Of a stretch of 64,000 bases of DNA, positions 1 through 64,000 are shown piece by piece. Positions within the stretch are counted from its first letter, which is position 1; every line of letters begins with the position of its first letter. The DNA is from Prescottella agglutinans (GTDB lineage Bacteria > Actinomycetota > Actinomycetes > Mycobacteriales > Mycobacteriaceae). The notes beneath the pieces are model-generated. The model did not search any database. It saw nothing but the letters and a program-made list of their open reading frames with translations, and had not been told where the DNA came from. A program made the translations under genes and the position numbers. The stretch covers positions 124,001 to 188,000 of the forward strand of contig NZ_RKLP01000013.1 of NCBI RefSeq assembly GCF_004011865.1, in the 5' to 3' direction.

Positions 1-189
1 CGCACACATCCCATCGCTGTGGCCGTCCTGCGCGACGGCGACTGGATGCTGATTCATCGGTGTACGGGCTGCGATCATCTCGCGGCTCATCCGGTCGTCG
101 ACGACGACAACCAACTGCTGTTGATTCGCATTGCGGTGAAACCGTTGGCGCAGCCGCCGTTCCCGCTCGAACACCTCGCGCAACTCTGA
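1..189 (+). CDS. RNHCP-domain protein, 3' part only (5' end outside the window)
   Basis: The reading frame is open from the first base and stops at 187-189. The 62 residues match the second half of the RNHCP domain: a stretch of the type G-D-W-M-L-I-H-R-C-T-G-C followed by D-D-D-N-Q-L-L-L-I-R-I-A. The same pattern closes the next gene, so this is its tandem paralogue. The domain is named for its conserved Arg-Asn-His-Cys-Pro motif and probably binds zinc; its function is unknown. Here the usual Asn before the DDN motif is missing (AAHPVVDDDN). The N-terminal cysteines lie outside the window. Confidence 0.8.
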   Translation, partial: RTHPIAVAVLRDGDWMLIHRCTGCDHLAAHPVVDDDNQLLLIRIAVKPLAQPPFPLEHLAQL

Positions 190-208
190 CGCGGCCGGGG
201 TGATCGAC

Positions 209-601
209 GTGTCACGCAGGAACGGCCGAATCGAGCGTCCGCAGCGCGCGAAGCCCGTTCATCGAGACGGACCCGCGCGCCGCAGGACGTCGTTTCGTTG
301 TCTCGGTTGCGGTTTGGACGTGCCGATGTGGGCCCCCGGCACCGCGCACCGCAACCACTGTCCGACGTGCCTGTGCAGCAGGCACGTCGACCGGGACCTG
401 CCCGGCGACCGTGCGTCGTCGTGCGGGGGTCGGATGGACCCGATCTCGATCTCGGTGCGCGGTGATGGCGAATGGGTGATCATCCACCGTTGCAGTGCGT
501 GCGGTGCGATGGGCGCCAACCGGACCGCCGGCGACGACAATCCGCTCGCACTGGTGCGCATCGCGGTGCGCCCGCTGTCGCGCCTCGGCCGTATTCACTG
601 A
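209..601 (+). CDS. RNHCP-domain protein
   Basis: A 130-residue protein with the complete RNHCP domain: a first Cys pair (FRCLGCG), the HRNHCPTC signature, a third cysteine after GDRASSC, a last pair (HRCSACG) and the N-x(6)-DDN block. Paired cysteines suggest a small zinc-binding fold, but the role is not known. I chose GTG at 209 because GGGG at 197-200 is correctly spaced from it; GTG at 200 would add three residues. It starts about 20 bp after a paralogue, so the two are probably one transcript, ended by the hairpin at 644-690. Confidence 0.85.
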   Translation: MSRRNGRIERPQRAKPVHRDGPARRRTSFRCLGCGLDVPMWAPGTAHRNHCPTCLCSRHVDRDLPGDRASSCGGRMDPISISVRGDGEWVIIHRCSACGAMGANRTAGDDNPLALVRIAVRPLSRLGRIH

Positions 602-643
602 CGAGTTCGGGGGCGGCGCGGAGGGCTCGCGCAGTGCCGTGCG

Positions 644-690
644 GCCGGTGGAAGGCCCGTCCGCGGTGAGCGGATGGGCCTTCCACCGGC
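644..690. terminator. Long inverted repeat, bidirectional terminator
   Basis: The arms GCCGGTGGAAGGCCCGTCCG and CGGATGGGCCTTCCACCGGC pair over about 20 bp, with one mismatch, around a short loop. It lies between convergent genes (RNHCP from the left, SRPBCC from the right), as expected for a shared terminator. There is no long T-tract. Confidence 0.85.
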
Positions 691-720
691 CTCGGTCCTA
701 CCGACCCCTGGGGGCACGCC

Positions 721-1164
721 CTAGTTCCAGTCGTCGATCTTGACGTCTCGGGGATCCGGTGCGCCCGTGCCGGTTTCGATCATCGATTTCAGGCTCATCA
801 GGAAGAGCGCCCATTTGGTGCTGCAGTGGTGCATGAACTCCACGGGTTCCTTCCATCCCTCGTGCGCGAAGAGGACGACCGTGTAGTCGCCGTCGCGTCG
901 GAGATCCCACACCACCCGGGTGCCGACCCATTCCGCGGGGCCGTCGGTCACCTCCCACGCCACTCGTTTCGCGGGCTGGAGCTCGGTCACCTTCATATCG
1001 AATCCGCCTTCCCCGAAGCGGAACCGGAGTGTTCCCCCGACGTTCGGGTCGCCGTCCGTGTCGCTGGCCCACCAGCCTGCGAGACCGTCGACCGTCGTCA
1101 ACGCCGCGTAGACGTCGTCGACGGAAGACGACTCGATTCCGACCCTGTGCAGAATGTCGACCAT
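721..1164 (-). CDS. SRPBCC (AHSA1/START-like) family protein
   Basis: A 147-residue protein with the Aha1/START-like pattern: an N-terminal strand, an early tryptophan pair (LAGWWASD), a central beta-sheet and a long C-terminal helix (TKWALFLMSLKSMIE). Such proteins bind hydrophobic ligands in a cavity. ATG at 1164 is preceded by GAGAGGG at suitable distance; a GTG 12 bp upstream is possible. It is the last gene of a three-gene operon and begins 23 bp after the ArsR gene. SRPBCC/ArsR pairs are common in actinobacteria, and the ligand is unknown. Confidence 0.85.
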   Translation of the reverse strand: MVDILHRVGIESSSVDDVYAALTTVDGLAGWWASDTDGDPNVGGTLRFRFGEGGFDMKVTELQPAKRVAWEVTDGPAEWVGTRVVWDLRRDGDYTVVLFAHEGWKEPVEFMHHCSTKWALFLMSLKSMIETGTGAPDPRDVKIDDWN

Positions 1165-1187
1165 CTCGATTTCCACCCTCTCTTCTC

Positions 1188-1526
1188 TCACGTCTGACTG
1201 TTGCGTTGGATTGCTTCTGCGATCCGCTTGATGCGCTGGAGCCTGGCGTCCCACGTCGACCCCACCGAATTGAGTTGTGCCACGGCGCGGGCGAGTTGTT
1301 CATCGTCGACCCGGTAGAGCCTCTCGCGGCCCACGGGCGTCGCATGCACCAGGCCGACGCGGTCGAGAACGCCGAGGTGCTTCGCGACAGCTTGACGGGT
1401 CACGGGTAGCTGCTCGCTGAGGGTGGTCGCCGTCCCCTCGCCGTCGGCCAGCAGCAGGTCGAGCATTCGTCGCCGTGTCGGGTCCCCGATCGCGGACCAG
1501 AGGTCGTCGTCGACTCCGGAGTTCAT
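1188..1526 (-). CDS. ArsR family winged-helix transcriptional regulator
   Basis: A 112-residue protein with an ArsR-type HTH: W-S-A-I-G-D-P-T-R-R-R-M-L-D-L-L near the N-terminus and the recognition helix VTRQAVAKHLGVL, followed by a wing (GLVHATPVGRERLYRV). No metal-binding CxC motif is visible, so it is the SRPBCC-associated type and not a metal sensor. Its ATG overlaps the stop of the upstream SRPBCC gene (ATGA at 1523-1526), so translation is coupled. It probably represses its own operon through the two palindromes at 2006-2068. Confidence 0.93.
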   Translation of the reverse strand: MNSGVDDDLWSAIGDPTRRRMLDLLLADGEGTATTLSEQLPVTRQAVAKHLGVLDRVGLVHATPVGRERLYRVDDEQLARAVAQLNSVGSTWDARLQRIKRIAEAIQRNSQT

Positions 1527-1990
1527 CGGCTCGCACCCAGTCGGCCGGCGTACTCGACGAGTCGCGGTAGATACCGGTGCCACCCCTCGATGTGCGAGTT
1601 GAACTGTTCCTCGAGAACGGCGATCTCCCAACCCATCTCGCGGAACCCGGTTTCCGTCATCCGGACCGTCGTGCCCTCTCCCGAAGGGGTGAGCTCGAAC
1701 GTCACCAACAGGGAGTTGTCGGGGACCGCGGCTTCGTCGGTCAGGTGAGCCCAGCGGAAGGCGAACAATCGGGGTGGCTGAGCGTCGACCACCGTGATCC
1801 GGGCGACGTGCCCATCGGGCGAGGTCCTGTCGCCCCACACGAGTTCGCCGACGGAGCCGGGGACCGGTTCCAGGTCGACGACCTCGTCGGGCCACCACTC
1901 CTGCAGGTGCTCGGGACTGCTGATGACTTCGTAAACCACGTCCGGTGTGGCTTCGATGTACAGCGAGCGCTCGATTCGTCCGTATTCCAC
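1523..1990 (-). CDS. SRPBCC (AHSA1-like) family protein
   Basis: A 155-residue protein of the START/AHSA1 type: RIERSLYIEATPDVVYEVIS at the N-terminus, the paired tryptophans in LQEWWPDEV, central strands (FELTPSGEGTTVRMTETGF) and a C-terminal helix. It is the first gene of the operon and overlaps the ArsR start by 4 bp. It is a divergent paralogue of the SRPBCC gene at 721-1164. The promoter lies between 1991 and about 2070, where two identical-type palindromes occur. The physiological ligand cannot be inferred. Confidence 0.88.
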   Translation of the reverse strand: MEYGRIERSLYIEATPDVVYEVISSPEHLQEWWPDEVVDLEPVPGSVGELVWGDRTSPDGHVARITVVDAQPPRLFAFRWAHLTDEAAVPDNSLLVTFELTPSGEGTTVRMTETGFREMGWEIAVLEEQFNSHIEGWHRYLPRLVEYAGRLGASR

Positions 1991-2005
1991 GTCGGCTCCA
2001 TATTT

Positions 2006-2022
2006 CGCAACTCTTGGTTGCG
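2006..2022. promoter_or_regulatory. Probable ArsR operator 1
   Basis: CGCAACTCTTGGTTGCG is a perfect 6-5-6 palindrome 16 bp upstream of the first gene of the ArsR operon. It shares its half-site with the palindrome at 2050-2068. Confidence 0.65.
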
Positions 2023-2049
2023 TATGACGCTATCCGAGGGGAGCCGTAT

Positions 2050-2068
2050 GCGCAACCAAACGTTGCGC
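2050..2068. promoter_or_regulatory. Probable ArsR operator 2
   Basis: GCGCAACCAAACGTTGCGC is a perfect 7-5-7 palindrome. On the opposite strand it reads CGCAAC-N2-TTG-GTTGCG-Y-AT, the same pattern as site 1 including flanking bases. The centres of the two sites are 45 bp apart. Confidence 0.65.
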
Positions 2069-2247
2069 TTTTGTGATGGCTGGATCGCCGCCCACGCCTC
2101 ATCCGATTCGCAGTTCCCGTGCAGAACGGTCCGATCCCGGGCAATGTGGACAGCGAGCGCAGCGCCGCGCTGCCCTGTGAAGGCCTGTCCGCAGTGAGCG
2201 GACGCCCTGTTCGTGGGGGTCTGACGCGGCTGAAGGGAGGGGCTGGA

Positions 2248-2904
2248 TTGGACTTCCAGACCTTGTGGGATTTCGTGTCCGAGCGGCGGCAGCAGCTGCT
2301 CACGGACTCGTATCTGCATGTCAGCGCGGTCGTGCAGTCGGTGATCATCGCCGGCGTCATCGCGGTCCTGATCGGGATCGCGGTGTACCGCAGCCCCATC
2401 GGATCGGCCGTCGCGACGGGTCTCGCGAGCACGATCCTCACGCTGCCGTCGTTCGCCCTACTGGGCCTGCTCATCCCGATCCTCGGCCTCGGCGTCGCAC
2501 CCACCGTGACCGCCCTGGTGCTGTACGGCCTGCTGCCGATCATCCGGAACACGATCATCGGGCTGGCCTCGGTGGATCCGGCGATCACCGATGCCGCCCG
2601 GGGCGTCGGGATGAACCGTCTCCGCGTGCTCGGCCGCATCGAGTTGCCGCTCGCCTGGCCGTCGATCCTCGCCGGGATCCGGATCAGCACGCAGATGCTG
2701 ATGGGCATCCTCGCGATCGCCGCGTATGCGAAGGGGCCCGGCCTGGGCAACCTCATCTTCTCGGGGCTGTCCCGCGTCGGCAGTCCCACCGCCGTTCCGC
2801 AGGCCCTCACCGGCACCGTTCTCATCGTCATCCTGGCGCTCGTCCTCGACGGCCTGCTCGTCCTGCTCGGGCGCCTCACCACCTCGAGGGGGCTTCGTGA
2901 CTGA
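2248..2904 (+). CDS. proW: Osmoprotectant ABC transporter permease (ProW/OpuCB type)
   Basis: A 218-residue integral membrane protein with about five or six hydrophobic segments. It carries the binding-protein-dependent permease EAA-like loop (A-A-R-G-V-G-M-N-R-L-R-V-L-G-R-I-E-L-P-L-A) that contacts the ATPase. TTG at 2248 was chosen because GAAGGGAGGGG sits just upstream; longer in-frame starts from 2119 add a hydrophilic extension untypical of the family. It overlaps the ATPase gene by 8 bp. A complete four-gene cassette (permease, ATPase, permease, binding protein) follows, for uptake of glycine betaine, proline betaine, choline or similar solutes. Confidence 0.9.
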   Translation: MDFQTLWDFVSERRQQLLTDSYLHVSAVVQSVIIAGVIAVLIGIAVYRSPIGSAVATGLASTILTLPSFALLGLLIPILGLGVAPTVTALVLYGLLPIIRNTIIGLASVDPAITDAARGVGMNRLRVLGRIELPLAWPSILAGIRISTQMLMGILAIAAYAKGPGLGNLIFSGLSRVGSPTAVPQALTGTVLIVILALVLDGLLVLLGRLTTSRGLRD

Positions 2905-4111
2905 CCTTCTACCCGCCGAAGAACGCACCGGCACCGGAGTCGAGATCGTGCTCGACGACGTCGTCAAGCAGTACGCCGGACAGGACGACCCGGCCGTCGA
3001 CCACGTGTCGATGACCATTCCCGCCGGCGAGACCGTCGTGTTCGTGGGGCCGTCGGGGTGCGGCAAGACCACCACGATGCGGATGATCAACCGGCTCATC
3101 GAGCCGACGTCGGGCAAGATCACGATCGCCGGACGGGACACCCACTCGATCGACGCGGACCGTCTGCGCCGCGGCATCGGCTACTCGATCCAGCAGGCCG
3201 GGTTGTTCCCGCACCTCACGGTCGCGAAGAACGTCGCGACGGTGCCCGGTCTGGTCGGCTGGGACAAGAAGCGCACCACCGAGCGGGTCGACGAGATGCT
3301 CGACCTGGTCGGGCTGGACCCGGACACCTATCGCGACCGCTATCCGCGGCAGTTGTCGGGCGGCCAGCAGCAGCGCGTCGGTGTCGCCCGAGCGCTCGCC
3401 GCGGACCCGCCGGTGCTGCTCATGGACGAGCCGTTCGGGGCGGTCGACCCCATCACCCGCGGGTTGTTGCAGGACGAGCTGATGCGGTTGCAGTCCGAAC
3501 TCGGCAAGACCATCGTGTTCGTCACCCACGACTTCAACGAGGCCGTCAAGCTCGGCGACCGGATCGCGGTGCTGGGCAGTCAGTCCCACATCATGCAGTA
3601 CGACACCCCGGAGGCGATCCTGGCGAATCCCGCCAACGACATGGTCGCCGGATTCATCGGTGCGGATGCATCGCTGAAGCAGCTCACCCTGGCCCGGGTG
3701 AGTGACATCGAGTTGGCGCAGTGTCCCACCGCTCGCCGCGACGGCTCGGTCGCCGATCTGCGCCGCGAACTCACCGAACAGGACGCCCACTGGGGCTTGA
3801 TCCTCGACCACCGCGACCGGCCGCTGCGGTGGGTGTCGCCCGAGCATCTGGCGTCTGCCGGATCACTCGAGGACATCGGCGATCCGGTCGGCGAGAACGT
3901 CTCGGTGAGTTCGACACTGCAGGACGCGCTCGAGGCGCTGCTGGTGCAGGCCAGCGCGTCGGCCGCCGTGACGGACCGACGCGGCGGGTACGTCGGACTG
4001 GTCACGATCGACACGCTGGTCCACACGCTGCAGGAGGTCCGTGAGGAACACGCGGACGATCACGCCGCCGACACCCCGCCGGGGCAGGTCACCGAGGAAC
4101 CGTCGAAATGA
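2897..4111 (+). CDS. proV: Osmoprotectant ABC transporter ATP-binding protein (ProV/OpuCA type)
   Basis: A 404-residue ATPase with Walker A GPSGCGKTT at residues 51-59, a Q-loop (IQQAGLFPHLTV), the signature LSGGQQQRVGVARAL, Walker B LLMDEPFGAVDP and the switch histidine (FVTHDFNEA). After about residue 265 comes a C-terminal extension of the OpuCA/ProV type with CBS-like sequence (SVSSTLQDALEALL...AAVTDRRGGYVGLVTIDTL), which in relatives senses ionic strength. The GTG start overlaps the permease stop, and its end overlaps the second permease by 4 bp, so it is translationally coupled on both sides. Confidence 0.95.
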   Translation: MTDLLPAEERTGTGVEIVLDDVVKQYAGQDDPAVDHVSMTIPAGETVVFVGPSGCGKTTTMRMINRLIEPTSGKITIAGRDTHSIDADRLRRGIGYSIQQAGLFPHLTVAKNVATVPGLVGWDKKRTTERVDEMLDLVGLDPDTYRDRYPRQLSGGQQQRVGVARALAADPPVLLMDEPFGAVDPITRGLLQDELMRLQSELGKTIVFVTHDFNEAVKLGDRIAVLGSQSHIMQYDTPEAILANPANDMVAGFIGADASLKQLTLARVSDIELAQCPTARRDGSVADLRRELTEQDAHWGLILDHRDRPLRWVSPEHLASAGSLEDIGDPVGENVSVSSTLQDALEALLVQASASAAVTDRRGGYVGLVTIDTLVHTLQEVREEHADDHAADTPPGQVTEEPSK

Positions 4112-4869
4112 CGACACCGACCGGGCAGCAGGCGGAGCGGCGGGCGGAACGCCTGCGGCTACTGGTGCAGCCGTTGCTGGTGCTCCTGCTGGTCGGGGGT
4201 GTGCTGGGCTGGGCGTTCACCCGGGACCTCACCGCGACCCAGAAGGCGAGCATCAGTGTCGGCAACATCGCGACGCTGACGTGGCAGCACGTGCTCATCA
4301 CGGTCGTCGTGGTGCTGATCGTGCTCGTGCTCGCCGTGCCACTGGGCACGTTGCTGACCCGGCCCGGATTCACCTTTCTGGCACCGTTTTTCGTCGGCAT
4401 CGCGAACGTCGGCGCGGCGGCGCCGGCGATCGGCCTGCTGGTGTTGTTCTACCTGGCGACACGGACGACGGGATTCTGGATCGGCGTCCTGCCGATCGCG
4501 TTCTACTCGCTGCTGCCGGTGCTACGGAACACGATCCTGGGCTACCAGGAGGTCGATCCCGCGCTGGTCGACGCCGGTCGCGGACAGGGGATGTCGGCGC
4601 TGACGGTCCTGCGCCGGGTCGAGTTCCCGCTCGCCGTTCCGTACATCCTGGCGGGACTGCGCACCTCGCTGGTGCTCGCCGTCGGCACCGCGACGCTCTG
4701 CTTCCTGGTCAGTGCGGGCGGACTCGGCATCCTCATCGACACCGGATACAAGCTGCGCGACAACGTGACCCTCATCGTCGGCGCCGTCCTGGCGGTGGCG
4801 CTCGCGCTGCTCGTCGACTGGCTGGGCGCGCTCGCCGAGACGTACCTCGGGCCGAAGGGACTGCGCTGA
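4108..4869 (+). CDS. Osmoprotectant ABC transporter permease, second subunit
   Basis: A 253-residue membrane protein with a basic N-terminus, a first membrane segment (LLVQPLLVLLLVGGVLGWAF) and a permease core with the loop D-A-G-R-G-Q-G-M-S-A-L-T-V-L-R-R-V-E-F-P-L-A, paralogous to the protein at 2248. In mycobacteria the corresponding pair is called ProW/ProZ; I cannot say which of the two this one equals. ATG overlaps the ATPase stop (ATGA). One base separates its stop from the next gene. Confidence 0.92.
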   Translation: MTTPTGQQAERRAERLRLLVQPLLVLLLVGGVLGWAFTRDLTATQKASISVGNIATLTWQHVLITVVVVLIVLVLAVPLGTLLTRPGFTFLAPFFVGIANVGAAAPAIGLLVLFYLATRTTGFWIGVLPIAFYSLLPVLRNTILGYQEVDPALVDAGRGQGMSALTVLRRVEFPLAVPYILAGLRTSLVLAVGTATLCFLVSAGGLGILIDTGYKLRDNVTLIVGAVLAVALALLVDWLGALAETYLGPKGLR

Positions 4870-4870
4870 C

Positions 4871-5857
4871 ATGAAGGTGATGCGACGAGTCCTGGCCGGG
4901 ACGGCGGTGGTGCTCGCGAGCGCGCTGCTCGCGTCGTGCGGACTCGAATCCGGTGGCGCCGTGCCGCTGAAGGTCGGTCCCGGCAGCATTCAGCCCGTTT
5001 CCGAGCTCGAGGGGGCGCGGATCACGGTCGGCTCCAAGGACTTCACCGAGCAGGTCATCCTCGGCTACATCATCGAGTTCGCCCTGTCCGCCGCCGGTGC
5101 CGACGTCCGGGACCTCACCAACATCCAGGGTTCCAACAGCACTCGCGACGCACAGTTGGCCGGGCAGATCGACGTGAGCTACGAGTACACCGGTACGGGC
5201 TGGATCAACTACCTGGGCCACGAGCACCCGATCCCGGATTCGCGCGCGCAGTTCGAGGCGGTCCGCGACGAGGATCTCGAACGCAACGGCATGGTGTGGA
5301 CCGATCCGGCGCCGATGAACAACACGTACGCGCTGGCGACCAGCCAGAAGACCGCGGCGGAGACCGGGGTGCGCACCCTCTCGGACTACGCCGCGTTGGT
5401 GCAACGCGATCCCGGGGCCGCGGTGACGTGCGTCGAGACCGAGTTCAACGTCCGGCAGGACGGGTTCCCCGGCATGGCCGTGGCCTACGGGTTCGACCCG
5501 GCCCGCGTCGAACGCCGAATCCTGCAGACCGGCATCATCTATCAGGCCACGGCCGACGGCGGCCAGTGCAAGTTCGGTGAGGTGTTCACCACCGACGGCC
5601 GGATCGCGGCGCTGGACCTGGTGGTGCTCGAGGACGACCGGCAGTTCTTCCCGAAGTACAACCCGGCCTTGACGATGCGTGAGGACTTCGCGCAGGACCA
5701 TCCGCAGGTCGCGGAGGTCATGGCACCGATCTCGGCGGTTCTGACCAACGAGGCGATCACCGAACTGAACCGTCAGGTGGACGTGGACGGCAAGGATCCC
5801 GCGGCGGTCGCACGCCAGTGGCTGGTCGATCAGGGGTTCGTCACCGCCGAGCCGTGA
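4871..5857 (+). CDS. proX: Osmoprotectant ABC transporter substrate-binding lipoprotein (ProX/OpuAC type)
   Basis: A 328-residue lipoprotein: basic start, hydrophobic core and lipobox LLASC with the lipidated Cys at residue 23. The mature part starts with a typical OpuAC-like sequence (ITVGSKDFTEQVILGYIIE) and contains YEYTGTGWINYLG and aromatic residues expected in a betaine/choline-binding cage. It is the last gene of the transport operon and is anchored outside the membrane, where it hands the solute to the two permeases. Substrate specificity (betaine, choline or carnitine) cannot be read from sequence alone. Confidence 0.94.
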   Translation: MKVMRRVLAGTAVVLASALLASCGLESGGAVPLKVGPGSIQPVSELEGARITVGSKDFTEQVILGYIIEFALSAAGADVRDLTNIQGSNSTRDAQLAGQIDVSYEYTGTGWINYLGHEHPIPDSRAQFEAVRDEDLERNGMVWTDPAPMNNTYALATSQKTAAETGVRTLSDYAALVQRDPGAAVTCVETEFNVRQDGFPGMAVAYGFDPARVERRILQTGIIYQATADGGQCKFGEVFTTDGRIAALDLVVLEDDRQFFPKYNPALTMREDFAQDHPQVAEVMAPISAVLTNEAITELNRQVDVDGKDPAAVARQWLVDQGFVTAEP

Positions 5858-5892
5858 GGTCTCGGAGGAGTCCCGTCAGGCGGTCGATGTCC

Positions 5893-6747
5893 TCAGCGTC
5901 CGGCGGCGACGCCGTCACGCACCCGCGGGAACACCTCCTGCGCCAGGTAGGTCAACGACTCCTCGGTGGGGTGCCCGCTCAGGACGAACGTGTCGATGCC
6001 GTGGTCGAGTGCGAGCGAGGCCAGGCGCCTCGGGAGGTCCTCGAGGGGGATGTCGCCGCCGACGTTGAGGACCCGTCGGATGCTCGCCGGGTCCCGGCCC
6101 GCCGCACTGGCGGCGGCGTCGATAGTCGCGCTCGCCGTGGCGATTCCGTCGTCGTCGATGTAGCCGAGTGACGGCAGCCAGCCGTCGCCGATCTCGCCGA
6201 CCAGTCGGAGCATGCGGGGTTTGTAACCGCCGATCCAGACCCCGATCGGGTGGGCGGGAGCGGGTCCCGGGTGTACCCCGTTCACGGAGTAGAAGTCGCC
6301 GTCGAACCGGATCGAACGCTCGCCACTCCACATCAGCCGGATCACCGAGACGGCTTCCCTCAGCGCCTGTACGGACTCGCCGGGGGTGCGGCGCGGGCCG
6401 CCCATCGCGGCGATCGCATCCCAGAACGCGCCGGCACCCAGACCCAGCTCGACCCGACCGTCGGACAGGAGATCGAGGCTGGCTGCCGCCTTCGCGAGCA
6501 CCGCCGGCGGGCGCAGGGGGAGGCTCGCGACATCGGGGAACACGGACAGTTGCTCGGTGCGCGAGGCGATCGCGGACAGCAGGGTCCAGGCATCGAGGAA
6601 TCCCCGCTGGTACGGGTGGTCCTGGACGCCGACGAGATCGAAGCCCGCCCGGTCGAGGACTGCGGCGGTGTCGAGCGCGGCCTCGGGCATGTGCGCGTCC
6701 GGGATCAAGAACCAACCGAATCGGATCTCGTTGCCGTAGTCGGGCAT
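5893..6747 (-). CDS. LLM-class, probably F420-dependent, flavin oxidoreductase
   Basis: A 284-residue TIM-barrel protein of the bacterial luciferase-like family: RFGWFLIPDAHMPEAALDTA, V-G-V-Q-D-H-P-Y-Q-R-G-F-L-D-A, LLSDGRVELGLGAGAFWDAI and PIGVWIGGYKPRMLRLVGEIGDG (shown in parts). These match the F420-type LLM subgroup common in mycolata; the substrate is unknown. ATG at 6745-6747 has AGGAG eight bases upstream, so the in-frame ATG further upstream is not favoured. The gene is monocistronic, convergent with the transporter operon and divergent from the Clp-N regulator. Confidence 0.85.
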   Translation of the reverse strand: MPDYGNEIRFGWFLIPDAHMPEAALDTAAVLDRAGFDLVGVQDHPYQRGFLDAWTLLSAIASRTEQLSVFPDVASLPLRPPAVLAKAAASLDLLSDGRVELGLGAGAFWDAIAAMGGPRRTPGESVQALREAVSVIRLMWSGERSIRFDGDFYSVNGVHPGPAPAHPIGVWIGGYKPRMLRLVGEIGDGWLPSLGYIDDDGIATASATIDAAASAAGRDPASIRRVLNVGGDIPLEDLPRRLASLALDHGIDTFVLSGHPTEESLTYLAQEVFPRVRDGVAAGR

Positions 6748-6823
6748 TGCGGACTCCTTCGTCGGTGACGATCGGTCTCCCCACGATAGGTGCCCCGTCG
6801 TCGGCTCGGGTACCGAAAGAATC

Positions 6824-6868
6824 GACAACCTGGGGTTGACGTTCGGCGTGCGTCAACCTACGGTTGTC
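6824..6868 (+). promoter_or_regulatory. Promoter with two overlapping operators for the Clp-N regulator (leaderless)
   Basis: Two 17-bp palindromes of the same pattern, GACAACCTGGGGTTGAC (6824-6840) and GTCAACCTACGGTTGTC (6852-6868), agree with GACAACC-N3-GGTTGAC when one is reversed. A -35 (TTGACG, 6836-6841) and a -10 (TACGGT, 6859-6864) with 17-bp spacing lie inside them, placing the start of transcription at or next to the ATG at 6871. A protein bound to the sites would block RNA polymerase. Confidence 0.7.
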
Positions 6869-6870
6869 GC

Positions 6871-7614
6871 ATGACCGATCCGACGCGCATGTCGAACCCC
6901 GTGCGGCTCGACGATCTCATCGAAGCCATCAAGAAGGTGCACACCGATGCCCTCGAACAGTTGACCGACGCGGTCCTCGCCGCGGAACATCTCGACGAAG
7001 TGGCCGACCACCTCATCGGCCACTTCGTGGATCAGGCCCGACGCTCGGGCGCCTCCTGGACCGACATCGGGCGCAGCATGGGCGTGACGAAGCAGGCCGC
7101 CCAGAAGCGCTTCGTGCCCAAGGGGCCCGGGGAACCGTCCGATCTGGATGCGAGCCAGGGGTTCAGTCGATTCACCCCGCGTGCCCGCAAGGTCGTGGTG
7201 GCGGCGCAGAAAGAGGCGCGGGCGGCGGGGAACGACCAGATCACGCCGGAGCACGTGGTGCTGGGACTCCTGTCGGAGCCGGAGTCGTTCGCGGTGAAAG
7301 CGCTTGCTGCGCAGGGTATCGATTCCCAGTCGATCCGCGCGGCCGCCACCGCCGTACTGCCGCCTCGCGTGGACGAGGTGCCCGATCTCATTCCGTTCGA
7401 CGCCGGCGCCCGCAAGGCACTCGAACTCACGTTCCGGGAGGCGCTGCGGCTGGGACACAACTACGTCGGCACCGAGCACATCCTCCTCGCGCTCCTCGAA
7501 CTCGAGGACCGGGCGGGTGTCCTTGCCGAACTGGGCGTCGAGAAGGCCGCCGTCGACACCTTCGTCGAAGAGGCCCTGGCCCTGATCCTCGACGCCCAGC
7601 AGCAAGAAAAGTAG
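6871..7614 (+). CDS. Clp N-terminal-domain protein with an N-terminal HTH
   Basis: A 247-residue protein without any AAA+ ATPase part. A helical N-terminus contains an HTH at about residues 62-81 (SWTDIGRSMGVTKQAAQKRF), followed by two Clp-N repeats (TPRARKVVVAAQKEARAAG, TPEHVVLGLLSEPE; then FDAGARKALELTFREALRLG, TEHILLALLELED). ClpA/ClpC use this double repeat to bind substrates or adaptors. The combination suggests a regulator that couples DNA binding to the state of Clp proteolysis or misfolded protein; this is inference. The ATG lies 2 bp after an operator, implying a leaderless mRNA and autoregulation. An ATG at 6889 is the alternative start. Confidence 0.88.
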   Translation: MTDPTRMSNPVRLDDLIEAIKKVHTDALEQLTDAVLAAEHLDEVADHLIGHFVDQARRSGASWTDIGRSMGVTKQAAQKRFVPKGPGEPSDLDASQGFSRFTPRARKVVVAAQKEARAAGNDQITPEHVVLGLLSEPESFAVKALAAQGIDSQSIRAAATAVLPPRVDEVPDLIPFDAGARKALELTFREALRLGHNYVGTEHILLALLELEDRAGVLAELGVEKAAVDTFVEEALALILDAQQQEK

Positions 7615-7626
7615 TTTCCCCGAAGG

Positions 7627-8745
7627 CTATTCGGCGAACCGCAGGATCGCTGCGGCGGGTACCTCGTCCGGTACGTCGCCGGACCGGAGTGCGAGGACCC
7701 GCGCTCCGGTCAGCAGCGCCCGCCGGGCGATCTCGTCCACCACACCGTACGAGTGGTTGCCGTCGAGTTCGGCCAGCGTGACCGTTCCGCTGTCGGGGTC
7801 GATCGTGCCGGGCACGATGCCTTCGATGTCGACCATCAGCGTCTCGATCCGCCCGAACGTCGCAGACCGGGCCACGTCGGAGATCTCGACCTGCGCCCGT
7901 CCCTTGGACCGAAGATCGTCGAACTGCTTGCGGGTGTCGGCGAGTTGCTGGGCGTAGTAGCTGTCGAGCACCTTCCGGCTGACCTCCGCGATCTGACCGT
8001 CGGTCATCTCCTCCGGATTGCCGGGAATCCCCTCGTCGAGCAGCTTGTGGTAGTTGTTCACCGAGCGGTACTGCGAGGCGGTCGGTTCCGCGGCCGCCAG
8101 GATCAGGGGGATGTCCCGGCCCGTCAGCACGCTCCGCAGCGCGTGGTCGATCGCGCGCACGTACTCGTGGACGCGCAGTTTGCGGCCCTCGTCGCCCTGC
8201 ACCCGACCGTGCACGCGGCCCGGGGCGGTGCGCCCGAGCGAGGACACCCCCGCGTAGCTGGCGGCATCCGTGGGCAGGCCGGGGACGTCGATCTTCGTCG
8301 GCGGCTGATCGGCCGTGACCTCGATCATCCGCACGGAGCCCTCGGCCAGGGCCAGCACGTACGCGGTCTGCGGGAAGGTCACCGTCCGCAACAGCGGCTT
8401 GATGTAGAGGCGGTCGCTGACGATGACGGTCGATCCGAGTCGATTGGGTAGCCGGTAGCGCCGTAGCCGGTCCGGGGTGGCGAGGACGACGAGGGTACGC
8501 GCCTGGTACCGCCAGAACGCCTCGTCGTCGATCAGGTCGTCGAACGCTTGCTCGAACGCCACTCGTTCCTTGTGGTCGTCGACCTGTTCGAGCGCGGACT
8601 TGACCTGGTTCGTGAATTCGATCCGGCTCTTTCCCGGATCCTGGATGTCGTCCTCGGTGGGCGTGTAGATCGAGATACAGGTCTGGCCCTCCACCCCGGC
8701 GAGCCGTCGAACCTCGGCATGACTCGGAATATCGCTGTAGAGCAT
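7627..8745 (-). CDS. Bacterial archaeo-eukaryotic release factor family 3 (baeRF3) protein
   Basis: A 372-residue protein with an eRF1/Pelota-like layout of the baeRF3 group: an N-terminal domain beginning EVRRLAGVEGQTCISIYTPT, a central region (AYVLALAEGSVRMIEV; then RKLRVHEYVRAIDHAL) and a C-terminal eRF1-domain-3-like part ending EIARRALLTGARVLALRSGD. The family is thought to act on ribosomes or in stress and toxin-antitoxin settings, but its function is unproven. It is convergent with the Clp-N gene (12 bp apart) and has no operon partner. Confidence 0.8.
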   Translation of the reverse strand: MLYSDIPSHAEVRRLAGVEGQTCISIYTPTEDDIQDPGKSRIEFTNQVKSALEQVDDHKERVAFEQAFDDLIDDEAFWRYQARTLVVLATPDRLRRYRLPNRLGSTVIVSDRLYIKPLLRTVTFPQTAYVLALAEGSVRMIEVTADQPPTKIDVPGLPTDAASYAGVSSLGRTAPGRVHGRVQGDEGRKLRVHEYVRAIDHALRSVLTGRDIPLILAAAEPTASQYRSVNNYHKLLDEGIPGNPEEMTDGQIAEVSRKVLDSYYAQQLADTRKQFDDLRSKGRAQVEISDVARSATFGRIETLMVDIEGIVPGTIDPDSGTVTLAELDGNHSYGVVDEIARRALLTGARVLALRSGDVPDEVPAAAILRFAE

Positions 8746-8930
8746 TCCTCGACCTCCCGGTAGTTGGTCGTTTTCAGCGTACCCAGGACTGCGACGTCCC
8801 GGCAGGGGTTTGTTCCCGGCCCCGGTCGCCTCGGCGCGTCGCGCTCTTCTGCCCGCTCAATGGAAGAGGTCCTGGCCCGCAGCCGCTTTCGATCGGTAAT
8901 GATCTGGGGCAGTTGAGACTTGGAGGCAAT

Positions 8931-9764
8931 ATGGGGCAGCTCGAAGGCAGGACGGCATTCGTGACCGGTGCGGCGCGCGGGCAGGGTCGGGCGCACGCGC
9001 TCGCCCTCGCCGCCGAGGGCGCCGACATCTTCGGCATCGACATCTGCGCCGACGTGGCGACCGTGCCGTACCCGTTGGCGACCGTCGACGAACTCGACGA
9101 GACCCGCCGGATGGTCGAGGCGCTCGGCGTCCGGTGCCGGACCTCGGTGGTGGATGTCCGCGACGGGGCCGCGGTGGACGCGGCCGTCGCGGCGGCGATC
9201 GCGGAGCTGGGCAAGATCGACATCTGTGTCGCGAACGCCGGGGTGTGTGCGTTCGCGAAGACGTGGGAGCTCACCGACGAGATGTGGGACACGGTCGTCG
9301 ACACCAACCTGACCGGTGTCTTCAAGACCCTGCGCGCGGTCGCGCCGCACATGATCGAACAGGGATACGGACGCATCGTCGCGACGTCGTCGATGGGCGG
9401 ACACATCGGCACCCCGAACCTGTCGCACTACGTGGCCGCCAAGTGGGGCGTGATCGGGTTGGTGAAGTCCCTCGCCCTCGAACTGGCCCGGTCCGGGATC
9501 ACCGTCAACGCGGTGTGCCCGGGCTCGGTCGACACCCCGATGGTCCACAACGAGGCCTTCTACGGGTTGTTCGCTCCGGACATCGAGAACCCGACCAAGG
9601 AGACCGTCGCGTCGCGGTACGCGTCCATCACCCCGATGCGGGTGCCGTGGATCGAGCCGGAAGATGTCTCCGCCGCGGTCCTCTATCTGGTGTCGGAGCG
9701 GGCGCGCTACGTCACCGGGACATCGATGGACATCGGCGCCGGCAGTTCCGCGCTCATGCCCTGA
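8931..9764 (+). CDS. Mycofactocin-coupled SDR family oxidoreductase
   Basis: A 277-residue Rossmann enzyme. The signature TGAARGQGRAHALALAAEGA (part of the nucleotide-binding loop) is characteristic of mycofactocin-coupled SDRs, whose NAD(H) stays bound and is recycled by mycofactocin. It has the N-A-G motif (VANAGV), a catalytic Ser (ATSSMGG) and YVAAK. ATG at 8931 has TTGGAGG upstream. The substrate is probably an alcohol or ketone, but which one is unknown. A paralogue lies at 27059-27871. No mycofactocin biosynthesis genes are in the window. Confidence 0.88.
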   Translation: MGQLEGRTAFVTGAARGQGRAHALALAAEGADIFGIDICADVATVPYPLATVDELDETRRMVEALGVRCRTSVVDVRDGAAVDAAVAAAIAELGKIDICVANAGVCAFAKTWELTDEMWDTVVDTNLTGVFKTLRAVAPHMIEQGYGRIVATSSMGGHIGTPNLSHYVAAKWGVIGLVKSLALELARSGITVNAVCPGSVDTPMVHNEAFYGLFAPDIENPTKETVASRYASITPMRVPWIEPEDVSAAVLYLVSERARYVTGTSMDIGAGSSALMP

Positions 9765-9875
9765 CCCCGGCCCCGCGCCGCCGCCGCTCCCGCACCCGAT
9801 GATCTTGGTGTTATGTTCCGGTCGGACACAGGCGGGTTCGCGCCCGGCGGACGATGCGAGCGGATCGGGGGATCC

Positions 9876-11342
9876 ATGTCGACCAGGCTGACGGCGATGG
9901 CGGCGGTCGCGCTGCTCGGATCCGCGATGGTGGCGGGCACCGCGGGGCCGGCGCCGGCCGAGCCGCTGCCGACCGGCGCGCCGGGCAGTGGGCCGTGCGC
10001 GTCCGAGTTGTCCCACGATCTCGAGTCGATCATCCCCGAACGCGTCGAAGTCCCCGTCCCGTATCCGGTGATCACGCCGGTGCCCTACCCCGCACCGGAA
10101 CCGCCGACGACGCGGATCGCGTCCGAACCGCTGCCGGCCGATCCCTGCGCGGACCCGTGCCCGGACCTAACGGACGAGGCGCCGCCGCCGTCGTCGCTGT
10201 CGACCGACCTCGGGATCCCGCAGATCGGACTGAAGCCGGCGCCGTTCCACCTCGGCATCCCGATCCCGGGGCCGGACCCCGGCCCGCTCCCGGCGCCGCC
10301 CGCGCCGGCGGATCCGGCCGTCGAACCGGCCCCGCGCACGCCGGCCCCGCCGACCCCGCGGATCGGCGCCGTCGACCGGGTCGCCAAGCTGACCGGCGCG
10401 GGCTCGGTCAACCGGACGGACAAGCGCTGGCAGGTGCAGGGCACCGACCTGGGGATCATGTGGGAGAGCGCGCCCGGCCAGGTCGCGATCGCGTTCGGCG
10501 ACACCATCGGCAAGGGGTTCCACCCGCCGGGCGGCCAGGGCGACGACTGGCGCAGCAACGTCCTCGCCTTCAGCACCGACCGGGACCTGTCGGACGGGAT
10601 GAGCTTCGACTCGATGGTGCAGGACAGCCGGTGCCACGCCGCCGAACTGCTCAGCAGCCGCAAGATGGACAACGTCGAGATCACCACCATCCCCACGTCG
10701 GGGTTCGCCATCGGCGACCGGCAGTACATGAGCTACATGTCGATCCGCACGTGGAACAGCATCCCCGGCACGTGGTGGACCAACCACGGCGGCATCGCCT
10801 ACTCCGACGACGGCGGCTCCACGTGGGTGAAGGATCCGTACGCCAAGTGGGACAACATCTTCGGTGTCACCAACTTCCAGGTGGCGGCGATGGTGCCGGC
10901 CGGGGACTACGTGTACATGTTCGGCACCCCCAACACCCGACTCGCGGCGGTGGGCCTGGCGCGGGTGCCCAAGGACCAGGTCCTGAACAAGTCGGCGTAC
11001 CAGTACTGGAGCAACGGTAACTGGACGCCCGTCGGCGGGTACACCGCAGCGACGCCGATCGTGCACGGCCCGGTCGCGGAACTGTCGGTGCGCTACGACG
11101 AGTCCACCGGCAAGTGGCAGATGTCGTACCTCGACACCGCGAAGACGGCAATCGTTCTGCGCGAGGCGGATTCGCCGCAGGGCGAGTGGTCGGACGGCGC
11201 ACCGATGGTGTCGGTGCTGGACTACCCGGAACTGTACGGCGGCTTCATCCATCCGTGGTCGCGCGGCAACGACCTGTACTTCACGATCTCGACATGGTCG
11301 GACTACAACGTCTTCCTGGTGCGCGCCCGGATCAACGAATAG
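9876..11342 (+). CDS. Secreted DUF4185 domain protein with proline-rich linker
   Basis: A 488-residue exported protein. The signal peptide is residues 1 to about 28 (STRLTAMAAVALLGSAMVAG, cleavage near APAEP). Residues of about 30-165 are extremely rich in Pro and acidic or Gly residues. The rest is a DUF4185-type beta-propeller-like domain (W-Q-V-Q-G-T-D-L-G-I-M-W, AFGDTIG, F-S-T-D-R-D-L, several Asp-box-like repeats such as YSDDGGSTW and W-S-D-G-A-P). The Asp-box repeats resemble sialidase-fold proteins, but no catalytic residues can be named. It is probably anchored in or passing through the cell wall. Its end overlaps the convergent hydrolase gene by 11 bp. Confidence 0.82.
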   Translation: MSTRLTAMAAVALLGSAMVAGTAGPAPAEPLPTGAPGSGPCASELSHDLESIIPERVEVPVPYPVITPVPYPAPEPPTTRIASEPLPADPCADPCPDLTDEAPPPSSLSTDLGIPQIGLKPAPFHLGIPIPGPDPGPLPAPPAPADPAVEPAPRTPAPPTPRIGAVDRVAKLTGAGSVNRTDKRWQVQGTDLGIMWESAPGQVAIAFGDTIGKGFHPPGGQGDDWRSNVLAFSTDRDLSDGMSFDSMVQDSRCHAAELLSSRKMDNVEITTIPTSGFAIGDRQYMSYMSIRTWNSIPGTWWTNHGGIAYSDDGGSTWVKDPYAKWDNIFGVTNFQVAAMVPAGDYVYMFGTPNTRLAAVGLARVPKDQVLNKSAYQYWSNGNWTPVGGYTAATPIVHGPVAELSVRYDESTGKWQMSYLDTAKTAIVLREADSPQGEWSDGAPMVSVLDYPELYGGFIHPWSRGNDLYFTISTWSDYNVFLVRARINE

Positions 11343-11985
11343 CGAACAGGTCGGCCGCCGTCTCGACGGTCCGCGCGACGACGTCGGCACGGTCCGGGTC
11401 GAGGCCGTGGCGGCCGCCCTCGATCAGGATCAACCGGTGCTCGGCCGGAATCAGGTCGAGCGCGGCGACCATCTCGTCGGGCGTGCCGAACGGGTCCCGG
11501 TCTCCGTGGACGAACAGCGACGGCGTCCGCAGTTGTGGCAGGTGCTCGGTGCGCTGCTTCTCCGGTTTGCCCGGGGAGTGCAGCGGATACGACAGCAGCA
11601 CCAGACCGTCCGCGACGTCGGGGCGTTCGGCGGCCAGCATCGTCGACTGACGTCCACCGTACGAGTGACCGGCGAGGATCATCGGGCCGTCGGCCAGGCC
11701 GCGGATCGCGTCGGCGGCGGCGACGATGCCGTCCCGGTCCTCCCCGGCGTGGGCCTGGTTCGGCGGACCGGACGCGCGTCGCTGCCGGAACGGCAGGTTG
11801 TAGCGCAGCACCAGCAGTCCGCGCTCGGCGAAGCCGGACGCCATGGCCTGCAACAACTTTGCGTCACAGTCGCCGCCGGCACCGTGCGCCAGAACCAGCT
11901 TTCCGACCGGATCCGCGTCGGGTCGGTGCAGGTAGCCCTGCACGCCTTCGTCGTCGAGATGGAACGGTTCGCCAAGCGCACTCAT
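11332..11985 (-). CDS. Alpha/beta hydrolase family protein (dienelactone-hydrolase-like)
   Basis: A 217-residue alpha/beta hydrolase. It shows the oxyanion region LVLAHGAGGDCD, the nucleophile elbow GHSYGG (Ser), an acid region HGDRDPFG and the catalytic His in IEGGRHGLD. The pattern matches the small alpha/beta-family hydrolases (KANL3/Tex30-like) common in actinobacteria; the substrate is unknown. ATG at 11985 gives a compact protein, and ATG at 11991 adds two residues; neither has a strong ribosome-binding site. The divergent SDR gene starts only about 20 bp away. Confidence 0.8.
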   Translation of the reverse strand: MSALGEPFHLDDEGVQGYLHRPDADPVGKLVLAHGAGGDCDAKLLQAMASGFAERGLLVLRYNLPFRQRRASGPPNQAHAGEDRDGIVAAADAIRGLADGPMILAGHSYGGRQSTMLAAERPDVADGLVLLSYPLHSPGKPEKQRTEHLPQLRTPSLFVHGDRDPFGTPDEMVAALDLIPAEHRLILIEGGRHGLDPDRADVVARTVETAADLFAIR

Positions 11986-12006
11986 GAACATCGAGGTTAC
12001 CGTGGG

Positions 12007-13518
12007 GTGGTGCAGCGGCTGCGGGTGCTGGTCACCGGGGCCACCGGGTACATCGGTGGCCGTCTCGCCCCGCGCCTGCTCGCGGCCGGGCACGACGTGC
12101 GTGTCCTGGTGCGCTCTCCCGACAAACTGCGCGACATCCCGTGGGCGCATCAGGTCGAGGTCGTCCGCGGTGATCTGGGCGACCCGGACTCCCTCCGCGC
12201 CGCGACCGCCGGGATCGACGTCGTTTACTACCTGGTGCACTCGATGGGCGGGGCGCGGGAGTTCGTGGAGACCGAGCGGGTGGAGGCGTCGAACATGGCG
12301 GCCGCCGCCTGCGAGACCGGTGTGGGCCGATTCGTCTACCTCGGCGGCCTGCATCCGGAGAACACCGAACTGTCCCCGCACATGCGGTCCCGCGCGCAGG
12401 TCGGCCGCATCCTGACCGAGTCCGGCGTGCCGACGATGGTGTTGCAGGCGGGGGTGGTGATCGGGTCGGGGTCGGCGTCGTTCGAGATGATCCGGCACCT
12501 GGCCAATCGGCTGCCGGTGATGACCACCCCGAGATGGGTGAACAACCGGATCCAGCCGATCGCGGTGCGCGACGTCCTGTACTACCTGGTGCGGGCGGCC
12601 GACGCGCCGCTGCCGCGCAGCCGCGCCTACGACATCGGCGGCCCCGACGTCCTCACCTACGGCGACATGATGAAGGAGTACGCCGAGGTCGCGGGGTTGC
12701 GCCGCCGGCGGGTGCTGGTGCTGCCGGTGCTCACGCCGCGTCTCGCGGGCCTGTGGATCGGGCTGGTCACCCCCATCCCGAGCGCGCTGGGGCGGGCGCT
12801 CATCGAGTCCCTGCACGACGACGCCGTGGCGGCCGACCACGACATCGACGACGTCATCCCGCCGCCACCGGAGGGTCTCACGCCGTATCTGCAGGCGGTG
12901 CGACTCGCGCTGCGGCGCATCCGGGACGGCGAGGTGGAGACCAACTGGGCCAACGCGTCACCCGTCGGTGCACCGTCGGACCCGCTGCCGTCCGACCCGG
13001 ACTGGGCGGGCGAAGTGGTCTACACCGACGAGCGCAGCGCCGGCTGCGACGCGGATGCCGACACGCTGTGGCGGGTCGTCGAGAGCATCGGCGGCGAGAA
13101 CGGTTGGTATTCCTTCCCGCTCGCGTGGGCGATTCGCGGGTGGCTCGACCGGATCGTCGGCGGTGTCGGGCTCACCCGCGGTCGGCGGGACGCTCGCCGG
13201 CTCAACACCGGCGACCCGCTGGACTTCTGGCGGGTGGAGTGGATCGACCGCGGCTCGTTGCTGCGGCTGCGGGCCGAGATGCGCACGCCCGGCGGGGCGT
13301 GGCTCGAATGGCGGGTGAGCGCGTACGGGCCGTACCGCTCGCGGCTGGACCAGCGCGCGATCTTCTTCCCGAAAGGTCTTGCCGGGCGGCTCTACTGGTA
13401 TTCGATCCTGCCGTTCCACGGGATCATCTTCAAGGGCATGCTCACCAACATCACCGGGGCGGCGGCGCGTGAGTACGCGGCGGCGAAACCCGGCACCCGG
13501 CCGCATCCCGACGCGTAG
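12007..13518 (+). CDS. SDR/NmrA-like NAD(P)-binding protein fused to a DUF2867 domain
   Basis: A 503-residue protein. Residues 1 to about 300 form an atypical SDR/NAD(P)H-binding domain starting RVLVTGATGYIGGRL, with YYLVHSMGG and a Y-x-x-x-K-free active site. Residues of about 320-500 match DUF2867 (LWRVVESIGGENGWYSFPLAW, LDFWRVEWID, G-A-W-L-E-W-R-V). This fusion is widespread in actinobacteria and uncharacterised; the absence of the classical YxxxK suggests binding or isomerase-type roles. GTG at 12007 is supported by GAGG at 11993-11996. Confidence 0.85.
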   Translation: MVQRLRVLVTGATGYIGGRLAPRLLAAGHDVRVLVRSPDKLRDIPWAHQVEVVRGDLGDPDSLRAATAGIDVVYYLVHSMGGAREFVETERVEASNMAAAACETGVGRFVYLGGLHPENTELSPHMRSRAQVGRILTESGVPTMVLQAGVVIGSGSASFEMIRHLANRLPVMTTPRWVNNRIQPIAVRDVLYYLVRAADAPLPRSRAYDIGGPDVLTYGDMMKEYAEVAGLRRRRVLVLPVLTPRLAGLWIGLVTPIPSALGRALIESLHDDAVAADHDIDDVIPPPPEGLTPYLQAVRLALRRIRDGEVETNWANASPVGAPSDPLPSDPDWAGEVVYTDERSAGCDADADTLWRVVESIGGENGWYSFPLAWAIRGWLDRIVGGVGLTRGRRDARRLNTGDPLDFWRVEWIDRGSLLRLRAEMRTPGGAWLEWRVSAYGPYRSRLDQRAIFFPKGLAGRLYWYSILPFHGIIFKGMLTNITGAAAREYAAAKPGTRPHPDA

Positions 13519-13567
13519 GCTGGCACTCGCCCGGACTCCGGAAGTCTGCCTCGTCGGAGGTGCTGCC

Positions 13568-14116
13568 ATGCGCTGTTCCGCCGCTTGTCGCCCGTTCGTC
13601 CGTTCCGCGATAGTGATGGCCTCCTTGGCGATTCCGCTCGGCTCGTCCGGTGTGGCGACCGCGGCCCCGGTTCCGCCCGTGCCGTTCCAGGTTCCGGTGA
13701 CGTTCGTATCGGCCTGCAGCACCGTGGGTTTCATCTGCTGGGTGCCGAACAAGATCGCGGCGGTGACGCCGTCGTCGACGGCGGTGGCACCGGGGGTGGT
13801 GACCTTCGCGGCGGCGCCGTCGGCGACGGTAGTCACCACCTACTCCACGCTCGATTGCATCGATGTGTCGATCGCGTGGCGGAACCTGGCGACGGGTGCT
13901 ACCGGCGACACCGTTCTTCGTGCACTGACGGCCGACGGGTCCGGTCGACGTCCCACGCCCGACGAGCTGTGCCGGTACGTGCCCGCGATGGCGGCCACCG
14001 GAAGCGGCACGGTCGTCGCGTCCGCGGACGTCTCCGGCTCGGTCCATCCACCGCAGAGCGACCTCTGGCCGCAGGTGCAGCTCCATGCCGGGTTCGGGGT
14101 GCTCGAGGTTCCCTAG
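13568..14116 (+). CDS. Secreted hypothetical protein
   Basis: A 182-residue protein with a clear signal peptide (basic start, hydrophobic SAIVMASLAIPLGSSGVA, cleavage near ATA-AP). The mature part has four or five cysteines (SACSTVGFICW, LDCIDV, ELCRYV), is Thr/Val/Ala-rich and looks beta-sheet. I recognise no family. GGAGG at 13556-13560 is well placed before ATG at 13568. It is separated by 49 bp from the SDR-DUF2867 gene and may be co-transcribed with it. It is convergent with the lipocalin gene. Confidence 0.7.
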   Translation: MRCSAACRPFVRSAIVMASLAIPLGSSGVATAAPVPPVPFQVPVTFVSACSTVGFICWVPNKIAAVTPSSTAVAPGVVTFAAAPSATVVTTYSTLDCIDVSIAWRNLATGATGDTVLRALTADGSGRRPTPDELCRYVPAMAATGSGTVVASADVSGSVHPPQSDLWPQVQLHAGFGVLEVP

Positions 14117-14156
14117 GCTCCGAGTTCCTTCGGCGCGACCAAACCCCTGCGCCCGA

Positions 14157-14777
14157 TCAGACCGTGCAGAGCGGGGCGATGTCGGAGCGTCCGCCCGTGG
14201 TGGGCGAGGTCAGCAGCAGGCACGCGTTGTAACCGCGCGCCTCGACGACGCCGCGGATCTCCCGCCACCGGTCCGCGGTCACGGCCGGGGTGCGGGACAG
14301 CACGAACCCGGAGATCCGGGCCGGATCCCCGACCAGGGCCCACGAGTAGTCGTCGGCGATGTACGTGACGACGTAGTTGGTGGGCCCGTCGGGAGAGTCC
14401 TGCATCGGCGCCGACGGAAAGCTCACGTGCAGTTGAGCGTTCGTCGTGGGGTCGTTGACGCGCGCGTTGCCCGTGATGCCGTCGGCGGCGCCCGTCCACG
14501 TGGTGCACGTGTTGTCGACGCTGATGTTCGACGCGTCGAGCACCGCGTACGTGGCGCGCGTGTCGCGGGCACAGTTCAGGTTGAAGGGCTGGGGGACGGC
14601 CGCCAGTTGGTGCCACGTGCCGGCGTACCGGGCGACGTCCAGCGACGGGACCGGTGGCAGTGGCTGCCACCGGTCCGCGGAGCCGGTCGGCTGCGCCGAG
14701 GAGGGTGTCGCAGTGGCCAGGGTCGCCGCCGTCATCGCGGCGATCAGTACGGCCGTGAGCATCCTGGTGGCCGGCAT
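14157..14777 (-). CDS. Secreted lipocalin-family protein (Blc-like)
   Basis: A 206-residue protein with a signal peptide (PATRMLTAVLIAAMTAATLA, cleavage near SSAQP) and a lipocalin core. The G-x-W motif is present in VARYAGTWHQLAAVPQPF, followed by CARDTRATY, a Thr/Asn-rich strand region and YSWALVGDP, all typical of bacterial lipocalins (Blc). Such proteins carry lipids or small hydrophobic molecules outside the membrane. There is no lipobox, so it should be soluble or wall-associated. ATG at 14777 has GGGAGGG upstream. It follows the LeuA-domain gene on the same strand by 16 bp. Confidence 0.85.
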   Translation of the reverse strand: MPATRMLTAVLIAAMTAATLATATPSSAQPTGSADRWQPLPPVPSLDVARYAGTWHQLAAVPQPFNLNCARDTRATYAVLDASNISVDNTCTTWTGAADGITGNARVNDPTTNAQLHVSFPSAPMQDSPDGPTNYVVTYIADDYSWALVGDPARISGFVLSRTPAVTADRWREIRGVVEARGYNACLLLTSPTTGGRSDIAPLCTV

Positions 14778-14793
14778 GACGACCCTCCCGTTC

Positions 14794-15273
14794 TCAGCGG
14801 TGCAGCAGGTTCGCTCCTGCAATGATCGCGTTCAGCGACGACGAGATGCAATCGTCGCCGATGGCCATCGCCCAGCGACGCTCGCCGTCGTGGTCGCACA
14901 GGACGAACGTGGCGGTGCCGGCCGACGTGCGCTGCTGGTGGAACGAGAGGATCTCGATCTGGAAGCCGGCGTCGTACAGCATCGACGTGAGCGCGGCGAT
15001 CGGGCCGGTCGCGGTGGCGGACGCCGAGGTGATGGTGTCGCCGAGGCCGAGCGTCGCGGTGTAGGTGGTGCGTCCGGCGCCGTGGCCGGCCGACTCCCAG
15101 CTGCCGAGCCGGACGGGGCCGCCGGTGGGGCCGAAGCGCTGGGTGAACTCGGTCCAGTTCAGGCCCTGGGCCTGTGCACGCATGTCGCGCGGCAGCTGGG
15201 AGCCGAAACGGCGGGAGAACGGATCGTCGGAGAACGAAGCGGTGGTGGTGGCGAGAGCCTGGGAGGTGCGCAT
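14794..15273 (-). CDS. Stand-alone LeuA-type regulatory (allosteric) domain protein
   Basis: A 159-residue protein that matches only the C-terminal regulatory domain of 2-isopropylmalate synthase: PVRLGSWESAGHG, YTATLGLGDTITSASATATG, GPIAALTSMLYDAGF, I-E-I-L-S-F-H-Q-Q, and RWAMAIGDDCISSSLNAI. The catalytic TIM barrel is absent. In LeuA this domain binds leucine and gives feedback inhibition. A free copy could sense a branched-chain amino acid or modulate LeuA; this is inference. It is preceded by a leader peptide and alternative hairpins (15281-15395). Its ribosome-binding site is AGGAAG, 13 nt upstream of the ATG. Confidence 0.8.
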   Translation of the reverse strand: MRTSQALATTTASFSDDPFSRRFGSQLPRDMRAQAQGLNWTEFTQRFGPTGGPVRLGSWESAGHGAGRTTYTATLGLGDTITSASATATGPIAALTSMLYDAGFQIEILSFHQQRTSAGTATFVLCDHDGERRWAMAIGDDCISSSLNAIIAGANLLHR

Positions 15274-15280
15274 TGTTCGA

Positions 15281-15347
15281 GGTCTTCCTGAAGTGAAGGA
15301 AGGACCGACGGTGAATAGCTCAACGACCCGCAGCGAGGGGTCGGTCC
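15281..15347 (-). promoter_or_regulatory. Attenuation-type leader RNA with alternative hairpins
   Basis: Between the leader peptide and the LeuA-domain gene the RNA can form mutually exclusive stems. Read on the minus strand, GGACCGAC (15347-15340) can pair with GTCGGTCC (15309-15302). Alternatively GACCC/GGGTC pair (15342-15338 with 15329-15325). The segment GGTCCTTCCT (15306-15297) can pair with AGGAAGACC (15289-15281), hiding the AGGAAG ribosome-binding site. A ribosome stalled on the leader would leave the first segment free and so favour an open ribosome-binding site. Confidence 0.6.
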
Positions 15348-15350
15348 GAT

Positions 15351-15395
15351 TCAGACCCCGCTACGGCGGTGAACTACTACCTCGATGCGCTGCAT
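15351..15395 (-). CDS. Leader peptide, 14 residues, Ile/Val-containing
   Basis: The ORF reads MQRIEVVVHRRSGV and stops 77 nt before the LeuA-domain start. It has one Ile and four Val codons, three of them consecutive (GTA GTA GTT), suiting a peptide that senses branched-chain aminoacyl-tRNA. A -10 box (TAGACT) ends 8 nt before the ATG, so it is probably translated from a leaderless mRNA. The first RNA arm of the alternative hairpins starts 3 nt after its stop codon. Confidence 0.65.
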   Translation of the reverse strand: MQRIEVVVHRRSGV

Positions 15396-15403
15396 GACCG
15401 AGG

Positions 15404-15433
15404 AGTCTAGGCGCGACTCCTCGGTACACGCAA
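15404..15433 (-). promoter_or_regulatory. Promoter of the leader peptide / LeuA-domain gene
   Basis: On the minus strand, -35 TTGCGT (15433-15428), an 18-bp spacer and -10 TAGACT (15409-15404) fit the actinobacterial sigma-A pattern. The predicted transcription start falls at the ATG of the leader peptide (15395). Confidence 0.55.
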
Positions 15434-15459
15434 CCTCCGGCTGGGGGCACCCGCAACCC

Positions 15460-16722
15460 TCAGCCGCGGACCCCGGTGATCTCGTCCGGTGTGTGCGGCA
15501 GCTCGGCAGTGGCCGTGACCTCGCCCTTCTCGACGTCGACGGCGTGGATCCGATTGGTGGCGGGATCGGTCACGTACGCCGTGAACCCCTGCACGAACAG
15601 CGCCGGCCGCGGCGACTGCCACTTCTCGGGTTCGGTCCACGGGTCGATGACGGGCACACGGCGCACCACCGCGCCGGTCGCCGGGTCGATCACGTGCAGC
15701 GCGCCGTCGGTGCCGAGGACCAGTGCTTCACCGAACGGTCCGCGGCCGAGCGACCGGAACGTGTAGCTGGTCCCGAGGTCGACCAGGCGCAGTTCCCCGG
15801 TCGCCGTGTCGGTGAGGGACACGCGCTGCGGACGCTCGAGTTCGGCGTCCGGGTCGCTCTTGTAGTCGCCCAGGACAACGGCGGACGACTCCGAGCCGGC
15901 CTGGTTGCCGATCCGCCCGTACGGGTCGGGGCTGGTCACCTTGGTGATCGCGCCGTCGCGGTAGATCAGCAGCCCGTCCTGGCAGCCGAAGACCACCGTC
16001 TCGTCGGCGGCGACCGCCTCCCCGTGCACGCCCGGGCACTGCTCGCTGCGGGCGATCTCGGTGCGGGCCGCGTCGTGGACGACGATGCCGGTGCGGGTCT
16101 TCGCGTCGCCGATCGTGGTGATCAGGCGGCCGTCGGCCAGTTCCACCGCGACGCCGTGGTGCGCGACCGGGGTCGTGAACGTCGCCGTCTCCGGCTTGCC
16201 GTCGGCGAGGGCGGCGGTGTCGAACGACTCGGCGCGGCCGGTGCCGTCGTCGAACAGCACGGTGCGTCCCGCGTGGTGGACGACGTGTCCGGGCTTGTCG
16301 GCCTCGAACGTGACGTCGGTGAGGCTCGGGGCGGTGACGTAGTGGTGGGCGTGGTCGCCGTGCGCCTCGGACCAGGTGCCGGTGTCGAGCACCCGGAAGC
16401 CGTCCTCGGTCGTGACGACGACGTGCCGCTCGTCGCCCGCCGGATTGATGCGGTTGAAGCCGCCCAGCTCGGATTCGCCCACCACCGAGAGGGTTTCGGC
16501 GTCGAGCACGAGGATGCCGCCGTCGTAGGTGAGGGCCAGGCGTGGGGTCGCGGACCGGGCTTGGAACGGCTTGGCCGAGGTGGACTGCGGTCCCGACGCG
16601 GCGGCCGCGATCTCGGTGGTCGTGCCGTCGTCGGTGGCCGAGCATCCGGCGAGCAGGGCCGCGCACGTCGCGACGGACGCGGCGAGGGTGAGTCGCCGGG
16701 GAGTGGGATCGATGCGGATCAT
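15460..16722 (-). CDS. aztD: Zinc metallochaperone AztD-like lipoprotein
   Basis: A 420-residue lipoprotein with lipobox LLAGC (Cys27). The rest is a repeated beta-propeller-like sequence (LALTYDGGILVLDAETLSVV, F-R-V-L-D-T-G-T-W, HVIDPATGAVV, HAVDVEKGEV) with a His-rich stretch HGDHAHHY near residue 120 and further histidines (PGHVVHHAGR, PVAHHGVAVE). AztD is an extracytoplasmic zinc chaperone that loads the AztABC binding protein. No azt transporter genes are adjacent. The Zur-type box 22 bp upstream agrees with zinc-starvation control. Confidence 0.82.
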   Translation of the reverse strand: MIRIDPTPRRLTLAASVATCAALLAGCSATDDGTTTEIAAAASGPQSTSAKPFQARSATPRLALTYDGGILVLDAETLSVVGESELGGFNRINPAGDERHVVVTTEDGFRVLDTGTWSEAHGDHAHHYVTAPSLTDVTFEADKPGHVVHHAGRTVLFDDGTGRAESFDTAALADGKPETATFTTPVAHHGVAVELADGRLITTIGDAKTRTGIVVHDAARTEIARSEQCPGVHGEAVAADETVVFGCQDGLLIYRDGAITKVTSPDPYGRIGNQAGSESSAVVLGDYKSDPDAELERPQRVSLTDTATGELRLVDLGTSYTFRSLGRGPFGEALVLGTDGALHVIDPATGAVVRRVPVIDPWTEPEKWQSPRPALFVQGFTAYVTDPATNRIHAVDVEKGEVTATAELPHTPDEITGVRG

Positions 16723-16743
16723 GCCGCAAGGTCTATCGCCTAA

Positions 16744-16758
16744 TGAAAATGATTGTCA
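16744..16758. promoter_or_regulatory. Zur-type zinc-repressor box
   Basis: TGAAAATGATTGTCA is a near-palindrome of the Fur/Zur type (TGAnAATGATTnTCA), located 22-36 bp upstream of the aztD start. It also lies just outside the 3' end of the flavin monooxygenase gene, so aztD is the likely target. Confidence 0.75.
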
Positions 16759-16784
16759 AAGGCTGAAATATGCATTCGTGCATG

Positions 16785-18269
16785 TCACGCGGCATGCAGC
16801 AGTTCGAAGTCGTCGGCGTCGACGCGCCGGGTGCGTCGGCGGTACCCCCAGGACGAGCCGGGCCAGAGCGCGTGGTTCGACCCGGACCTGTCCAGATACC
16901 AACTGCTGCACCCGCCCGTGCTCCACACGCCGCGCGAGAGCCGTTCCCGCAGGATCGAGCCGAACGCCTCCTGGGCGTCGGCGCGGACGTCGAGGGCGTC
17001 CGCGCCGCTGGTGTCGGCCAGGCGCATCGCGTCGAGCGCGTACGCGATCTGCGCCTCGATCATGACGATCACCGAGTTGTGTCCCAGCCCGGTGTTGGGG
17101 CCGGAGAGGAAGAACGCGTTGGGCAGCCCGGAGACCGTGATGCCCAGATGGGTGTTCACGCCGCCGCGCTGCCAGCGCTCGAGCAGGCTCACCCCGTCCC
17201 GCCCGACCAGGTGCATGCGGTTCAGTGCGCCGGCGACCCGGAAGCCGGTCGCGTGGACGATGACGTCGACTGCGCGGTGGGTGCCGTCGGCGGTGACGAT
17301 GCCGTCGGGGCGGATCTCGGTGATCGCGTCGGTGACGAGTGTCGTGTTCTCGCGGCCGAGTGCCGGGTAGAAGTCGTTGGACCGCAGGATGCGCTTGCAG
17401 CCGATCCGGTAGTCCGGGGTGAGGTCCGCGCGCAGGTCGGCGTCGGGCACCTGGCGGCGCAGGTGCCGGCGGGCGCGCGCCTCGGTGACGCCGAGCAGTC
17501 GGGGGCTGCGGCCGAGCCCGATCGCGAGCGTTTCCGCGCCCCAGTAGGTGGCGGCGCGGAAGGCCTTGCGGGCCAGCGTGCTCCGACGGCTGACGGCCAT
17601 CGCCGCCCGGAACCGTCGGCGCGGCAGCACCCAGGCGGGGGTCCGCTGGAACACGTGCAGGCTCGCGGCCTCGCGGGCGATCCGGGGCACCACCTGCACC
17701 CCGCTGGCGCCGGTGCCGATCACCGCCACCCGCTTGCCGGCGAGATTCGCGTCGTCGGGCCACGCCGCCGAGTGCACGGCCTGCCCGGCGAACGTCTCGG
17801 CGCCCGGGATGCGGGGCAGGCGCGGCACGTTCAGCGCGCCCGACGCGATCACGAGGTACCGCGCCACGAACTCGCGTCCGGACCGGTCGAAAACGTGCCA
17901 GCGGCAATCGGTCTCGTTCCAGCGCGCGCCGGCCACCTCGGTGCCGAACTCGATGCGGTCGTCGAGGCCGTGGTTCTGCGTGAGCTCGGACAGGTAGTCC
18001 AGGATCTCCGGCTGTGCAGCGTGCGAACTGGACCAATCCCGTTTGGGGGCAAAGGAGTACGAGTACAGCACCGACGGGACATCGCACTCGCAGCCCGGGT
18101 AGGTGTTCTGCCGCCACGTGCCGCCGACGGCGTCGGCCTTCTCGAGGATCAGGAAGTCGTGCTCGCCGCGGCGGGTCAGTTCCAGGGCCATCCCGAGTCC
18201 GGCGAATCCGGCGCCCACTACGAGCACCCGGGTGTGACGTACCTGCTGCTGTGACGCCTGCTGGGACAC
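16785..18269 (-). CDS. Flavin-containing monooxygenase (Baeyer-Villiger type)
   Basis: A 494-residue two-dinucleotide-binding flavoprotein: FAD motif GAGFAG at residues 19-24, NADPH motif IGTGASGVQ near residue 180, and between them the Baeyer-Villiger fingerprint F-x-G-x-x-x-H-x-x-x-W-P (FAGQAVHSAAWP). EKADAVGGTWRQNTYPGCECD is family-typical. It would insert oxygen next to a ketone, or oxidise a heteroatom, using NADPH and O2; the substrate is not deducible. It lies on its own transcript, with a perfect palindrome (18333-18349) upstream, separate from gpsA. Confidence 0.88.
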   Translation of the reverse strand: MSQQASQQQVRHTRVLVVGAGFAGLGMALELTRRGEHDFLILEKADAVGGTWRQNTYPGCECDVPSVLYSYSFAPKRDWSSSHAAQPEILDYLSELTQNHGLDDRIEFGTEVAGARWNETDCRWHVFDRSGREFVARYLVIASGALNVPRLPRIPGAETFAGQAVHSAAWPDDANLAGKRVAVIGTGASGVQVVPRIAREAASLHVFQRTPAWVLPRRRFRAAMAVSRRSTLARKAFRAATYWGAETLAIGLGRSPRLLGVTEARARRHLRRQVPDADLRADLTPDYRIGCKRILRSNDFYPALGRENTTLVTDAITEIRPDGIVTADGTHRAVDVIVHATGFRVAGALNRMHLVGRDGVSLLERWQRGGVNTHLGITVSGLPNAFFLSGPNTGLGHNSVIVMIEAQIAYALDAMRLADTSGADALDVRADAQEAFGSILRERLSRGVWSTGGCSSWYLDRSGSNHALWPGSSWGYRRRTRRVDADDFELLHAA

Positions 18270-18332
18270 ACTGCTTCCTGCCTCGAGATCTGCGCAGCGC
18301 CTCCCTCACCGCCTGACGTCAGCAGTGTGCAA

Positions 18333-18349
18333 CTTGAACGATGTTCAAG
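18333..18349. promoter_or_regulatory. Palindromic operator upstream of the monooxygenase
   Basis: CTTGAACGATGTTCAAG is a perfect 7-3-7 inverted repeat, 64 bp upstream of the monooxygenase start and directly after gpsA. The size and symmetry fit a TetR-family site. The regulator is not adjacent. Confidence 0.5.
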
Positions 18350-18367
18350 ACAAATCGGTCGGGCGGC

Positions 18368-19375
18368 TCACGCGACCTCGTCCTCGCCCCCCGGCTGGAC
18401 TTTCCGCAGGCCACGGTAGGCCTCGGCGGGCGTGTGCCGACCGGCCACGACCGCCTCCACCTCCGCCGCGATGGGCATCGGGACGCGGTAGTCGCGGGCC
18501 AGTTCCATCACCGTCGGGGCGGTCTTGACGCCCTCGGCGACCTGTCCGAGTTCCACCACCGCCTGCTCCACGGTGAGCCCGCGCGCGATGGCCTCGCCGA
18601 CGCGCCGGTTGCGCGACCTCGGGCTCATGCACGTCGCGATCAGGTCGCCCACCCCGGTGAGCCCGGCGAACGTGCGCGGATTCGCGCCCATCGCCTCGCC
18701 CAGGCGGGTCATCTCCGCGAGCCCGCGGGCCAGGACCATCGCGCGGGTGTTGTCGCCGACCCCGAGGCCGTCCGCCATGCCCGACGCGATCGCCACGATG
18801 TTCTTGAGGACACCGCCGAGTTCGCAGCCCAGGACGTCGGTGTTGCGGTACACGCGGAAGACCTTGGACGCGAACAATGGTTGCAGCGCGGTCGCGACGT
18901 CCTCGTCCTGCGTGGCCACCACGGCCGCGGCCGCCATACCGTCGGCGATCTCGGTGGCGATGTTCGGCCCGGCCAGCAGCCCGACCGGGTGGCCCGGCAG
19001 GCATTCGGAGATCACCTCGGTGGGCCGCTGCCGGGTGCCGGGCTCGAGGCCCTTCGCGAGCGAGAGCACCGGCACCCACGCCCGGACCTCGTTGGAGATC
19101 TCGGAGAGCGTGCTGCGGATCGCGTGCGACGGCACCCCCACCACCAGCACGTCGGCCTCGTTCGCGGCCTCGACGATGTCGGACGTCGCGCGCAGGCCGT
19201 CCGGCAGGACGTGATCGCCGAGGTACTGCGAATTGCGGTGCACGGTGTTGATCTCGTCGGCCGTCTCGGGGCGCCGCGCCCACACCAGCGTGGGCGTGTT
19301 CCGGGACGCGAGTCCGGCCACCGTCGTCCCCCACGACCCGGAGCCGAGCACCACCACGCGGACTGGTCGGGCCAT
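18368..19375 (-). CDS. gpsA: NAD(P)-dependent glycerol-3-phosphate dehydrogenase
   Basis: A 335-residue enzyme, the usual GpsA length. The N-terminal Rossmann motif is [14 protein letters not shown]; the substrate region has [30 protein letters not shown] and the domain-2 motif [22 protein letters not shown]. The conserved Lys is in GGVLKN. It reduces dihydroxyacetone phosphate to sn-glycerol 3-phosphate for phospholipid synthesis in the cytoplasm. ATG is at 19375. No operon partner is evident. Confidence 0.96.
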
Positions 19376-19493
19376 CAGCGATCACCTCGTGCGCGGACGT
19401 CGTGGCAGGTCATGACTTCAGGTTGGCACTCCGGGCGGATTCGCGGTGCCGATTCCCCGAACTCGACACCGGTCCGCGCCTACAGTCGGGTAC

Positions 19494-20639
19494 GTGTCGG
19501 ACGACCTGCCGCTACACGACGTGTACGCCGAGCCCGCGCTCGCCGACGTGCTGCCGTCGGCGCTCGCGTCGTGCGGTGTCCCGGGCGAGCGCAACCGCCT
19601 CGGGCTGCCGGAGACCGATCGGACGGTGGTGCTGCTGATCGACGGTCTCGGTTGGAACCTGCTGCGCCGCAACGTCGATGCCGCACCCTTCCTCAACGGC
19701 GTGGAGGGGCGTCCGATCCGGGCCGGATTCCCGACCACCACCGCGTCGTCGCTGGCGTCGTTCGGGACCGGTCTGCCACCGGGCCGGCACGGCGTCACCG
19801 GCTACGTCTCCGACGTCGCCGAGGCGGGCGGGCCGTTCAACTGGCTGCGCTGGCAGCGCGTGGGCGATCGGCGCGACGCGTCGGCGCGGGTGGTGCCGGA
19901 GCGGATCCAGCCGTACCCCACCGTCTTCGAGCGGGCCACGGCCGCGGGGGTGGTCGCGACGACGGTGCTGCCGCGCGAGTTCGCGGGCAGTGGCCTCACC
20001 CGCGCCACGCTGCGCGGCGCCCGATTCGTCGGGACCGTCGCGTACGGCGACCTGTTGCACTCGACCGTGCACGCCGCGACGGCCGGCGAGCGGACGCTCG
20101 TCTACTGCTACCTGAGCCAGATGGACACCCTCGGGCACGTGTACGGGCCCGGGACCGAGGGCTGGGTGGCGCAGTTGACGATCGTCGACCGGTTCGTCGA
20201 GGACCTCGTCGCCCGACTCGGCCCCGACGTCGAACTGCTGGTGACCGCCGACCACGGCATGGCCGTCGTCGACCCGTCGGACCGGATCGACTTCGACACC
20301 ACGCCCGACCTGTCCGAGGGGGTCGCCGCGCTCACCGGCGAGGCCCGCTGCCGGTACGTCCACGCCGAACCCGGTCGGGCCGTCGCGGTGCTGCGCCGCT
20401 GGCGCGAGGTGCTCGGAGAGCGAGCCTGGGTCGGGACCCGCGACGACGTCGTGGCGGCCGGGCTGATCGGGCCGGACCCGACGCCGGCCGCGCTGCGCCG
20501 GATCGGTGACGTGGTGGCGATCGCCCGCGGCGGGACGGCCGTGGTGCGCACCGAGGTGGAGCCGAGGATGTCGATGCTCAGCGGTCAGCACGGTGCGCTC
20601 ACCGACGACGAACTGCTGGTTCCGCTACTGCAGGTGTGA
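19494..20639 (+). CDS. Alkaline-phosphatase-superfamily phosphodiesterase / nucleotide pyrophosphatase
   Basis: A 381-residue metalloenzyme of the type-I phosphodiesterase/nucleotide pyrophosphatase branch: a metal-binding Asp in VLLIDGLGWNLL, a nucleophile Thr in FPTTTASSLASFGTG, S-Q-M-D-T-L-G-H-V-Y-G-P-G with the metal-binding Asp and His, and TADHGM. It probably hydrolyses a phosphodiester or pyrophosphate; its location is likely cytoplasmic because no signal peptide is seen. GTG at 19494 lies 7 nt after a -10 box TACAGT (19481-19486), suggesting a leaderless mRNA. The longer in-frame start at 19446 would lie upstream of that promoter. Confidence 0.85.
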   Translation: MSDDLPLHDVYAEPALADVLPSALASCGVPGERNRLGLPETDRTVVLLIDGLGWNLLRRNVDAAPFLNGVEGRPIRAGFPTTTASSLASFGTGLPPGRHGVTGYVSDVAEAGGPFNWLRWQRVGDRRDASARVVPERIQPYPTVFERATAAGVVATTVLPREFAGSGLTRATLRGARFVGTVAYGDLLHSTVHAATAGERTLVYCYLSQMDTLGHVYGPGTEGWVAQLTIVDRFVEDLVARLGPDVELLVTADHGMAVVDPSDRIDFDTTPDLSEGVAALTGEARCRYVHAEPGRAVAVLRRWREVLGERAWVGTRDDVVAAGLIGPDPTPAALRRIGDVVAIARGGTAVVRTEVEPRMSMLSGQHGALTDDELLVPLLQV

Positions 20640-20644
20640 CGAGC

Positions 20645-20684
20645 GTGGTTCGGACGGAAGATCGTTCGTGACCGTCCGAACCAC
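20645..20684. terminator. Bidirectional terminator hairpin
   Basis: GTGGTTCGGACGG (20645-20657) and CCGTCCGAACCAC (20672-20684) form a perfect 13-bp stem with a 14-nt loop between the convergent phosphodiesterase and tyrosine phosphatase genes. Confidence 0.85.
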
Positions 20685-20699
20685 GGCCCGGTGGGTGAT

Positions 20700-21680
20700 C
20701 TACGCCGATAGCTTGTGCGTGAGCTTCGCGATGGTCGTGTCGTCGAGGCCGAGGCCCTTGGTGAGGTACCCGTTCACGTCGCCGTAGGTGGTGTGCATCT
20801 GCGCGAGTCCGGCTTCGAGGTAGCTCTTGTCGACGGCCAGGACGGGCGTGAGGTTGAGCGCGACCTGCTCACCAGCTGGCCCCATCGCCGCGCGGATCTG
20901 TGCGAGCGTGGCGGCAGTGGTCTCGGCCAGGTACTCGTTGCTGAGCAGGTAGTCGTCCATGACCGTCGCGGGCGCCGCCCCGGCCAGGCTCTGCAGGATC
21001 GCGGCGGTCCAGCCGGTGCGGTCCTTGCCGGCGCTGCAGTGGAAGATCACCGGCCCGTCGCTGTTCGCGATGTCGGTGAGCACCTGCTTGAAGCCCGCGC
21101 GCTTCGCCGGATCGGTGACGTAGCTGCGGTTGGCGTCGATCATGAACTGCCGGCCCTGCTCGGGCGACTTGATCGTCGAAGCCAGCGTGACCAGGTCGCC
21201 GAACTCGATCGGGATGTTCTTGTAGATGGCGCCCGCCGGGACCTTGTCGGGACCACCTACGAGCGGATTGCTGATCTCGGTGGGACCGCGCAGGTCGTAG
21301 ATGTGCTTGATGTTCAGCGACGACAGTGTCGCCAGGTCGGCGTCACTGGCAGACGACAGTGCGTTCGAGCGGTAGATGACACCGCGCCTCAGGTGGTCAC
21401 CGCCCGTGGCGGCGTACCCGGGACCGTCGTTCCCGGCGACGTCCCGGAAGTTGGCGATCGAGGTCAGCTTCGCAGTCGGATCCAGCGGTGTCTCAGCGGA
21501 TCCCGTGCCGAGCGACCCGAGCGAACCGGTGCCGAGCGAGCCGAGCGAACCGGTGCCAGCCGAACCGAGATCGAGTGCTGAGGCGATCGTGTTGGCGGAG
21601 AGGAGCATTCCTCCGGCGAGGAGCAGGGCGGTGGCGGATCGCGTGGTCCGCACGTGTAACGGGCTGGAGCCTGCCTTCAT
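20700..21680 (-). CDS. Secreted tyrosine/serine protein phosphatase (PtpB-like)
   Basis: A 326-residue exported phosphatase. The signal peptide spans about residues 10-35 (TALLLAGGMLLSANTIASA), then a short Gly/Ser/Leu repeat (two copies of TGSLGSLG), then the catalytic domain: NFRDVAG, RGVIYRSNAL, HIYDLRGPTEI and the P-loop HCSAGKDRTG (Cys nucleophile, Arg of CX5R). The pattern matches the tyrosine phosphatases of the mycobacterial PtpB type, which act on phosphotyrosine, phosphoserine or phosphoinositides. It is exported, so it could act in the envelope or on host substrates (inference). ATG at 21680 has AGGAACC upstream. Confidence 0.9.
   Translation of the reverse strand: MKAGSSPLHVRTTRSATALLLAGGMLLSANTIASALDLGSAGTGSLGSLGTGSLGSLGTGSAETPLDPTAKLTSIANFRDVAGNDGPGYAATGGDHLRRGVIYRSNALSSASDADLATLSSLNIKHIYDLRGPTEISNPLVGGPDKVPAGAIYKNIPIEFGDLVTLASTIKSPEQGRQFMIDANRSYVTDPAKRAGFKQVLTDIANSDGPVIFHCSAGKDRTGWTAAILQSLAGAAPATVMDDYLLSNEYLAETTAATLAQIRAAMGPAGEQVALNLTPVLAVDKSYLEAGLAQMHTTYGDVNGYLTKGLGLDDTTIAKLTHKLSA
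21507..21554. repeat. Two tandem 24-bp repeats inside the phosphatase gene
   Basis: Units 21507-21530 and 21531-21554 differ at one base and encode the eight-residue repeat TGSLGSLG between signal peptide and phosphatase domain. It is a site where unit number could vary by slippage. Confidence 0.75.
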
Positions 21681-21958
21681 TTCGGTTCCTTTCGTTGTGT
21701 GGAGCGGTGTGTGTTTCAGGGGGGTGACGTCGGCGGCGCCGGTGAATCCGTATCGGTCGCAGGGACCGATGATTCCGACCTCGAGGGGCCGGAGCGGAGG
21801 CCGAGGTAGTGGGGGAGTGCCGGTTCGCGTGTGACGGTGAGGATCTCGTCGGGTTTGCCGTTGCCGCCGGGACGAACGTCAGGTCGTGCTCGGGCCGGCC
21901 GAGCCATTCCGGTTCGCGCGAGCGGTCGGTTCAGGCGCCGGTGGCGTGGGCGAGAGCA

Positions 21959-23149
21959 TCACGCGACCTCCTGCCCGGCGACGCGGGCCCAGTACGAGCC
22001 GTCGAGCATCTCCTCGACCGTCTTGCGGTGCAGGATCATGTCGTCGGGGTCGGCGGGGGCTTCGGCCTGACCGAACGCGACGGCCCGGCTCTGGACGCGG
22101 AACATGATGATCGCGTGCCGCAGGGCGGCGTAGAGGGTGTAGAAGGCGAGATCGGTTGCACGATGGCCGGTGAGGTCGCGGTAGGTGCCCACGACGTCGT
22201 CGCGGCGCAGGAAGCCCGGGAGGCCGGGCAGCCCGGCGACACCGGCGAGGTCCTCGAAGAACCTGTGGATGAAGATCATCCAACCGAGATCCAGTTCGCG
22301 GGGGCCGAGGGTGGCCATCTCCCAGTCGAGGACCGCGACCGGTTCGAAGTCGCGGTAGATGATGTTCCCGATCCGCGAATCGCCCCAGCACAGCACGGCC
22401 GGCCCGGCGACGGTGGGCCAGTTGTTGTCGAGCCAGTCGAGCCCGCGTTCGATGAGCGGTGAACGCGGGCCGGTCTCGGTGGCCCATTCGTAGTAGCGGC
22501 GCTGGCCGTCCACATGCGCGCGCAGCGTGACGTCAGCGGTGACCTCGCCAGCGCCCTCCACCGGCGACAGGCTCGGAAACACCTGGGCGGGTGCGGGTAT
22601 CGCGTGCAGGTCGGCGAGCACCCGGACCGACGAATCCTGCAGGCGCCGGCGCTCCTCCGGCGAGCCCTCGGACAGCCAGGACCCGCCGAAGTTGTAGGGC
22701 ATCACGTCGGGTGGGACCTGCCCGTCGAGTCGTTCCATGACGAAGAACTCGCCGCCGAGTGCGTCCGGGGAGGTTTCGGACCAGTACACGCGCGGCACCG
22801 GCACCGACGAGTGCGCGCCGACCGCCTTGATCACCTGGTACTGCTGGTCCAGGTCGTAGGTGGGGAAGATCGGCACCCCCGACGGCGCGGGCGCGATGCG
22901 GGCGACCAGGTAGTGGTGGCGTCGTTCGTCGTCCTCGTTCCACAGCGCGTCGAACAGGATCGTCTCGTTCGACATCCCGTTCGCGGCCGGGACCTGCACG
23001 TCGGTGACCTCGGGGTCCGCGCCGGCGGGGAGCTTGGTGCCCAGCCAGGTCTGCAGGCGGGCGGCGAGTTCGCCGGGGTCGGTGCGGGAGGCGACGGGTC
23101 GGGACATCTCGGAGAAGTCCTGATCGTCGGTCGTGTACTCGGAACTCAT
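21959..23149 (-). CDS. Phosphotransferase (APH/ACAD10-like) family protein
   Basis: A 396-residue kinase-fold protein. Motifs: SNETILFDALW (glycine-loop region), EFFVMERLDGQVPPDVMPYN, a catalytic-loop variant LCWGDSRIGNIIY and a metal-binding DWE (AVLDWEMATLGP). The Trp-Gly-Asp form of the loop is typical of the ACAD10-like branch of aminoglycoside-phosphotransferase relatives, which phosphorylate hydroxylated acyl-CoA or similar metabolites. The ATG at 23149 faces the TetR gene across a region with two operators. The 278 bp between this gene's end and the phosphatase (21681-21958) show nothing recognisable. Confidence 0.85.
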   Translation of the reverse strand: MSSEYTTDDQDFSEMSRPVASRTDPGELAARLQTWLGTKLPAGADPEVTDVQVPAANGMSNETILFDALWNEDDERRHHYLVARIAPAPSGVPIFPTYDLDQQYQVIKAVGAHSSVPVPRVYWSETSPDALGGEFFVMERLDGQVPPDVMPYNFGGSWLSEGSPEERRRLQDSSVRVLADLHAIPAPAQVFPSLSPVEGAGEVTADVTLRAHVDGQRRYYEWATETGPRSPLIERGLDWLDNNWPTVAGPAVLCWGDSRIGNIIYRDFEPVAVLDWEMATLGPRELDLGWMIFIHRFFEDLAGVAGLPGLPGFLRRDDVVGTYRDLTGHRATDLAFYTLYAALRHAIIMFRVQSRAVAFGQAEAPADPDDMILHRKTVEEMLDGSYWARVAGQEVA

Positions 23150-23275
23150 AGCGCCCCTTGGACGGTCGGAGGAGCCCGCGGGCCCCTCAGGCGTTGAAAA
23201 GCGTTGCAGCAGAGCAGGTACAGAGGTCTTTCGTTCCGCTTTCCCGGAGTGTCGACGGGCGCGGTAGGCTCTAGT

Positions 23276-23315
23276 CGTTACAACCTGTAACGGCTGGGTT
23301 GTTAAATAATGTAAC
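23276..23315. promoter_or_regulatory. Two TetR-type operators in a divergent promoter region
   Basis: CGTTACAACCTGTAACG (23276-23292) is a perfect 7-3-7 palindrome. GTTAAATAATGTAAC (23301-23315) repeats the GTTAxA-N3-TGTAAC core with one symmetry mismatch. Their centres are 24 bp apart, between the phosphotransferase and the TetR gene. Confidence 0.65.
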
Positions 23316-23349
23316 GGCCGTCACAACGCGACGCAAGGGGTTCGGTGGA

Positions 23350-23991
23350 ATGTCCAGGAAGCGGCAGGCGCAGCATCGGCTTGGGCCGCAACGAGATCCT
23401 GCGATCGACGAGGCGGTGTTGCGGGCGACGCGGGAGCTGCTGATCGAGAACGGCTACGCCGGGACCACGATCGACGCGATCTCCACACGCGCCGGTGCCG
23501 GGCGGCCCGCCATCTACCGGCGCTGGCCGTCGAAGGCGCACATCGTGCACGACGCGGTGTATCCGGTGATGGAGTCGGAGACCGTGTCCGACGACGTCGA
23601 GATCGCCGAGGAGATCGGCCGACTGACGTACGGCGCGGTCGCGCTGTTCGGCGATGCGGCGGCGCGGGAGGCCGTGCCGGGGCTGATGAGCGAGGGCCGC
23701 AGCGACCCGGAACTGCGCAAGGCACTGACCACGGACCAACTCGAGGTGGTCCGTGAGGAACTCGGCAACCGGATCGCCCGGGCGGTCGACGCCGGCGAAG
23801 TGCGCGAGGGCATCGACGCGGACACCCTCCTCGACGTCATCGCCGGCGCCGCGATCTTCGCGCAGTCGGCCCGGGATGTTCAGGACCAGGAGCGGCTCGC
23901 GTCGACGCTCGTCGACATCGTGCTGAACGGTGTCCTACCTGCGGCGGGGCCGACGACCTCGAGCGAGCGGGAACCGCTCCGCCAAGTGTGA
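23350..23991 (+). CDS. TetR family transcriptional regulator
   Basis: A 213-residue repressor: an N-terminal HTH (AVLRATRELLIENGYAGTTI, DAISTRAGAGRPAIYRRWPSK) and a helical C-terminal ligand domain of the TetR_C_11-like kind. ATG at 23350 is preceded by GGTGGA; an in-frame ATG at 23299 lies between the two operators and is unlikely. The palindromes at 23276-23315 suggest it represses itself and the divergent phosphotransferase gene. The esterase gene downstream is probably in the same unit. Confidence 0.92.
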   Translation: MSRKRQAQHRLGPQRDPAIDEAVLRATRELLIENGYAGTTIDAISTRAGAGRPAIYRRWPSKAHIVHDAVYPVMESETVSDDVEIAEEIGRLTYGAVALFGDAAAREAVPGLMSEGRSDPELRKALTTDQLEVVREELGNRIARAVDAGEVREGIDADTLLDVIAGAAIFAQSARDVQDQERLASTLVDIVLNGVLPAAGPTTSSEREPLRQV

Positions 23992-24083
23992 CGAGCGAGT
24001 CGCTGCGCCGGGAGGCGTCGGACTCTATCGTGGCGGACGGGGTGGACCAGGCCATCCCTGTGCGGAGGACGACTGGGGGCAGT

Positions 24084-25058
24084 ATGCGAACGCGCGAGAC
24101 GACGATCATCCGGCACTGGAAGGTGAGCCTGCGGGCCTGGCTGGTGTTCTGGTTCGCCCGCATCTTCGTCAAACCCTTGTTTGCCACGTGGCCCATGACC
24201 GATCGCGGGCTCGCCGTGCTGGGACGGCTCGAGAAGGTGGTGGATCGGCTGCCGCGGCCGAATGGCGTCGTCGTCGAACCCATGACGCTGGGCGGGGTTC
24301 CGAGCGAGCGAATCACCCATCCCCGCAGGGCGGCGGACTCGCTGGCCGGTGCCACGATCCTCTACTTCCACGGCGGCGCCTTCGTGTTCTGCGGCTTGGC
24401 CAGTCACCGGAGCCTCTGCTCGGTGCTGGCCGCGCGGGCAGGGGTCCCCGTGGTCTCGGTCGAGTACCGGCAGCTGCCGTACGGCGGCATCGGCACCTCG
24501 ATCCACGACGCGATGGCCGCGTACACCGAGCTGCTCGGCAAGTGCGACGACCCGACGAAGATCATCCTGGCCGGGGACTCGGCCGGCGGGTACCTCGCGA
24601 TGAAGGTCGCCGAGCTGGCCGCGACGCGCGGCATGGTGACGCCCGCCGCGGTGATCGGCTACTCGCCGCTGCTCAACCTGGCCCTCGAGAAGCACGATCC
24701 GGACTACATGCGTCGCGACGCGTACCTGCCGATGAGTCAGGTGGCGAACCTGAAGGATCTGTGGGCGGGCGGTCCGGAGCCGATCGCCGGGGCCGACTCG
24801 CCCATCGAGGCCGACCCGCACCTGTATCCGCCGGTGTTCTTCAGCGTCGCGCAGTACGAGCTGATGCGCCCCGACGTCGAGGCGATGACCGCCATGCTCG
24901 AGGACGCCGGGCAGGCCGTCGAGACCCACGTGTGGAGCGGGCAGATCCACGCCTACCCGGTGTTCGGCACGGTGCTGAACGAGGCGTCGATGACGATCGC
25001 GTTCAGCCTCGACTTCGTCCGCCGCTCACTGGGCTATCGCGGCCGGCACTCGGCGTGA
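24084..25058 (+). CDS. Alpha/beta hydrolase, hormone-sensitive-lipase (acetyl esterase) family
   Basis: A 324-residue esterase. It has the oxyanion motif YFHGGAFVF, the nucleophile GDSAGGYLA, an acid region (FFSVAQYELMRPD) and the catalytic His in GQIHAYPVF. The family hydrolyses short- to medium-chain acyl esters. ATG at 24084 is preceded by GGGGG; an in-frame GTG at 23988 overlaps the TetR stop and would add 32 residues. It follows the TetR gene directly, so the substrate may be linked to the TetR ligand. Confidence 0.88.
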   Translation: MRTRETTIIRHWKVSLRAWLVFWFARIFVKPLFATWPMTDRGLAVLGRLEKVVDRLPRPNGVVVEPMTLGGVPSERITHPRRAADSLAGATILYFHGGAFVFCGLASHRSLCSVLAARAGVPVVSVEYRQLPYGGIGTSIHDAMAAYTELLGKCDDPTKIILAGDSAGGYLAMKVAELAATRGMVTPAAVIGYSPLLNLALEKHDPDYMRRDAYLPMSQVANLKDLWAGGPEPIAGADSPIEADPHLYPPVFFSVAQYELMRPDVEAMTAMLEDAGQAVETHVWSGQIHAYPVFGTVLNEASMTIAFSLDFVRRSLGYRGRHSA

Positions 25059-25064
25059 GCGCCG

Positions 25065-25511
25065 CTACGATCCCAGGGCCTCGATCCGGGCGCGCAGGCT
25101 CGCTTCGGTCTGCCGGATCGCGGTGACGACGAACGGCTCGATCAGCTTGCCGAGCGCGCGGCCCGCCAGCCCGCCGGGCAGCTCGTAGCCGAAATCGACG
25201 GACAGTTCGGTGCGGTCGTCGTCGACCGGGGCGAACATCCAGCTCGACCGGTTGCCGAAGCCGGCGACCGACGTCAGTGTGATGAGCCGGTCCTGCTCCC
25301 ACTCGGTGATCTCGACCGTCGACCTCAGCGCCTTGGGGCCGATCTGCATCGCGGCGTCGTAGCGCGCCCCCAACCCCTGGTCGAGATCGCCGATCGGGTC
25401 GAACCGGCTGATGCCGAACATCCAGTCGGGCACGTTCCGGTAGTCGTCGATGTGCGCGAACGCCAGATCGACCGGAACGACCGCGACCGCCTTGTGTCGT
25501 ACGTGGATCAT
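25065..25511 (-). CDS. SRPBCC (polyketide cyclase/dehydrase-like) family protein
   Basis: A 148-residue START-like protein: VAVVPVDLAFAHIDDYRNVP at the N-terminus, W-M-F-G-I-S-R-F, central strands (RYDAAMQIGPKALRSTVEIT) and a C-terminal helix (GRALGKLIEPFVVTAIRQTE). It belongs to the coenzyme-Q-binding/polyketide-cyclase branch widely found in mycolata, where single-domain proteins bind lipids or steroids. It is convergent with the esterase gene (6 bp apart). ATG is at 25511 with GGAGG nearby. Confidence 0.85.
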   Translation of the reverse strand: MIHVRHKAVAVVPVDLAFAHIDDYRNVPDWMFGISRFDPIGDLDQGLGARYDAAMQIGPKALRSTVEITEWEQDRLITLTSVAGFGNRSSWMFAPVDDDRTELSVDFGYELPGGLAGRALGKLIEPFVVTAIRQTEASLRARIEALGS

Positions 25512-25575
25512 GAGTTCCTCCCTCCCGTGAACTCCCCGGAGATCGGACGTTAGTACACCCCGGATGTGACCCCCG

Positions 25576-26238
25576 TCACCGGCGTCCCGAAAGCCGGAAT
25601 TCGGCGATCTCGCGGGCGTTGTCGATCGCGTCGGCCACGGCCCGGTGCCGGTCGTCCGCGGTCTCGGCGGCCAGCACCGCGAACTTGTCGGCCGCGCCCA
25701 TCGGCACCCACGACGCGAGCGCGTACAGGTGGTCGCCGGGCTGCTCGAGCACGTCGAACATGCGCGGCGGCGCGGGCGGCGGCGTGTCCCGCAGCTCGCG
25801 GATGCGGGTCAGCACGATGTACAGCTCGGTGATCTTGTCGGTGAGGTGCTGGAGTTGGCCGTCGGAGACGCGTCCCGCGGCGCCCACCGGCCACGGCTCG
25901 ACCACCGCCTGCGGGTACGGATCGTCGCCGAGCCAGTGCCGCACCCGGATCCGCTCCTCGCCGACGCAGTCCAGCGCCCACCGGCCGTCGCCGATGCCGA
26001 CGTGGGAGACGATGCGCACCGCGGTGCCGATGTCGTGTCGGGCGTCGTGGCCGCCCACCTCGTGGCCGCGCGCGATGAGGACGGTGCCGAACCGCGGCCC
26101 CGCGGTCGCGGACAGGCAGTCGCGCACGAGCGCCTGGTAGCGGGGCTCGAACACGTGCAGCGGCAGCCGTTCCCCGGGCAGCAGTGCGGAACCGAGGGGA
26201 AACATCGGCATAACGGTCATTTGACCAGGATCGCTCAT
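25576..26238 (-). CDS. LON peptidase substrate-binding domain protein
   Basis: A 220-residue protein that resembles the N-terminal domain of Lon without ATPase or protease parts: MPMFPLGSALLPGERLPLHV, FEPRYQALVRDCL, GTVLIARGHEVGG, V-G-E-E-R-I-R-V and a helical C-terminal half (LYIVLTRIRELRD, LASWVPMGAADKFAVLA). Stand-alone Lon-N proteins probably bind proteins or act with ubiquitin-like or degradation systems; the role here is unknown. Its ATG overlaps the stop of the DUF309 gene, so the two are translationally coupled. Confidence 0.9.
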   Translation of the reverse strand: MSDPGQMTVMPMFPLGSALLPGERLPLHVFEPRYQALVRDCLSATAGPRFGTVLIARGHEVGGHDARHDIGTAVRIVSHVGIGDGRWALDCVGEERIRVRHWLGDDPYPQAVVEPWPVGAAGRVSDGQLQHLTDKITELYIVLTRIRELRDTPPPAPPRMFDVLEQPGDHLYALASWVPMGAADKFAVLAAETADDRHRAVADAIDNAREIAEFRLSGRR

Positions 26239-26711
26239 CAGGGCATCCGGAGACGGGGAACCGGGACCGTGTCGGGCGGGGTGTCTCGATCCAGTTCCAC
26301 GATCAGGTGATCGGCCCACGCCACCAGGCCGGTGATGTCGAGGGCGTGCGGCGGGTCCACCTCGTACGGGACGATGCGGTGCCGACCCTGGCGCAGCAGC
26401 GACACCGCGCCGGCCGGGTTGCCGCGCATCTGATGGGTCACCGCGACCGCCAACTGCGCCAGGCCCTGCCACAGCCCGCGCTCCTCCTGCGGCGCCTTCT
26501 TCCACGCGGACTCGAGCACCTCGTGGGCGTGGAACGGCAGGTCGTGGTCGAGCAGGCGCTGCGCCTCGGTGATCGCCTCGTTCGGATCCAGGTCCAGGTC
26601 GTCGGGCATCGTCGGAAACCCTTCCTCGCCCCACTCCAGCGGCCGGCCCAGACGGTCCCGGGGCCGGGCGTTGCGCGGCTTGCCGAGGGTGTCCCGATCG
26701 CGGTCGGCCAT
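26238..26711 (-). CDS. DUF309 domain protein
   Basis: A 157-residue protein. The charged N-terminus (MADRDRDTLGKPRNARPRDR) is followed by a DUF309 helical domain with its signature F-H-A-H-E-V-L-E-S-A-W and the second motif W-Q-G-L-A-Q-L-A-V-A-V-T-H. The pairing of His and Glu suggests a metal or small-ligand site, but no activity is known. It is the first gene of a pair with the LON-domain gene. Confidence 0.9.
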   Translation of the reverse strand: MADRDRDTLGKPRNARPRDRLGRPLEWGEEGFPTMPDDLDLDPNEAITEAQRLLDHDLPFHAHEVLESAWKKAPQEERGLWQGLAQLAVAVTHQMRGNPAGAVSLLRQGRHRIVPYEVDPPHALDITGLVAWADHLIVELDRDTPPDTVPVPRLRMP

Positions 26712-26775
26712 AGAAGCAATCTAGTCGCCGACAGGGGTGTCGGGGGAGGGGCAGTGCGGCGCCCGCATCGGGGCA

Positions 26776-26813
26776 AAGAAAAGACCCGGTATCGCTGGTG
26801 CGATACCGGGTCT
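26776..26813 (-). terminator. Rho-independent terminator downstream of tRNA-fMet
   Basis: AGACCCGGTATCG (26782-26794) and CGATACCGGGTCT (26801-26813) form a perfect 13-bp stem with a 6-nt loop; on the minus strand a T-rich TTTTCTTT follows. It lies directly after the tRNA. Confidence 0.92.
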
Positions 26814-26821
26814 CTCATTTG

Positions 26822-26895
26822 TAGCGGGGACAGGATTTGAACCTGCGACCTCTGGGTTATGAGCCCAGCGAGCTACCGAGCTGCTCCACCCCGCG
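26822..26895 (-). tRNA. Initiator tRNA-fMet (anticodon CAU)
   Basis: The 74-nt minus-strand sequence folds as a tRNA: acceptor CGCGGGG, D-arm GCAGCTCGGTAGCTCGC, anticodon arm CTGGG-CTCATAA-CCCAG, T-arm GCAGG-TTCAAAT-CCTGT. Three consecutive G:C pairs at the base of the anticodon stem and the mispaired first base (C1) are hallmarks of the initiator tRNA. CCA is not encoded. Confidence 0.95.
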
Positions 26896-27058
26896 TCGGT
26901 ACGTTCAGCCTACACGACATTTCGGGGCGCCTTGACCACGTGCCCGTTCGGGGGTCGGATCGTCTGTGGTCCCGGTCACCGGAAAGCGCCCCGAACCGGC
27001 TCGATCACGGCCCTAATCTGCGGAGATACTGCACGACGAGGGATCCGGAGGGATTCGC

Positions 27059-27871
27059 ATGGCACTGCTCGAGAACAAGGTCGCCTTCATCACAGGCGCG
27101 GCACGCGGACAGGGGCGCAACCACGCGGTGCGCTTCGCACGCGAGGGCGCGGACATCATCGCGCTCGACATCTGCGCGTCCGTGTCCGACGACGTCGGCT
27201 ACCCGGCGGCGACGCCCGAGGATCTCGAGGAGACCGCCCGCCTGGTGCGCGCCGAGGGCCGCGAGATCGTCACCGCGATCGGCGACGTGCGCGACCAGGC
27301 GGCGCTGCAGGCCGCCGTCGACGCCGGTGTGGAGCGCTTCGGTCGTCTCGACATCGTGGTCGCCAACGCCGGCATCTCGACGTGGAACCGCTTCTGGGAG
27401 ATGCCCGAGGAGCAGTGGACCACGATGATCGACATCAACCTCAACGGTGTGTGGCGCACCCTCAAGGCGGCGGTGCCCGCGATGATCGACGGCGGCCGCG
27501 GCGGCTCGATCGTCGTCGTCAGTTCGGCGGCCGGCATCAAGGCCAGCCCGGGCACGTCGAACTACACCTCCGCCAAGCACGGCCTGGTGGGCCTGACGAA
27601 GACCGCAGCGATCGAGTTGGGCGAGTTCGGTATTCGCGTCAACTCGATCCACCCGGGCGCGGTGGACACCCCGATGGGCCAGGACGCCAACGTTGGCAAG
27701 ATCCTCATGCAGTACCCGCGCTACCTCGACAACTACAAGTGGCCGCTCGCCGGGCTGGACAAGTGCAGCGTCGACGACGTCTCCGAGGCGGTGCTGTACC
27801 TCGCCAGCGACCGGTCGCGCACCGTCACCGGTTCCCAGATGTCGCTGGACCTGGGCATCACGTCCATTTAG
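27059..27871 (+). CDS. Mycofactocin-coupled SDR family oxidoreductase
   Basis: A 270-residue Rossmann enzyme with the mycofactocin-type glycine motif TGAARGQGRNHAVRFAREGA, NAG (VANAGI), catalytic Ser (VVVSSAAG) and YTSAK. It is clearly paralogous to the protein at 8931-9764 but belongs to a distinct subgroup. It probably oxidises an alcohol with tightly bound NAD that is re-oxidised through mycofactocin. The gene stands alone, followed by a large hairpin. Substrate unknown. Confidence 0.9.
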   Translation: MALLENKVAFITGAARGQGRNHAVRFAREGADIIALDICASVSDDVGYPAATPEDLEETARLVRAEGREIVTAIGDVRDQAALQAAVDAGVERFGRLDIVVANAGISTWNRFWEMPEEQWTTMIDINLNGVWRTLKAAVPAMIDGGRGGSIVVVSSAAGIKASPGTSNYTSAKHGLVGLTKTAAIELGEFGIRVNSIHPGAVDTPMGQDANVGKILMQYPRYLDNYKWPLAGLDKCSVDDVSEAVLYLASDRSRTVTGSQMSLDLGITSI

Positions 27872-27875
27872 GCGG

Positions 27876-27936
27876 CTGCGCCGCCCGTGCGCCCTTCTGG
27901 TAGTCCCAACTACCGAAAAGACGCACGGGCGCGGAG
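27876..27936. terminator. Large nested inverted repeat, bidirectional terminator
   Basis: GCCCGTGCG (27883-27891) pairs with CGCACGGGC (27922-27930). Inside it GGTAGT/ACTACC form a small hairpin, and outside it GCTGCGCC/GGAGCGCC-like arms extend the stem imperfectly. It separates the convergent SDR and hppD genes. Confidence 0.75.
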
Positions 27937-27939
27937 CGC

Positions 27940-29605
<1,666 letters not shown>

Positions 29606-29656
29606 ATGTTCGAGGAATGGTTTCAATACCGACAGAGAGGGTGGGATTTCGAATGA
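29606..29656 (+). CDS. 16-residue ORF coupled to the first small gene
   Basis: The ORF MFEEWFQYRQRGWDFE starts with ATG after a purine-rich AAGGTGGGGGG and ends in TGA overlapping the next ATG (ATGA at 29653-29656). Such an overlap suggests translational coupling. Whether the peptide itself has a role is unknown. Rich in aromatic and charged residues, it is unlike the following peptides. Confidence 0.4.
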   Translation: MFEEWFQYRQRGWDFE

Positions 29657-29784
29657 GTGTGTCGTTTCTGAACGCAACAGCGACCATGCTGAACAGTCTC
29701 CTGACCGATGTGTGGAGCGGATCGTGGATGCCCGGAGTCGTAGGCCTCACCGGTTCCCTGGGTGGCCTGCTCGAAATGAGCTGA
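29653..29784 (+). CDS. Small protein 1 of cluster (43 residues), PorA/PorH-like in style
   Basis: A 43-residue peptide, MSVSFLNATATMLNSLLTDV followed by a Trp/Gly/Leu-rich half ending GSLGGLLEMS. There is no signal peptide and no long hydrophobic core; the pattern of alternating hydrophobic and small/polar residues would make an amphipathic helix. GAGGGTGGG precedes the ATG. No homologous family can be named with certainty. Its setting, with four further small ORFs, each with its own ribosome-binding site, supports a real gene. Confidence 0.6.
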   Translation: MSVSFLNATATMLNSLLTDVWSGSWMPGVVGLTGSLGGLLEMS

Positions 29785-29831
29785 CCGCAGCGCGTGTCGT
29801 CGCACCAATCTCTGAGAATAGGAGTGGATGA

Positions 29832-29951
29832 ATGAAGCTGGGATCGCTTGCCCCCGTTCTGACGAACGAACTCGTACAGATGATCACGGGCTATCTTGCT
29901 TTCATGCCATTGCAGCTGTCGGTCGACTTCGCCTGGAATATGCCCGGCTGA
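29832..29951 (+). CDS. Small protein 2 of cluster (39 residues)
   Basis: A 39-residue peptide (MKLGSLAPVLTNELVQMITG, then aromatic residues, ending FAWNMPG). It starts with ATG 7 nt after GGAG. It is hydrophobic and amphipathic without a signal peptide. The gene begins 47 bp after small protein 1. The function is unknown; see the cluster finding. Confidence 0.6.
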   Translation: MKLGSLAPVLTNELVQMITGYLAFMPLQLSVDFAWNMPG

Positions 29952-30000
29952 GCCGGCTGACGACAGCAAATCGAAAAATTCGTAAGGAGAGTGAATCGTA

Positions 30001-30219
30001 GTGGATACCGGAAGTCTTGTTGACCTCGTCACGAGTGTTGACGTGGGTTCTCTGGCGGCGCCCATCGGTAATGGGCTCAACGGCATCGTCAATGCGATCT
30101 TCAATGTCGTCGGTGGCGTGATCGCCCTGTGGCCTGCGGGTTCGTCGGCTGTGGCCGGAAGCCTCGACGCAGCCCTCGGCTCTGTCGGAACGGTCCTCGG
30201 CTCCATCGGCGGACAGTAA
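30001..30219 (+). CDS. Small protein 3 of cluster (72 residues)
   Basis: The longest of the set: 72 residues starting MDTGSLVDLVTSVDVGSLAA and ending in a Gly/Ser/Val-rich repeat (SLDAALGSVGTVLGSIGGQ). The centre (GIVNAIFNVVGGVIALWPAG) is moderately hydrophobic and could span a membrane. The GTG start has AAGGAGAG upstream. Composition (Gly, Ser, Val, Leu, Ala; few charges; no Cys) and length resemble the corynebacterial channel peptides PorA and PorH, which are also made without signal peptides. Assignment by style only. Confidence 0.65.
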   Translation: MDTGSLVDLVTSVDVGSLAAPIGNGLNGIVNAIFNVVGGVIALWPAGSSAVAGSLDAALGSVGTVLGSIGGQ

Positions 30220-30234
30220 GAAGGAAGGGAAAAC

Positions 30235-30360
30235 ATGTTCGATCTATCTCTCACCTACAGTTCCGATCTGGTCGGTTTCGGGTCCGTCGACCTCGTGGCC
30301 ACGTTCGCTCAGTACCTGAATGCCCTGTCCCTGAACCCGTACCCGCCCCTCCCGATCTAG
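30235..30360 (+). CDS. Small protein 4 of cluster (41 residues)
   Basis: A 41-residue peptide (MFDLSLTYSSDLVGFGSVDL ... ending NPYPPLPI). It is acidic, with a Ser-rich amphipathic first part and a Pro-rich tail. AAGGAAGGGA lies just before the ATG, a strong ribosome-binding site, and only 15 bp separate it from small protein 3. No signal peptide, no Cys. Serines in the first half would be candidates for O-mycoloylation if the PorA/PorH idea is right; this is speculation. Confidence 0.65.
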   Translation: MFDLSLTYSSDLVGFGSVDLVATFAQYLNALSLNPYPPLPI

Positions 30361-30375
30361 CGAAAGGAATTCGAT

Positions 30376-30477
30376 ATGTTGCAGACGTATCTCAACGGGA
30401 TGCTCAGCTACGTTGCCAACGCGCTGGGATTGGTCGGCATGGGAAGCAAGATTCTCAAGAATCCGCCCCAGAAGTAG
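30376..30477 (+). CDS. Small protein 5 of cluster (33 residues)
   Basis: A 33-residue peptide, MLQTYLNGMLSYVANALGLV followed by a short basic tail (GMGSKILKNPPQK). It is amphipathic and, unlike its neighbour, cationic. AAAGGAA precedes the ATG with 8-nt spacing. It is the last gene before the terminator at 30547. An acidic/basic pair of peptides side by side recalls the two-component PorA/PorH channel. Confidence 0.62.
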   Translation: MLQTYLNGMLSYVANALGLVGMGSKILKNPPQK

Positions 30478-30546
30478 CCCGGATCGGCGTGAGTAGGAGA
30501 CATAATGCCGCCATTGACGGTGGTGAGTGTCCTCGTGCTCGCTCTG

Positions 30547-30597
30547 CGAAACCGAGGCTCTCGCGCCCTATGGCGGGCGCGGGACGCCTCGGTTTCG
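30547..30597 (+). terminator. Strong terminator closing the small-gene cluster
   Basis: CGAAACCGAGGC (30547-30558) pairs perfectly with GCCTCGGTTTCG (30586-30597). The inner bases (CGCGCCC/GGGCGCG) extend the stem to more than 20 bp, and TGTTTG follows. It marks the end of the small-gene transcript before the WS/DGAT gene. Confidence 0.9.
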
Positions 30598-30669
30598 TGT
30601 TTGTCGAACGAATGATTCTTCCGGGCGTGGGGGAAATCGGAAATTGCAGTCCAGCCGATGGGAGTGTCC

Positions 30670-32127
30670 ATGCCTTCGTCCGAACGGCCGGTCGCGGGGA
30701 TCGAGCAGTTCAATCCACGCGACGCCGACTTCGTCTACAACGAGTCGGACGGACATCTCGGCCACCTGCTTGCCGTGTATCTCTTCGACACATCGCAGCA
30801 GCCGGCAGCCGAACTGTCACAGAACGACGCCGCCGATTGGGTGGCCGCGCGACTCGGTCACAACCGCATGTTCACGCACCGGATCCGCCGTGTGCCGTTG
30901 GGCCTCGCGCACCCCTACTGGGAGCCGATCGCGAACCTGGATCTGGACGAGCACGTCCGGGTACGAGTGATCACCGAATCCGGCTGGGCGCCAGTGCAAC
31001 AGCATCTCGACACCCTGCTGACCTCGCGGATGGACCTCACCCGCCCGCCGTGGGAGCTGCACTTCCTCACCGGCATCACCGGGATCGACCGACACCCCGG
31101 TCGGCTGACCGCTGTGGTGCTCAAGGCCCACCACAGTGCGGGTGACGGGCTCGCGGTCTTGGAGCTGGCCGAGAAGATCTTCTCGGACGAGGTGTGTCCG
31201 GCGAGCCGTGTGCCGGCTACGCGTTTCCTGCGGGGACGCATGTTCGCCAGGTCGGTGCTGGGACTTCCCCGCCAGCTGTATCGCTTCGCCAAGGACGTTC
31301 CAGGCAACCGCGCCGCCGTCCATGCAGTGAACGACGCCGCGAAGTCCGGTCAGTGGATGGAGAACGTCGAACATCCCGCCATCCGGTTCAACGGCACGGT
31401 GAGCGGGTTCGGCTCCCTTGCGCCGATCACTCTGCCCGCGAGCGCGATTCGCCTTGTCAGGGAATCCGTTCCAGATGTCACCGCAAACGATGTTCTGCTT
31501 GCCGTAGTCGGGGGCGCTCTGGCGAGATACCTGGCCGAGAAGGGCGAGCCCCACGAGGGTTCGCTCGTCGCGATGGTCCCACGATCCATGCGCAAGGTGG
31601 AGGCGTGGGAGTCGGCAAACCAATTGGCCGTCATGGGCGTCGACATGCACACCGACATCACGGATCCCCTCGACCGGGTTGTCCGCGTTGCCCGGTCGTC
31701 CACGTCGGAGAAGATCCGCACCTCCAATATCGCAGTCCGACGACAGGCGGCCTCGATGGCGACCGCTCCGCCGCCGCTCCTGAGGCTGATGGCGTACTCG
31801 CGCAAGAAGATCACCCCGGACCTGACCCGCCCGCGTTATCAGCACACGATGGTGAGCAACATGCCCTTCTCGATCGAGGGCTTCACACTCAACGGCGCAC
31901 CGGCCGCGGCGGTGATCGGTGCCCAACCGCCTGTCGACGGAGACGGCCTGCGTCACTTCGTCGTCACGGCTGCCGGTGGCAACCTGATGCTCACCGTGGT
32001 CGCCGACTCGGCGACGATGCCCGACCTGGACCACTACCTGGACCTGGTTCGTACGAGTCTCGCCGAACTCGAGGAGGCCGCGGCCGGTACGACGAAACCG
32101 AGTCGGTCCGAAGAGGTTGCCTCTTGA
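30670..32127 (+). CDS. Wax ester synthase / diacylglycerol acyltransferase (WS/DGAT) family protein
   Basis: A 485-residue acyltransferase. The catalytic motif HHSAGDG is at about residues 154-160; other family motifs are PPWELHFLTG, the internal V-V-G-G-A-L-A-R-Y-L, M-V-P-R-S-M-R and the C-terminal NMPF-type motif (SNMPFSIEG). It condenses acyl-CoA with diacylglycerol or a fatty alcohol to make storage lipid at the membrane. ATG at 30670 is preferred (GGGAG five bases upstream) over ATG at 30658. The DGF-type pocket is conserved, so activity is plausible. Confidence 0.92.
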   Translation: MPSSERPVAGIEQFNPRDADFVYNESDGHLGHLLAVYLFDTSQQPAAELSQNDAADWVAARLGHNRMFTHRIRRVPLGLAHPYWEPIANLDLDEHVRVRVITESGWAPVQQHLDTLLTSRMDLTRPPWELHFLTGITGIDRHPGRLTAVVLKAHHSAGDGLAVLELAEKIFSDEVCPASRVPATRFLRGRMFARSVLGLPRQLYRFAKDVPGNRAAVHAVNDAAKSGQWMENVEHPAIRFNGTVSGFGSLAPITLPASAIRLVRESVPDVTANDVLLAVVGGALARYLAEKGEPHEGSLVAMVPRSMRKVEAWESANQLAVMGVDMHTDITDPLDRVVRVARSSTSEKIRTSNIAVRRQAASMATAPPPLLRLMAYSRKKITPDLTRPRYQHTMVSNMPFSIEGFTLNGAPAAAVIGAQPPVDGDGLRHFVVTAAGGNLMLTVVADSATMPDLDHYLDLVRTSLAELEEAAAGTTKPSRSEEVAS

Positions 32128-32240
32128 CCGGATCTACCACAGGTGCACAACCTGCCTGCTCGAGCTCGCGCCGCCCGCGCGTCTTCGCCGCTAGTCTGAT
32201 ACCGAACGTGCCGCACCACACGAGCTGATCGGAGTGGACG

Positions 32241-33092
32241 ATGTCACCAGCTAACGAGACCAGGCCGGTGATCGTGGGCGTCGACGGATCCGACGCCGCG
32301 ATCCATGCCGTGAAGTGGGCCGCCGTCGAGGCGCACGCCCGCAAGGTGCCGCTCAAACTGGTGCACGTCATCGACACCGAGAACGACTTCCCGTTCGTCG
32401 CCGACGATCTCGAAGAGGAAGAGGCGTTCGGGCGCGACGCGCTGAAGTCGGCCCGGGAGGCGGCCACCGTCGAGGACTACACCGTCGACGTCGAGGTCGA
32501 ACTTCTCCGCGGCCGCGTCAACCGGGCGTTCGTCGATCTGTCCGAACACGCGAGCCTGCTCGTCGTCGGCTCCGTCGGCACCGGATTCTTCGCCCGCATG
32601 GTGCTCGGCTCGACCGCGCTGTCGCTCGCGCACCACGCCAAGTGCACGGTCGCGGTGGTCCGCGGCGCCGAGGGCAGCCCCGTACCGCCCACATCCGGCG
32701 CGGTCATCGCCGGCGTCGACCATTCCGACAGCGCCGACATCGTCGTCGGGACCGCGATGCAGGAGGCGTCCATTCGGCACGCCGAGATGATGGCGATCCA
32801 CGCGCGCCGCCGCCGCGGCAGCAAGGAGGCCGACGAGGAGGCGCGCGGCCGAATCGACCGGTTGATCGCCACGTGGGGAGCGAAGTTCCCGTCGGTGCAG
32901 GTCGAAACCGTCATCGCGGAGGCCGGGCCCACCAAGCACCTGGTGTCGCTCAGTGCGACCGCCCGGGTGATCGTCGTCGGCAGTCGCGGACTCGGCGGGT
33001 TCGAGGCGGCGGTGCTGGGGTCCACCAGCCAATCGCTGCTCTACCACGCACAGTGCCCGGTGATCATCGCCCGCTCCCGCGTCGCACCCTGA
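32241..33092 (+). CDS. Universal stress protein, tandem UspA domains
   Basis: A 283-residue protein with two Usp domains. The first starts PVIVGVDGSDAAIHAVKWAA and ends with the ATP-binding loop GSVGTGFFARMVLGSTALSL; the second starts AVIAGVDHSD and ends GSRGLGGFEAAVLGSTSQSL. Both have the G-x2-G-x9-G-S/T nucleotide-binding pattern, so ATP binding is likely. Tandem Usp proteins are common in mycolata under hypoxia or stress. The Lrp gene begins 11 bp downstream, so they probably form an operon. Confidence 0.93.
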   Translation: MSPANETRPVIVGVDGSDAAIHAVKWAAVEAHARKVPLKLVHVIDTENDFPFVADDLEEEEAFGRDALKSAREAATVEDYTVDVEVELLRGRVNRAFVDLSEHASLLVVGSVGTGFFARMVLGSTALSLAHHAKCTVAVVRGAEGSPVPPTSGAVIAGVDHSDSADIVVGTAMQEASIRHAEMMAIHARRRRGSKEADEEARGRIDRLIATWGAKFPSVQVETVIAEAGPTKHLVSLSATARVIVVGSRGLGGFEAAVLGSTSQSLLYHAQCPVIIARSRVAP

Positions 33093-33103
33093 CCGGCAGT
33101 GTC

Positions 33104-33586
33104 ATGGACCGCGGTGGGCACCGACTCGACGCGCTCGACGTCGACCTGATCGCGCGGCTGCGCGCCGAACCGCGGATCGGGATGCTCGAACTGTCGCGGC
33201 AGGCCGGCATCGCGCGGGCCACGGTGCAGGCCCGGCTGCGCCGCCTCGAGGAGGCCGGTGTCGTCACCGGGTACGGACCCGAGATCGATTTGCGCACAGC
33301 CGGATACCCCGTCCAGGCGTTCGTCACGCTGGAGATCGCGCAGGGCTCGCTGGGGCAGCTCACGAAGGAACTCGAGGAGTACCCGGAGGTGGTCCAGGCG
33401 TGGGCGACCACCGGCGTCGGCGACGTCCTGTGCCGGGTGGCCGCGGCGTCGCACGACGACCTGCAGGCCCTGCTGATCGAGCTGCACCACTCGGCGACGG
33501 TCGCGCGGTCGGTGTCGGTGGTGGTGCTGTCGGAGGTGGTGCCGTTCCGGGCGCTGCCGCTGCTCGCGAAGTCGGTCGAGCGCTAG
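33104..33586 (+). CDS. Lrp/AsnC family transcriptional regulator
   Basis: A 160-residue regulator with an N-terminal HTH (LDALDVDLIARLRAEPRIGM, LELSRQAGIARATVQARLRR) and a C-terminal RAM domain (FVTLEIAQGSLGQLTKELEE, VGDVLCRVAA) that forms oligomers and binds amino acids. It follows the Usp gene and overlaps the convergent SRPBCC gene by 4 bp at their ends. In related bacteria Lrp proteins near hppD respond to tyrosine or its products; a link here is only possible. ATG at 33104 is used. Confidence 0.92.
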   Translation: MDRGGHRLDALDVDLIARLRAEPRIGMLELSRQAGIARATVQARLRRLEEAGVVTGYGPEIDLRTAGYPVQAFVTLEIAQGSLGQLTKELEEYPEVVQAWATTGVGDVLCRVAAASHDDLQALLIELHHSATVARSVSVVVLSEVVPFRALPLLAKSVER

Positions 33587-34086
33587 CCGAGGTCGGCGGC
33601 CAGCGCCCGGTAGTACTCGCTCTGCGCTGGGAAGTAGTCCCCGAACTCGGGGAGCGCCCGCTCCTGCCGCGCCGCGACCAGCATGTCCAGGTAGTACTCC
33701 CATCCGGGCCCCACCTCGGCGACTGTGTCGACGGGGATGCCGTGGTGCGTGAGGCTCAGCTCGGTGGCCCCGTCCACCTCACGCAGATCGGCGGACAGGC
33801 GCCAGGACCCGCCCGGATCGGTCACGGACAGCGCGAGGTGCCGCGGCGGTTCGCATCCGTCGATGAGCATCTCACTCCACGGCTTGTCCTCCTCGAACGC
33901 CAACTGGACGCGGATGGTGTTGCCGGCGCCCGGCTCTCCCTCCCACGGGCCGAACCAGGTGGCGGTCCTCTCCGATTCGGTGATGCTGGCCCAGACGTCG
34001 GCGATCGGTGCGTCGAACGTACGCGTGATGCGCAGGTCGACCCCGTCGAGTGCGCGGTCGAGGGCGCCTTGCGGTTGTGGATCCAT
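33583..34086 (-). CDS. SRPBCC (AHSA1-like) family protein
   Basis: A 167-residue START-like protein (DLRITRTFDAPIADVWASIT, TATWFGPWEGEPGAG, WSEMLIDGCEPP, LSLTHHGIPVDTVAEVGPGW), the AHSA1/activator-of-Hsp90 subgroup. It probably binds a hydrophobic ligand. Its stop shares bases with the convergent Lrp stop. It is the fourth SRPBCC gene in the window and has no neighbouring ArsR gene here. ATG is at 34086. Confidence 0.85.
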   Translation of the reverse strand: MDPQPQGALDRALDGVDLRITRTFDAPIADVWASITESERTATWFGPWEGEPGAGNTIRVQLAFEEDKPWSEMLIDGCEPPRHLALSVTDPGGSWRLSADLREVDGATELSLTHHGIPVDTVAEVGPGWEYYLDMLVAARQERALPEFGDYFPAQSEYYRALAADLG

Positions 34087-34129
34087 CGGCTCTGCCTTCC
34101 CTACGTCGAGGCCGGGTGGGCGCGCCTTT

Positions 34130-34391
34130 TCACTCGCCCTCACCCAGCTTGTCCTCCCCGCGGCGGCGGAAGAAGCCGAATCCGGGAACTCCGATGATCG
34201 CCTGCCGCACGTCCTTGACCACTTCGAGCAGTTCGTCGGCGACGGCGGCCGACCGCGCCGCCGACCCGACGACCACCTCCGTCGACGAACTCGGCGGTGT
34301 CGACGGACCACCGCGCCGCCTTCCACACCTGGGTGAGCAACGACGACGGGGCGGGCACGCGCGGCAGCATCCGCACATCGTGCCCGAGCAT
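34130..34391 (-). pseudogene. Small helical protein gene broken by a one-base frameshift
   Basis: On the minus strand the frame from ATG 34391 (MLGHDVRMLPRVPAPSSLLT, QVWKAARWSVDTAEFVD) is coding-like up to about 34270. The coding-like sequence then continues one frame away (EVVVGSAARSAAVADELLEV, VKDVRQAIIGVPGFGFFRRR, ending at 34130). Removing one G from GACGGAG at the junction would give a continuous 86-residue protein. The family is not recognised. It could be a pseudogene, a sequencing error or, less likely, programmed frameshifting. Confidence 0.5.
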
Positions 34392-34427
34392 CGCGGAGTG
34401 TCGGTGCCTGCTGGGAGGATCGGAATC

Positions 34428-34931
34428 GTGGATGCCGAACACACCGTCGTCGATTCGCCCGTCGGGCCGCTGACACTGGTCCGCAACCCCGAGGGCCTGT
34501 GCGGGCTGTACATGCACCTGCAGCGGCACCTGCCCGACAGCGGGCGGTTCGGCCCGCGCGTCGACACCGGCTTCGACGACGTCACCGCGCAGTTGGCCGA
34601 GTACTTCGCGGGCAATCGGACCGAGTTCACGGTGCCGCTCGCGCCGCGGGGCACCGAGTTCCAGCAGCGGGTGTGGGCCGCGCTGCGGACCATTCCGTAC
34701 GGCGAGACCTGGACGTATATGCAGCTCGCGGAGCATCTCGGCAACCCGGCAGCGATCCGCGCCGTCGCCGCCGCCAACGGCCGGAACCCGATCGGCATCA
34801 TCGTCCCGTGCCACCGCGTGGTCGGCAGCGACGGCTCGCTCACCGGCTACGCCGGCGGGCTCGAGCGCAAGCAGTTCCTGCTGGATCTGGAGAGCCCGGC
34901 GTCCGTGGGAATCCAGGATGGACTGTTCTGA
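34428..34931 (+). CDS. ogt: Methylated-DNA--protein-cysteine methyltransferase (Ogt type), first copy
   Basis: A 167-residue repair protein. The active-site motif VPCHRVVG has the acceptor Cys at residue 128; PYGETWTYMQLAEHLGNPAA is the HTH that flips the base, and LTGYAGGLERKQFLLDLE is family-typical. It moves the alkyl group from O6-alkylguanine to its own Cys. GTG at 34428 has GGGAGG upstream. It begins the alkylation-repair operon; the ECF sigma gene starts about 47 bp after its stop. Confidence 0.95.
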   Translation: MDAEHTVVDSPVGPLTLVRNPEGLCGLYMHLQRHLPDSGRFGPRVDTGFDDVTAQLAEYFAGNRTEFTVPLAPRGTEFQQRVWAALRTIPYGETWTYMQLAEHLGNPAAIRAVAAANGRNPIGIIVPCHRVVGSDGSLTGYAGGLERKQFLLDLESPASVGIQDGLF

Positions 34932-34977
34932 CGCGGATCGAACCTCACGTTCCGGCGCCCCGGAGCGTCTACCCGGT

Positions 34978-35484
34978 GTGGGACTGAAACCGTTCGAGAA
35001 CATCGTCACCGAGCACGGGCCGGTGGTGTTGCGGGTGTGCCGCGCACTGCTCGGTCCCGTCGACGCCGACGACGCCTGGTCCGAGACGTTCCTGGCGGCG
35101 CTGCGGGCGTACCCCGACCTGGCGCCGACCGCCAATGTCGAGGCGTGGCTGGTGACCATCGCGCACCGTAAGGCCGTCGACGTGCACCGGGTGCGGCAGC
35201 GGACGCCCGTCCCGACCGACGACCTGCCGGACCGGGCGTCGCCGCGGGACCTGCCCGGCACGTGGAACCACGAACTGTGGGACGCGCTGGCCGACCTGCC
35301 GTTCACGCAGCGGGCCGCCGTCGTCTACCACCACCTGGCCGGACTCCCGTACGCGGAGGTCGCGGCGATCCTCGGCAACAGCACCGACGCGGCCCGCCGC
35401 GCCGCTTCCGACGGCATCGCCCGGCTCCGCCGCACCTACCCGGCCGACACCGCACCATTCGCACAGGAAGGAGCCGTCCGATGA
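34978..35484 (+). CDS. ECF-type RNA polymerase sigma factor in the alkylation-repair operon
   Basis: A 168-residue sigma-70 protein with region 2 (ENIVTEHGPVVLRVCRALLG, DDAWSETFLAALRAYP, VEAWLVTIAHRKAVDVHR) and region 4 (LADLPFTQRAAVVYHHLAGL, PYAEVAAILGNSTDAARRAA). No anti-sigma gene is adjacent; its position among repair genes suggests it turns on the operon after alkylation damage. GTG at 34978 has GGAGCG upstream. An ATG at 34918, inside the preceding gene, is possible. ATGA overlap with the next gene. Confidence 0.9.
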   Translation: MGLKPFENIVTEHGPVVLRVCRALLGPVDADDAWSETFLAALRAYPDLAPTANVEAWLVTIAHRKAVDVHRVRQRTPVPTDDLPDRASPRDLPGTWNHELWDALADLPFTQRAAVVYHHLAGLPYAEVAAILGNSTDAARRAASDGIARLRRTYPADTAPFAQEGAVR

Positions 35485-36068
35485 GTGTCCTCCCCACCCC
35501 GAGCGTGGACCCTGCGGACCTGAGCCGCCTGCACGCCCGCCTCGCCGCCGCCGCCGACCGCGACGGCCTGCTCGACCTCGCCTACCGGTCCGTCGACACC
35601 CCCGTCGGACGGCTGCTGCTCGCCGCCACCGACGTCGGACTGGTCCGGGTCGCGTACCCGCGCGAGGACCACGACGCGGTACTGGCGATGCTGGCCGAGC
35701 GGGTGAGCCCGCGCATCCTCGAGGCCCCGGCCCGGCTGGACGCCGCCGCCCGGCAACTCGACGAGTACTTCGAACACCGGCGCACCCGCTTCGACGTCCC
35801 GCTGGACCTGCGGCTGTCCAGCGGCTTCCGCCGTGCGGTGCTCACCCGACTGCCCGACATCGCGTACGGCAGCACCGCCAGCTACGCGCAGGTGGCCGAG
35901 GCCGCCGGCAGCCCCCGCGCCGTCCGTGCCGTCGGCACGGCGTGCGCCACCAACCCGCTGCCGCTGTTCGTGCCGTGCCACCGGGTGGTGCGCAGCGACG
36001 GCAGCATGGGTCAGTACGCGGGCGGCGCCGACACCAAGCGCGCCCTGCTGACCCTGGAGGCGGCATGA
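35481..36068 (+). CDS. Methylated-DNA--protein-cysteine methyltransferase, second copy
   Basis: A 195-residue MGMT-family protein with the active-site VPCHRVVRS (Cys166), the HTH AYGSTASYAQVAEAAGSPRA and QYAGGADTKRALLTLE. It has about 30 extra N-terminal residues (DLSRLHARLAAAADRDGLLD) that are not in the first copy. The Asn-Arg hinge found in classic enzymes is replaced by ACATNPLPLF. It may have another substrate range or serve as an alkylation sensor like the C-domain of Ada (inference). It is coupled to the sigma gene in front and overlaps the following oxygenase gene by 4 bp. Confidence 0.92.
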   Translation: MSVLPTPSVDPADLSRLHARLAAAADRDGLLDLAYRSVDTPVGRLLLAATDVGLVRVAYPREDHDAVLAMLAERVSPRILEAPARLDAAARQLDEYFEHRRTRFDVPLDLRLSSGFRRAVLTRLPDIAYGSTASYAQVAEAAGSPRAVRAVGTACATNPLPLFVPCHRVVRSDGSMGQYAGGADTKRALLTLEAA

Positions 36069-36778
36069 CCACGCTCACCGAGCGCGTCGAGGCGCTCGAC
36101 TGGACACCCCTCCTCGACGAACTCGACCGGTCCGGGGGCGCGCAGAGCGTGCGTCCGGTCCTCACCGCCGCCGAGTGCCGCGCCGTCGCCGACCTCTACG
36201 ACGACGCGGGCCTGTTCCGGTCGACGGTCGACATGGCGCAGCACCGCTACGGCTCCGGCCAGTACCGCTACTTCGACTACCCGCTGCCGGCGTCGATCGC
36301 GGAGCTGCGGTCGGTGTTCTACGTGAAACTGCTTCCGGTGGCGCGGGAGTGGGCGTGGCGCCTGGGTCGCCCGGCGCCGTGGCCCGACACTCTCGACGAG
36401 TGGCTCGTGATGTGTCACGCTGCCGGGCAGGTGCGGCCCACCCCGCTGATCCTGCGGTACGGACCGGGCGACTGGAACGCCCTGCACCGAGACCTGTACG
36501 GCGAGTTGGTGTTTCCGCTGCAGGTGGTGATCGGGCTCGACGAACCCGATGTCGACCACGAGGGCGGCGAGTTCCTGCTCGTCGAGCAGCGCGCCCGGGC
36601 GCAGTCCCGCGGCACCGCGACCGTGCTGCGGCAGGGGCACGCCTTCGCCTTCACCACCAACGACCGCCCGGTGCAGTCGACGCGAGGATGGTCCGCGGCC
36701 CCGATGCGGCATGGCGTAAGTACGGTGCGCAGCGGTGCCCGGCGCACCCTCGGCCTCGTCCTGCACGACGCGGAGTGA
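36065..36778 (+). CDS. 2OG-Fe(II) oxygenase of the Oxygenase-NA type
   Basis: A 237-residue protein. The iron motif is HRDLYGELVFPLQVVIGLDE (HxD), the distal His is in MRHGVSTVRSG and the oxoglutarate-binding Arg region is GARRTLGLVLHDA. The family (PF09859-like) is often found beside DNA-repair genes, which suggests it acts on nucleic acid, but its substrate is unknown. It overlaps the second MGMT gene (ATGA) and precedes the Ada-like gene by 6 bp, so it is part of the repair operon. Confidence 0.85.
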   Translation: MTTLTERVEALDWTPLLDELDRSGGAQSVRPVLTAAECRAVADLYDDAGLFRSTVDMAQHRYGSGQYRYFDYPLPASIAELRSVFYVKLLPVAREWAWRLGRPAPWPDTLDEWLVMCHAAGQVRPTPLILRYGPGDWNALHRDLYGELVFPLQVVIGLDEPDVDHEGGEFLLVEQRARAQSRGTATVLRQGHAFAFTTNDRPVQSTRGWSAAPMRHGVSTVRSGARRTLGLVLHDAE

Positions 36779-36784
36779 CCGGCC

Positions 36785-37048
36785 ATGTACACACTGATCG
36801 GTAGGGACGGGAAGCCGTACGAGAGCGCCACTCCCGGCACGCTCGGCGGTCACCGGAAGGATCGCATCTACGGCACGCTGGACTGCCCCGGCGCGGCCCG
36901 TGCCATCGCCCGCGGTGGCTACGTGACGCAACGCGTCTTCTTCGCCGACGAGGACACCGCGATCGCCGCCGGCTACCGGCCGTGCGCGGTGTGCCTGCGT
37001 CGGAAGTACGACGTGTGGAAGGCCTACAGCCGGAAGGGAAGTCGGTAG
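36785..37048 (+). CDS. Small Ada-type zinc-binding domain protein
   Basis: An 87-residue protein resembling the N-terminal zinc domain of Ada: a first Cys in YGTLDCPGAARAIARGGYV, then QRVFFADEDTAIAAGYRPCA with the C-x-x-C pair (PCAVC) and a basic tail (RRKYDVWKAYSRKGSR). Ada uses four Cys ligands, one of which accepts a methyl group from phosphotriesters. Here only three Cys are visible, so either His/Asp completes the site or the transfer role is lost. No AraC domain is present. Stop and next start are directly adjacent (TAG/GTG). Confidence 0.8.
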   Translation: MYTLIGRDGKPYESATPGTLGGHRKDRIYGTLDCPGAARAIARGGYVTQRVFFADEDTAIAAGYRPCAVCLRRKYDVWKAYSRKGSR

Positions 37049-37714
37049 GTGTCGGCGCTCATTCCCCGGCCCCGTCGCGCGGTCGCCCCCGGTGCCGTGT
37101 TGGTTCCGGACTGGCTCGGTACCGACGAACAGCGCCACCTGGTCGGGGCGTGCCGCGAGTGGGCGCGCGGACCGGTGCCGATGCGGGCGGCCCGACTGCC
37201 GACCGGACACGCGATGTCGGTGCGGACGGTCTGCCTGGGCTGGCACTGGCAGCCGTACCGCTACAGCCGGATCGCCGACGACGCCGGCGGCGGACGGGTG
37301 CTGCCGGTACCGGAGTGGCTGGCGCAGTTGGGAAGACGCGCCGTCGCCGACGCCTACGGCGATCCCGCCGCCGGAGCGTCCTACGACCCCGACGCGGCGC
37401 TGATCAACTTCTACGACGACACCGCCCGCATGGGTATGCACCGCGACCAGGAGGAGCGGGCGGACGCCCCGGTGGTGTCGCTGAGCATCGGCGACACGTG
37501 CACGTTCCGGTTCGGCAACCCCGATACCCGGAACAAGCCGTACACGGACGTCGAACTGTGCTCGGGGGATCTGTTCGTGTTCGGTGGTCCGTCCCGCTTC
37601 GCGTACCACGGTGTGCCGAAGACGTTTCCGGGCACCGCGGATCCGGAGTGCGGGCTGACGCGCGGCCGCCTCAACATCACGCTGCGGGTCACCGGGTTGG
37701 AGGACACGCGATGA
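37049..37714 (+). CDS. alkB: Alkylated-DNA repair dioxygenase AlkB
   Basis: A 221-residue 2OG-Fe(II) dioxygenase: iron ligands His131 and Asp133 (MGMHRDQEE) and His187 (FAYHGVPK), and the oxoglutarate Arg in RLNITLRVT. LINFYDDTARMGMHRDQEE and S-I-G-D-T-C-T-F-R-F-G are AlkB-typical. It removes methyl groups from 1-methyladenine and 3-methylcytosine by hydroxylation, releasing formaldehyde. The GTG start abuts the previous stop, and the alkA start overlaps its own stop. Confidence 0.95.
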   Translation: MSALIPRPRRAVAPGAVLVPDWLGTDEQRHLVGACREWARGPVPMRAARLPTGHAMSVRTVCLGWHWQPYRYSRIADDAGGGRVLPVPEWLAQLGRRAVADAYGDPAAGASYDPDAALINFYDDTARMGMHRDQEERADAPVVSLSIGDTCTFRFGNPDTRNKPYTDVELCSGDLFVFGGPSRFAYHGVPKTFPGTADPECGLTRGRLNITLRVTGLEDTR

Positions 37715-38577
37715 GAGCCCATACCCTCAGCCTCCCCTTCCGCCCGCCCTTCACCACCGCCCCGATGCTCGGCGCCCTGGCCGCGCACGCCGTCGACGGA
37801 CTCGAGCGCCACGACCCGGAGAGCGGCACCCACACCCGCGTCGTCCCGGCCCCGCACGGGCCGGCGGTGGTGAGCGTGCGGTTCGACGGCACCGATCACG
37901 TCACGGCGACCGTGCGCGCGTCGCATCCGGACGATGTCTCGCATGTCGACGCGCTGGTGCGCGGGTGGCTGGATCTCGATGCCGACACCGAGACCGTCGA
38001 TGCGGCGCTGGGGGCGCATCCGCTGCTCGCCGATCACGTCGCCGCGCGGCCCGGGCTGCGGATCCTCGGTTCGGTCGACGGCTTCGAGACGGCCGTGCTG
38101 ACAGTCCTAGGCCAGCAGGTGTCGCTGTCGGCGGCAAGGACATTCGGATCGCGCTTCGTGACAGCGTTCGGTACCCCGACCGAGTTCGACGGGTTCGTGA
38201 GCTTCCCCGATCCGGAGCAACTCGCCCAACTCGATCCGCTGGTCGTCCAGAAGGCCGTCGGCCTCACCGGGGCCCGCGCCCGCACCGTCCAGGCGCTCGC
38301 GGAGGCCGCGGCGGACGGGCTGCACCTCGGTCCCGACGCCGACCCGACCGAATTCCGCGCCCGCCTGCTGGCGTTGCCGGGGATCGGCCCGTGGACCGCC
38401 GACTATCTCGCGGTGCGGGTGCTCGGCGACCGTGACGCCTACCCGTCCGGCGACCTCGTGCTGCGGCGCGCGTTGGGGGTGAAGACTGCGCGCGAGGCCG
38501 CCGCGGCATCGGAGCCGTGGCGGCCGTGGCGGGCGTACGCCGTGTTCCATCTGTGGGCGAGTCAGGCGTTCCTGTAG
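37711..38577 (+). CDS. alkA: DNA-3-methyladenine glycosylase (AlkA)
   Basis: A 288-residue HhH-GPD glycosylase. An N-terminal AlkA-type sheet domain is followed by VLGQQVSLSAARTFGSRFV, the helix-hairpin-helix LLALPGIGPWTADYLAVRVL, catalytic Asp248 in YPSGDLVLRRALG and the C-terminal PWRAYAVFHLWAS. It excises 3-methyladenine and other alkylated bases. Unlike Ada-AlkA fusions it has no methyltransferase or AraC part. Its last codons and stop are duplicated at 42762-42809. Confidence 0.95.
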   Translation: MRAHTLSLPFRPPFTTAPMLGALAAHAVDGLERHDPESGTHTRVVPAPHGPAVVSVRFDGTDHVTATVRASHPDDVSHVDALVRGWLDLDADTETVDAALGAHPLLADHVAARPGLRILGSVDGFETAVLTVLGQQVSLSAARTFGSRFVTAFGTPTEFDGFVSFPDPEQLAQLDPLVVQKAVGLTGARARTVQALAEAAADGLHLGPDADPTEFRARLLALPGIGPWTADYLAVRVLGDRDAYPSGDLVLRRALGVKTAREAAAASEPWRPWRAYAVFHLWASQAFL

Positions 38578-38592
38578 ATCAACCCTGCCCGG
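38545..38592. repeat. Left copy of a 48-bp direct repeat (alkA/katA junction)
   Basis: It starts in the last codons of alkA, includes its TAG and runs 15 bp beyond. It matches 42762-42809 at 45 of 48 positions. The bases after the alkA stop (ATCA-N2-CCTGCCCGG) look like the 3' end of katA, although katA itself is at the other copy. Confidence 0.9.
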
Positions 38593-38625
38593 TACTGCCC
38601 GGTTGACTCGCGGGGTCGGGTGGGT

Positions 38626-39234
38626 TCAGGCCACCGAGGTGCTGACTTGGTAGATGAGGTGTTCGAGGAGCGTGATCAATACGGACTTGCACGATTCGCG
38701 GTCACGCGCGTCGCACAGCACGATGGGGGTCTTGGCATCGAGGTCGAGTGCGTCGCGAACCTCGTCGATCGTGTAGGCCTGGGAGCTGTCGAAGCAGTTC
38801 ACCGCGATCGCGAACGAGACACCGCGCCGTTCGAAGTAGTCGATGGCAGCGAACGAGTTCTCGAGCCGGCGGGTATCTGCGAGAACAACGGCGCCGAGGG
38901 CCCCACGCACCAGTTCGTCCCAAAGGAACCAGAATCGGTCCTGTCCAGGCGTGCCGAACAGGTACAGCACGAGGCTGTCATCGATCGTGATACGACCGAA
39001 GTCCAGGGCCACGGTGGTCGTGGTCTTACCTTCTACGCCCGACAAATCGTCGATGCCGGTGGACAATTCGGAAATCGTCTCTTCGGTGCGCAGTGGTGCG
39101 ATCTCGCTGACGGAGGACACCATCGTGGTCTTACCGACTCCGAATCCGCCGGCTACGAGGATCTTGACCGAAGCAGCCAGGTCGGCTGAGGACGCATTGT
39201 CATGCATGTGTTGTCTACAGCTTTCGGATTCCAT
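38626..39234 (-). CDS. Conservon-type small GTPase (CvnD-like)
   Basis: A 202-residue GTP/ATP-binding protein: P-loop VAGGFGVGKTTMVSSVSEI, switch LFGTPGQDRFWFLWDELVRG, base-recognition AVNCFD and LCDARDRES. This is the MglA/CvnD type that works with a histidine kinase, a roadblock protein and a DUF742 protein at the membrane. ATG at 39234 overlaps the DUF742 gene by 20 bp; ATG at 39207 is the alternative and neither has a good ribosome-binding site. Last gene of the conservon operon. Confidence 0.92.
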   Translation of the reverse strand: MESESCRQHMHDNASSADLAASVKILVAGGFGVGKTTMVSSVSEIAPLRTEETISELSTGIDDLSGVEGKTTTTVALDFGRITIDDSLVLYLFGTPGQDRFWFLWDELVRGALGAVVLADTRRLENSFAAIDYFERRGVSFAIAVNCFDSSQAYTIDEVRDALDLDAKTPIVLCDARDRESCKSVLITLLEHLIYQVSTSVA

Positions 39235-39604
39235 CGAGTACGGCTTGCAGAATTTTCACGTCGCCGATCCCGCTAATGTCGTTGTAGGAGTCAGCGCTGG
39301 CGGGAGCCCGGAAGTTCAGTACTCCCTCGGCGATGAGATCGCCGACCAGGATCTTGGTCACCGCCAGAGGCAGATTCAGGTGCGCCGAGACTTCGGCCAC
39401 CGACTGCGCGAGACGGCACAGCTGAACGATCTCCGCGTACTCCGATTCCATGTGCCGCAGTCGCGGAGTGGGGGACACGGTCACGACAAGCGTGAGCATG
39501 TCGAGATCGTGTCCCGCGCCCATCGTGCGGCCCCGCGTGACGGTGTACGGGCGGACCAGAGGTCCGGCCGCATCGTCGAACAACGGTTGACCAATACCTG
39601 TCAC
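39215..39604 (-). CDS. DUF742 family protein (CvnC-like)
   Basis: A 129-residue protein with the DUF742 pattern: GPLVRPYTVTRGRT at the N-terminus and a winged-helix-like second half (EYAEIVQLCRLAQSVAEVSA, LPLAVTKILVGDLIAEGVLN). It is a standard third component of conservons, probably a scaffold or effector of the GTPase; the HTH-like part suggests it may bind DNA or partners. 6 bp from the roadblock gene, overlapping the GTPase gene. Confidence 0.92.
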   Translation of the reverse strand: MTGIGQPLFDDAAGPLVRPYTVTRGRTMGAGHDLDMLTLVVTVSPTPRLRHMESEYAEIVQLCRLAQSVAEVSAHLNLPLAVTKILVGDLIAEGVLNFRAPASADSYNDISGIGDVKILQAVLDGIRKL

Positions 39605-39610
39605 GGCAAC

Positions 39611-40030
39611 CTATGCTCCCCGCTGCGTCGCGCTGTGGCGAGGATCGGTGGACAGATAGCTACCTACACGCTGCACAGTCATGTTCATTTCGTACGCGAC
39701 CATACCCAGATTTGCGGTGTCGTTGGCCTGCAATGCGATACATGCGTTGCGTCCGGCCGCCGTCACGAACAGCACCGCCTTCTCGAGTTCGATGACGGCC
39801 TGGCGAACGCTGCCGCCTTGAAAGCGATGTCCCGCGCTGCGTGCCAGCCCGTACAGAGTGGCCGACATGGCACCGAAGTGCTCGGCATCCTCACGGCTCA
39901 TGGTCGTGCATCGGCCCAGCAGCAGCCCGTCGGTGGAAAGCACGACTGCATAGCGCACCCCGGCGAGACGATTGACTAGATCGTCGAGAAGCCAGTTCAG
40001 ATCAGCTGAGTTCGAAGTCGTCACGTTCAC
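39611..40030 (-). CDS. Roadblock/LC7 domain protein (CvnB-like)
   Basis: A 139-residue roadblock/LC7 protein: LNWLLDDLVNRLAGVRYAVV, LSTDGLLLGRCTTMSREDAE, HFGAMSATLYGLARSAGHRF and a C-terminal helix (LGMVAYEMNMTVQRVGSYLS). In conservons it interacts with the GTPase and probably controls its nucleotide state. Its start overlaps the end of the histidine kinase gene (4 bp). Confidence 0.94.
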   Translation of the reverse strand: MNVTTSNSADLNWLLDDLVNRLAGVRYAVVLSTDGLLLGRCTTMSREDAEHFGAMSATLYGLARSAGHRFQGGSVRQAVIELEKAVLFVTAAGRNACIALQANDTANLGMVAYEMNMTVQRVGSYLSTDPRHSATQRGA

Positions 40031-42504
40031 CTTCCATCACCTTTCATTTCGTCCCAGATTGCATACTCGGGCGGGGGTGCCGAGTGTCGAGCCTGCTGGG
40101 TACCGTACGTGATGGCGGACATCAGATCTCGTGCTTGCTCCGCCGATCGTTGCAGCTGCAGCGCTTGCGTCTCGGTCTCGGGCTCGGGCTCGGGTTGAGG
40201 ATCATGCGCCAACTCCGGTGCCAGACTGGCCTGCCGGCGACGGCGAGGCAGGTTCGGGCGACCGTCACCGCCGTTGTCGAGCAACGGTTGCGGGGTGGAG
40301 GCCGCCGGTTCGGCAGCCGGGGTCGGCACCTCGTCCCATGCGGTTGTCGCGGAATATTCCGTGTACTCGGCCTGTGGCGAGCTGTCGACGCGGTCGAGGT
40401 GTGACCACGCCCGCTCCGGGGCAACCGACTGCACTGGCTGTTCGATGGGAGGCGCCGGGGTGGTGGGTGCCAGTGTTGCGACACCCACCGCAGTCGAAGC
40501 TGATTCGGCAGAGTCGAGATCCGGCAGCACGCCGGCAGTCCGCACCTCTGGCCGATGGTCGGCGAACCGATCCGGCACATCGCCGACCACAGGTGTCGTA
40601 TCGGAGGCGACCACCGAGTTCGGCACCAGCACGATGGCGCGAATGCCGCCGTACTCGGATTCGCTCAGCTGCACACTGATTCCGTGCCGCACCCCCAGCT
40701 GCGAAACGATGAACAAGCCCAGGCGTGACGTTTCCGAAAGTGTTTCGACTCCGAAATCCGGTGGATTGCGCAGCATCTCGTTGACGCGGTCGAGTTCCTC
40801 GGCGGGCATTCCCATGCCCTGATCGCTGATCTCGATCACGACACCCTTGCCGACCACGTTGCCGCTCACTTCGACGCGCGACTGCGGCGGGGAGAACGCC
40901 GTTGCGTTGTCGAGCAGTTCGGCGAGCAGGTGGATGAGGTCGGCAACCACGTTGCCGACGATGAACACCTGAGGCATGCGGCGGTTGTGCACCCGCTTGT
41001 AGTCGAGGCTCTCGCCGATCGCGCTACGCACCAGATCGACCAGCGGCACCGGACTCCGCCACTGGCGGCCGGGCTGGCTGCCACCGAGGATGACGAGGTT
41101 CTCGGCGTTGCGGCGTTGACGGGTCGCCAGGTGGTCGAGTCGGAAGAATGCGTCGAGCATGGCGGGATCCTCCTGGCGTTGTTCCGCCTCGTCGAGGACC
41201 TCGAGTTGCTGATGCACCACCATCTGGCTGCGGTGGGCGAGATTGAGGAACACCGCGCGCACACCCTCGCGGGTGCGGGCCTCGGTGACCGCGGCAGACA
41301 CGGCGGCCGTGTGTGCGCGGTTGAATGCGTTCGCCACCGAGCCGATCTCGTCGTCACCGAAGTCCAGGTGCGCAGCCTGGGGATCGATCTGCTCGCCCGC
41401 GGCCAGCTTGCGCATGGTCTCGGGCAGTTCGACCTCCGCCAGGTCCAGCGTTTCCGTGCGTAGGCGCTTGAGCCGCCCGATCAGCCGGTTGGCCAGCCAC
41501 AGCGAGAGTAGGAAGGCCACGAGCGCAAGGGCGAGCACAGCCGCACCCGCCCACAGTGAGTTCTCCGCCGTGCGTTCGCCCTCGTCGGCAGCGATCTGGT
41601 TCGCATGGTCGTTCAGGCTCTTCCATGCGTCGATCACGGGCGCGGACAACTGTTCCTGCGCGGAACTCCACTCGGCGAAGGTCATTGGCGGTGGCGGGAC
41701 GTCACCGTTTTTGTCCAGCTCCGGCGGATTGATGAGGTAGTCCTCCATCGCGGCCACCTGCTGCCAGCCGGGAGATTCGAGTGCTGCCCGGATCTTCTCA
41801 GCTGCTGGATCGGCGCCCAGATCGGCGACGAGCTGCGGAAGTGCGGTCCGATAGGACCCGACCAGATTTCGATAGTCGTTACGCAGTGGACCGCCGCTGA
41901 GCCGTCCGTTCAGTTCGGCAGCGGTGAGCGCGGCGGACCGTGACATATCCTCCATCGCGTGGAGGGTGCGCACGGCATTGAGGAGTGCGACGCCGACCTG
42001 GGCGGTGGGCGCGTTGGAGGTGATCTGGTTGCTGCCGAGCGCAACCGCATCGAGAATTTGGTTGTAGATGCCGTATGTTTGCTCGATCGGCATTCGTCCT
42101 GCGTCGATCTGACCGCGAATCTGAGGCATGCTGGCGCTCAAGGTGTCGAACCCACCCGTGTCGGCACCCATGGCGCCCTTCGACCGGGTCTGCAGCTCCG
42201 ATGAGTAGCGAGCCAGCTCGACAAACGCGGCGTCGAGTTTCTTCCGTGTTGCGTCGAGCGCGGCCGGATCGCTCTGTTCACCGGACAGCTGCCACAGCGA
42301 CAGCATCCGCTCCTGTTCTACCAAGGCAACCACATCGCGAGCGTGGCTCACCGCTTCTTGGTTCACTTCCGCCCATTGCTTGGACTCGCGACCCTCACGA
42401 ATCAGGTAACCCGCGGTTCCTACACCGATTCCGAGCAATGCCACGCTAGGCACCAATGCGATGGCCAGGATCCGGGCTCGGATGCCGAGGCGCACTTTCA
42501 ACAT
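40027..42504 (-). CDS. Conservon sensor histidine kinase (CvnA-like, nitrate/nitrite-sensing-type domain)
   Basis: An 825-residue membrane kinase-like protein. TM1 is at about residues 9-32 (ILAIALVPSVALLGIGVGTA), then an extracellular helical NIT-type domain, TM2 at about 318-340, HAMP to about 420, and an ATPase domain with N-box (ELLDNATAFSPP) and G-box (EISDQGMGMP). The C-terminal 200 residues are disordered, Pro/Glu-rich. No classic phospho-acceptor H-box is obvious; LNLAHRSQMVVHQQLEVLDE is the family equivalent. ATG at 42504 is preferred because a -10 box TATATT lies 6 nt upstream (leaderless); GTG at 42597 is the longer option. Confidence 0.9.
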   Translation of the reverse strand: MLKVRLGIRARILAIALVPSVALLGIGVGTAGYLIREGRESKQWAEVNQEAVSHARDVVALVEQERMLSLWQLSGEQSDPAALDATRKKLDAAFVELARYSSELQTRSKGAMGADTGGFDTLSASMPQIRGQIDAGRMPIEQTYGIYNQILDAVALGSNQITSNAPTAQVGVALLNAVRTLHAMEDMSRSAALTAAELNGRLSGGPLRNDYRNLVGSYRTALPQLVADLGADPAAEKIRAALESPGWQQVAAMEDYLINPPELDKNGDVPPPPMTFAEWSSAQEQLSAPVIDAWKSLNDHANQIAADEGERTAENSLWAGAAVLALALVAFLLSLWLANRLIGRLKRLRTETLDLAEVELPETMRKLAAGEQIDPQAAHLDFGDDEIGSVANAFNRAHTAAVSAAVTEARTREGVRAVFLNLAHRSQMVVHQQLEVLDEAEQRQEDPAMLDAFFRLDHLATRQRRNAENLVILGGSQPGRQWRSPVPLVDLVRSAIGESLDYKRVHNRRMPQVFIVGNVVADLIHLLAELLDNATAFSPPQSRVEVSGNVVGKGVVIEISDQGMGMPAEELDRVNEMLRNPPDFGVETLSETSRLGLFIVSQLGVRHGISVQLSESEYGGIRAIVLVPNSVVASDTTPVVGDVPDRFADHRPEVRTAGVLPDLDSAESASTAVGVATLAPTTPAPPIEQPVQSVAPERAWSHLDRVDSSPQAEYTEYSATTAWDEVPTPAAEPAASTPQPLLDNGGDGRPNLPRRRRQASLAPELAHDPQPEPEPETETQALQLQRSAEQARDLMSAITYGTQQARHSAPPPEYAIWDEMKGDGR

Positions 42505-42510
42505 CGGGGC

Positions 42511-42540
42511 AATATAGCTGACCGAATTTCGGATGTATAC
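42511..42540 (-). promoter_or_regulatory. Promoter/operator of the conservon operon
   Basis: -10 TATATT (minus strand, 42516-42511) is placed 6 nt before the ATG at 42504. CCGAATTTCGG at 42522-42532, a perfect 11-bp palindrome, fills the spacer and could be an operator. The -35 is unclear (TATACA-like at 42539-42534). Confidence 0.5.
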
Positions 42541-42761
42541 CTCGGCCTCACCGCCCCGATTTTCGCTCGATCCGGTCGGCCCCTTGGTTTTTGACACCTA
42601 GGGGTGGTGGTGTCGACTCGCAGCCCCTCGCCCAGGAACTCGCAGCGCCGACATCCCTGTTCGGGACATCGGCGCTCTGTTGGGAACTACCACAAGATGG
42701 ATCTCGGGAGGGGCGGAACGGCGAAATCGGTGACGCGACGTCTGCTGTTCCGTCCGCCCTC

Positions 42762-42809
42762 TTCCATCTGTGGGCGAGTCCGGCGTTCCTGTAGATCACT
42801 CCTGCCCGG
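42762..42809. repeat. Right copy of the 48-bp direct repeat (alkA/katA junction)
   Basis: It matches 38545-38592 at 45 of 48 positions. It encodes FHLWAS-x-AFL-stop in the plus direction, the end of AlkA without the rest of the gene, and overlaps the true end of katA on the minus strand. Upstream a further 11 bp match at 8 positions (alkA remnant). The stretch 42598-42761 otherwise holds only an imperfect hairpin (42644-42676). Confidence 0.9.
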
Positions 42810-44247
42810 CGCGCACCCCCTCCTCGACCCGGTCGCCGAGGTCCTTGTCGACGTTGCGCCAGTAGTCGAACGCCCGCACCAGCACCGGTTCGGTGACGCC
42901 GTCGAGCAGATGCCCGACGATGTTGGACACCAACCGGTCCCGGGCCGCGTCGTCGAGCACCTTGCGCACCATCGTGCCGGCCTGCCCCCAGTCGTCGTCG
43001 TCCTTGCGGAGCGTGTACGCCTGGTGCACCATCTCGCCGTCGCTGTACCAGCCCGCGGACTCGCCGGACACCGCGACGTCGGCGTGAGGCCCGCCCTTCG
43101 AGTTCGGCACGTACACCGGATCGCCGCGGTTGTGGTGCCGCAACTGACCGTCCTTGGTGTACGACGCCAGCGGCGCCGCATGCGGCGAATTGACCGGCAG
43201 CTCCTTGTAATTGGAGCCGATACGGTACCGGTGCGCGTCCGGGTACGAGAACCACCGGCCCAGCAGCATCTTGTCCGGGCTCGGCCCGGTGCCGGGCACC
43301 GAGTTGCTGGGCTCGAACGCGGCCTGCTCGATCTCGCAGTGGTAGTCGGTGGGGTTGCGATCGAGTTTCATGGTGCCGACATCGATCAGCGGGTAGTCGC
43401 CGTGCGGCCACACCTTCGTCAGGTCGAACGGGTTGAACCGGTAGGTCTTCGCCTCCTCGTACGGCATGATCTGCATCTTCAGCGTCCACGTCGGGTACTC
43501 GCCCCGCTCGATCGACTGCCACAGGTCGCGCATGTGGAAGTCGGCGTCCGTCGCCGCGATCCGGTCGGCCTCCTCCTGGGTGAGGAAATCGACGCCCTGG
43601 TCGGTCTTGAAGTGGTACTTCACCCAGAATCGTTCACCCGCGGCGTTGACCCACATGTACGTGTGGCTCGAGTAGCCGTTCATGTGCCTCCAGGAGCGGG
43701 GGATGCCGCGATCACCCATCAGCCACGTCACCTGGTGCGCCGACTCGGGGGAGAGCGTCCAGAAGTCCCACTGCATGTCGTGGTCGCGCAGGTTGTTGTC
43801 GGCCCGCCGTTTCTGGGACCGGATGAAGTCCTGGAACTTCATCGGGTCGCGGACGAAGAAGATCGGGGTGTTGTTGCCGACCATGTCGAAGTTGCCCTGC
43901 TCGGTGTAGAACTTCAGCGCGAAGCCCCGGGGGTCGCGCCACGTGTCCGGGCTGCCCCGCTCGCCGGCGACCGTGGAGAAGCGCGCCAGCATCTCGACCT
44001 TCTTGCCGGGCTGGAACAGGTCGGCCTTGGTGTAGGCGCTCACGTCGTTCGTCACCTCGAAGGTGCCGAACGCGCCGCCGCCCTTGGCGTGTGGCTGACG
44101 CTCGGGCACGCGCTCGCGGTTGAACTGGGCCATCTTCTCGATCAGGTAGTAGTCCTGGAGCAGGATCGGCCCGTCGGGTCCGACGGTCAGCGAATGTTGG
44201 TCGCTGGGTACCGGGATTCCGGAGTCGTCGGTTGTGTAGTTCGCCAT
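42796..44247 (-). CDS. katA: Monofunctional heme catalase
   Basis: A 483-residue clade-3-size catalase. Distal His53 ([15 protein letters not shown]), Asn126 ([12 protein letters not shown]) and the heme-ligand Tyr in [13 protein letters not shown] are conserved; the NADPH-type region follows. It destroys hydrogen peroxide in the cytoplasm. ATG is at 44247, with no fur-type gene next to it. The 242 bp between katA and the MMPL gene (44248-44489) carry no recognisable feature. Its 3' end is partly repeated at 38581-38592. Confidence 0.97.
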
Positions 44248-44489
44248 CTCATTCCTTCCCTACGAGTCACGGTGTCCGTGCAGTAGAGACGACGCTCCGA
44301 AAGTGTTGGGCTGCAGAGCATCATCGGTGGAGTGCCCGCCCGGGGGTGCGACGCGCAACCCTCCTGGTGCGGTGTCTTCGTCCCTTCACCGCACTCCGGC
44401 GCGGCGCGTACCGAGCGCCATCCATCACTTACCAGCCGACCACTTCCCGGCCGATCCGTCAACCGATGTGCGACCCCGGAATCGCTCGC

Positions 44490-46718
44490 TCAGTCCCGCG
44501 CCTTCGACAGCTTCGACGGCCACCAGATCGGCTTGCCGATGTCGTGCGAGAGCGCCGGCACGAGCACGCTGCGGACGATGATCGTGTCGAGCAGGACGCC
44601 GAACGCGACCGCGAAGCCCACCTCGGCGAGGAACACCAGCGGCAGCACGCCCAGCACCGCGAACGTGCCGGCCAGCACGATGCCGGCGGACGTGATCACC
44701 CCTCCGGTGACGGCGAGCCCGCGGAGCACCCCGGTGCGGGTGCCGTGCGTCAGCGCCTCCTCCCGCACCCGGGTCATGAGGAAGATGTTGTAGTCGATCC
44801 CGAGCGCGACGAGGAACACGAACGCGAACAACGGGAACGCCTGATCCGCGCCCGCGAAGTGGAAGACGTGCGTGAAGAAGAACCCGCACACGCCCAGCGT
44901 CGCGGCGAAACTCAACACGACCGTCCCGATCAGGATCAGCGGCGTCAGCAGCGCCCGCAGCAGCACCGCGAGCACCACGAAGATCACCACGAGGACGATC
45001 GGGATGATCAGGTTCCGGTCGTGCACGGACGCGGTCTGCAGGTCGAGGGTCGCGGCGGAGCTGCCCCCGACGAGCGCGTCCGCGCCGGGCAGCGCGTGCA
45101 GGGTGTCCCGCAGGCGTTCCACGGTCTGCAGCGCCTCGGGCGAGTCGTACGAATCGGCAAGTGCCGCATTGATCACCGTCCGTCCGTCGATCGGCGCGAC
45201 GTTCAGCAGCGCCGGCGCGCAGCCGGGCGGCAACTGCTGCGGGGTGGCACCGCCGGAGTTCTGCAGCAACGCCTTGACCTTCTCGATGTCGACCTGCACG
45301 CACACCGAACCCGGTCCCTGGCGCACCCCCTCGACGCCGCCGGCCGCCGCGATCACGGCGTCGGCGCTCGACGCCTTCGCGGTGATGACGGCCGGCGCCC
45401 CGGCGCCCTGGTCGAAGTTGGCGTCGTACAGTTCCTGGCCGCGGATCGCGGCGGGCTCGTTGGTGAAGTTCTCGGTCGCGGTCAGCCCGTCCGTCTGCAA
45501 GCTGCCGATGCCGACCGCGAACAGCACCACCAGCAGGGCGGTGGCACCGATCCACGCGGGACGGTCCCGGCGGCCCACGACGTCGGCGATCCGCCCCCAC
45601 AGTCCGTGTGTAGCAATGTCTGTCGCGCCGTCGACCTGCGGCCTGCGGGGCCAGAACACCCACCGGCCGACCGCCGACAGCGCGACGGGCAGGAACGTCA
45701 TCATCACCAGGTAGGTGCACGCGATCCCGATCGCGGCCACCGGGCCGAGGCTCTTGTTCGAGTTCAGTTCCGAGAAGCCCAGGCACAGCAACCCGAGGAT
45801 GACGGTCACCGCCGACGCGGTGATGGCGGGCGCGGATTCCTTCCAGGCCTTGATCATCGCGTCGAAGCGGTTGTCGTGGAAGTGCAGTTCCTCGCGGTAG
45901 CGGGAGATCAACAGCAGCGCGTAGTCGGTGCCCGCGCCGATCACGAGGACGAACAGGATGCCCTGACTCTGACCGGTGAGCGTGAGGATCTCGTGGTCGG
46001 CGAGCAGGTAGATGATCATCGACGACAGCCCCAGCGCCAGCAGCGCCGAGAACAGCGGGAAGAACCACAGCACCGGCGAGCGGTACACCACCAGCAGGAT
46101 CAGGATCACCACGAGCAGCGCGACCGCGAGCAGCGTGGAGTCGAGTCCCTCGAACGCGTCGATGAACGCGACCAGCAGGCCACCCGGACCGGCGGGCAGC
46201 ACCTCGAGATCGGGACTCACCGCTTTGGTCGCGGCGTCGAGGACGTCCTGTTCGGCGGCGGCGAGGTCGGGGCCGACGACGGTGGTGCCGTTCTCCTTGG
46301 CGATCAACGGCACGAACACCGAGGCGGTGGTGCCGTCGGCCGAGTACTGGGTGGGGGTGACGCCGTCCGCGTCGACGCCCTCGGCCGAGGCCATCGAGAC
46401 GCGGGCGCGGTCGATCGCCGACTTGTCCTCGTCCGTCAGGCCGCTGTCGCGGTGGAACACGACCGCACCCGGAATGGTCTCCACCTTCACGAACTTCGCG
46501 GTCTCGTTCGCGACGATCGTCGATTCCGCCGACGACGACAGGTAGGACGCGTTGTCGTTCTTCTGGACGTCGGTGAGCTTGCTCTGGAACGACCCTCCGA
46601 GTCCGCCGAGGAGGAACGCGACGACCGCCAGCGCGACGACGGTGAACACCGGCCAGCCGCGGCGGGCGTGGGTGGTGGTGCCCGGCGGCGTCCCGCCGGT
46701 GGACTCCACTCGTGTCAT
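44490..46718 (-). CDS. MMPL family RND transporter
   Basis: A 742-residue membrane protein with two repeats of one plus five membrane segments. TM1 is at about 24-45; a large outside loop follows (about 46-170). TM2-6 contain the conserved IGAGTDYALLLISRYREEL, and the second half repeats it as LGIDYNIFLMTRVREEALTH. Asp-Tyr pairs in these segments form the proton path. MMPL proteins export lipids, siderophores or drugs; the substrate is unknown. ATG at 46718 has AGAGGAG. The divergent-regulator layout with the MerR gene 100 bp away is not shared transcription. Confidence 0.93.
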   Translation of the reverse strand: MTRVESTGGTPPGTTTHARRGWPVFTVVALAVVAFLLGGLGGSFQSKLTDVQKNDNASYLSSSAESTIVANETAKFVKVETIPGAVVFHRDSGLTDEDKSAIDRARVSMASAEGVDADGVTPTQYSADGTTASVFVPLIAKENGTTVVGPDLAAAEQDVLDAATKAVSPDLEVLPAGPGGLLVAFIDAFEGLDSTLLAVALLVVILILLVVYRSPVLWFFPLFSALLALGLSSMIIYLLADHEILTLTGQSQGILFVLVIGAGTDYALLLISRYREELHFHDNRFDAMIKAWKESAPAITASAVTVILGLLCLGFSELNSNKSLGPVAAIGIACTYLVMMTFLPVALSAVGRWVFWPRRPQVDGATDIATHGLWGRIADVVGRRDRPAWIGATALLVVLFAVGIGSLQTDGLTATENFTNEPAAIRGQELYDANFDQGAGAPAVITAKASSADAVIAAAGGVEGVRQGPGSVCVQVDIEKVKALLQNSGGATPQQLPPGCAPALLNVAPIDGRTVINAALADSYDSPEALQTVERLRDTLHALPGADALVGGSSAATLDLQTASVHDRNLIIPIVLVVIFVVLAVLLRALLTPLILIGTVVLSFAATLGVCGFFFTHVFHFAGADQAFPLFAFVFLVALGIDYNIFLMTRVREEALTHGTRTGVLRGLAVTGGVITSAGIVLAGTFAVLGVLPLVFLAEVGFAVAFGVLLDTIIVRSVLVPALSHDIGKPIWWPSKLSKARD

Positions 46719-46819
46719 TGGTGCTCCTCTGACGCAGTCGTGGTCCGCAACCAATGCAGACCAGTACAGCACGGGAGCGCGGCACAGGTAAGGCGATCAG
46801 GGCCGCCACGGCCCGCTTG

Positions 46820-47515
46820 CTACGTCCGCTCGAGCAGGGCCAGATAGGCGTCGAGTCGGGCCGCGCCGGCGAGCAGGTTGCGGCTGCGCACGGTCAGCCG
46901 GGTTTGCCAGGAGTCGAGGAAGGCGCCCAACGCGTCCGCCCCGCCGGCCTCGCGCAGCGACTCGAGGAACTGCGCGACCTGGCGCAGCCGGTACCCGCCG
47001 CGGCGGAGTTGTCGTGCGATCTCGGCGTCGCGCACGCAGTCCGGTCCGTATTCGCGGTAGCCCGTGGCCCGGTCGCGTTCGGGGCGCAGAATGCCCTCGG
47101 TCTCCCAGGTGCGCAGCGTCGCCGGGTGCACGCCGAGCCGGCGCGCGAGTTCGCCCACGGTCAGCGGCGGACCGTGGACCGGCGCGGCAGCGGCGGTGGA
47201 CAGGACGTCGAGGGCGGTGGCGACCTCGGTGCGGGTATTACGTTCGGTGAGCAGGGCGACGTGCGCGGCGTCGATGAGCCGGTAGGCGGACTCGGTGTCG
47301 CCCCGATGCGTCGCACGCATGATCTCCGTCGCCTGCTGGTGCCCGTGGCCGCCGCGCAACGCGAGGAAGGCGCGCAGGGCCTGCGCGTGCAGGGGCGTAT
47401 ACCTCCGGTAGCCGGTCTCGCTGCGTTCGGTCGGCGGGAGGATCCCGGCGTCGTCGTAGTTGCGGATCGCCTGGGCGGACAGTCCGTGTTCCCGGGCGAG
47501 GTCGATGGGGCGCAG
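46820..47515 (-). CDS. MerR-family regulator with two HTH domains (TioE-like)
   Basis: A 231-residue protein with an N-terminal MerR HTH (LRPIDLAREHGLSAQAIRNY, DDAGILPPTERSETGYRRYT) and a second MerR HTH at about residue 117 (LTVGELARRLGVHPATLRTW, ETEGILRPERDRATGYREYG). Double-HTH MerR proteins of the TioE type are known in actinobacteria. No ATG, GTG or TTG lies between the in-frame TGA upstream and the HTH. A CTG at 47515 has a perfect GGAGG six bases upstream, so I take it as start; the first internal ATG (47359) would remove the first HTH. Confidence 0.82.
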   Translation of the reverse strand: MRPIDLAREHGLSAQAIRNYDDAGILPPTERSETGYRRYTPLHAQALRAFLALRGGHGHQQATEIMRATHRGDTESAYRLIDAAHVALLTERNTRTEVATALDVLSTAAAAPVHGPPLTVGELARRLGVHPATLRTWETEGILRPERDRATGYREYGPDCVRDAEIARQLRRGGYRLRQVAQFLESLREAGGADALGAFLDSWQTRLTVRSRNLLAGAARLDAYLALLERT

Positions 47516-47628
47516 CTTGTACCTCCGATTGAGGCTTCGATCTCCGAATGCCAGGTAAAGCTTCGAAAAGTTTCACTCCAATCTTCAACGATAGCGTCGA
47601 GGGTAGTTCCTTCCGGAAGGGGTGTTTC

Positions 47629-48855
47629 ATGTCCACCGCCACATCGCTGGGTGCCCTCGGCCGTCAACTCGACGACCCGGCAAGCCTGGGCCGTGCCGTC
47701 GACGACCTGCTCGCCGACCGGGCCGAGCCGCCCGCCCTGCTCGCCCTCGGCGAGCCGACGCACGGGATCGAGGCGTTCCCGTTGCTGCGCAACGACCTTC
47801 TCGCCCACCTGGTCGGGCGGGGATACCGGTCGATCGCGCTGGAGACCGATGCCTTCGCGGCGTCCGTGGTCGACGCCTACGTGAACGGTGCCGACGCGGA
47901 GATCGACGAGGTGCTCGCGGCCGGGTTCAGCCACGGGTTCGGGGCCGTACCGGGCAACCGGGAACTCGTCGAGTGGCTGCGCGCCCTCAACGCCGGCCGC
48001 GCACCGCAGGACCGGGTCCGCTTCCACGGCTTCGACGCACCGTTGGAGTTCGCCGGTGCGCCGAGCCCTCGCCGCGCCCTGTGCTCGGTCGCCGCCTTCC
48101 TGCCCGAGGCACTGCGGCCCGCGTCGGCCCGCGGCCTCGACGCGCTGCTCGGCGACGACTGCGAGGACCGGGCCTGGACGAACCAGGCGGCCATGTTCGA
48201 CCCGGCAGCGTCCATCGGCGACTCCGAGCGGGCTCGCGCCCTGCGCATCGTCGCCGACGACCTCGCCAGCGCGCTGCGGCGCGCGGCACCCGGCCTGCGC
48301 GCCGCCGACCCGGCCGGCTACGACCACGCCGTCGCGCACGCGCGCACCGCCCAGGGCCTGCTGCGCTATCACGCGGCCATGGCGAGTCCCGGGCCCGACC
48401 GCATCGCCACCCTGCTCAGCCTGCGCGCCGAGATGATGGCCCAGAACCTGCTCGCCGTCGTGGCGGAGGAGCAGGGACGCGGGCCGACCCTGGTGTTCGC
48501 TCACAACGTGCACCTGCAGCGTGCACGGTCCCACCTGTCGGTCGACGACGGCGACGTGAACTGGTGCAGCGCAGGCGCGCTCGTCGGGCACACCCTCGGT
48601 GACCGTTACATGTTCCTGGCAACGGACGCGAGCCTCCACCAGGGTCCGGGCACCCTGCAGGGTGAGCTCGCCGGGGCGACCGGCCGCCGCGCCCTGTTCC
48701 CCGTGCCTGCCCTGCGCGGCGCGCTTCCCCCGTCGATCGGCACCGGCGAACCGATCGTGCGCGGGCACATCCCGCTGAACCCGGCAGAGTTGGACGGCGC
48801 CGACGCGGTCGTCTTCATCACCGACACCGACGGAAGACAGCATCGGTATTGGTAG
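47629..48855 (+). CDS. Erythromycin esterase family protein
   Basis: A 408-residue protein of the EreA/EreB-like family: LALGEPTHGIEAFPLLRNDL (catalytic-type Glu and His), GYRSIALETDAFAASVVDAY, GFSHGF with His, FHGFDAP, VVAEEQGRGPTLVFAHNVHL and GDRYMFLATDAS. Members include macrolide esterases and many unrelated hydrolases, so erythromycin is not implied. It is divergently arranged with the double-HTH MerR gene, 113 bp apart, typical of a drug-responsive pair. ATG at 47629 follows GGAAGGGG. Confidence 0.88.
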   Translation: MSTATSLGALGRQLDDPASLGRAVDDLLADRAEPPALLALGEPTHGIEAFPLLRNDLLAHLVGRGYRSIALETDAFAASVVDAYVNGADAEIDEVLAAGFSHGFGAVPGNRELVEWLRALNAGRAPQDRVRFHGFDAPLEFAGAPSPRRALCSVAAFLPEALRPASARGLDALLGDDCEDRAWTNQAAMFDPAASIGDSERARALRIVADDLASALRRAAPGLRAADPAGYDHAVAHARTAQGLLRYHAAMASPGPDRIATLLSLRAEMMAQNLLAVVAEEQGRGPTLVFAHNVHLQRARSHLSVDDGDVNWCSAGALVGHTLGDRYMFLATDASLHQGPGTLQGELAGATGRRALFPVPALRGALPPSIGTGEPIVRGHIPLNPAELDGADAVVFITDTDGRQHRYW

Positions 48856-48969
48856 CCGCACCCGAGGGCGGGTGATCCTGCGGGTCGGGGATAGTCTCGA
48901 AGTGTGGGCGCGCCCGCGTCCCCGGTGAGGTGAAAGGACGATGGACCGCCACCGACCAACCGATCGGCG

Positions 48970-50280
48970 GTGTCGGCCGTGAACGGCGGCACGCTGCTCA
49001 GCGCCGTTCTCGTCGTGGTGTTCATCCTGATCGGTGGTGTGTTCGCCGCGACCGAGATCGCGCTCGTGTCGCTGCGGGAAGGTCAGATCCGGGCGCTCGA
49101 ACAGCGCAGCCGGCGGGGAGCGCGCGCCGCCGGCCTGGCCCGGAATCCCAACCGCTTCCTCTCCTCGGTCCAGATCGGGGTCACCGTGGCCGGCTTCTTC
49201 TCCGCCGCGTACGGTGCGTCGACCCTCGCCCCGAGTTTCGCTCCGACGCTGCAGGATTGGGGTCTGTCGGCGGGCGCTGCGGATGCCGTGGCGCTCATCT
49301 GCACGACCCTGGTGATCTCGTACCTGTCGTTGGTGCTCGGGGAGCTCGTTCCGAAACGCATTGCGTTGCAGAACGCCACCGGTGTCGCGTTGACCACGGC
49401 GCCGCCACTGGACCGCTTCGCGACCCTCGTCCGTCCGGTGATCTGGTTCCTGTCGGTCTCGACCGACGGGCTCGTCCGCATTCTCGGCGGGGATCCGTCC
49501 CGCAAGAGCGAGGAGATCACGCCCGGGGAGTTACGCGAACTGGTCCTGGGGCACGGCGGCATCGCGGACGAGGAGCGGCGCGTGCTCTCCGAGGTGTTCG
49601 ACGTGGGGCAGCGGACCCTGACCGAGGTGATGCGGCCGCGGACCGAGGTGGATTTCCTGGCCGCGGACATCCCGGTTCGCAAGGCGCGCGGTGAGGCCCT
49701 GGCGCTGGGCCACAGCCGGTACCCGGTCGTGGGCACCTCGCTCGACGACATCGTGGGGTTCGTCCACGTTCGGGATCTCCTGCTCGCCGATCCGGAACGG
49801 ACGCCCGCCGTCGGTCAGCTGTGCCGACCGATCCTGCGGTTGCCCGGATCCAAGCCCGCGTTGGCGGCTCTGTCGTTGATGCGACGCGGCAACGAACAGA
49901 TCCTCCTCGTCGTCGACGAGTACGGGGGCACGGCCGGCATCGCGACCCTCGAGGACATCGTCGAGGAAGTCGTCGGAGAGATCCGTGACGAGTTCGACCC
50001 GCTGCCGTCCGAGTCCGTCGACGCCGGGGACGCGGGTCGGGAGATCGACGGGTTGCTGTTGGTCGAGGACTTCGAGAAGGAAGCCGGCGCAACGGTTCCC
50101 GTGGGGCCGTACGAGACCGTCGCGGGTTACGTACTGCACCGCCTGCAGCGGCTTCCCCGGCTCGGAGACCGTGTCGACGTCGACGGGTACCGGTTGACGG
50201 TCAGCGAGCTGGACGGTCGCCGGATCGCGGCGTTGCGGCTCTCGGGGCGGGGTCCCGCGGTCGAGGACCGGCCTCGATGA
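48970..50280 (+). CDS. CorC/HlyC family transporter (CNNM-like, DUF21 + CBS)
   Basis: A 436-residue membrane protein. An N-terminal DUF21 part with about three membrane segments (LLSAVLVVVFILIGGVFAAT, IGVTVAGFFSAAYG, TLVISYLSLVLGELVPKRIA) is followed by a CBS pair (TLTEVMRPRTEVDFLAADIP, HSRYPVVGTSLDDIVGFVHV; DEYGGTAGIATLEDIVEEVV) and a CorC_HlyC domain (EIDGLLLVEDFEKEAGATV). Relatives handle Mg2+ efflux or other divalent cations and are activated by ATP-binding to the CBS part. GTG at 48970 or 48979. Confidence 0.92.
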   Translation: MSAVNGGTLLSAVLVVVFILIGGVFAATEIALVSLREGQIRALEQRSRRGARAAGLARNPNRFLSSVQIGVTVAGFFSAAYGASTLAPSFAPTLQDWGLSAGAADAVALICTTLVISYLSLVLGELVPKRIALQNATGVALTTAPPLDRFATLVRPVIWFLSVSTDGLVRILGGDPSRKSEEITPGELRELVLGHGGIADEERRVLSEVFDVGQRTLTEVMRPRTEVDFLAADIPVRKARGEALALGHSRYPVVGTSLDDIVGFVHVRDLLLADPERTPAVGQLCRPILRLPGSKPALAALSLMRRGNEQILLVVDEYGGTAGIATLEDIVEEVVGEIRDEFDPLPSESVDAGDAGREIDGLLLVEDFEKEAGATVPVGPYETVAGYVLHRLQRLPRLGDRVDVDGYRLTVSELDGRRIAALRLSGRGPAVEDRPR

Positions 50281-50365
50281 CCCGAACGCGATCGGGGCGC
50301 GGGCCGCGAGGCATAGAATCGACGGGCGGGTTCGAGGCATCGAGACGGCGAGGCCGGGGGATTCG

Positions 50366-51109
50366 ATGGATGACGAGAGAGCGGTTTCGGACGAGCAGTC
50401 GGAGCTGAAGGACAGCGTCGACGAGCTCACGTCCTCCCTGCAGGAACTGTCGGGCCTGCTCGACGACGTCGGCGAGTTGGAACGGGTCCTGCAGAGTCTC
50501 GTCGAGAGTGCCGTCCGAATAGTTCCGGACGCCGACATGGGTGGTGTCACGATTCTTCGTGACGGCGAAGCGGAGACGGTGGCGGCCACGGATGCCCGGG
50601 TTCGCGAAATCGACAGCACACAATACGATCTCGACGACGGACCGTGCCTGCGTTCCGCGCGCGAGCAAGCCTCCCAGAACGTCAGCAGGGACGAGGTTCG
50701 CCGCCGTTGGCCCGAACTCGCCGAAGCGGCCGAGGGTCACGGGGTCGGCAGCTTCATCGCGTCGCCGTTGACGTTCGACGACCGCGTCAGCGGCTCGTTC
50801 AATCTGTACAGCGCCGACGACGACGGCTTCCGGATGTTGGACGAGTCGCTCCTCGAGGCATTCACGACAGCCGCGATGGTCGCTCTCCATCAAGCGCAGC
50901 GCTACGACGGGGCCCGACGGTCGGTGCAGCAATTGGAGGCCGCGCTGAATTCGCGGGCATCGATCGACCACGCGATCGGTGCGGTCATGGCGCTGCACGG
51001 CGTCGGCCCGCAGGCCGCGTTCGATCTCATCGTCAAGACCTCCCAGCAGCGCAACACCAAGCTTCGTGACGTCGCGCAACAACTCCTCTCCAAGATCGAT
51101 CGGTCGTAG
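50366..51109 (+). CDS. GAF and ANTAR domain protein
   Basis: A 247-residue protein. A short coiled helical N-terminus, then a GAF domain (about 40-175: SLVESAVRIVPDADMGGVTI, DLDDGPCLRSAREQ, SFIASPLTFDDRVSGSFNLY), then an ANTAR RNA-binding domain (about 180-240: QLEAALNSRASIDHAIGAVM, LHGVGPQAAFDLIVKTSQQR). ANTAR proteins bind dual-hexaloop RNA hairpins and prevent termination. Actinobacterial GAF-ANTAR proteins respond to redox or small molecules. GGGGG lies upstream of ATG 50366. No target hairpin was found nearby. Confidence 0.93.
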   Translation: MDDERAVSDEQSELKDSVDELTSSLQELSGLLDDVGELERVLQSLVESAVRIVPDADMGGVTILRDGEAETVAATDARVREIDSTQYDLDDGPCLRSAREQASQNVSRDEVRRRWPELAEAAEGHGVGSFIASPLTFDDRVSGSFNLYSADDDGFRMLDESLLEAFTTAAMVALHQAQRYDGARRSVQQLEAALNSRASIDHAIGAVMALHGVGPQAAFDLIVKTSQQRNTKLRDVAQQLLSKIDRS

Positions 51110-51122
51110 CGGCGCCGACACC

Positions 51123-51362
51123 TCAGATGAGAAGCTTGGCGACCACGACGCTGAACAGGATCAGCGCTGCGGCGGTTGCGACGAGCAGGACCGAGCCGCC
51201 GAACACCAGCGTCGTCGCGGTGACGGAACCGGCAGACAGCGCTGCGACGCGGACTGTGCAGCACCGTTCGCGGCCCTCTGTAACGGACAGATCGTCACCA
51301 TCGGCGGCACGGAGGCTGCCGACGGGTTCGAGATGATGACGAGGAGGAGAAAGAAGAGTCAC
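51123..51362 (-). CDS. Doubtful small membrane protein
   Basis: A 79-residue ORF whose C-terminal third is a convincing membrane segment (TLVFGGSVLLVATAAALILF, then SVVVAKLLI); the N-terminal part is charged and not recognisable. GTG at 51362 has GAGGG upstream; ATG at 51401 has none. It may be a real one-pass membrane protein or a chance ORF. The region 51110-51513 otherwise holds no gene. Confidence 0.35.
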   Translation of the reverse strand: MTLLSPPRHHLEPVGSLRAADGDDLSVTEGRERCCTVRVAALSAGSVTATTLVFGGSVLLVATAAALILFSVVVAKLLI

Positions 51363-51513
51363 GGGTGCCCTCACGGTGAAACTGCACGGAGGGGAACACA
51401 TGGCGGCGGCCAGTGCGACGGTTCGTGTTCCCCCGACGCCGGCTGACTGCCCAACCTTGCGTTCCAAGGTAACGGTCCGACGACAGGGTGTGCAATGCCC
51501 AGGTGTCGAATCG

Positions 51514-53061
51514 TTACCGGGCGTTCGAAGGGGCCGGTTCGGCGTAGCAGTCACGGATCTCCACATCCATCGGAAACCGTACGGGCGTATCGCCGAACAG
51601 GAGTCGGGTCGCGGCACCGGCGGCCGCGAGGACGTGCACCGCCGCGGCGTCGGGGCGACGGGTGTGGACCACCACCTCGTCGTGCTGGAAGAACACCAGT
51701 TCGCCGTCGTCGGGCGAATCGGCCAGCCGACGGCGCAGATCTGCGAGCAGGCACAGGGCCCACTCCGAGGCGGTGGCCTGCACGACGAAGTTGCGGGTGA
51801 AGCGCCCGCGGGCGTGCGCGTCCCCGTTCGACCACCACGAATCCGACGGCGGCGGGCAGGCCCGGCCCAGCAGCGAGTGCACCACCTCGCCCCGCTCGCC
51901 GGCCCGGGCGGCGTCCTCGACGAGTTGCACCGCCACCGGAAAACGCCTGCGCAGCATGGTCAGAAGGGCGCGGGCCTCGCCTGCGGTGGCGCCGTACAGG
52001 ACGCCGAGGATCGCGATCTTGGCCTTGGCGCGATCGCCGCCGAACGCCTCCGCGGCGACGAGGGCGTACAGGTCGTCGGCCCCCGCGGCGGCCATCATGC
52101 GAGCGTCGGCGGACATCGCGGCGAGGATGCGAGGCTCGAGCTGGCCGGCGTCGGCGATCACGAACGTGTGCCCGCGTTCGGCGATCACGCTCGTGCGCAA
52201 CGCTTTCGGGATCTGCAGTGCGCCACCGCCGCGGCTGGCCCAGCGGCCCGACACCACCCCACCGGGCACGTACACCGGGCGGAACCGATTGCCGCGCACC
52301 CACGCGTCGAGCCACGTCCAGCCGTTGGTGCTGTGCAGCTTCGCCAGATCGCGGTAGCGCAGCAGCGGTTCGACGGCGGGGTGCTCGATCTCGCGCAGCA
52401 GGTACTTGCGGGTGGAGCCCAGTTCGATGCCCTCCCGCGCGAACGCCGCCACCACCTCGGGCTGCGACGCCGGGTTGACCGGGCGCCCGAACGCGGCCGA
52501 GACCTCGTCGGCTACCTCGCGCAGGCGCGCGGGCGGCGTGTGGTCGGGGGTGCGCGGGCCCAATGCATCGGCGAGCAGTGCCAGGTGTGCCTCGGTGGAG
52601 AACGGCAGGCCGTCGTGGCTCATCTCGGCGGCCGCGAGCCCACCCGCGGACTCGGCGGCCACCAACAGGCGCAGTCGTCGATCACTCCCGATCGCCGCGA
52701 CCTGGGCGCGGTGCCGCTCGAGCACCACGTCGGGTGCCGTCCACGGGACCGCGTCGAACAATCCGATCCGATCGTCGACGGGCGCCTCGGCCACCGGAAC
52801 GAACCGTCCGGCGCGCGTGTCCAGCAGCGCCCCGGTGAGCGTCAGGTCGTGGCTTCGCTGCACCCGGACCCCGGCGGCCAACAGCAGCGGATACGCCCGG
52901 GCGGTGTCCTCGAACACCCAGCGGGGATGCTCGGCCTCCTCGATCTCCCGGACCGTCGCGGCGACATCTTCCGTGCGCTGCGGCACGCCCGCGGGATCTC
53001 CCGACTCGTCGGTCCGGATCAGCGTGGCACCGCCGCCGTCGGGTACCAGCACCGTTCTCAC
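51514..53061 (-). CDS. Bifunctional 3'-5' exonuclease/DNA polymerase, family A-like
   Basis: A 515-residue protein with a PolA-like polymerase domain: motif A near residue 299 (VIADAGQLEPRILAAMSADA), motif B (DRAKAKIAILGVLYGATAGE) and motif C (FFQHDEVVVHTRR). The N-terminal 200 residues are a DnaQ/PolA-exonuclease-like domain in weakened form (WVFEDTARAYPLLLAAGVRV). Such proteins are annotated in many actinobacteria as bifunctional exonuclease/polymerase and probably help repair. Motif A reads DAGQLEPR where PolA has DYSQIELR. Start uncertain: GTG at 53061, or upstream to 53151. Confidence 0.85.
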   Translation of the reverse strand: MRTVLVPDGGGATLIRTDESGDPAGVPQRTEDVAATVREIEEAEHPRWVFEDTARAYPLLLAAGVRVQRSHDLTLTGALLDTRAGRFVPVAEAPVDDRIGLFDAVPWTAPDVVLERHRAQVAAIGSDRRLRLLVAAESAGGLAAAEMSHDGLPFSTEAHLALLADALGPRTPDHTPPARLREVADEVSAAFGRPVNPASQPEVVAAFAREGIELGSTRKYLLREIEHPAVEPLLRYRDLAKLHSTNGWTWLDAWVRGNRFRPVYVPGGVVSGRWASRGGGALQIPKALRTSVIAERGHTFVIADAGQLEPRILAAMSADARMMAAAGADDLYALVAAEAFGGDRAKAKIAILGVLYGATAGEARALLTMLRRRFPVAVQLVEDAARAGERGEVVHSLLGRACPPPSDSWWSNGDAHARGRFTRNFVVQATASEWALCLLADLRRRLADSPDDGELVFFQHDEVVVHTRRPDAAAVHVLAAAGAATRLLFGDTPVRFPMDVEIRDCYAEPAPSNAR

Positions 53062-53267
53062 GCCGACCAGTGTGCGCTTCGGTACCGACACGACGGTGTC
53101 GGACCGACGGGCCGGCCTCGGCCGGACCGACCGGCTGTGTCGGTTCCTCAAATCGCTCCCTCCCGCGCGCGGGACTACGGGGCGGGACTACGGGTTGGTA
53201 CCGTTTCGTGCCGGGCCGCGACCTCACGTCGTTCGACCGGCTCAGCACATCCGAAAGTGGAGGTTCC

Positions 53268-54218
53268 GTGGCTGGTGGTCTTGTCGCCCTCTTGGACGAC
53301 GTCGCAGCGATCGCGAAAGCGGCCGCGGCATCCATCGACGACGTCGGCGCTGCGGCCGGCAAGGCAAGCATCAAGGCGGCTGGGGTGGTCGTGGACGACA
53401 CCGCCGTCACGCCCCGCTACGTGCACGGCTTCTCGCCGAAGCGGGAGCTGCCGATCATCCGCAAGATCGCGATCGGGTCGATCCGTAACAAGCTCCTGAT
53501 CATCCTGCCGGTGGCGATGATCCTCAGCCAGTTCCTGCCGCAGGCGCTGCCCTATCTGCTGATCGCCGGCGGTCTGTTCCTTTGCTACGAGGGCGCCGAG
53601 AAGGTCTACGAGGCGCTCACCGGCGGTCACCAGGAGGACGAGGACACGACGGCCGATCAGGACGCGCCCGAGCGCGAGAAGGCCATGGTCAGCAGTGCGA
53701 TCCGCACCGACCTGATCCTGTCCGCCGAGATCATGGTGATCTCCCTGTCGTCGGTCGAGGACGAACCGTTCTTCACCCGACTGATGGTCCTCATCGTCGT
53801 CGCGATCCTCATCACCATCCTCGTGTACGGCGTCGTCGCCCTCATCGTGAAGATGGACGACGTGGGCCTCGCGCTCGCCCAGCGCAAGTCGACGGCCAGC
53901 CAGCGGATCGGCCGCGGCCTCGTGGCTGCCATGCCGAAGGTGATGGCGGTGCTCACGGTCGTCGGCATCGCCGCCATGCTGTGGGTCGGCGGCCACATCC
54001 TCCTCGTCAACGTCGGCGAAGCCGGATTCCACTGGCCGGCGGATCGTCTGCACGACCTCGAACACTGGTCCGGTGAACTCGTGCACGGCGGCTTCGGTGG
54101 CGTCCTGTCGTGGACCGCGGGCACCGTGGCGTCCGCCGTCGTCGGACTCATCGTCGGCGCGATCGCCGTGCTGATCGCGCACCTGATTCCGACGCGGAAG
54201 AAGAGCGCAGCGCACTGA
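53268..54218 (+). CDS. DUF808 family membrane protein
   Basis: A 316-residue integral membrane protein of the DUF808 (YedI-like) family: GGLVALLDDVAAIAKAAAAS, DDTAVTPRYVHGFSPKRELP, then membrane segments (LLIILPVAMILSQFLPQALP; LMVLIVVAILITILVYGVVA; VMAVLTVVGIAAMLWVGG; AVVGLIVGAIAVLIAHLIP). It contains a charged loop (HQEDEDTTADQDAPEREKA). Function unknown. GTG at 53268 with TGGAGG upstream. Confidence 0.9.
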   Translation: MAGGLVALLDDVAAIAKAAAASIDDVGAAAGKASIKAAGVVVDDTAVTPRYVHGFSPKRELPIIRKIAIGSIRNKLLIILPVAMILSQFLPQALPYLLIAGGLFLCYEGAEKVYEALTGGHQEDEDTTADQDAPEREKAMVSSAIRTDLILSAEIMVISLSSVEDEPFFTRLMVLIVVAILITILVYGVVALIVKMDDVGLALAQRKSTASQRIGRGLVAAMPKVMAVLTVVGIAAMLWVGGHILLVNVGEAGFHWPADRLHDLEHWSGELVHGGFGGVLSWTAGTVASAVVGLIVGAIAVLIAHLIPTRKKSAAH

Positions 54219-54266
54219 CGGCCCGAGAATCACCTGGATGTCGGGGCTGCGCTGGATGAGCGCTCG

Positions 54267-56216
54267 CTAGGTCGTAGCTTCCTCCACGGTCGTGGTGGGG
54301 AACCGGCGCGCGACGTTCTCCGCGGTGGACGGGCCGGGAGCCCAGGCGGCGATCCACGGTCCCGTGCCCTCGGACTGGTCGAGGACGCCGGACTCGAGCC
54401 AGGTGTAGTCGCCGCCGAGCACGCTGCCGGCGATGCGATGGTCGGTCTCGTCGGTGTTCTCCCACAGCGCGGCGAACAGTCGGTCGATGCGCAGCCGGGA
54501 CTGCTGACAGAAGGCGTCGGCCAGATCGGTGGCGGCCGCGCCCCTGGCCGGATCCTCGGTGCGTTCCATCTCGGCGCGCACGCAGGCCGCCGACATGGCG
54601 AACAGTTCGGCGCCGATGTCGACGATGCGGCCGAGGAAGGACTGGTGCTTCTCCATGCCGGCCTGCCAGCGTGCCATGCCGTAGAACGTGGACCGTGCCA
54701 GCTTGCGCGCATTGCGCTCGACGAACCGCAGATGTGTTGCCAGCGAATTGAATTCACCGTAGGAGTTGGGCAGTTGCCCCTTCCCGGAGACCAGGTGCGG
54801 CAGCCACTTGGCGTAGAATCCGCTGGCCCCGAGCGCGGCCTTGGCCTTGTGCTGCATGTCCGCCTTGGGGTCGGCCAGGTCGCCGGCGGCGGTCAGGTGC
54901 GCGTCGACGGCTTCGCGGGCGATGAGCAGTCGCATGATCTCGCTCGACCCCTCGAAGATCCGGTTGATACGCAGGTCCCGCACCAGTTGTTCGGCCGGCA
55001 CCGCGCGTTCACCGCGGGCGGCCAGCGACTCGGCCGTCTCGTAGCCGCGCCCGCCGCGGATCTGGATGAGTTCGTCGGCGATCCGGCAGGCCATCTCGCT
55101 GGCCCACAACTTGGCGAGCGCGGCCTCGATGCGGATGTCGTTGCGGCCCTCGTCGGCCATCTGGCCGGACAGATCCAGCACGGCTTCCAGCGCGAACGTG
55201 GTGGCCGCGATGAACGAGATCTTCGCCTCCACGGCGCCGTGACCGCCGATCGGCTTGCCCCACTGCACCCGCTCGGCGGACCACTCGCGGGCGATCTTGA
55301 GGGACCACTTGCCGGCCGCGGTACACATCGCGGGCAGCGCCAGCCTGCCGGTGTTCAGCGTGGTCAACGCGATTTTCAGGCCGTCGCCCTCGCGCCCGAT
55401 GAGGTTCTCGGCGGGGACACGCACCCGGTGCAGTCGGGTGACGCCGTTCTCGATTCCCCGCAGACCCATGAAGGCGTTGCGGCGTTCGACGGTGATGCCG
55501 GGCGAGTCCGCCTCGACCACGAACGCGCTGATTCCGCCGCGGTGGTCCCCTTCGCGTGGCACCCGCGCCATCACCACCAGTAGTTCGGCGACGACGCCGT
55601 TGGTGGTCCACAGCTTGACGCCGTCGAGCAGGTAGGCCGAACCGTCCTCGGTCGGGGTCGCGGTACAGGCCATCCGCGCCGGGTCCGAGCCCACGTCGGG
55701 TTCGGTCAGCAGGAACGCCGAAACAGCGCCTCTCGCGCAGCGCGGCAGGAACTTTCGCTTCTGTTCGTCGGTGCCGGCCAGCTTCAGCGGCTCCGGCACG
55801 CCGATCGACTGGTGCGCCGACAACAGTGCCGCGATGCTCGGGTGCACCGACGACACCACCATCAGCGCGCGGTTGTAGGCGACCTGCGACAGGCCGAGTC
55901 CGCCGTACTCGGTGGGCACCTTGAACCCGAAGCAGCCTCGTTCGGCCAGACCGGCGACGTACTCGTCGGGGATGCGGGCGTCCCGCTCGATCACCGACCC
56001 GTCGAGGCCGCGGCAGTACTCCTCCAGTTCGGCGATGAACGCCTCGGTCCGTGCCTCCTCGGCGGCCGTGGGCCGGGGAAAGGGGTGTACCAGGTCGAGC
56101 CGGAACCGGCCGAGAAACAACTCCTTGGCGAACGAGGGCTTGTCCCAGCCACCCTCGCGCGCTTCCTCGGCGACCGCTCTCGCCTGTTCTTCCGTCACCT
56201 CGGTGGGTGCAACCAT
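54267..56216 (-). CDS. Acyl-CoA dehydrogenase family protein (VLCAD-like)
   Basis: A 649-residue flavoprotein, long compared with ordinary acyl-CoA dehydrogenases because of a C-terminal helical domain like VLCAD/ACAD9. N-domain: RGCFGFKVPTEYGGLGLSQV; FAD/substrate motif LTEPDVGSDPARM; middle strands (WTTNGVVAELLVVMARV); C-domain RINRIFEGSSEIMRLLIARE with the region of the catalytic Glu. It oxidises an acyl-CoA to the 2-enoyl-CoA. Promoter is shared with the divergent LysR gene, which may regulate it. Confidence 0.9.
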   Translation of the reverse strand: MVAPTEVTEEQARAVAEEAREGGWDKPSFAKELFLGRFRLDLVHPFPRPTAAEEARTEAFIAELEEYCRGLDGSVIERDARIPDEYVAGLAERGCFGFKVPTEYGGLGLSQVAYNRALMVVSSVHPSIAALLSAHQSIGVPEPLKLAGTDEQKRKFLPRCARGAVSAFLLTEPDVGSDPARMACTATPTEDGSAYLLDGVKLWTTNGVVAELLVVMARVPREGDHRGGISAFVVEADSPGITVERRNAFMGLRGIENGVTRLHRVRVPAENLIGREGDGLKIALTTLNTGRLALPAMCTAAGKWSLKIAREWSAERVQWGKPIGGHGAVEAKISFIAATTFALEAVLDLSGQMADEGRNDIRIEAALAKLWASEMACRIADELIQIRGGRGYETAESLAARGERAVPAEQLVRDLRINRIFEGSSEIMRLLIAREAVDAHLTAAGDLADPKADMQHKAKAALGASGFYAKWLPHLVSGKGQLPNSYGEFNSLATHLRFVERNARKLARSTFYGMARWQAGMEKHQSFLGRIVDIGAELFAMSAACVRAEMERTEDPARGAAATDLADAFCQQSRLRIDRLFAALWENTDETDHRIAGSVLGGDYTWLESGVLDQSEGTGPWIAAWAPGPSTAENVARRFPTTTVEEATT

Positions 56217-56286
56217 GATCCGCCTCCTCGAAGAGCGCGATCGAAGAACCTATCCGCAAAGCTACTGGCGAGTATTCCCCTCGATT

Positions 56287-56303
56287 CGGGTTTGCGAAAC
56301 CCG
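56287..56303. promoter_or_regulatory. Palindrome in the divergent acyl-CoA dehydrogenase/LysR region
   Basis: CGGGTTTGCGAAACCCG is a perfect 7-3-7 inverted repeat, 26 bp upstream of the LysR start and 71 bp from the acyl-CoA dehydrogenase start, consistent with a LysR operator in a divergent promoter. Confidence 0.55.
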
Positions 56304-56328
56304 TGCCAGAATCGATGCGGAGGTAACG

Positions 56329-57255
56329 ATGGTCAGCTCGGCAAGGCCCCCGGCGTACACGATGCGCCAATTGTTCGTTTTCGTCGCGGTGGCCGAGACC
56401 GGCACCATCCGCGCCGCGGCCGACCGGCTCCACGTCTCCCAGTCCGCGGTGTCGCTCGCGATCACCGAACTCGAACGCGGACTGAAGTCGCAGCTGTGCG
56501 TGCGCCGCCGCGCCCACGGCGTCCAGCTGACGCCGACCGGCGAGCGGGTGCTGACGCGGGCGAAGGCCCTGCTCGAGCAGGCCGGGGACCTCGCGGCGGA
56601 GGCGTCGGGCACCGCGGGCGTCCTCACCGGCCCACTCGCGATCGGTTGCTACTCCTCGCTCGGCCCGACCCTGCTGCCCCGGCTGCTCTACGAGTTCAAC
56701 CAGCTGCATCCACAGGTGACGGTCGACTTCGTCGAGGACACCCAGGACCGGCTCGAGCAGCGCCTGATGACGGGCGAACTGGACCTCGCCATCGTCTACG
56801 ACCTCGACCTGTCGCCCGAGCTGCGGCGAACCCGCATGGATACCCGCCAGCCGGCGATCCTGCTGCCCGCCGATCACCGGCTGGCCGGCGCCCCCGTCGT
56901 CGAACTGGCCGAACTCGCCGACGAGCCGATGGTGCTGCTCGACGCGCCACCGAGTTCGTTCCACGCGCTGCAGATGTGCAGCCGGGCCGGGTTCACGCCG
57001 CAGATCAGATTCCGCCCGAAGAATTTCGAGACCGCCCGCGCACTGGTGGGCCGCGGTTTCGGCTGGACCCTGCTGATCCAGCGCCCCCAGCTCGACGTCA
57101 CCTACGAGGGGCTCGACGTCGTCGTCCGGCCTGAGGTGGAGCCTCCGGTGCCGGAGGTCGACATCCTGCTGGTGTGGTCGCAGGATGCGCTCCTCAGCCG
57201 GGCGGCGCGGGCGTTCGTGGAGTTCGCGGCGGACGGCGACGGCAGCCCGTTCTGA
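56329..57255 (+). CDS. LysR family transcriptional regulator
   Basis: A 308-residue regulator with an N-terminal winged HTH (TMRQLFVFVAVAETGTIRAA, ADRLHVSQSAVSLAITELER) and a periplasmic-binding-protein-like effector domain (GPLAIGCYSSLGPTLLPRLL, LMTGELDLAIVYDLDLSPEL). ATG at 56329 is preceded by GGAGG. It lies between the acyl-CoA dehydrogenase (divergent) and the MHS transporter/monooxygenase pair (downstream) and may control either; the ligand is probably an aromatic or acyl compound (inference). Confidence 0.93.
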   Translation: MVSSARPPAYTMRQLFVFVAVAETGTIRAAADRLHVSQSAVSLAITELERGLKSQLCVRRRAHGVQLTPTGERVLTRAKALLEQAGDLAAEASGTAGVLTGPLAIGCYSSLGPTLLPRLLYEFNQLHPQVTVDFVEDTQDRLEQRLMTGELDLAIVYDLDLSPELRRTRMDTRQPAILLPADHRLAGAPVVELAELADEPMVLLDAPPSSFHALQMCSRAGFTPQIRFRPKNFETARALVGRGFGWTLLIQRPQLDVTYEGLDVVVRPEVEPPVPEVDILLVWSQDALLSRAARAFVEFAADGDGSPF

Positions 57256-57268
57256 CCGGTGTCGGGGT

Positions 57269-57282
57269 CGTCACATGTGACG
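57269..57282. promoter_or_regulatory. 14-bp perfect palindrome upstream of the transporter/monooxygenase pair
   Basis: CGTCACATGTGACG lies between the LysR stop and the transporter start. A 260-bp gap with this element suggests an own promoter for the transporter operon. The type of regulator is not known (IclR or GntR is possible). Confidence 0.5.
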
Positions 57283-57516
57283 AGCTTCCGCGCGACATCG
57301 GAGACCCGTCGGGGCAGGATTCGCTGTGGCGGTCCGCCTCTCCGGCCGATACCGCACCGGGTGTTGCCATCCCCAGGATTCCTGTGCAAGCACCCCGTTT
57401 TCTTGCGCTTTTCACGCGATGTGATCCAGGTCAAGATGTCCTGCAGGCCGCTTTGTCGGCACGCGCGCAGGTGGGTTCTTCCCGGCGCGCTTCCAGAGTT
57501 GAAAGGCACCCGAACC

Positions 57517-58842
57517 ATGACGGCAACCATGGCTGCGGCTCCGCCGCAGGAGTTGCACCGCAGGGCCCGCAAGGCCGCGCTCGGCAGCTTCGTCGGCACC
57601 GCGATCGAGTGGTACGACTTCTTCATCTACGGCACGGCTGCCGCGCTGGTGCTCGGTCACCAGTTCTTCCCGAACTCCTCGGACCTGGCCGGCACCCTGG
57701 CCTCGTTCGCGACCCTGGCCGTCGGCTTCGTCGCGCGCCCCATCGGTGGCGTCGTCATGGGTCACTTCGGTGACCGCGTCGGCCGCAAGTCGATGCTCGT
57801 CATCTCGCTGCTGCTCATGGGCTTCGCGACCGTCGGCATCGGCGTGCTGCCGAACTACGACGCGATCGGCGTGTTCGCCCCGATCCTGCTGGTGACGCTG
57901 CGCTTCATCCAGGGCCTCGGCGTGGGCGGCGAGTGGGGCGGCGCGGTGCTCGTCGCCACCGAGAACGCCCCCGCGGGCCGCAAGGGCCTCTACGGCGCGG
58001 CCCCGCAGATCGGCGTCCCGGCCGGTGTCCTCGTCGCGAACCTCGTCTACCTGCCGCTGACCGCCTTCATGAGCGACGAGACGTTCAAGGCGTGGGGCTG
58101 GCGCATCCCGTTCCTGCTCAGCGCCGTCCTGGTCCTGGTCGCGATGTGGATCCGTCTCGGTCTCGAGGAGAGCAACGAGTTCCAGGAGACCAGGGACCAG
58201 GCGCAGCCGGACAAGCTGCCGATCGTCGAGGTCCTCACCAAGCACTGGAAGACGGTTCTGCTGGCGGGCGGCACGTTCATCGCCACCAACGGCATTGCGT
58301 ACGCCTACATGGTCTACGTCCTCAAGTACGGCGAGACCGAACTGGGCTTCAGCAAGACCACGATGCTGTTCCTGCTGATCGGCTCGTGCCCGTTCTGGAT
58401 GGGCGGCATGGCGTACAGCGCGTGGAAGTCCGACACCCTGGGCCGCCGCACCGTCTACGTCCGCAGTTCGATCGCGCTCGTCGTCGTGGCCGCCGCGTTC
58501 TTCCCGCTCATGGACACCGCGGTGCTGCCGCTCATGGCCGTCACGATGATCGCGATGGGCTTCGTCCTCGGCTGCTGCGCCGGCCCACAGTCCGCGCTGT
58601 TCGCGGAGCTGTTCCCGCCGGCGATCCGCTACTCGGGTGCCTCCCTCGGCTACCAGATCGGCGCCATCCTCGGTGGCGGCCTCGCCCCGATCATCGCCAC
58701 CGCGCTGTACGCGAGCTTCGACACGTCGCTCGCGATCACCGGCTACTTCGTGCTGATCGCGCTGATCAGCCTCGCCAGCATTCTCGTGCTGAAGGTTCCC
58801 GGTACCAAGTCCTCCCGTCCGATCGAGCAGGAAGCGGAGTAA
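57517..58842 (+). CDS. MHS-family MFS transporter (metabolite:H+ symporter)
   Basis: A 441-residue, 12-segment transporter. The N-terminal AALGSFVGTAIEWYDFFIYG is the metabolite:H+ symporter signature; GHFGDRVGRKSMLVISLLLM is the MFS loop-2/3 motif, followed by RFIQGLGVGGEWGGAVLVAT. The family takes up organic acids such as aromatic acids, citrate or alpha-ketoglutarate. Its partner, a class-A flavin monooxygenase 4 bp downstream, points to an aromatic acid. ATG at 57517 follows GAAAGG. Confidence 0.93.
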   Translation: MTATMAAAPPQELHRRARKAALGSFVGTAIEWYDFFIYGTAAALVLGHQFFPNSSDLAGTLASFATLAVGFVARPIGGVVMGHFGDRVGRKSMLVISLLLMGFATVGIGVLPNYDAIGVFAPILLVTLRFIQGLGVGGEWGGAVLVATENAPAGRKGLYGAAPQIGVPAGVLVANLVYLPLTAFMSDETFKAWGWRIPFLLSAVLVLVAMWIRLGLEESNEFQETRDQAQPDKLPIVEVLTKHWKTVLLAGGTFIATNGIAYAYMVYVLKYGETELGFSKTTMLFLLIGSCPFWMGGMAYSAWKSDTLGRRTVYVRSSIALVVVAAAFFPLMDTAVLPLMAVTMIAMGFVLGCCAGPQSALFAELFPPAIRYSGASLGYQIGAILGGGLAPIIATALYASFDTSLAITGYFVLIALISLASILVLKVPGTKSSRPIEQEAE

Positions 58843-58846
58843 GTCA

Positions 58847-60763
58847 GTGTCGACCTACTACCAGCCCAAGAAGTACCCGGCCTCGACCTTCGATTCGATG
58901 GCGGCCACCGACGAGACGCTGCCCGTCGTCATCGTCGGCGCCGGCCCCGTCGGCATGGCCGTCGCGCTCGGCCTCGCACAGCGCGGCATCCCCGTCACGA
59001 TCCTCGAGGCCGCCGACCAGGTGTCGTTCGGCAGCCGCGCCATCTGCATCTCCCGCCACAGCCTCGAGGCCGCCGCGCGCCTCGGCTTCGGCGTCGAGCT
59101 CGAGAAGGTCGTCCTGCCGTGGGTCGGCGGCCGCAGCTTCTACCGTGACCAGCAGGTGCTGCACTTCCAGATGCGCAACGCCGACCACGACGTGCGCCCG
59201 CCCATGATCAACGTCTCCCAGTCGGAGTTCGAGCAGATCATGGTCGACACGATCGAGGCGCATCCGCTCATCACGCTGCACTGGTCGGCGAGCATCGCCG
59301 GCGTGCTGCGCGCCGACGACGAGGTCACCCTCGAGATCGACACGGCCGACGGCAAGCGCCACCTGCGCGCCCGCTGGGTCGTGGCTGCCGACGGTGGCCG
59401 CAGCCGCATGCGCGAGCTGGCCGGACTTCGGCTGCAGGGCAACAACTACGACGGCCGCTACGTCATCGCCGACATCCACTGGGAGTCGGAGCTGCCCGCC
59501 GAGCGCATGGTCTGGTTCGATCCGCCGAGCAACCCCGGCTCGACGATCATCATGCACAAGCAGCCCAAGAACATCTGGCGTATCGACTACCAGCTGGATC
59601 CGTCCGAGGACGCCGAGATCGAGACCCAGGAGGACCGCATCCGGGACCGCATCACGCGGCACCTGGAGTGGCTGCAGAACGATCTGCCCTGGACGCTCGA
59701 GTGGCACGGCTTCTACAGCGCCCGCGCCCTCGCGCTCGAGGACTTCACCCACGGCCGCCTCCTGTTCGCCGGCGACGCCGCCCACCTGGTGCCGATCTTC
59801 GGTGTCCGAGGCCTCAACTCGGGCATGGAGGACGCCGAGACCCTCGCGTGGCAGCTGGCCGCGGTGATCCAGGGCAACGCCGGCACCGAACTGCTGCAGG
59901 CGTACTCGGTGGAGCGTCACGACGCGTGGCGGCAGAACGTGGCGAACGCCGGCAAGAGCACGCTCATCATGTCGCCCGGCAGCCACGGCTACCTGACGAC
60001 GCGCGACGCGATCCTCGCGCTGGCCGTCAACCGCCCCGAGTTCAGCCACCTCATCAACCCGCGTCAGTCCAGCGCCACCAACGCGCGGATCTCGCCGCTC
60101 ACGTGGCCCACCCCGGCCGACGTCGCGGGCGTCGCCGCAGGCGACCCGGTCGACGACCGTCGTGTGGTCACCGTCGACGGCACCGAGACGTCGCTCAACA
60201 AGTTGCGCGGCACCGGTTTCGCTGTGCTCGGCGTGAACGTCGACGCCCCCGCGCTGGCCGGCGCGGCCGCGACCCTCGCCGGCGCCCTCGCGCCGGAGTC
60301 GGTGCGCGCCATCCTGATCGGCTCGGACACGTCCGACGCCAGCGTCTCCGTGATTCCCGACGCCGACGGCGGGATCGTGGCCGCCCTCGGCGCCCGCGAC
60401 GGCGAGGTGTTCGTGATCCGCCCCGACGGCCTGCTGCTGTGCCGCATCGACGGTGTCGGCCGCATCGAGGACGTCGCCCGCCACCTGAGCCTGGGCGACG
60501 CCCCGGCCGGTGCCAGCGCCGCCGTCGACAGCGGACCGGCGATCGACCCGGCCGAACTCCGCCGCGAGAACGTGTGGATGGGCCTGTCCGACGCCCTCGA
60601 CCAGGTCGGCGAGAACGATCGCGAGGGGTTCCTCGCCCGCCTCGCTCTCGTGCTCGGTTCGCAGGTGGGACAGCGTGAGTTCGAGGAGGCCATCGCGGCC
60701 GCCGCCGATCCGTCGCTCACCGTTCCGGCCGACCAGGACGCGGACGCCACCATCGGTGGCTGA
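58847..60763 (+). CDS. Class A FAD-dependent aromatic hydroxylase (MhpA/phenol-hydroxylase-like)
   Basis: A 638-residue flavoprotein monooxygenase: FAD motif VIVGAGPVGMAVALGLAQRG (GxGxxG at 31-36), the DG motif (VVAADGGRSRMRELAG) and the second FAD motif LLFAGDAAHLVPIFGVRGLN near residue 310. The C-terminal 150 residues form a thioredoxin-like dimer domain as in phenol hydroxylase (SLNKLRGTGFAVLGVNVD, EVFVIRPDGLLLCRIDG). It would hydroxylate an aromatic ring using NAD(P)H and O2. Lacking a ring-cleavage gene next to it, the substrate is open. GTG start at 58847. Confidence 0.92.
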   Translation: MSTYYQPKKYPASTFDSMAATDETLPVVIVGAGPVGMAVALGLAQRGIPVTILEAADQVSFGSRAICISRHSLEAAARLGFGVELEKVVLPWVGGRSFYRDQQVLHFQMRNADHDVRPPMINVSQSEFEQIMVDTIEAHPLITLHWSASIAGVLRADDEVTLEIDTADGKRHLRARWVVAADGGRSRMRELAGLRLQGNNYDGRYVIADIHWESELPAERMVWFDPPSNPGSTIIMHKQPKNIWRIDYQLDPSEDAEIETQEDRIRDRITRHLEWLQNDLPWTLEWHGFYSARALALEDFTHGRLLFAGDAAHLVPIFGVRGLNSGMEDAETLAWQLAAVIQGNAGTELLQAYSVERHDAWRQNVANAGKSTLIMSPGSHGYLTTRDAILALAVNRPEFSHLINPRQSSATNARISPLTWPTPADVAGVAAGDPVDDRRVVTVDGTETSLNKLRGTGFAVLGVNVDAPALAGAAATLAGALAPESVRAILIGSDTSDASVSVIPDADGGIVAALGARDGEVFVIRPDGLLLCRIDGVGRIEDVARHLSLGDAPAGASAAVDSGPAIDPAELRRENVWMGLSDALDQVGENDREGFLARLALVLGSQVGQREFEEAIAAAADPSLTVPADQDADATIGG

Positions 60764-60772
60764 GCAGATCTC

Positions 60773-60819
60773 CGCGACCGGGGCCGCACGGCACACGCCG
60801 GCGGCCCCGGTCGCGTCTG
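60773..60819 (+). terminator. Strong terminator after the monooxygenase gene
   Basis: CGCGACCGGGGCCGC (60773-60787) and GCGGCCCCGGTCGCG (60801-60815) form a perfect 15-bp stem with a 13-nt loop, followed by TCTGT. It ends the transporter/monooxygenase transcript. Confidence 0.92.
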
Positions 60820-60837
60820 TGTGGGGACGACCTCGGG

Positions 60838-61893
60838 ATGAGCCTGACCGCGTCCGGCGTGCTTCTCTCGTCGTACACGTTCGTGGGCGCGCTGCTGGGC
60901 AGTGCCGCAGGCGGATTCGTGGACAGGTGGGGTCGGCGCCGGATGCTGGCGCTCGCGCTGGCCGTCCTCGCGGCCGGCGCCGGGCTGGGTGCGGTCGGTC
61001 CCGGCATCCCGGCCCTGCTGTTCTCCCGGGTCCTCGAGGGGCTCGGCTTCATGGGCGTCGCGGTGTCCGCGCCCGCGATCATCACCGCGGTCGCGGGGGA
61101 CCGGCATCGCCGGTTCGCGCTCGGCATGTGGGGGATCTACATGCCGCTCGGGCAGTTCCTCGCGATCCTGCTGGGGCCGTGGGTGATCGGTGCGATCGGC
61201 TGGCGCGGGCTGTGGGCGGTCAACGCTGGGTTGCTGCTCGCGTGCGCGGCCCTGGTGGTGGCGGTGGTGCCTGTGGTGACGGCTGTCCCCCCGGTAACGC
61301 CCGATGGCGCGACACCAGCACCCGTGTGGCGCAATTCGGCCGCGGTGCTGCTGGCCGTCGCGTTCGGCACCTACTCGCTGCAGTACCTCGCGGTGATCGG
61401 GTTCCTGCCCACGATGTACGCCGCGGGCGGGTGGGCGGACACCTCCGCCGCGGTGCTCACGGCCCTCGTCGTCTTCGGCAACATAGTCGGCAACGTCAGT
61501 GCCGGTGTGCTGCTGCACCGGGGCGTGCGGCCCGGCACGCTCGTCGCGGTCGCCGCGACGTCCATGGGCCTGGCCGCCGTCGCCGTGTACGCCGGCTGGG
61601 CGCCGTTCGGCCTGTCCTACTCCGCCGCAGTCGCTTTCGCGCTGCTCGGCGGTCACCTGCCGGCCGCGGTGTTCGCGGCCGTTCCCACCGCCGCCCGGGG
61701 GCCGCGCGAGATCGGCCCGGTCAACGGGCTGGTGGTGCAGATGTCGAACGTCGGCTCGATCGTGGGACCGCCGGCGGTCGCGTTCGTCGTCACCCACGTC
61801 GGCGGCTGGTCGCTGAGCCCGCTGGTGCTGACGACCGCCGCTGTGGCCTCCCTCGCCGCCGGGCTCGCCTTGCGGGCCCGGGAGTCTCGCTGA
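60838..61893 (+). CDS. MFS transporter, apparently lacking its first membrane segment
   Basis: A 351-residue transporter with about 11 membrane segments; typical relatives have about 400 residues. The sequence begins directly with the TM2 region (SLTASGVLLSSYTFVGALLG) and the loop motif GFVDRWGRRRMLALALAVLA. The in-frame codons before the ATG (GDDLG) still match family sequence, but the terminator hairpin ends just 18 bp before. No upstream start is available. It is probably a 5'-truncated, possibly non-functional gene; no good ribosome-binding site is seen. Confidence 0.8.
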   Translation: MSLTASGVLLSSYTFVGALLGSAAGGFVDRWGRRRMLALALAVLAAGAGLGAVGPGIPALLFSRVLEGLGFMGVAVSAPAIITAVAGDRHRRFALGMWGIYMPLGQFLAILLGPWVIGAIGWRGLWAVNAGLLLACAALVVAVVPVVTAVPPVTPDGATPAPVWRNSAAVLLAVAFGTYSLQYLAVIGFLPTMYAAGGWADTSAAVLTALVVFGNIVGNVSAGVLLHRGVRPGTLVAVAATSMGLAAVAVYAGWAPFGLSYSAAVAFALLGGHLPAAVFAAVPTAARGPREIGPVNGLVVQMSNVGSIVGPPAVAFVVTHVGGWSLSPLVLTTAAVASLAAGLALRARESR

Positions 61894-62013
61894 CGAGGTT
61901 TCACTCTCCATGGATGAGGCGCGTTCGCGTCGTGGCGGCTTAACCTGCTGTCCGGCGCCCCGCAGCCACGACGGACGGTCAGGCGTCGAACTGTCCCGCA
62001 CTGAGGAGGTCTC

Positions 62014-63405
62014 GTGACAGAAGACGATTCGGCCTACGAGTTCGACGGGGGCTATCCGACGCCCGAGACGGTCGCGCGAGTGTACGACGAGGTGGACCTG
62101 CAACGAGCGGTGTCGGCCTATCGGCTCTTCTTCCCGACCGTGTCCGGACTGGCGATCTTCAAGGGGAACAACGCCGTCGGGGTGTTCGAGAACAGAGTCT
62201 TCGGAACCCTGGAGACGAAGCCGAAGCACGTCGGGTTCACCCTCAACTCGGACACACCGTATGCGCCGGTCCTACTTGATCTCAGGGACGGGCCGCTGGT
62301 GATCGAGCTGCCCCCGGGCCCGCTGATCTGCGTCGCGATGGACCTCAACCAGCGCTGGGTGCTGGACATGGGCCTTCCGGGGCCCGATGCCGGACACGGC
62401 GGACAGCACCTGCTGGTCCCGCCGGACTACGACCAGGAGATCCCGGACGGCTACTACGTCGGTAGGTCCACGACGTACCGGGTGCTCGGTGGAATCCGGT
62501 CGCTGCCGGTGGGCGGCGACGTGAAGGGTGCGACCGAGCGGTTGCGGACGGTGAATGTCCGTCCGCTCGACCCGACACGGGAGTGGGCCGCGCCGACATG
62601 GCTGGACCTGACGCAGGCTCCGCAGGACACCACGCCGCTCCGGTGGGAGAACGGCATCGGCTACTGGCAGGCGCTGCACGAGGTCGTCGACACCGAGCCC
62701 GCCCTGCCGGAGTTCCACATCGCCTACGGCGACCTGGCCGCGCTCGGCATCGCCAAGGGGCAACCGTTCGCGCCCGACGCGCGGATGACGGAGATCCTCG
62801 AGCGCGCGGCTCGCATCGGTAGTGCGCAGATGCGGGTTCAGTCATTCGCCGATCGTCGCCCCGATCGCGTCGTGTGGTCGGATAGGCGCTGGGAGTGGGC
62901 TGCGCTGCGGTTCGAGAACGGCGACTTCGAGCGGCCCGACTCGCTTGACGTCGAGGCGCGCGAGAAGTGGTTCTATCAGGCGATCGGCGCCTCACCCGCC
63001 ATGTTCCGCCGGGACCCGGCCGCGGGCTCGCTGTACTGGCTGGGGGTCCGCGACAGCACCGGCGCGTACCTCGACGGGGGACGCACCTATCGGCTCACCG
63101 TTCCCCAGCCGGTTCCCGGCAAACTCTTCTGGTCCGTCTCGGTCTACGACGCCCGGACCCGCAGTCAGATCCAGACGGAGCAGACCGAGGCGGTGCTGAG
63201 TTCGCTGTTCGACTTCGGTGACGTCGAGGGTTCGGACTCGATCGACCTGTGGTTCGGACCCACGGCCCCCGCCGATCACGCGGGCCGGTGGATCCAGACC
63301 CTTCCCGGCTCGGGCTGGTTCGTGTACTTCCGCGTGTACGGCCCCGAGGCGCACGCCTTCGACGGCAGTTGGAAGCCCGGCGACTTCGAGCAGGTCGGCA
63401 CCTGA
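62014..63405 (+). CDS. DUF1254/DUF1214 domain protein
   Basis: A 463-residue protein with the DUF1254 N-terminal pattern (RVYDEVDLQRAVSAYRLFFP, TLNSDTPYAPVLLDLRDGPL, VIELPPGPLICVAMDLNQRW) and the DUF1214 C-terminal part (YLDGGRTYRLTVPQPVPGKL, FWSVSVYDARTRSQIQTEQ, GSGWFVYFRVYGPEAHAFDG). No signal peptide is present, unlike many relatives. Function unknown; family members often sit in catabolic or stress clusters. GTG at 62014 has GAGGAGG upstream. It is convergent with the IclR gene. Confidence 0.85.
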   Translation: MTEDDSAYEFDGGYPTPETVARVYDEVDLQRAVSAYRLFFPTVSGLAIFKGNNAVGVFENRVFGTLETKPKHVGFTLNSDTPYAPVLLDLRDGPLVIELPPGPLICVAMDLNQRWVLDMGLPGPDAGHGGQHLLVPPDYDQEIPDGYYVGRSTTYRVLGGIRSLPVGGDVKGATERLRTVNVRPLDPTREWAAPTWLDLTQAPQDTTPLRWENGIGYWQALHEVVDTEPALPEFHIAYGDLAALGIAKGQPFAPDARMTEILERAARIGSAQMRVQSFADRRPDRVVWSDRRWEWAALRFENGDFERPDSLDVEAREKWFYQAIGASPAMFRRDPAAGSLYWLGVRDSTGAYLDGGRTYRLTVPQPVPGKLFWSVSVYDARTRSQIQTEQTEAVLSSLFDFGDVEGSDSIDLWFGPTAPADHAGRWIQTLPGSGWFVYFRVYGPEAHAFDGSWKPGDFEQVGT

Positions 63406-63431
63406 GGGTCGCCGACCGGCCGCCGCGGCGA

Positions 63432-64000
63432 TCAGCGGAGCAGTAGCGCTCCCAGCCGCCGGGCGGCGGCCATGACGGCCTCGCCCAGCTTCTGCTCCTC
63501 CGACGAGTCGAATACCGAGACGCCGATGCTGACGAGGTCGGCCGGCCTCCGGTTCGGCAGTGCGGCCGAGATTCCGGTGACCGAGTGAGTCACCTCCCCC
63601 GAGGTCACCGCGAACCCGCGTTCGCGGGCGCGGGTGACCTCGGGGCGTTCGCCCTCCCGCGGCGGTAGCGACGCGAGCATCGCCAGCCCCGCCGATCCGC
63701 GGTTGATCGGGTCGATCTGACCGGCGTCGAAGCCGACATGCGCCCGCGAATTCCGCGGCTCGATGACCATGAGCGCGCGGACCGCGTCCTCACCCTCTCG
63801 GACCGCGAGGTGCGCCGTAGCCTCCACGGCATCCGCCAGTTCCTCGAGAATTGGACGCGCGAGTTCGCGCAGATCCTGCTCCACCGAGCCTGCGAGCGTG
63901 ACGAGTCCCGCGCCCAGCAGGATGCGCTTGTTCTCGGTGCGCCGGCACAGGCGGTGGGCCTCGAGTGTGCGCACGAGCCGATCCGCGACCGTCCGGTGCA
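63432..64000 (-). CDS. IclR family transcriptional regulator, 5' end outside the window
   Basis: At least 189 residues, running off the right edge. The end of the HTH wing (TVADRLVRTLEAHRLCRRTE, then NKRILLGAGLVTLAG) is followed by the IclR ligand domain (LRELARPILEELADAVEATA, HLAVREGEDAVRALMVIEPR, RGSAGLAMLASLPPREGE, GEVTHSVTGISAAL). It probably controls genes beyond the window or the DUF1254 gene. No start is visible here. Confidence 0.88.
   Translation of the reverse strand, partial: HRTVADRLVRTLEAHRLCRRTENKRILLGAGLVTLAGSVEQDLRELARPILEELADAVEATAHLAVREGEDAVRALMVIEPRNSRAHVGFDAGQIDPINRGSAGLAMLASLPPREGERPEVTRARERGFAVTSGEVTHSVTGISAALPNRRPADLVSIGVSVFDSSEEQKLGEAVMAAARRLGALLLR

Follow-up and report, generated by a model that had tools for sequence, protein, structure and literature searches.

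Five conserved genes for small, signal-less peptides in Prescottella and two further genera of mycolic-acid bacteria, in one genus at the position of Corynebacterium porH-porA

The closest described counterparts of the locus reported here are the small channel peptides of Corynebacterium, whose genes porH and porA are described as sitting between groEL2 and ppk2, and the same sources state that PorA of C. jeikeium and C. urealyticum was found via this slot, a search with C. glutamicum porA being described there as giving no clear match (PMC3792995, PMC5944148). In C. glutamicum, the O-mycoloylation site of PorA is given as S15 (PMC5310785), and site mapping in this species is described as having placed the modification on Ser, less often Thr, among small Gly, Ala and Ser residues, with no strict motif (PMC11066868). 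The way in which PorA, PorH and ProtX cross the plasma membrane is described as unclear (PMC12632848). The cell-wall channels described for Rhodococcus include the MspA-family porins PorARc, PorARr and PorBRr, with mature lengths of ~180-234 aa and Sec signal peptides, and for R. equi an anion-selective channel is described as demonstrated beside cation-selective ones (PMC9233653). Work on signal-less pore peptides of the mycomembrane, as far as we found it, concerns Corynebacterium. Low-mass channel activities have reportedly been obtained from Rhodococcus, and Lichtinger 2000 is said to describe a channel-forming protein of R. erythropolis and Riess 2003 the anion-selective channel of R. equi, reportedly with small subunits (about 8.4 and 11 kDa), 45 sequenced residues and no assigned genes.

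The present locus lies in Prescottella agglutinans, of the Rhodococcus equi complex (source genome of 5,425,108 bases in 22 contigs), in a window of 64,000 nucleotides, which is the whole stretch of DNA that was analysed. An initial annotation had pointed to six small open reading frames, all on one strand and closely spaced, and all six were found in place on the plus strand: a 16-aa ORF (29606..29656), whose stop overlaps the start of the next frame, followed by ORF1 (29653..29784, 43 aa), ORF2 (29832..29951, 39 aa), ORF3 (30001..30219, 72 aa, GTG start), ORF4 (30235..30360, 41 aa) and ORF5 (30376..30477, 33 aa). The DNA is less GC-rich than its surroundings, as had been remarked, with 57.2% GC for the cluster vs 68.9% for the window, a value equally low in 8 of 2527 same-size windows. 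The ribosome-binding sites, which had been called good for most of the frames, are ordinary for ORF2-ORF5, but ORF1 is preceded by a conserved, less usual G-rich stretch. Sequence blocks 5' of ORF1 (about 29400-29652) are alike between Prescottella and the second genus discussed below, and possibly represent a promoter or leader.

ORF1 to ORF5 are real genes, mostly under purifying selection. They occur in identical order and on the same strand at all 23 loci found, as a proposed check of gene order was meant to establish, GTG is the start of ORF3 in 22 of these, and 38 of the 44 dN/dS values computable from ten pairs and five ORFs (six were not computable) are at or below 0.5. The higher values, given like the others without a formal test against 1 and some of them arising from few changes, belong to ORF2 (1.10, 0.67 and 0.53) and ORF5 (0.91, 0.64 and 0.52). 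With gene order and reading frame both preserved across 23 loci in three genera, and dN/dS mostly <=0.5, the five ORFs stand far above chance; homologues with a conserved reading frame, whose absence the initial annotation had named as the outcome that would speak against its proposal, were found. Among the peptides, that of ORF4 shows the strongest conservation (mean column identity 60%). At one locus (L056) ORF5 was picked by eye, and at another (L057) ORF3 and ORF5 are weak matches. The proposed cluster of small genes thus holds for five of the six frames but not for the 16-aa ORF, which we reject as a gene: its peptide is kept in five or six of the 12 Prescottella loci, the rest having lost it or carrying it out of frame, it is absent in all 11 loci outside Prescottella, and its final codons overlap the conserved stretch immediately 5' of ORF1.

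The cluster was detected in 12 of 14 genomes of Prescottella (missing from two), nine of 28 of a second genus, g23 (missing from 19), and two of five of a third, g13. The search for homologues that had been proposed was made with a profile of ORF4 over 401 genomes of the family, and gave 26 genomes with matches at E <= 0.01, 23 of them convincing (12 Prescottella, two g13 and nine g23); matches in three g9 genomes (E 0.0009-0.0017) fall within larger open frames (142-8255 aa) and were set aside as chance. The profile of ORF1 returned the same 23 genomes plus three weak ones and no further convincing genome, its matches in one g3 and two g23 genomes (E about 0.006) and at a second place in G236 being attributed to chance. 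Because this profile was built with g13 and g23 rows from loci found by ORF4, it serves as confirmation and is not fully independent. ORF3 used as a single query matched 12 of 61 relatives, every one within Prescottella, and its profile matched 12 of 14 genomes of that genus, second places in G002 (L015) and G009 (L034) being discarded as chance; six named relatives of ORF3 (four Prescottella, one R. hoagii and one Rhodococcus sp.) have 53-85% identity. An order-wide sample of 397 genomes gave no match outside the window's own genome, and tblastn of ORF3 against plasmids gave three weak matches, the best at E 0.4. In Pfam and NCBIfam searches no family matched any of the five peptides, so that these genes may well be missed by annotation. 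Among PDB profiles, ORF1 and ORF4 found matches only at E 0.7 or worse, and ORF3 had a weak match, to a flavoprotein, at E 0.014. No publication on this cluster was found by title or abstract in literature under CC0, CC BY and CC BY-SA licences.

In the second genus, the locus of the cluster corresponds by position to Corynebacterium porH-porA: a Cpn60 gene (groEL2, PF00118) lies upstream and, on the downstream side, there is a PPK2 gene (PF03976). When the PPK2 and GroEL2 of this genus were compared with ten porH loci of Corynebacterium, PPK2 matched downstream in 10/10, at 67-75%, and GroEL2 matched upstream in 9/10, at 81-85%. Four genomes (G268, G152, G116 and G129) have the order groEL2, five peptide genes, a WS/DGAT gene, a second WS/DGAT gene and ppk2, and in G209 the cluster is inverted within the groEL2-ppk2 interval, which therefore holds the cluster in five of the eight assessable genomes, one of them inverted; the ninth (G236) was not assessable, its cluster being on a 5-kb contig. 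In the remaining three (G191, G282 and G245), the cluster lies 3.3 kb away on the other side of groEL2 and in the opposite direction, and no PPK2 was seen in the 2.3-3.8 kb examined beyond groEL2. With five clusters in the slot and three at 3.3 kb, groEL2 is no more than a few kb away from any of the eight assessable ones. Downstream of groEL2 in G191 and G245 there is a 30-aa relic of ORF1 (18.6 bits, 0/200 shuffles as high), at 15132-15224 of L061 and 17271-17363 of L188, oriented to groEL2, which an inversion or a duplication at this slot may have left behind.

The cluster of the window is not located at groEL2, the two being on different contigs (C5 vs C16). Among the 12 Prescottella clusters, those of G006 and G009 follow groEL2 at distances of 6.3 and 7.4 kb, and the other ten, the window's included, are on a different contig from groEL2 or more than 500 kb away. 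None of the 14 Prescottella genomes showed a PPK2 over the roughly 14 kb that follow groEL2. The two cluster-free ones (G003 and G013; stretches L153 and L163) showed no match to the five profiles or to PorA/PorH over ~14 kb 3' of groEL2. Of 21 further genomes of the family, each from a different genus and including one Corynebacterium, seven have PPK2 within 14 kb of groEL2, so the groEL2/PPK2 pair is old and the content between its members variable. None of these 21 groEL2 stretches (one only 2 kb long) matched the five profiles at E <= 0.01, and the Corynebacterium stretch alone matched the PorH profile. A 47-aa ORF with a PorA-like LSSG (L180, oriented 2058-2201; 5.9 bits against the PorA profile, a score reached by 1/200 shuffles) lies between groEL2 and ppk2 in one genome of a different genus and may be a further slot peptide, and a 21-aa slot ORF was seen in a single genome of another genus.

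Over the 115 peptides (five ORFs at 23 loci), lengths are 28-72 aa, compared with about 37-70 aa for PorA and PorH, which likewise have no signal peptide. The expectation of a set with neither signal peptide nor Cys was borne out, a crude Sec-like pattern being present in 5/115 and Cys in none. The 41-aa and 33-aa neighbours had been noted as acidic and basic; over the 23 loci, ORF1-ORF4 are acidic on average (mean charge -2.3 to -4.6) and ORF5 is the only basic family (mean +1.4, positive in 20/23). The description of the peptides as mostly amphipathic is right to a moderate degree. Amphipathicity exceeded that of their own shuffles (p<=0.1) in 18/23 for ORF3, 17/23 for ORF4, 14/23 for ORF1 and 10/23 for ORF5, but in only 2/23 for ORF2; an amphipathic helix is likely for ORF3 and ORF4, has a fair case in ORF1 and is weakly indicated in ORF5, and none was seen for ORF2 in this comparison over 23 loci. 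A possible kinship within the set, between ORF2 and ORF3 and between ORF3 and ORF5 (21-26% hhalign probability, above 20/20 shuffles), was judged too weak to be accepted.

When 18-19 loci were aligned for each ORF (out of 23, near-identical rows being omitted), 14 columns beyond the start Met were invariant: L16, G23 and S24 in ORF1 (19 rows), S5 and S30 in ORF2 (19 rows), S5, S12 and D14 in ORF3 (18 rows), F15, L20, L31 and S32 in ORF4 (19 rows), and G23 and S24 in ORF5 (18 rows). Seven of the 14 are thus Ser, with at least one in each peptide, more than the share of Ser in the peptides of the window would predict (hypergeometric P 1.5e-4; the control is a simple one and takes no account of how readily different residues tend to be conserved). 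The Ser matching S15 of PorA is invariant in 8 aligned PorA homologues, and the sites of ORF1 and ORF5, in which the invariant Gly adjoins the invariant Ser, fit the small-residue context of the C. glutamicum sites. We regard the invariant Ser residues as candidate O-acylation (mycoloylation) sites.

The resemblance to PorA and PorH that had been suggested holds for length, charge, lack of Cys, lack of a recognisable signal and, in the second genus, the slot, but not for homology by profile; the slot and the linked WS/DGAT gene are not among the features named in the initial annotation. Like PorH, PorA and also ProtX, the peptides come from tiny adjacent genes and are mostly acidic; they share with PorH and PorA the groEL2-ppk2 slot in five of the eight assessable genomes of one genus, and with PorA the presence of an invariant Ser. 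As to a common transcription unit, the genes adjoin in fixed order at 23/23 loci, and a hairpin follows ORF5 at each of them in a count with no shuffle control. In contrast to porH and porA, there are five genes rather than one or two, one family is basic, a WS/DGAT gene is linked, and 10/12 Prescottella clusters are away from groEL2. When the five peptides were compared by hhalign with alignments of 9 PorH and 8 PorA rows (from ten loci, omitting the divergent PorH-like L109 and PorA-like L104 and L107), probabilities were 0.2-6.4%, so that no homology was found by this comparison. Eight of the ten pairs fell within 20 column shuffles; ORF2-PorH and ORF4-PorA exceeded all 20, yet at only 2.9 and 6.4% probability. 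The test has low power for such short, fast-changing peptides, given that PorA against PorH itself yields 0.3%, and we do not claim membership of the PorA/PorH family by sequence. The PorA peptides of C. jeikeium and C. urealyticum (40 and 37 aa) are similarly very small and were recognised by the same kind of positional argument, whereas there one peptide is enough and pore activity was demonstrated. The MspA porins differ from the five peptides in belonging to the MspA beta-barrel family, in their Sec signals and in their mature size of ~180-234 aa; the five peptides have no Pfam match, to the MspA profile (PF09203) or any other, and the window's genome has two MspA-type genes, on contigs other than that of the cluster. 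The channels of Lichtinger 2000 and Riess 2003 come from related organisms.

ORF5 is followed by a hairpin (30547..30597, plus strand; 12-bp outer stem 30547-30558 / 30586-30597). A hairpin of 9-20 pairs follows ORF5 at all 23 loci, a count made in GC-rich DNA with no shuffle control and with the search length set by hand at three loci lacking the acyltransferase gene; in that comparison the best-scoring hairpin of the window is a different pairing in the same region. Of the one strong terminator that had been proposed, the hairpin is present, but its T-run is weak and a scan with a terminator consensus did not list it. An Rfam match on the hairpin (E 0.19, far below the gathering score) was rejected. 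The structure is possibly a terminator or attenuator ahead of the WS/DGAT gene, and since a hairpin follows ORF5 at every locus, the five peptide genes may be transcribed as a unit of their own, the enzyme being read through or separately expressed.

Beyond the hairpin, the window contains a WS/DGAT-type acyltransferase gene on the same strand (30658..32127, start at 30658 or 30670) with an HHxxxDG motif. Its product matches PF03007 and PF06974 above their cut-offs (112.3 and 52.1 bits), and TIGR02946 at 282.3 bits, below the cut-off of 309.95. Such a gene lies 3' of ORF5 on the same strand, about 76-215 bases away, in 20/23 loci, with about 50-100% identity in 19 and 28% in the twentieth (L013), which looks decayed; tblastn found no WS/DGAT match at L009 or at the two g13 loci, and at L009 a short stretch resembles, by eye, a WS/DGAT C-terminus. 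The gene thus looks decayed in two Prescottella genomes (L013 and L009) that keep all five peptides intact. A tree of 35 sequences (nine linked, three second copies and 23 paralogues from three genomes; L139, below the cut-off, was omitted) places the linked enzymes in a single clade (support 100/100 by the group table and 100/99 at the fork as drawn), which spans two genera and splits by genus. HHxxxDG is present in nine of nine linked enzymes, the L062 copy carrying an internal stop. A second WS/DGAT clade, sister to the linked one, lies between the cluster and ppk2 in the second genus (L062 10026-11471, L063 9955-11400 and L064). Farther from the cluster the chromosome differs between lineages, so cluster and acyltransferase have stayed together in different surroundings.

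Since the order of the genes is kept in three groups of mycolic-acid bacteria, in one of them at the porH/porA slot, it is reasonable to suppose that the products are peptides of the outer envelope, perhaps of a pore. The balance of the evidence leans, not heavily, towards five genes encoding mycomembrane peptides of a new type, likely a multi-peptide channel, and the cluster would be a positional and probably functional counterpart of porHA whose peptides are signal-less and possibly O-acylated. From sequence and position we infer a single transcript, export, an outer-membrane location, acylation, a channel and a role for the enzyme, in the following manner. ORF1-ORF5 would form one transcription unit and their peptides be made together; these mostly acidic, membrane-seeking peptides would leave the cytoplasm by the same route as PorA, PorH and ProtX; a mycoloyltransferase would O-acylate the invariant Ser residues; and in the mycolic-acid outer membrane the peptides would then build what is most likely a hetero-oligomeric channel, possibly a ring made of more than one kind of subunit, while the WS/DGAT enzyme may supply a lipid or acyl product for the same envelope structure. 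Because the genome already has two MspA-type porin genes, a channel made by the cluster would be an additional one, and the fact that a second channel is not required counts against this part of the proposal. Further points against it are the profile comparison with PorA and PorH, which found no homology, the position away from groEL2 in 10/12 Prescottella, the window's included, the absence of the cluster from two of 14 Prescottella and 19 of 28 g23 genomes, the scant amphipathicity of ORF2, and the failure to see a PPK2 beyond groEL2 in G191, G282 and G245. A more specific version, in which the porHA locus carries a five-component lipid-modified channel with its own acyl-CoA-dependent acyltransferase modifying the peptides or a lipid partner, is possible but doubtful.

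The linked enzyme suggests other roles for the peptides. They could coat or load the neutral lipid that it makes, as a droplet coat or as a shuttle of wax ester or triacylglycerol to the envelope, phasins and oleosins being the analogues. The gene's presence downstream of the cluster in 19/23 loci at about 50-100% identity, and the existence of an own clade in two genera that stays beside the cluster in differing surroundings, argue for such a link. Against it, the peptides are intact where no enzyme match was found (L009 and both g13 loci) or where the match is an apparently decayed one of 28% (L013), the L013-L014 pair still giving dN/dS of 0.20-0.53; a hairpin separates peptide and enzyme genes, and neither the porHA slot nor the invariant Ser would be explained, so that we consider this role unlikely. 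Alternatively, the WS/DGAT enzyme could itself O-acylate the invariant Ser inside the cell from acyl-CoA, giving a novel type of bacterial lipopeptide for the envelope or for release. Consistent with such an activity are the invariant Ser that every peptide carries, the HHxxxDG motif seen in all nine linked enzymes of the tree and the wide acceptor range of this superfamily. It seems quite unlikely all the same, as the enzyme match is absent at 3/23 loci, probably decayed at a fourth and interrupted by an internal stop at a fifth (L062), and as we know of no precedent for this family acting on ribosomal peptides.

The presence of several amphipathic, signal-less peptides adjoining on one strand would also suit a leaderless multi-peptide bacteriocin, or surfactant peptides, released against other bacteria. 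Leaderless bacteriocins are usually basic and amphipathic, but four of the five families here are net acidic, only ORF5 being basic, and no transporter or immunity family was detected in 11 larger neighbouring proteins (two of which have no family at all). Retention of the cluster in 12/14 genomes of the genus also speaks against this function, which would leave the groEL2-ppk2 slot unexplained and which we hold to be very improbable.

If the doubtful version with a five-component, lipid-modified channel is correct, signal-less mycomembrane peptides would be a general, fast-evolving system of mycolic-acid bacteria extending beyond Corynebacterium, and the cluster would be the source of the low-mass channel activities of Rhodococcus. 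In any case the cluster gives a comparable second system, found in Rhodococcus-type bacteria, which shares the PorA/PorH locus in part and shows no recognisable sequence similarity to these peptides; it provides candidate acylation sites and a candidate gene for the rhodococcal channel measurements of long ago.

As to the wider surroundings, a 4-hydroxyphenylpyruvate dioxygenase gene lies upstream of the cluster on the minus strand (27940..29115) and is mentioned as context only, being linked in two of four further Prescottella loci mapped over 16 kb. Downstream, at 34050-38577 of the window, two genes with methylguanine-DNA methyltransferase domains are followed by one with AlkA-type glycosylase domains, which identifies, by predicted domains, an alkylation-repair cluster near the cassette.
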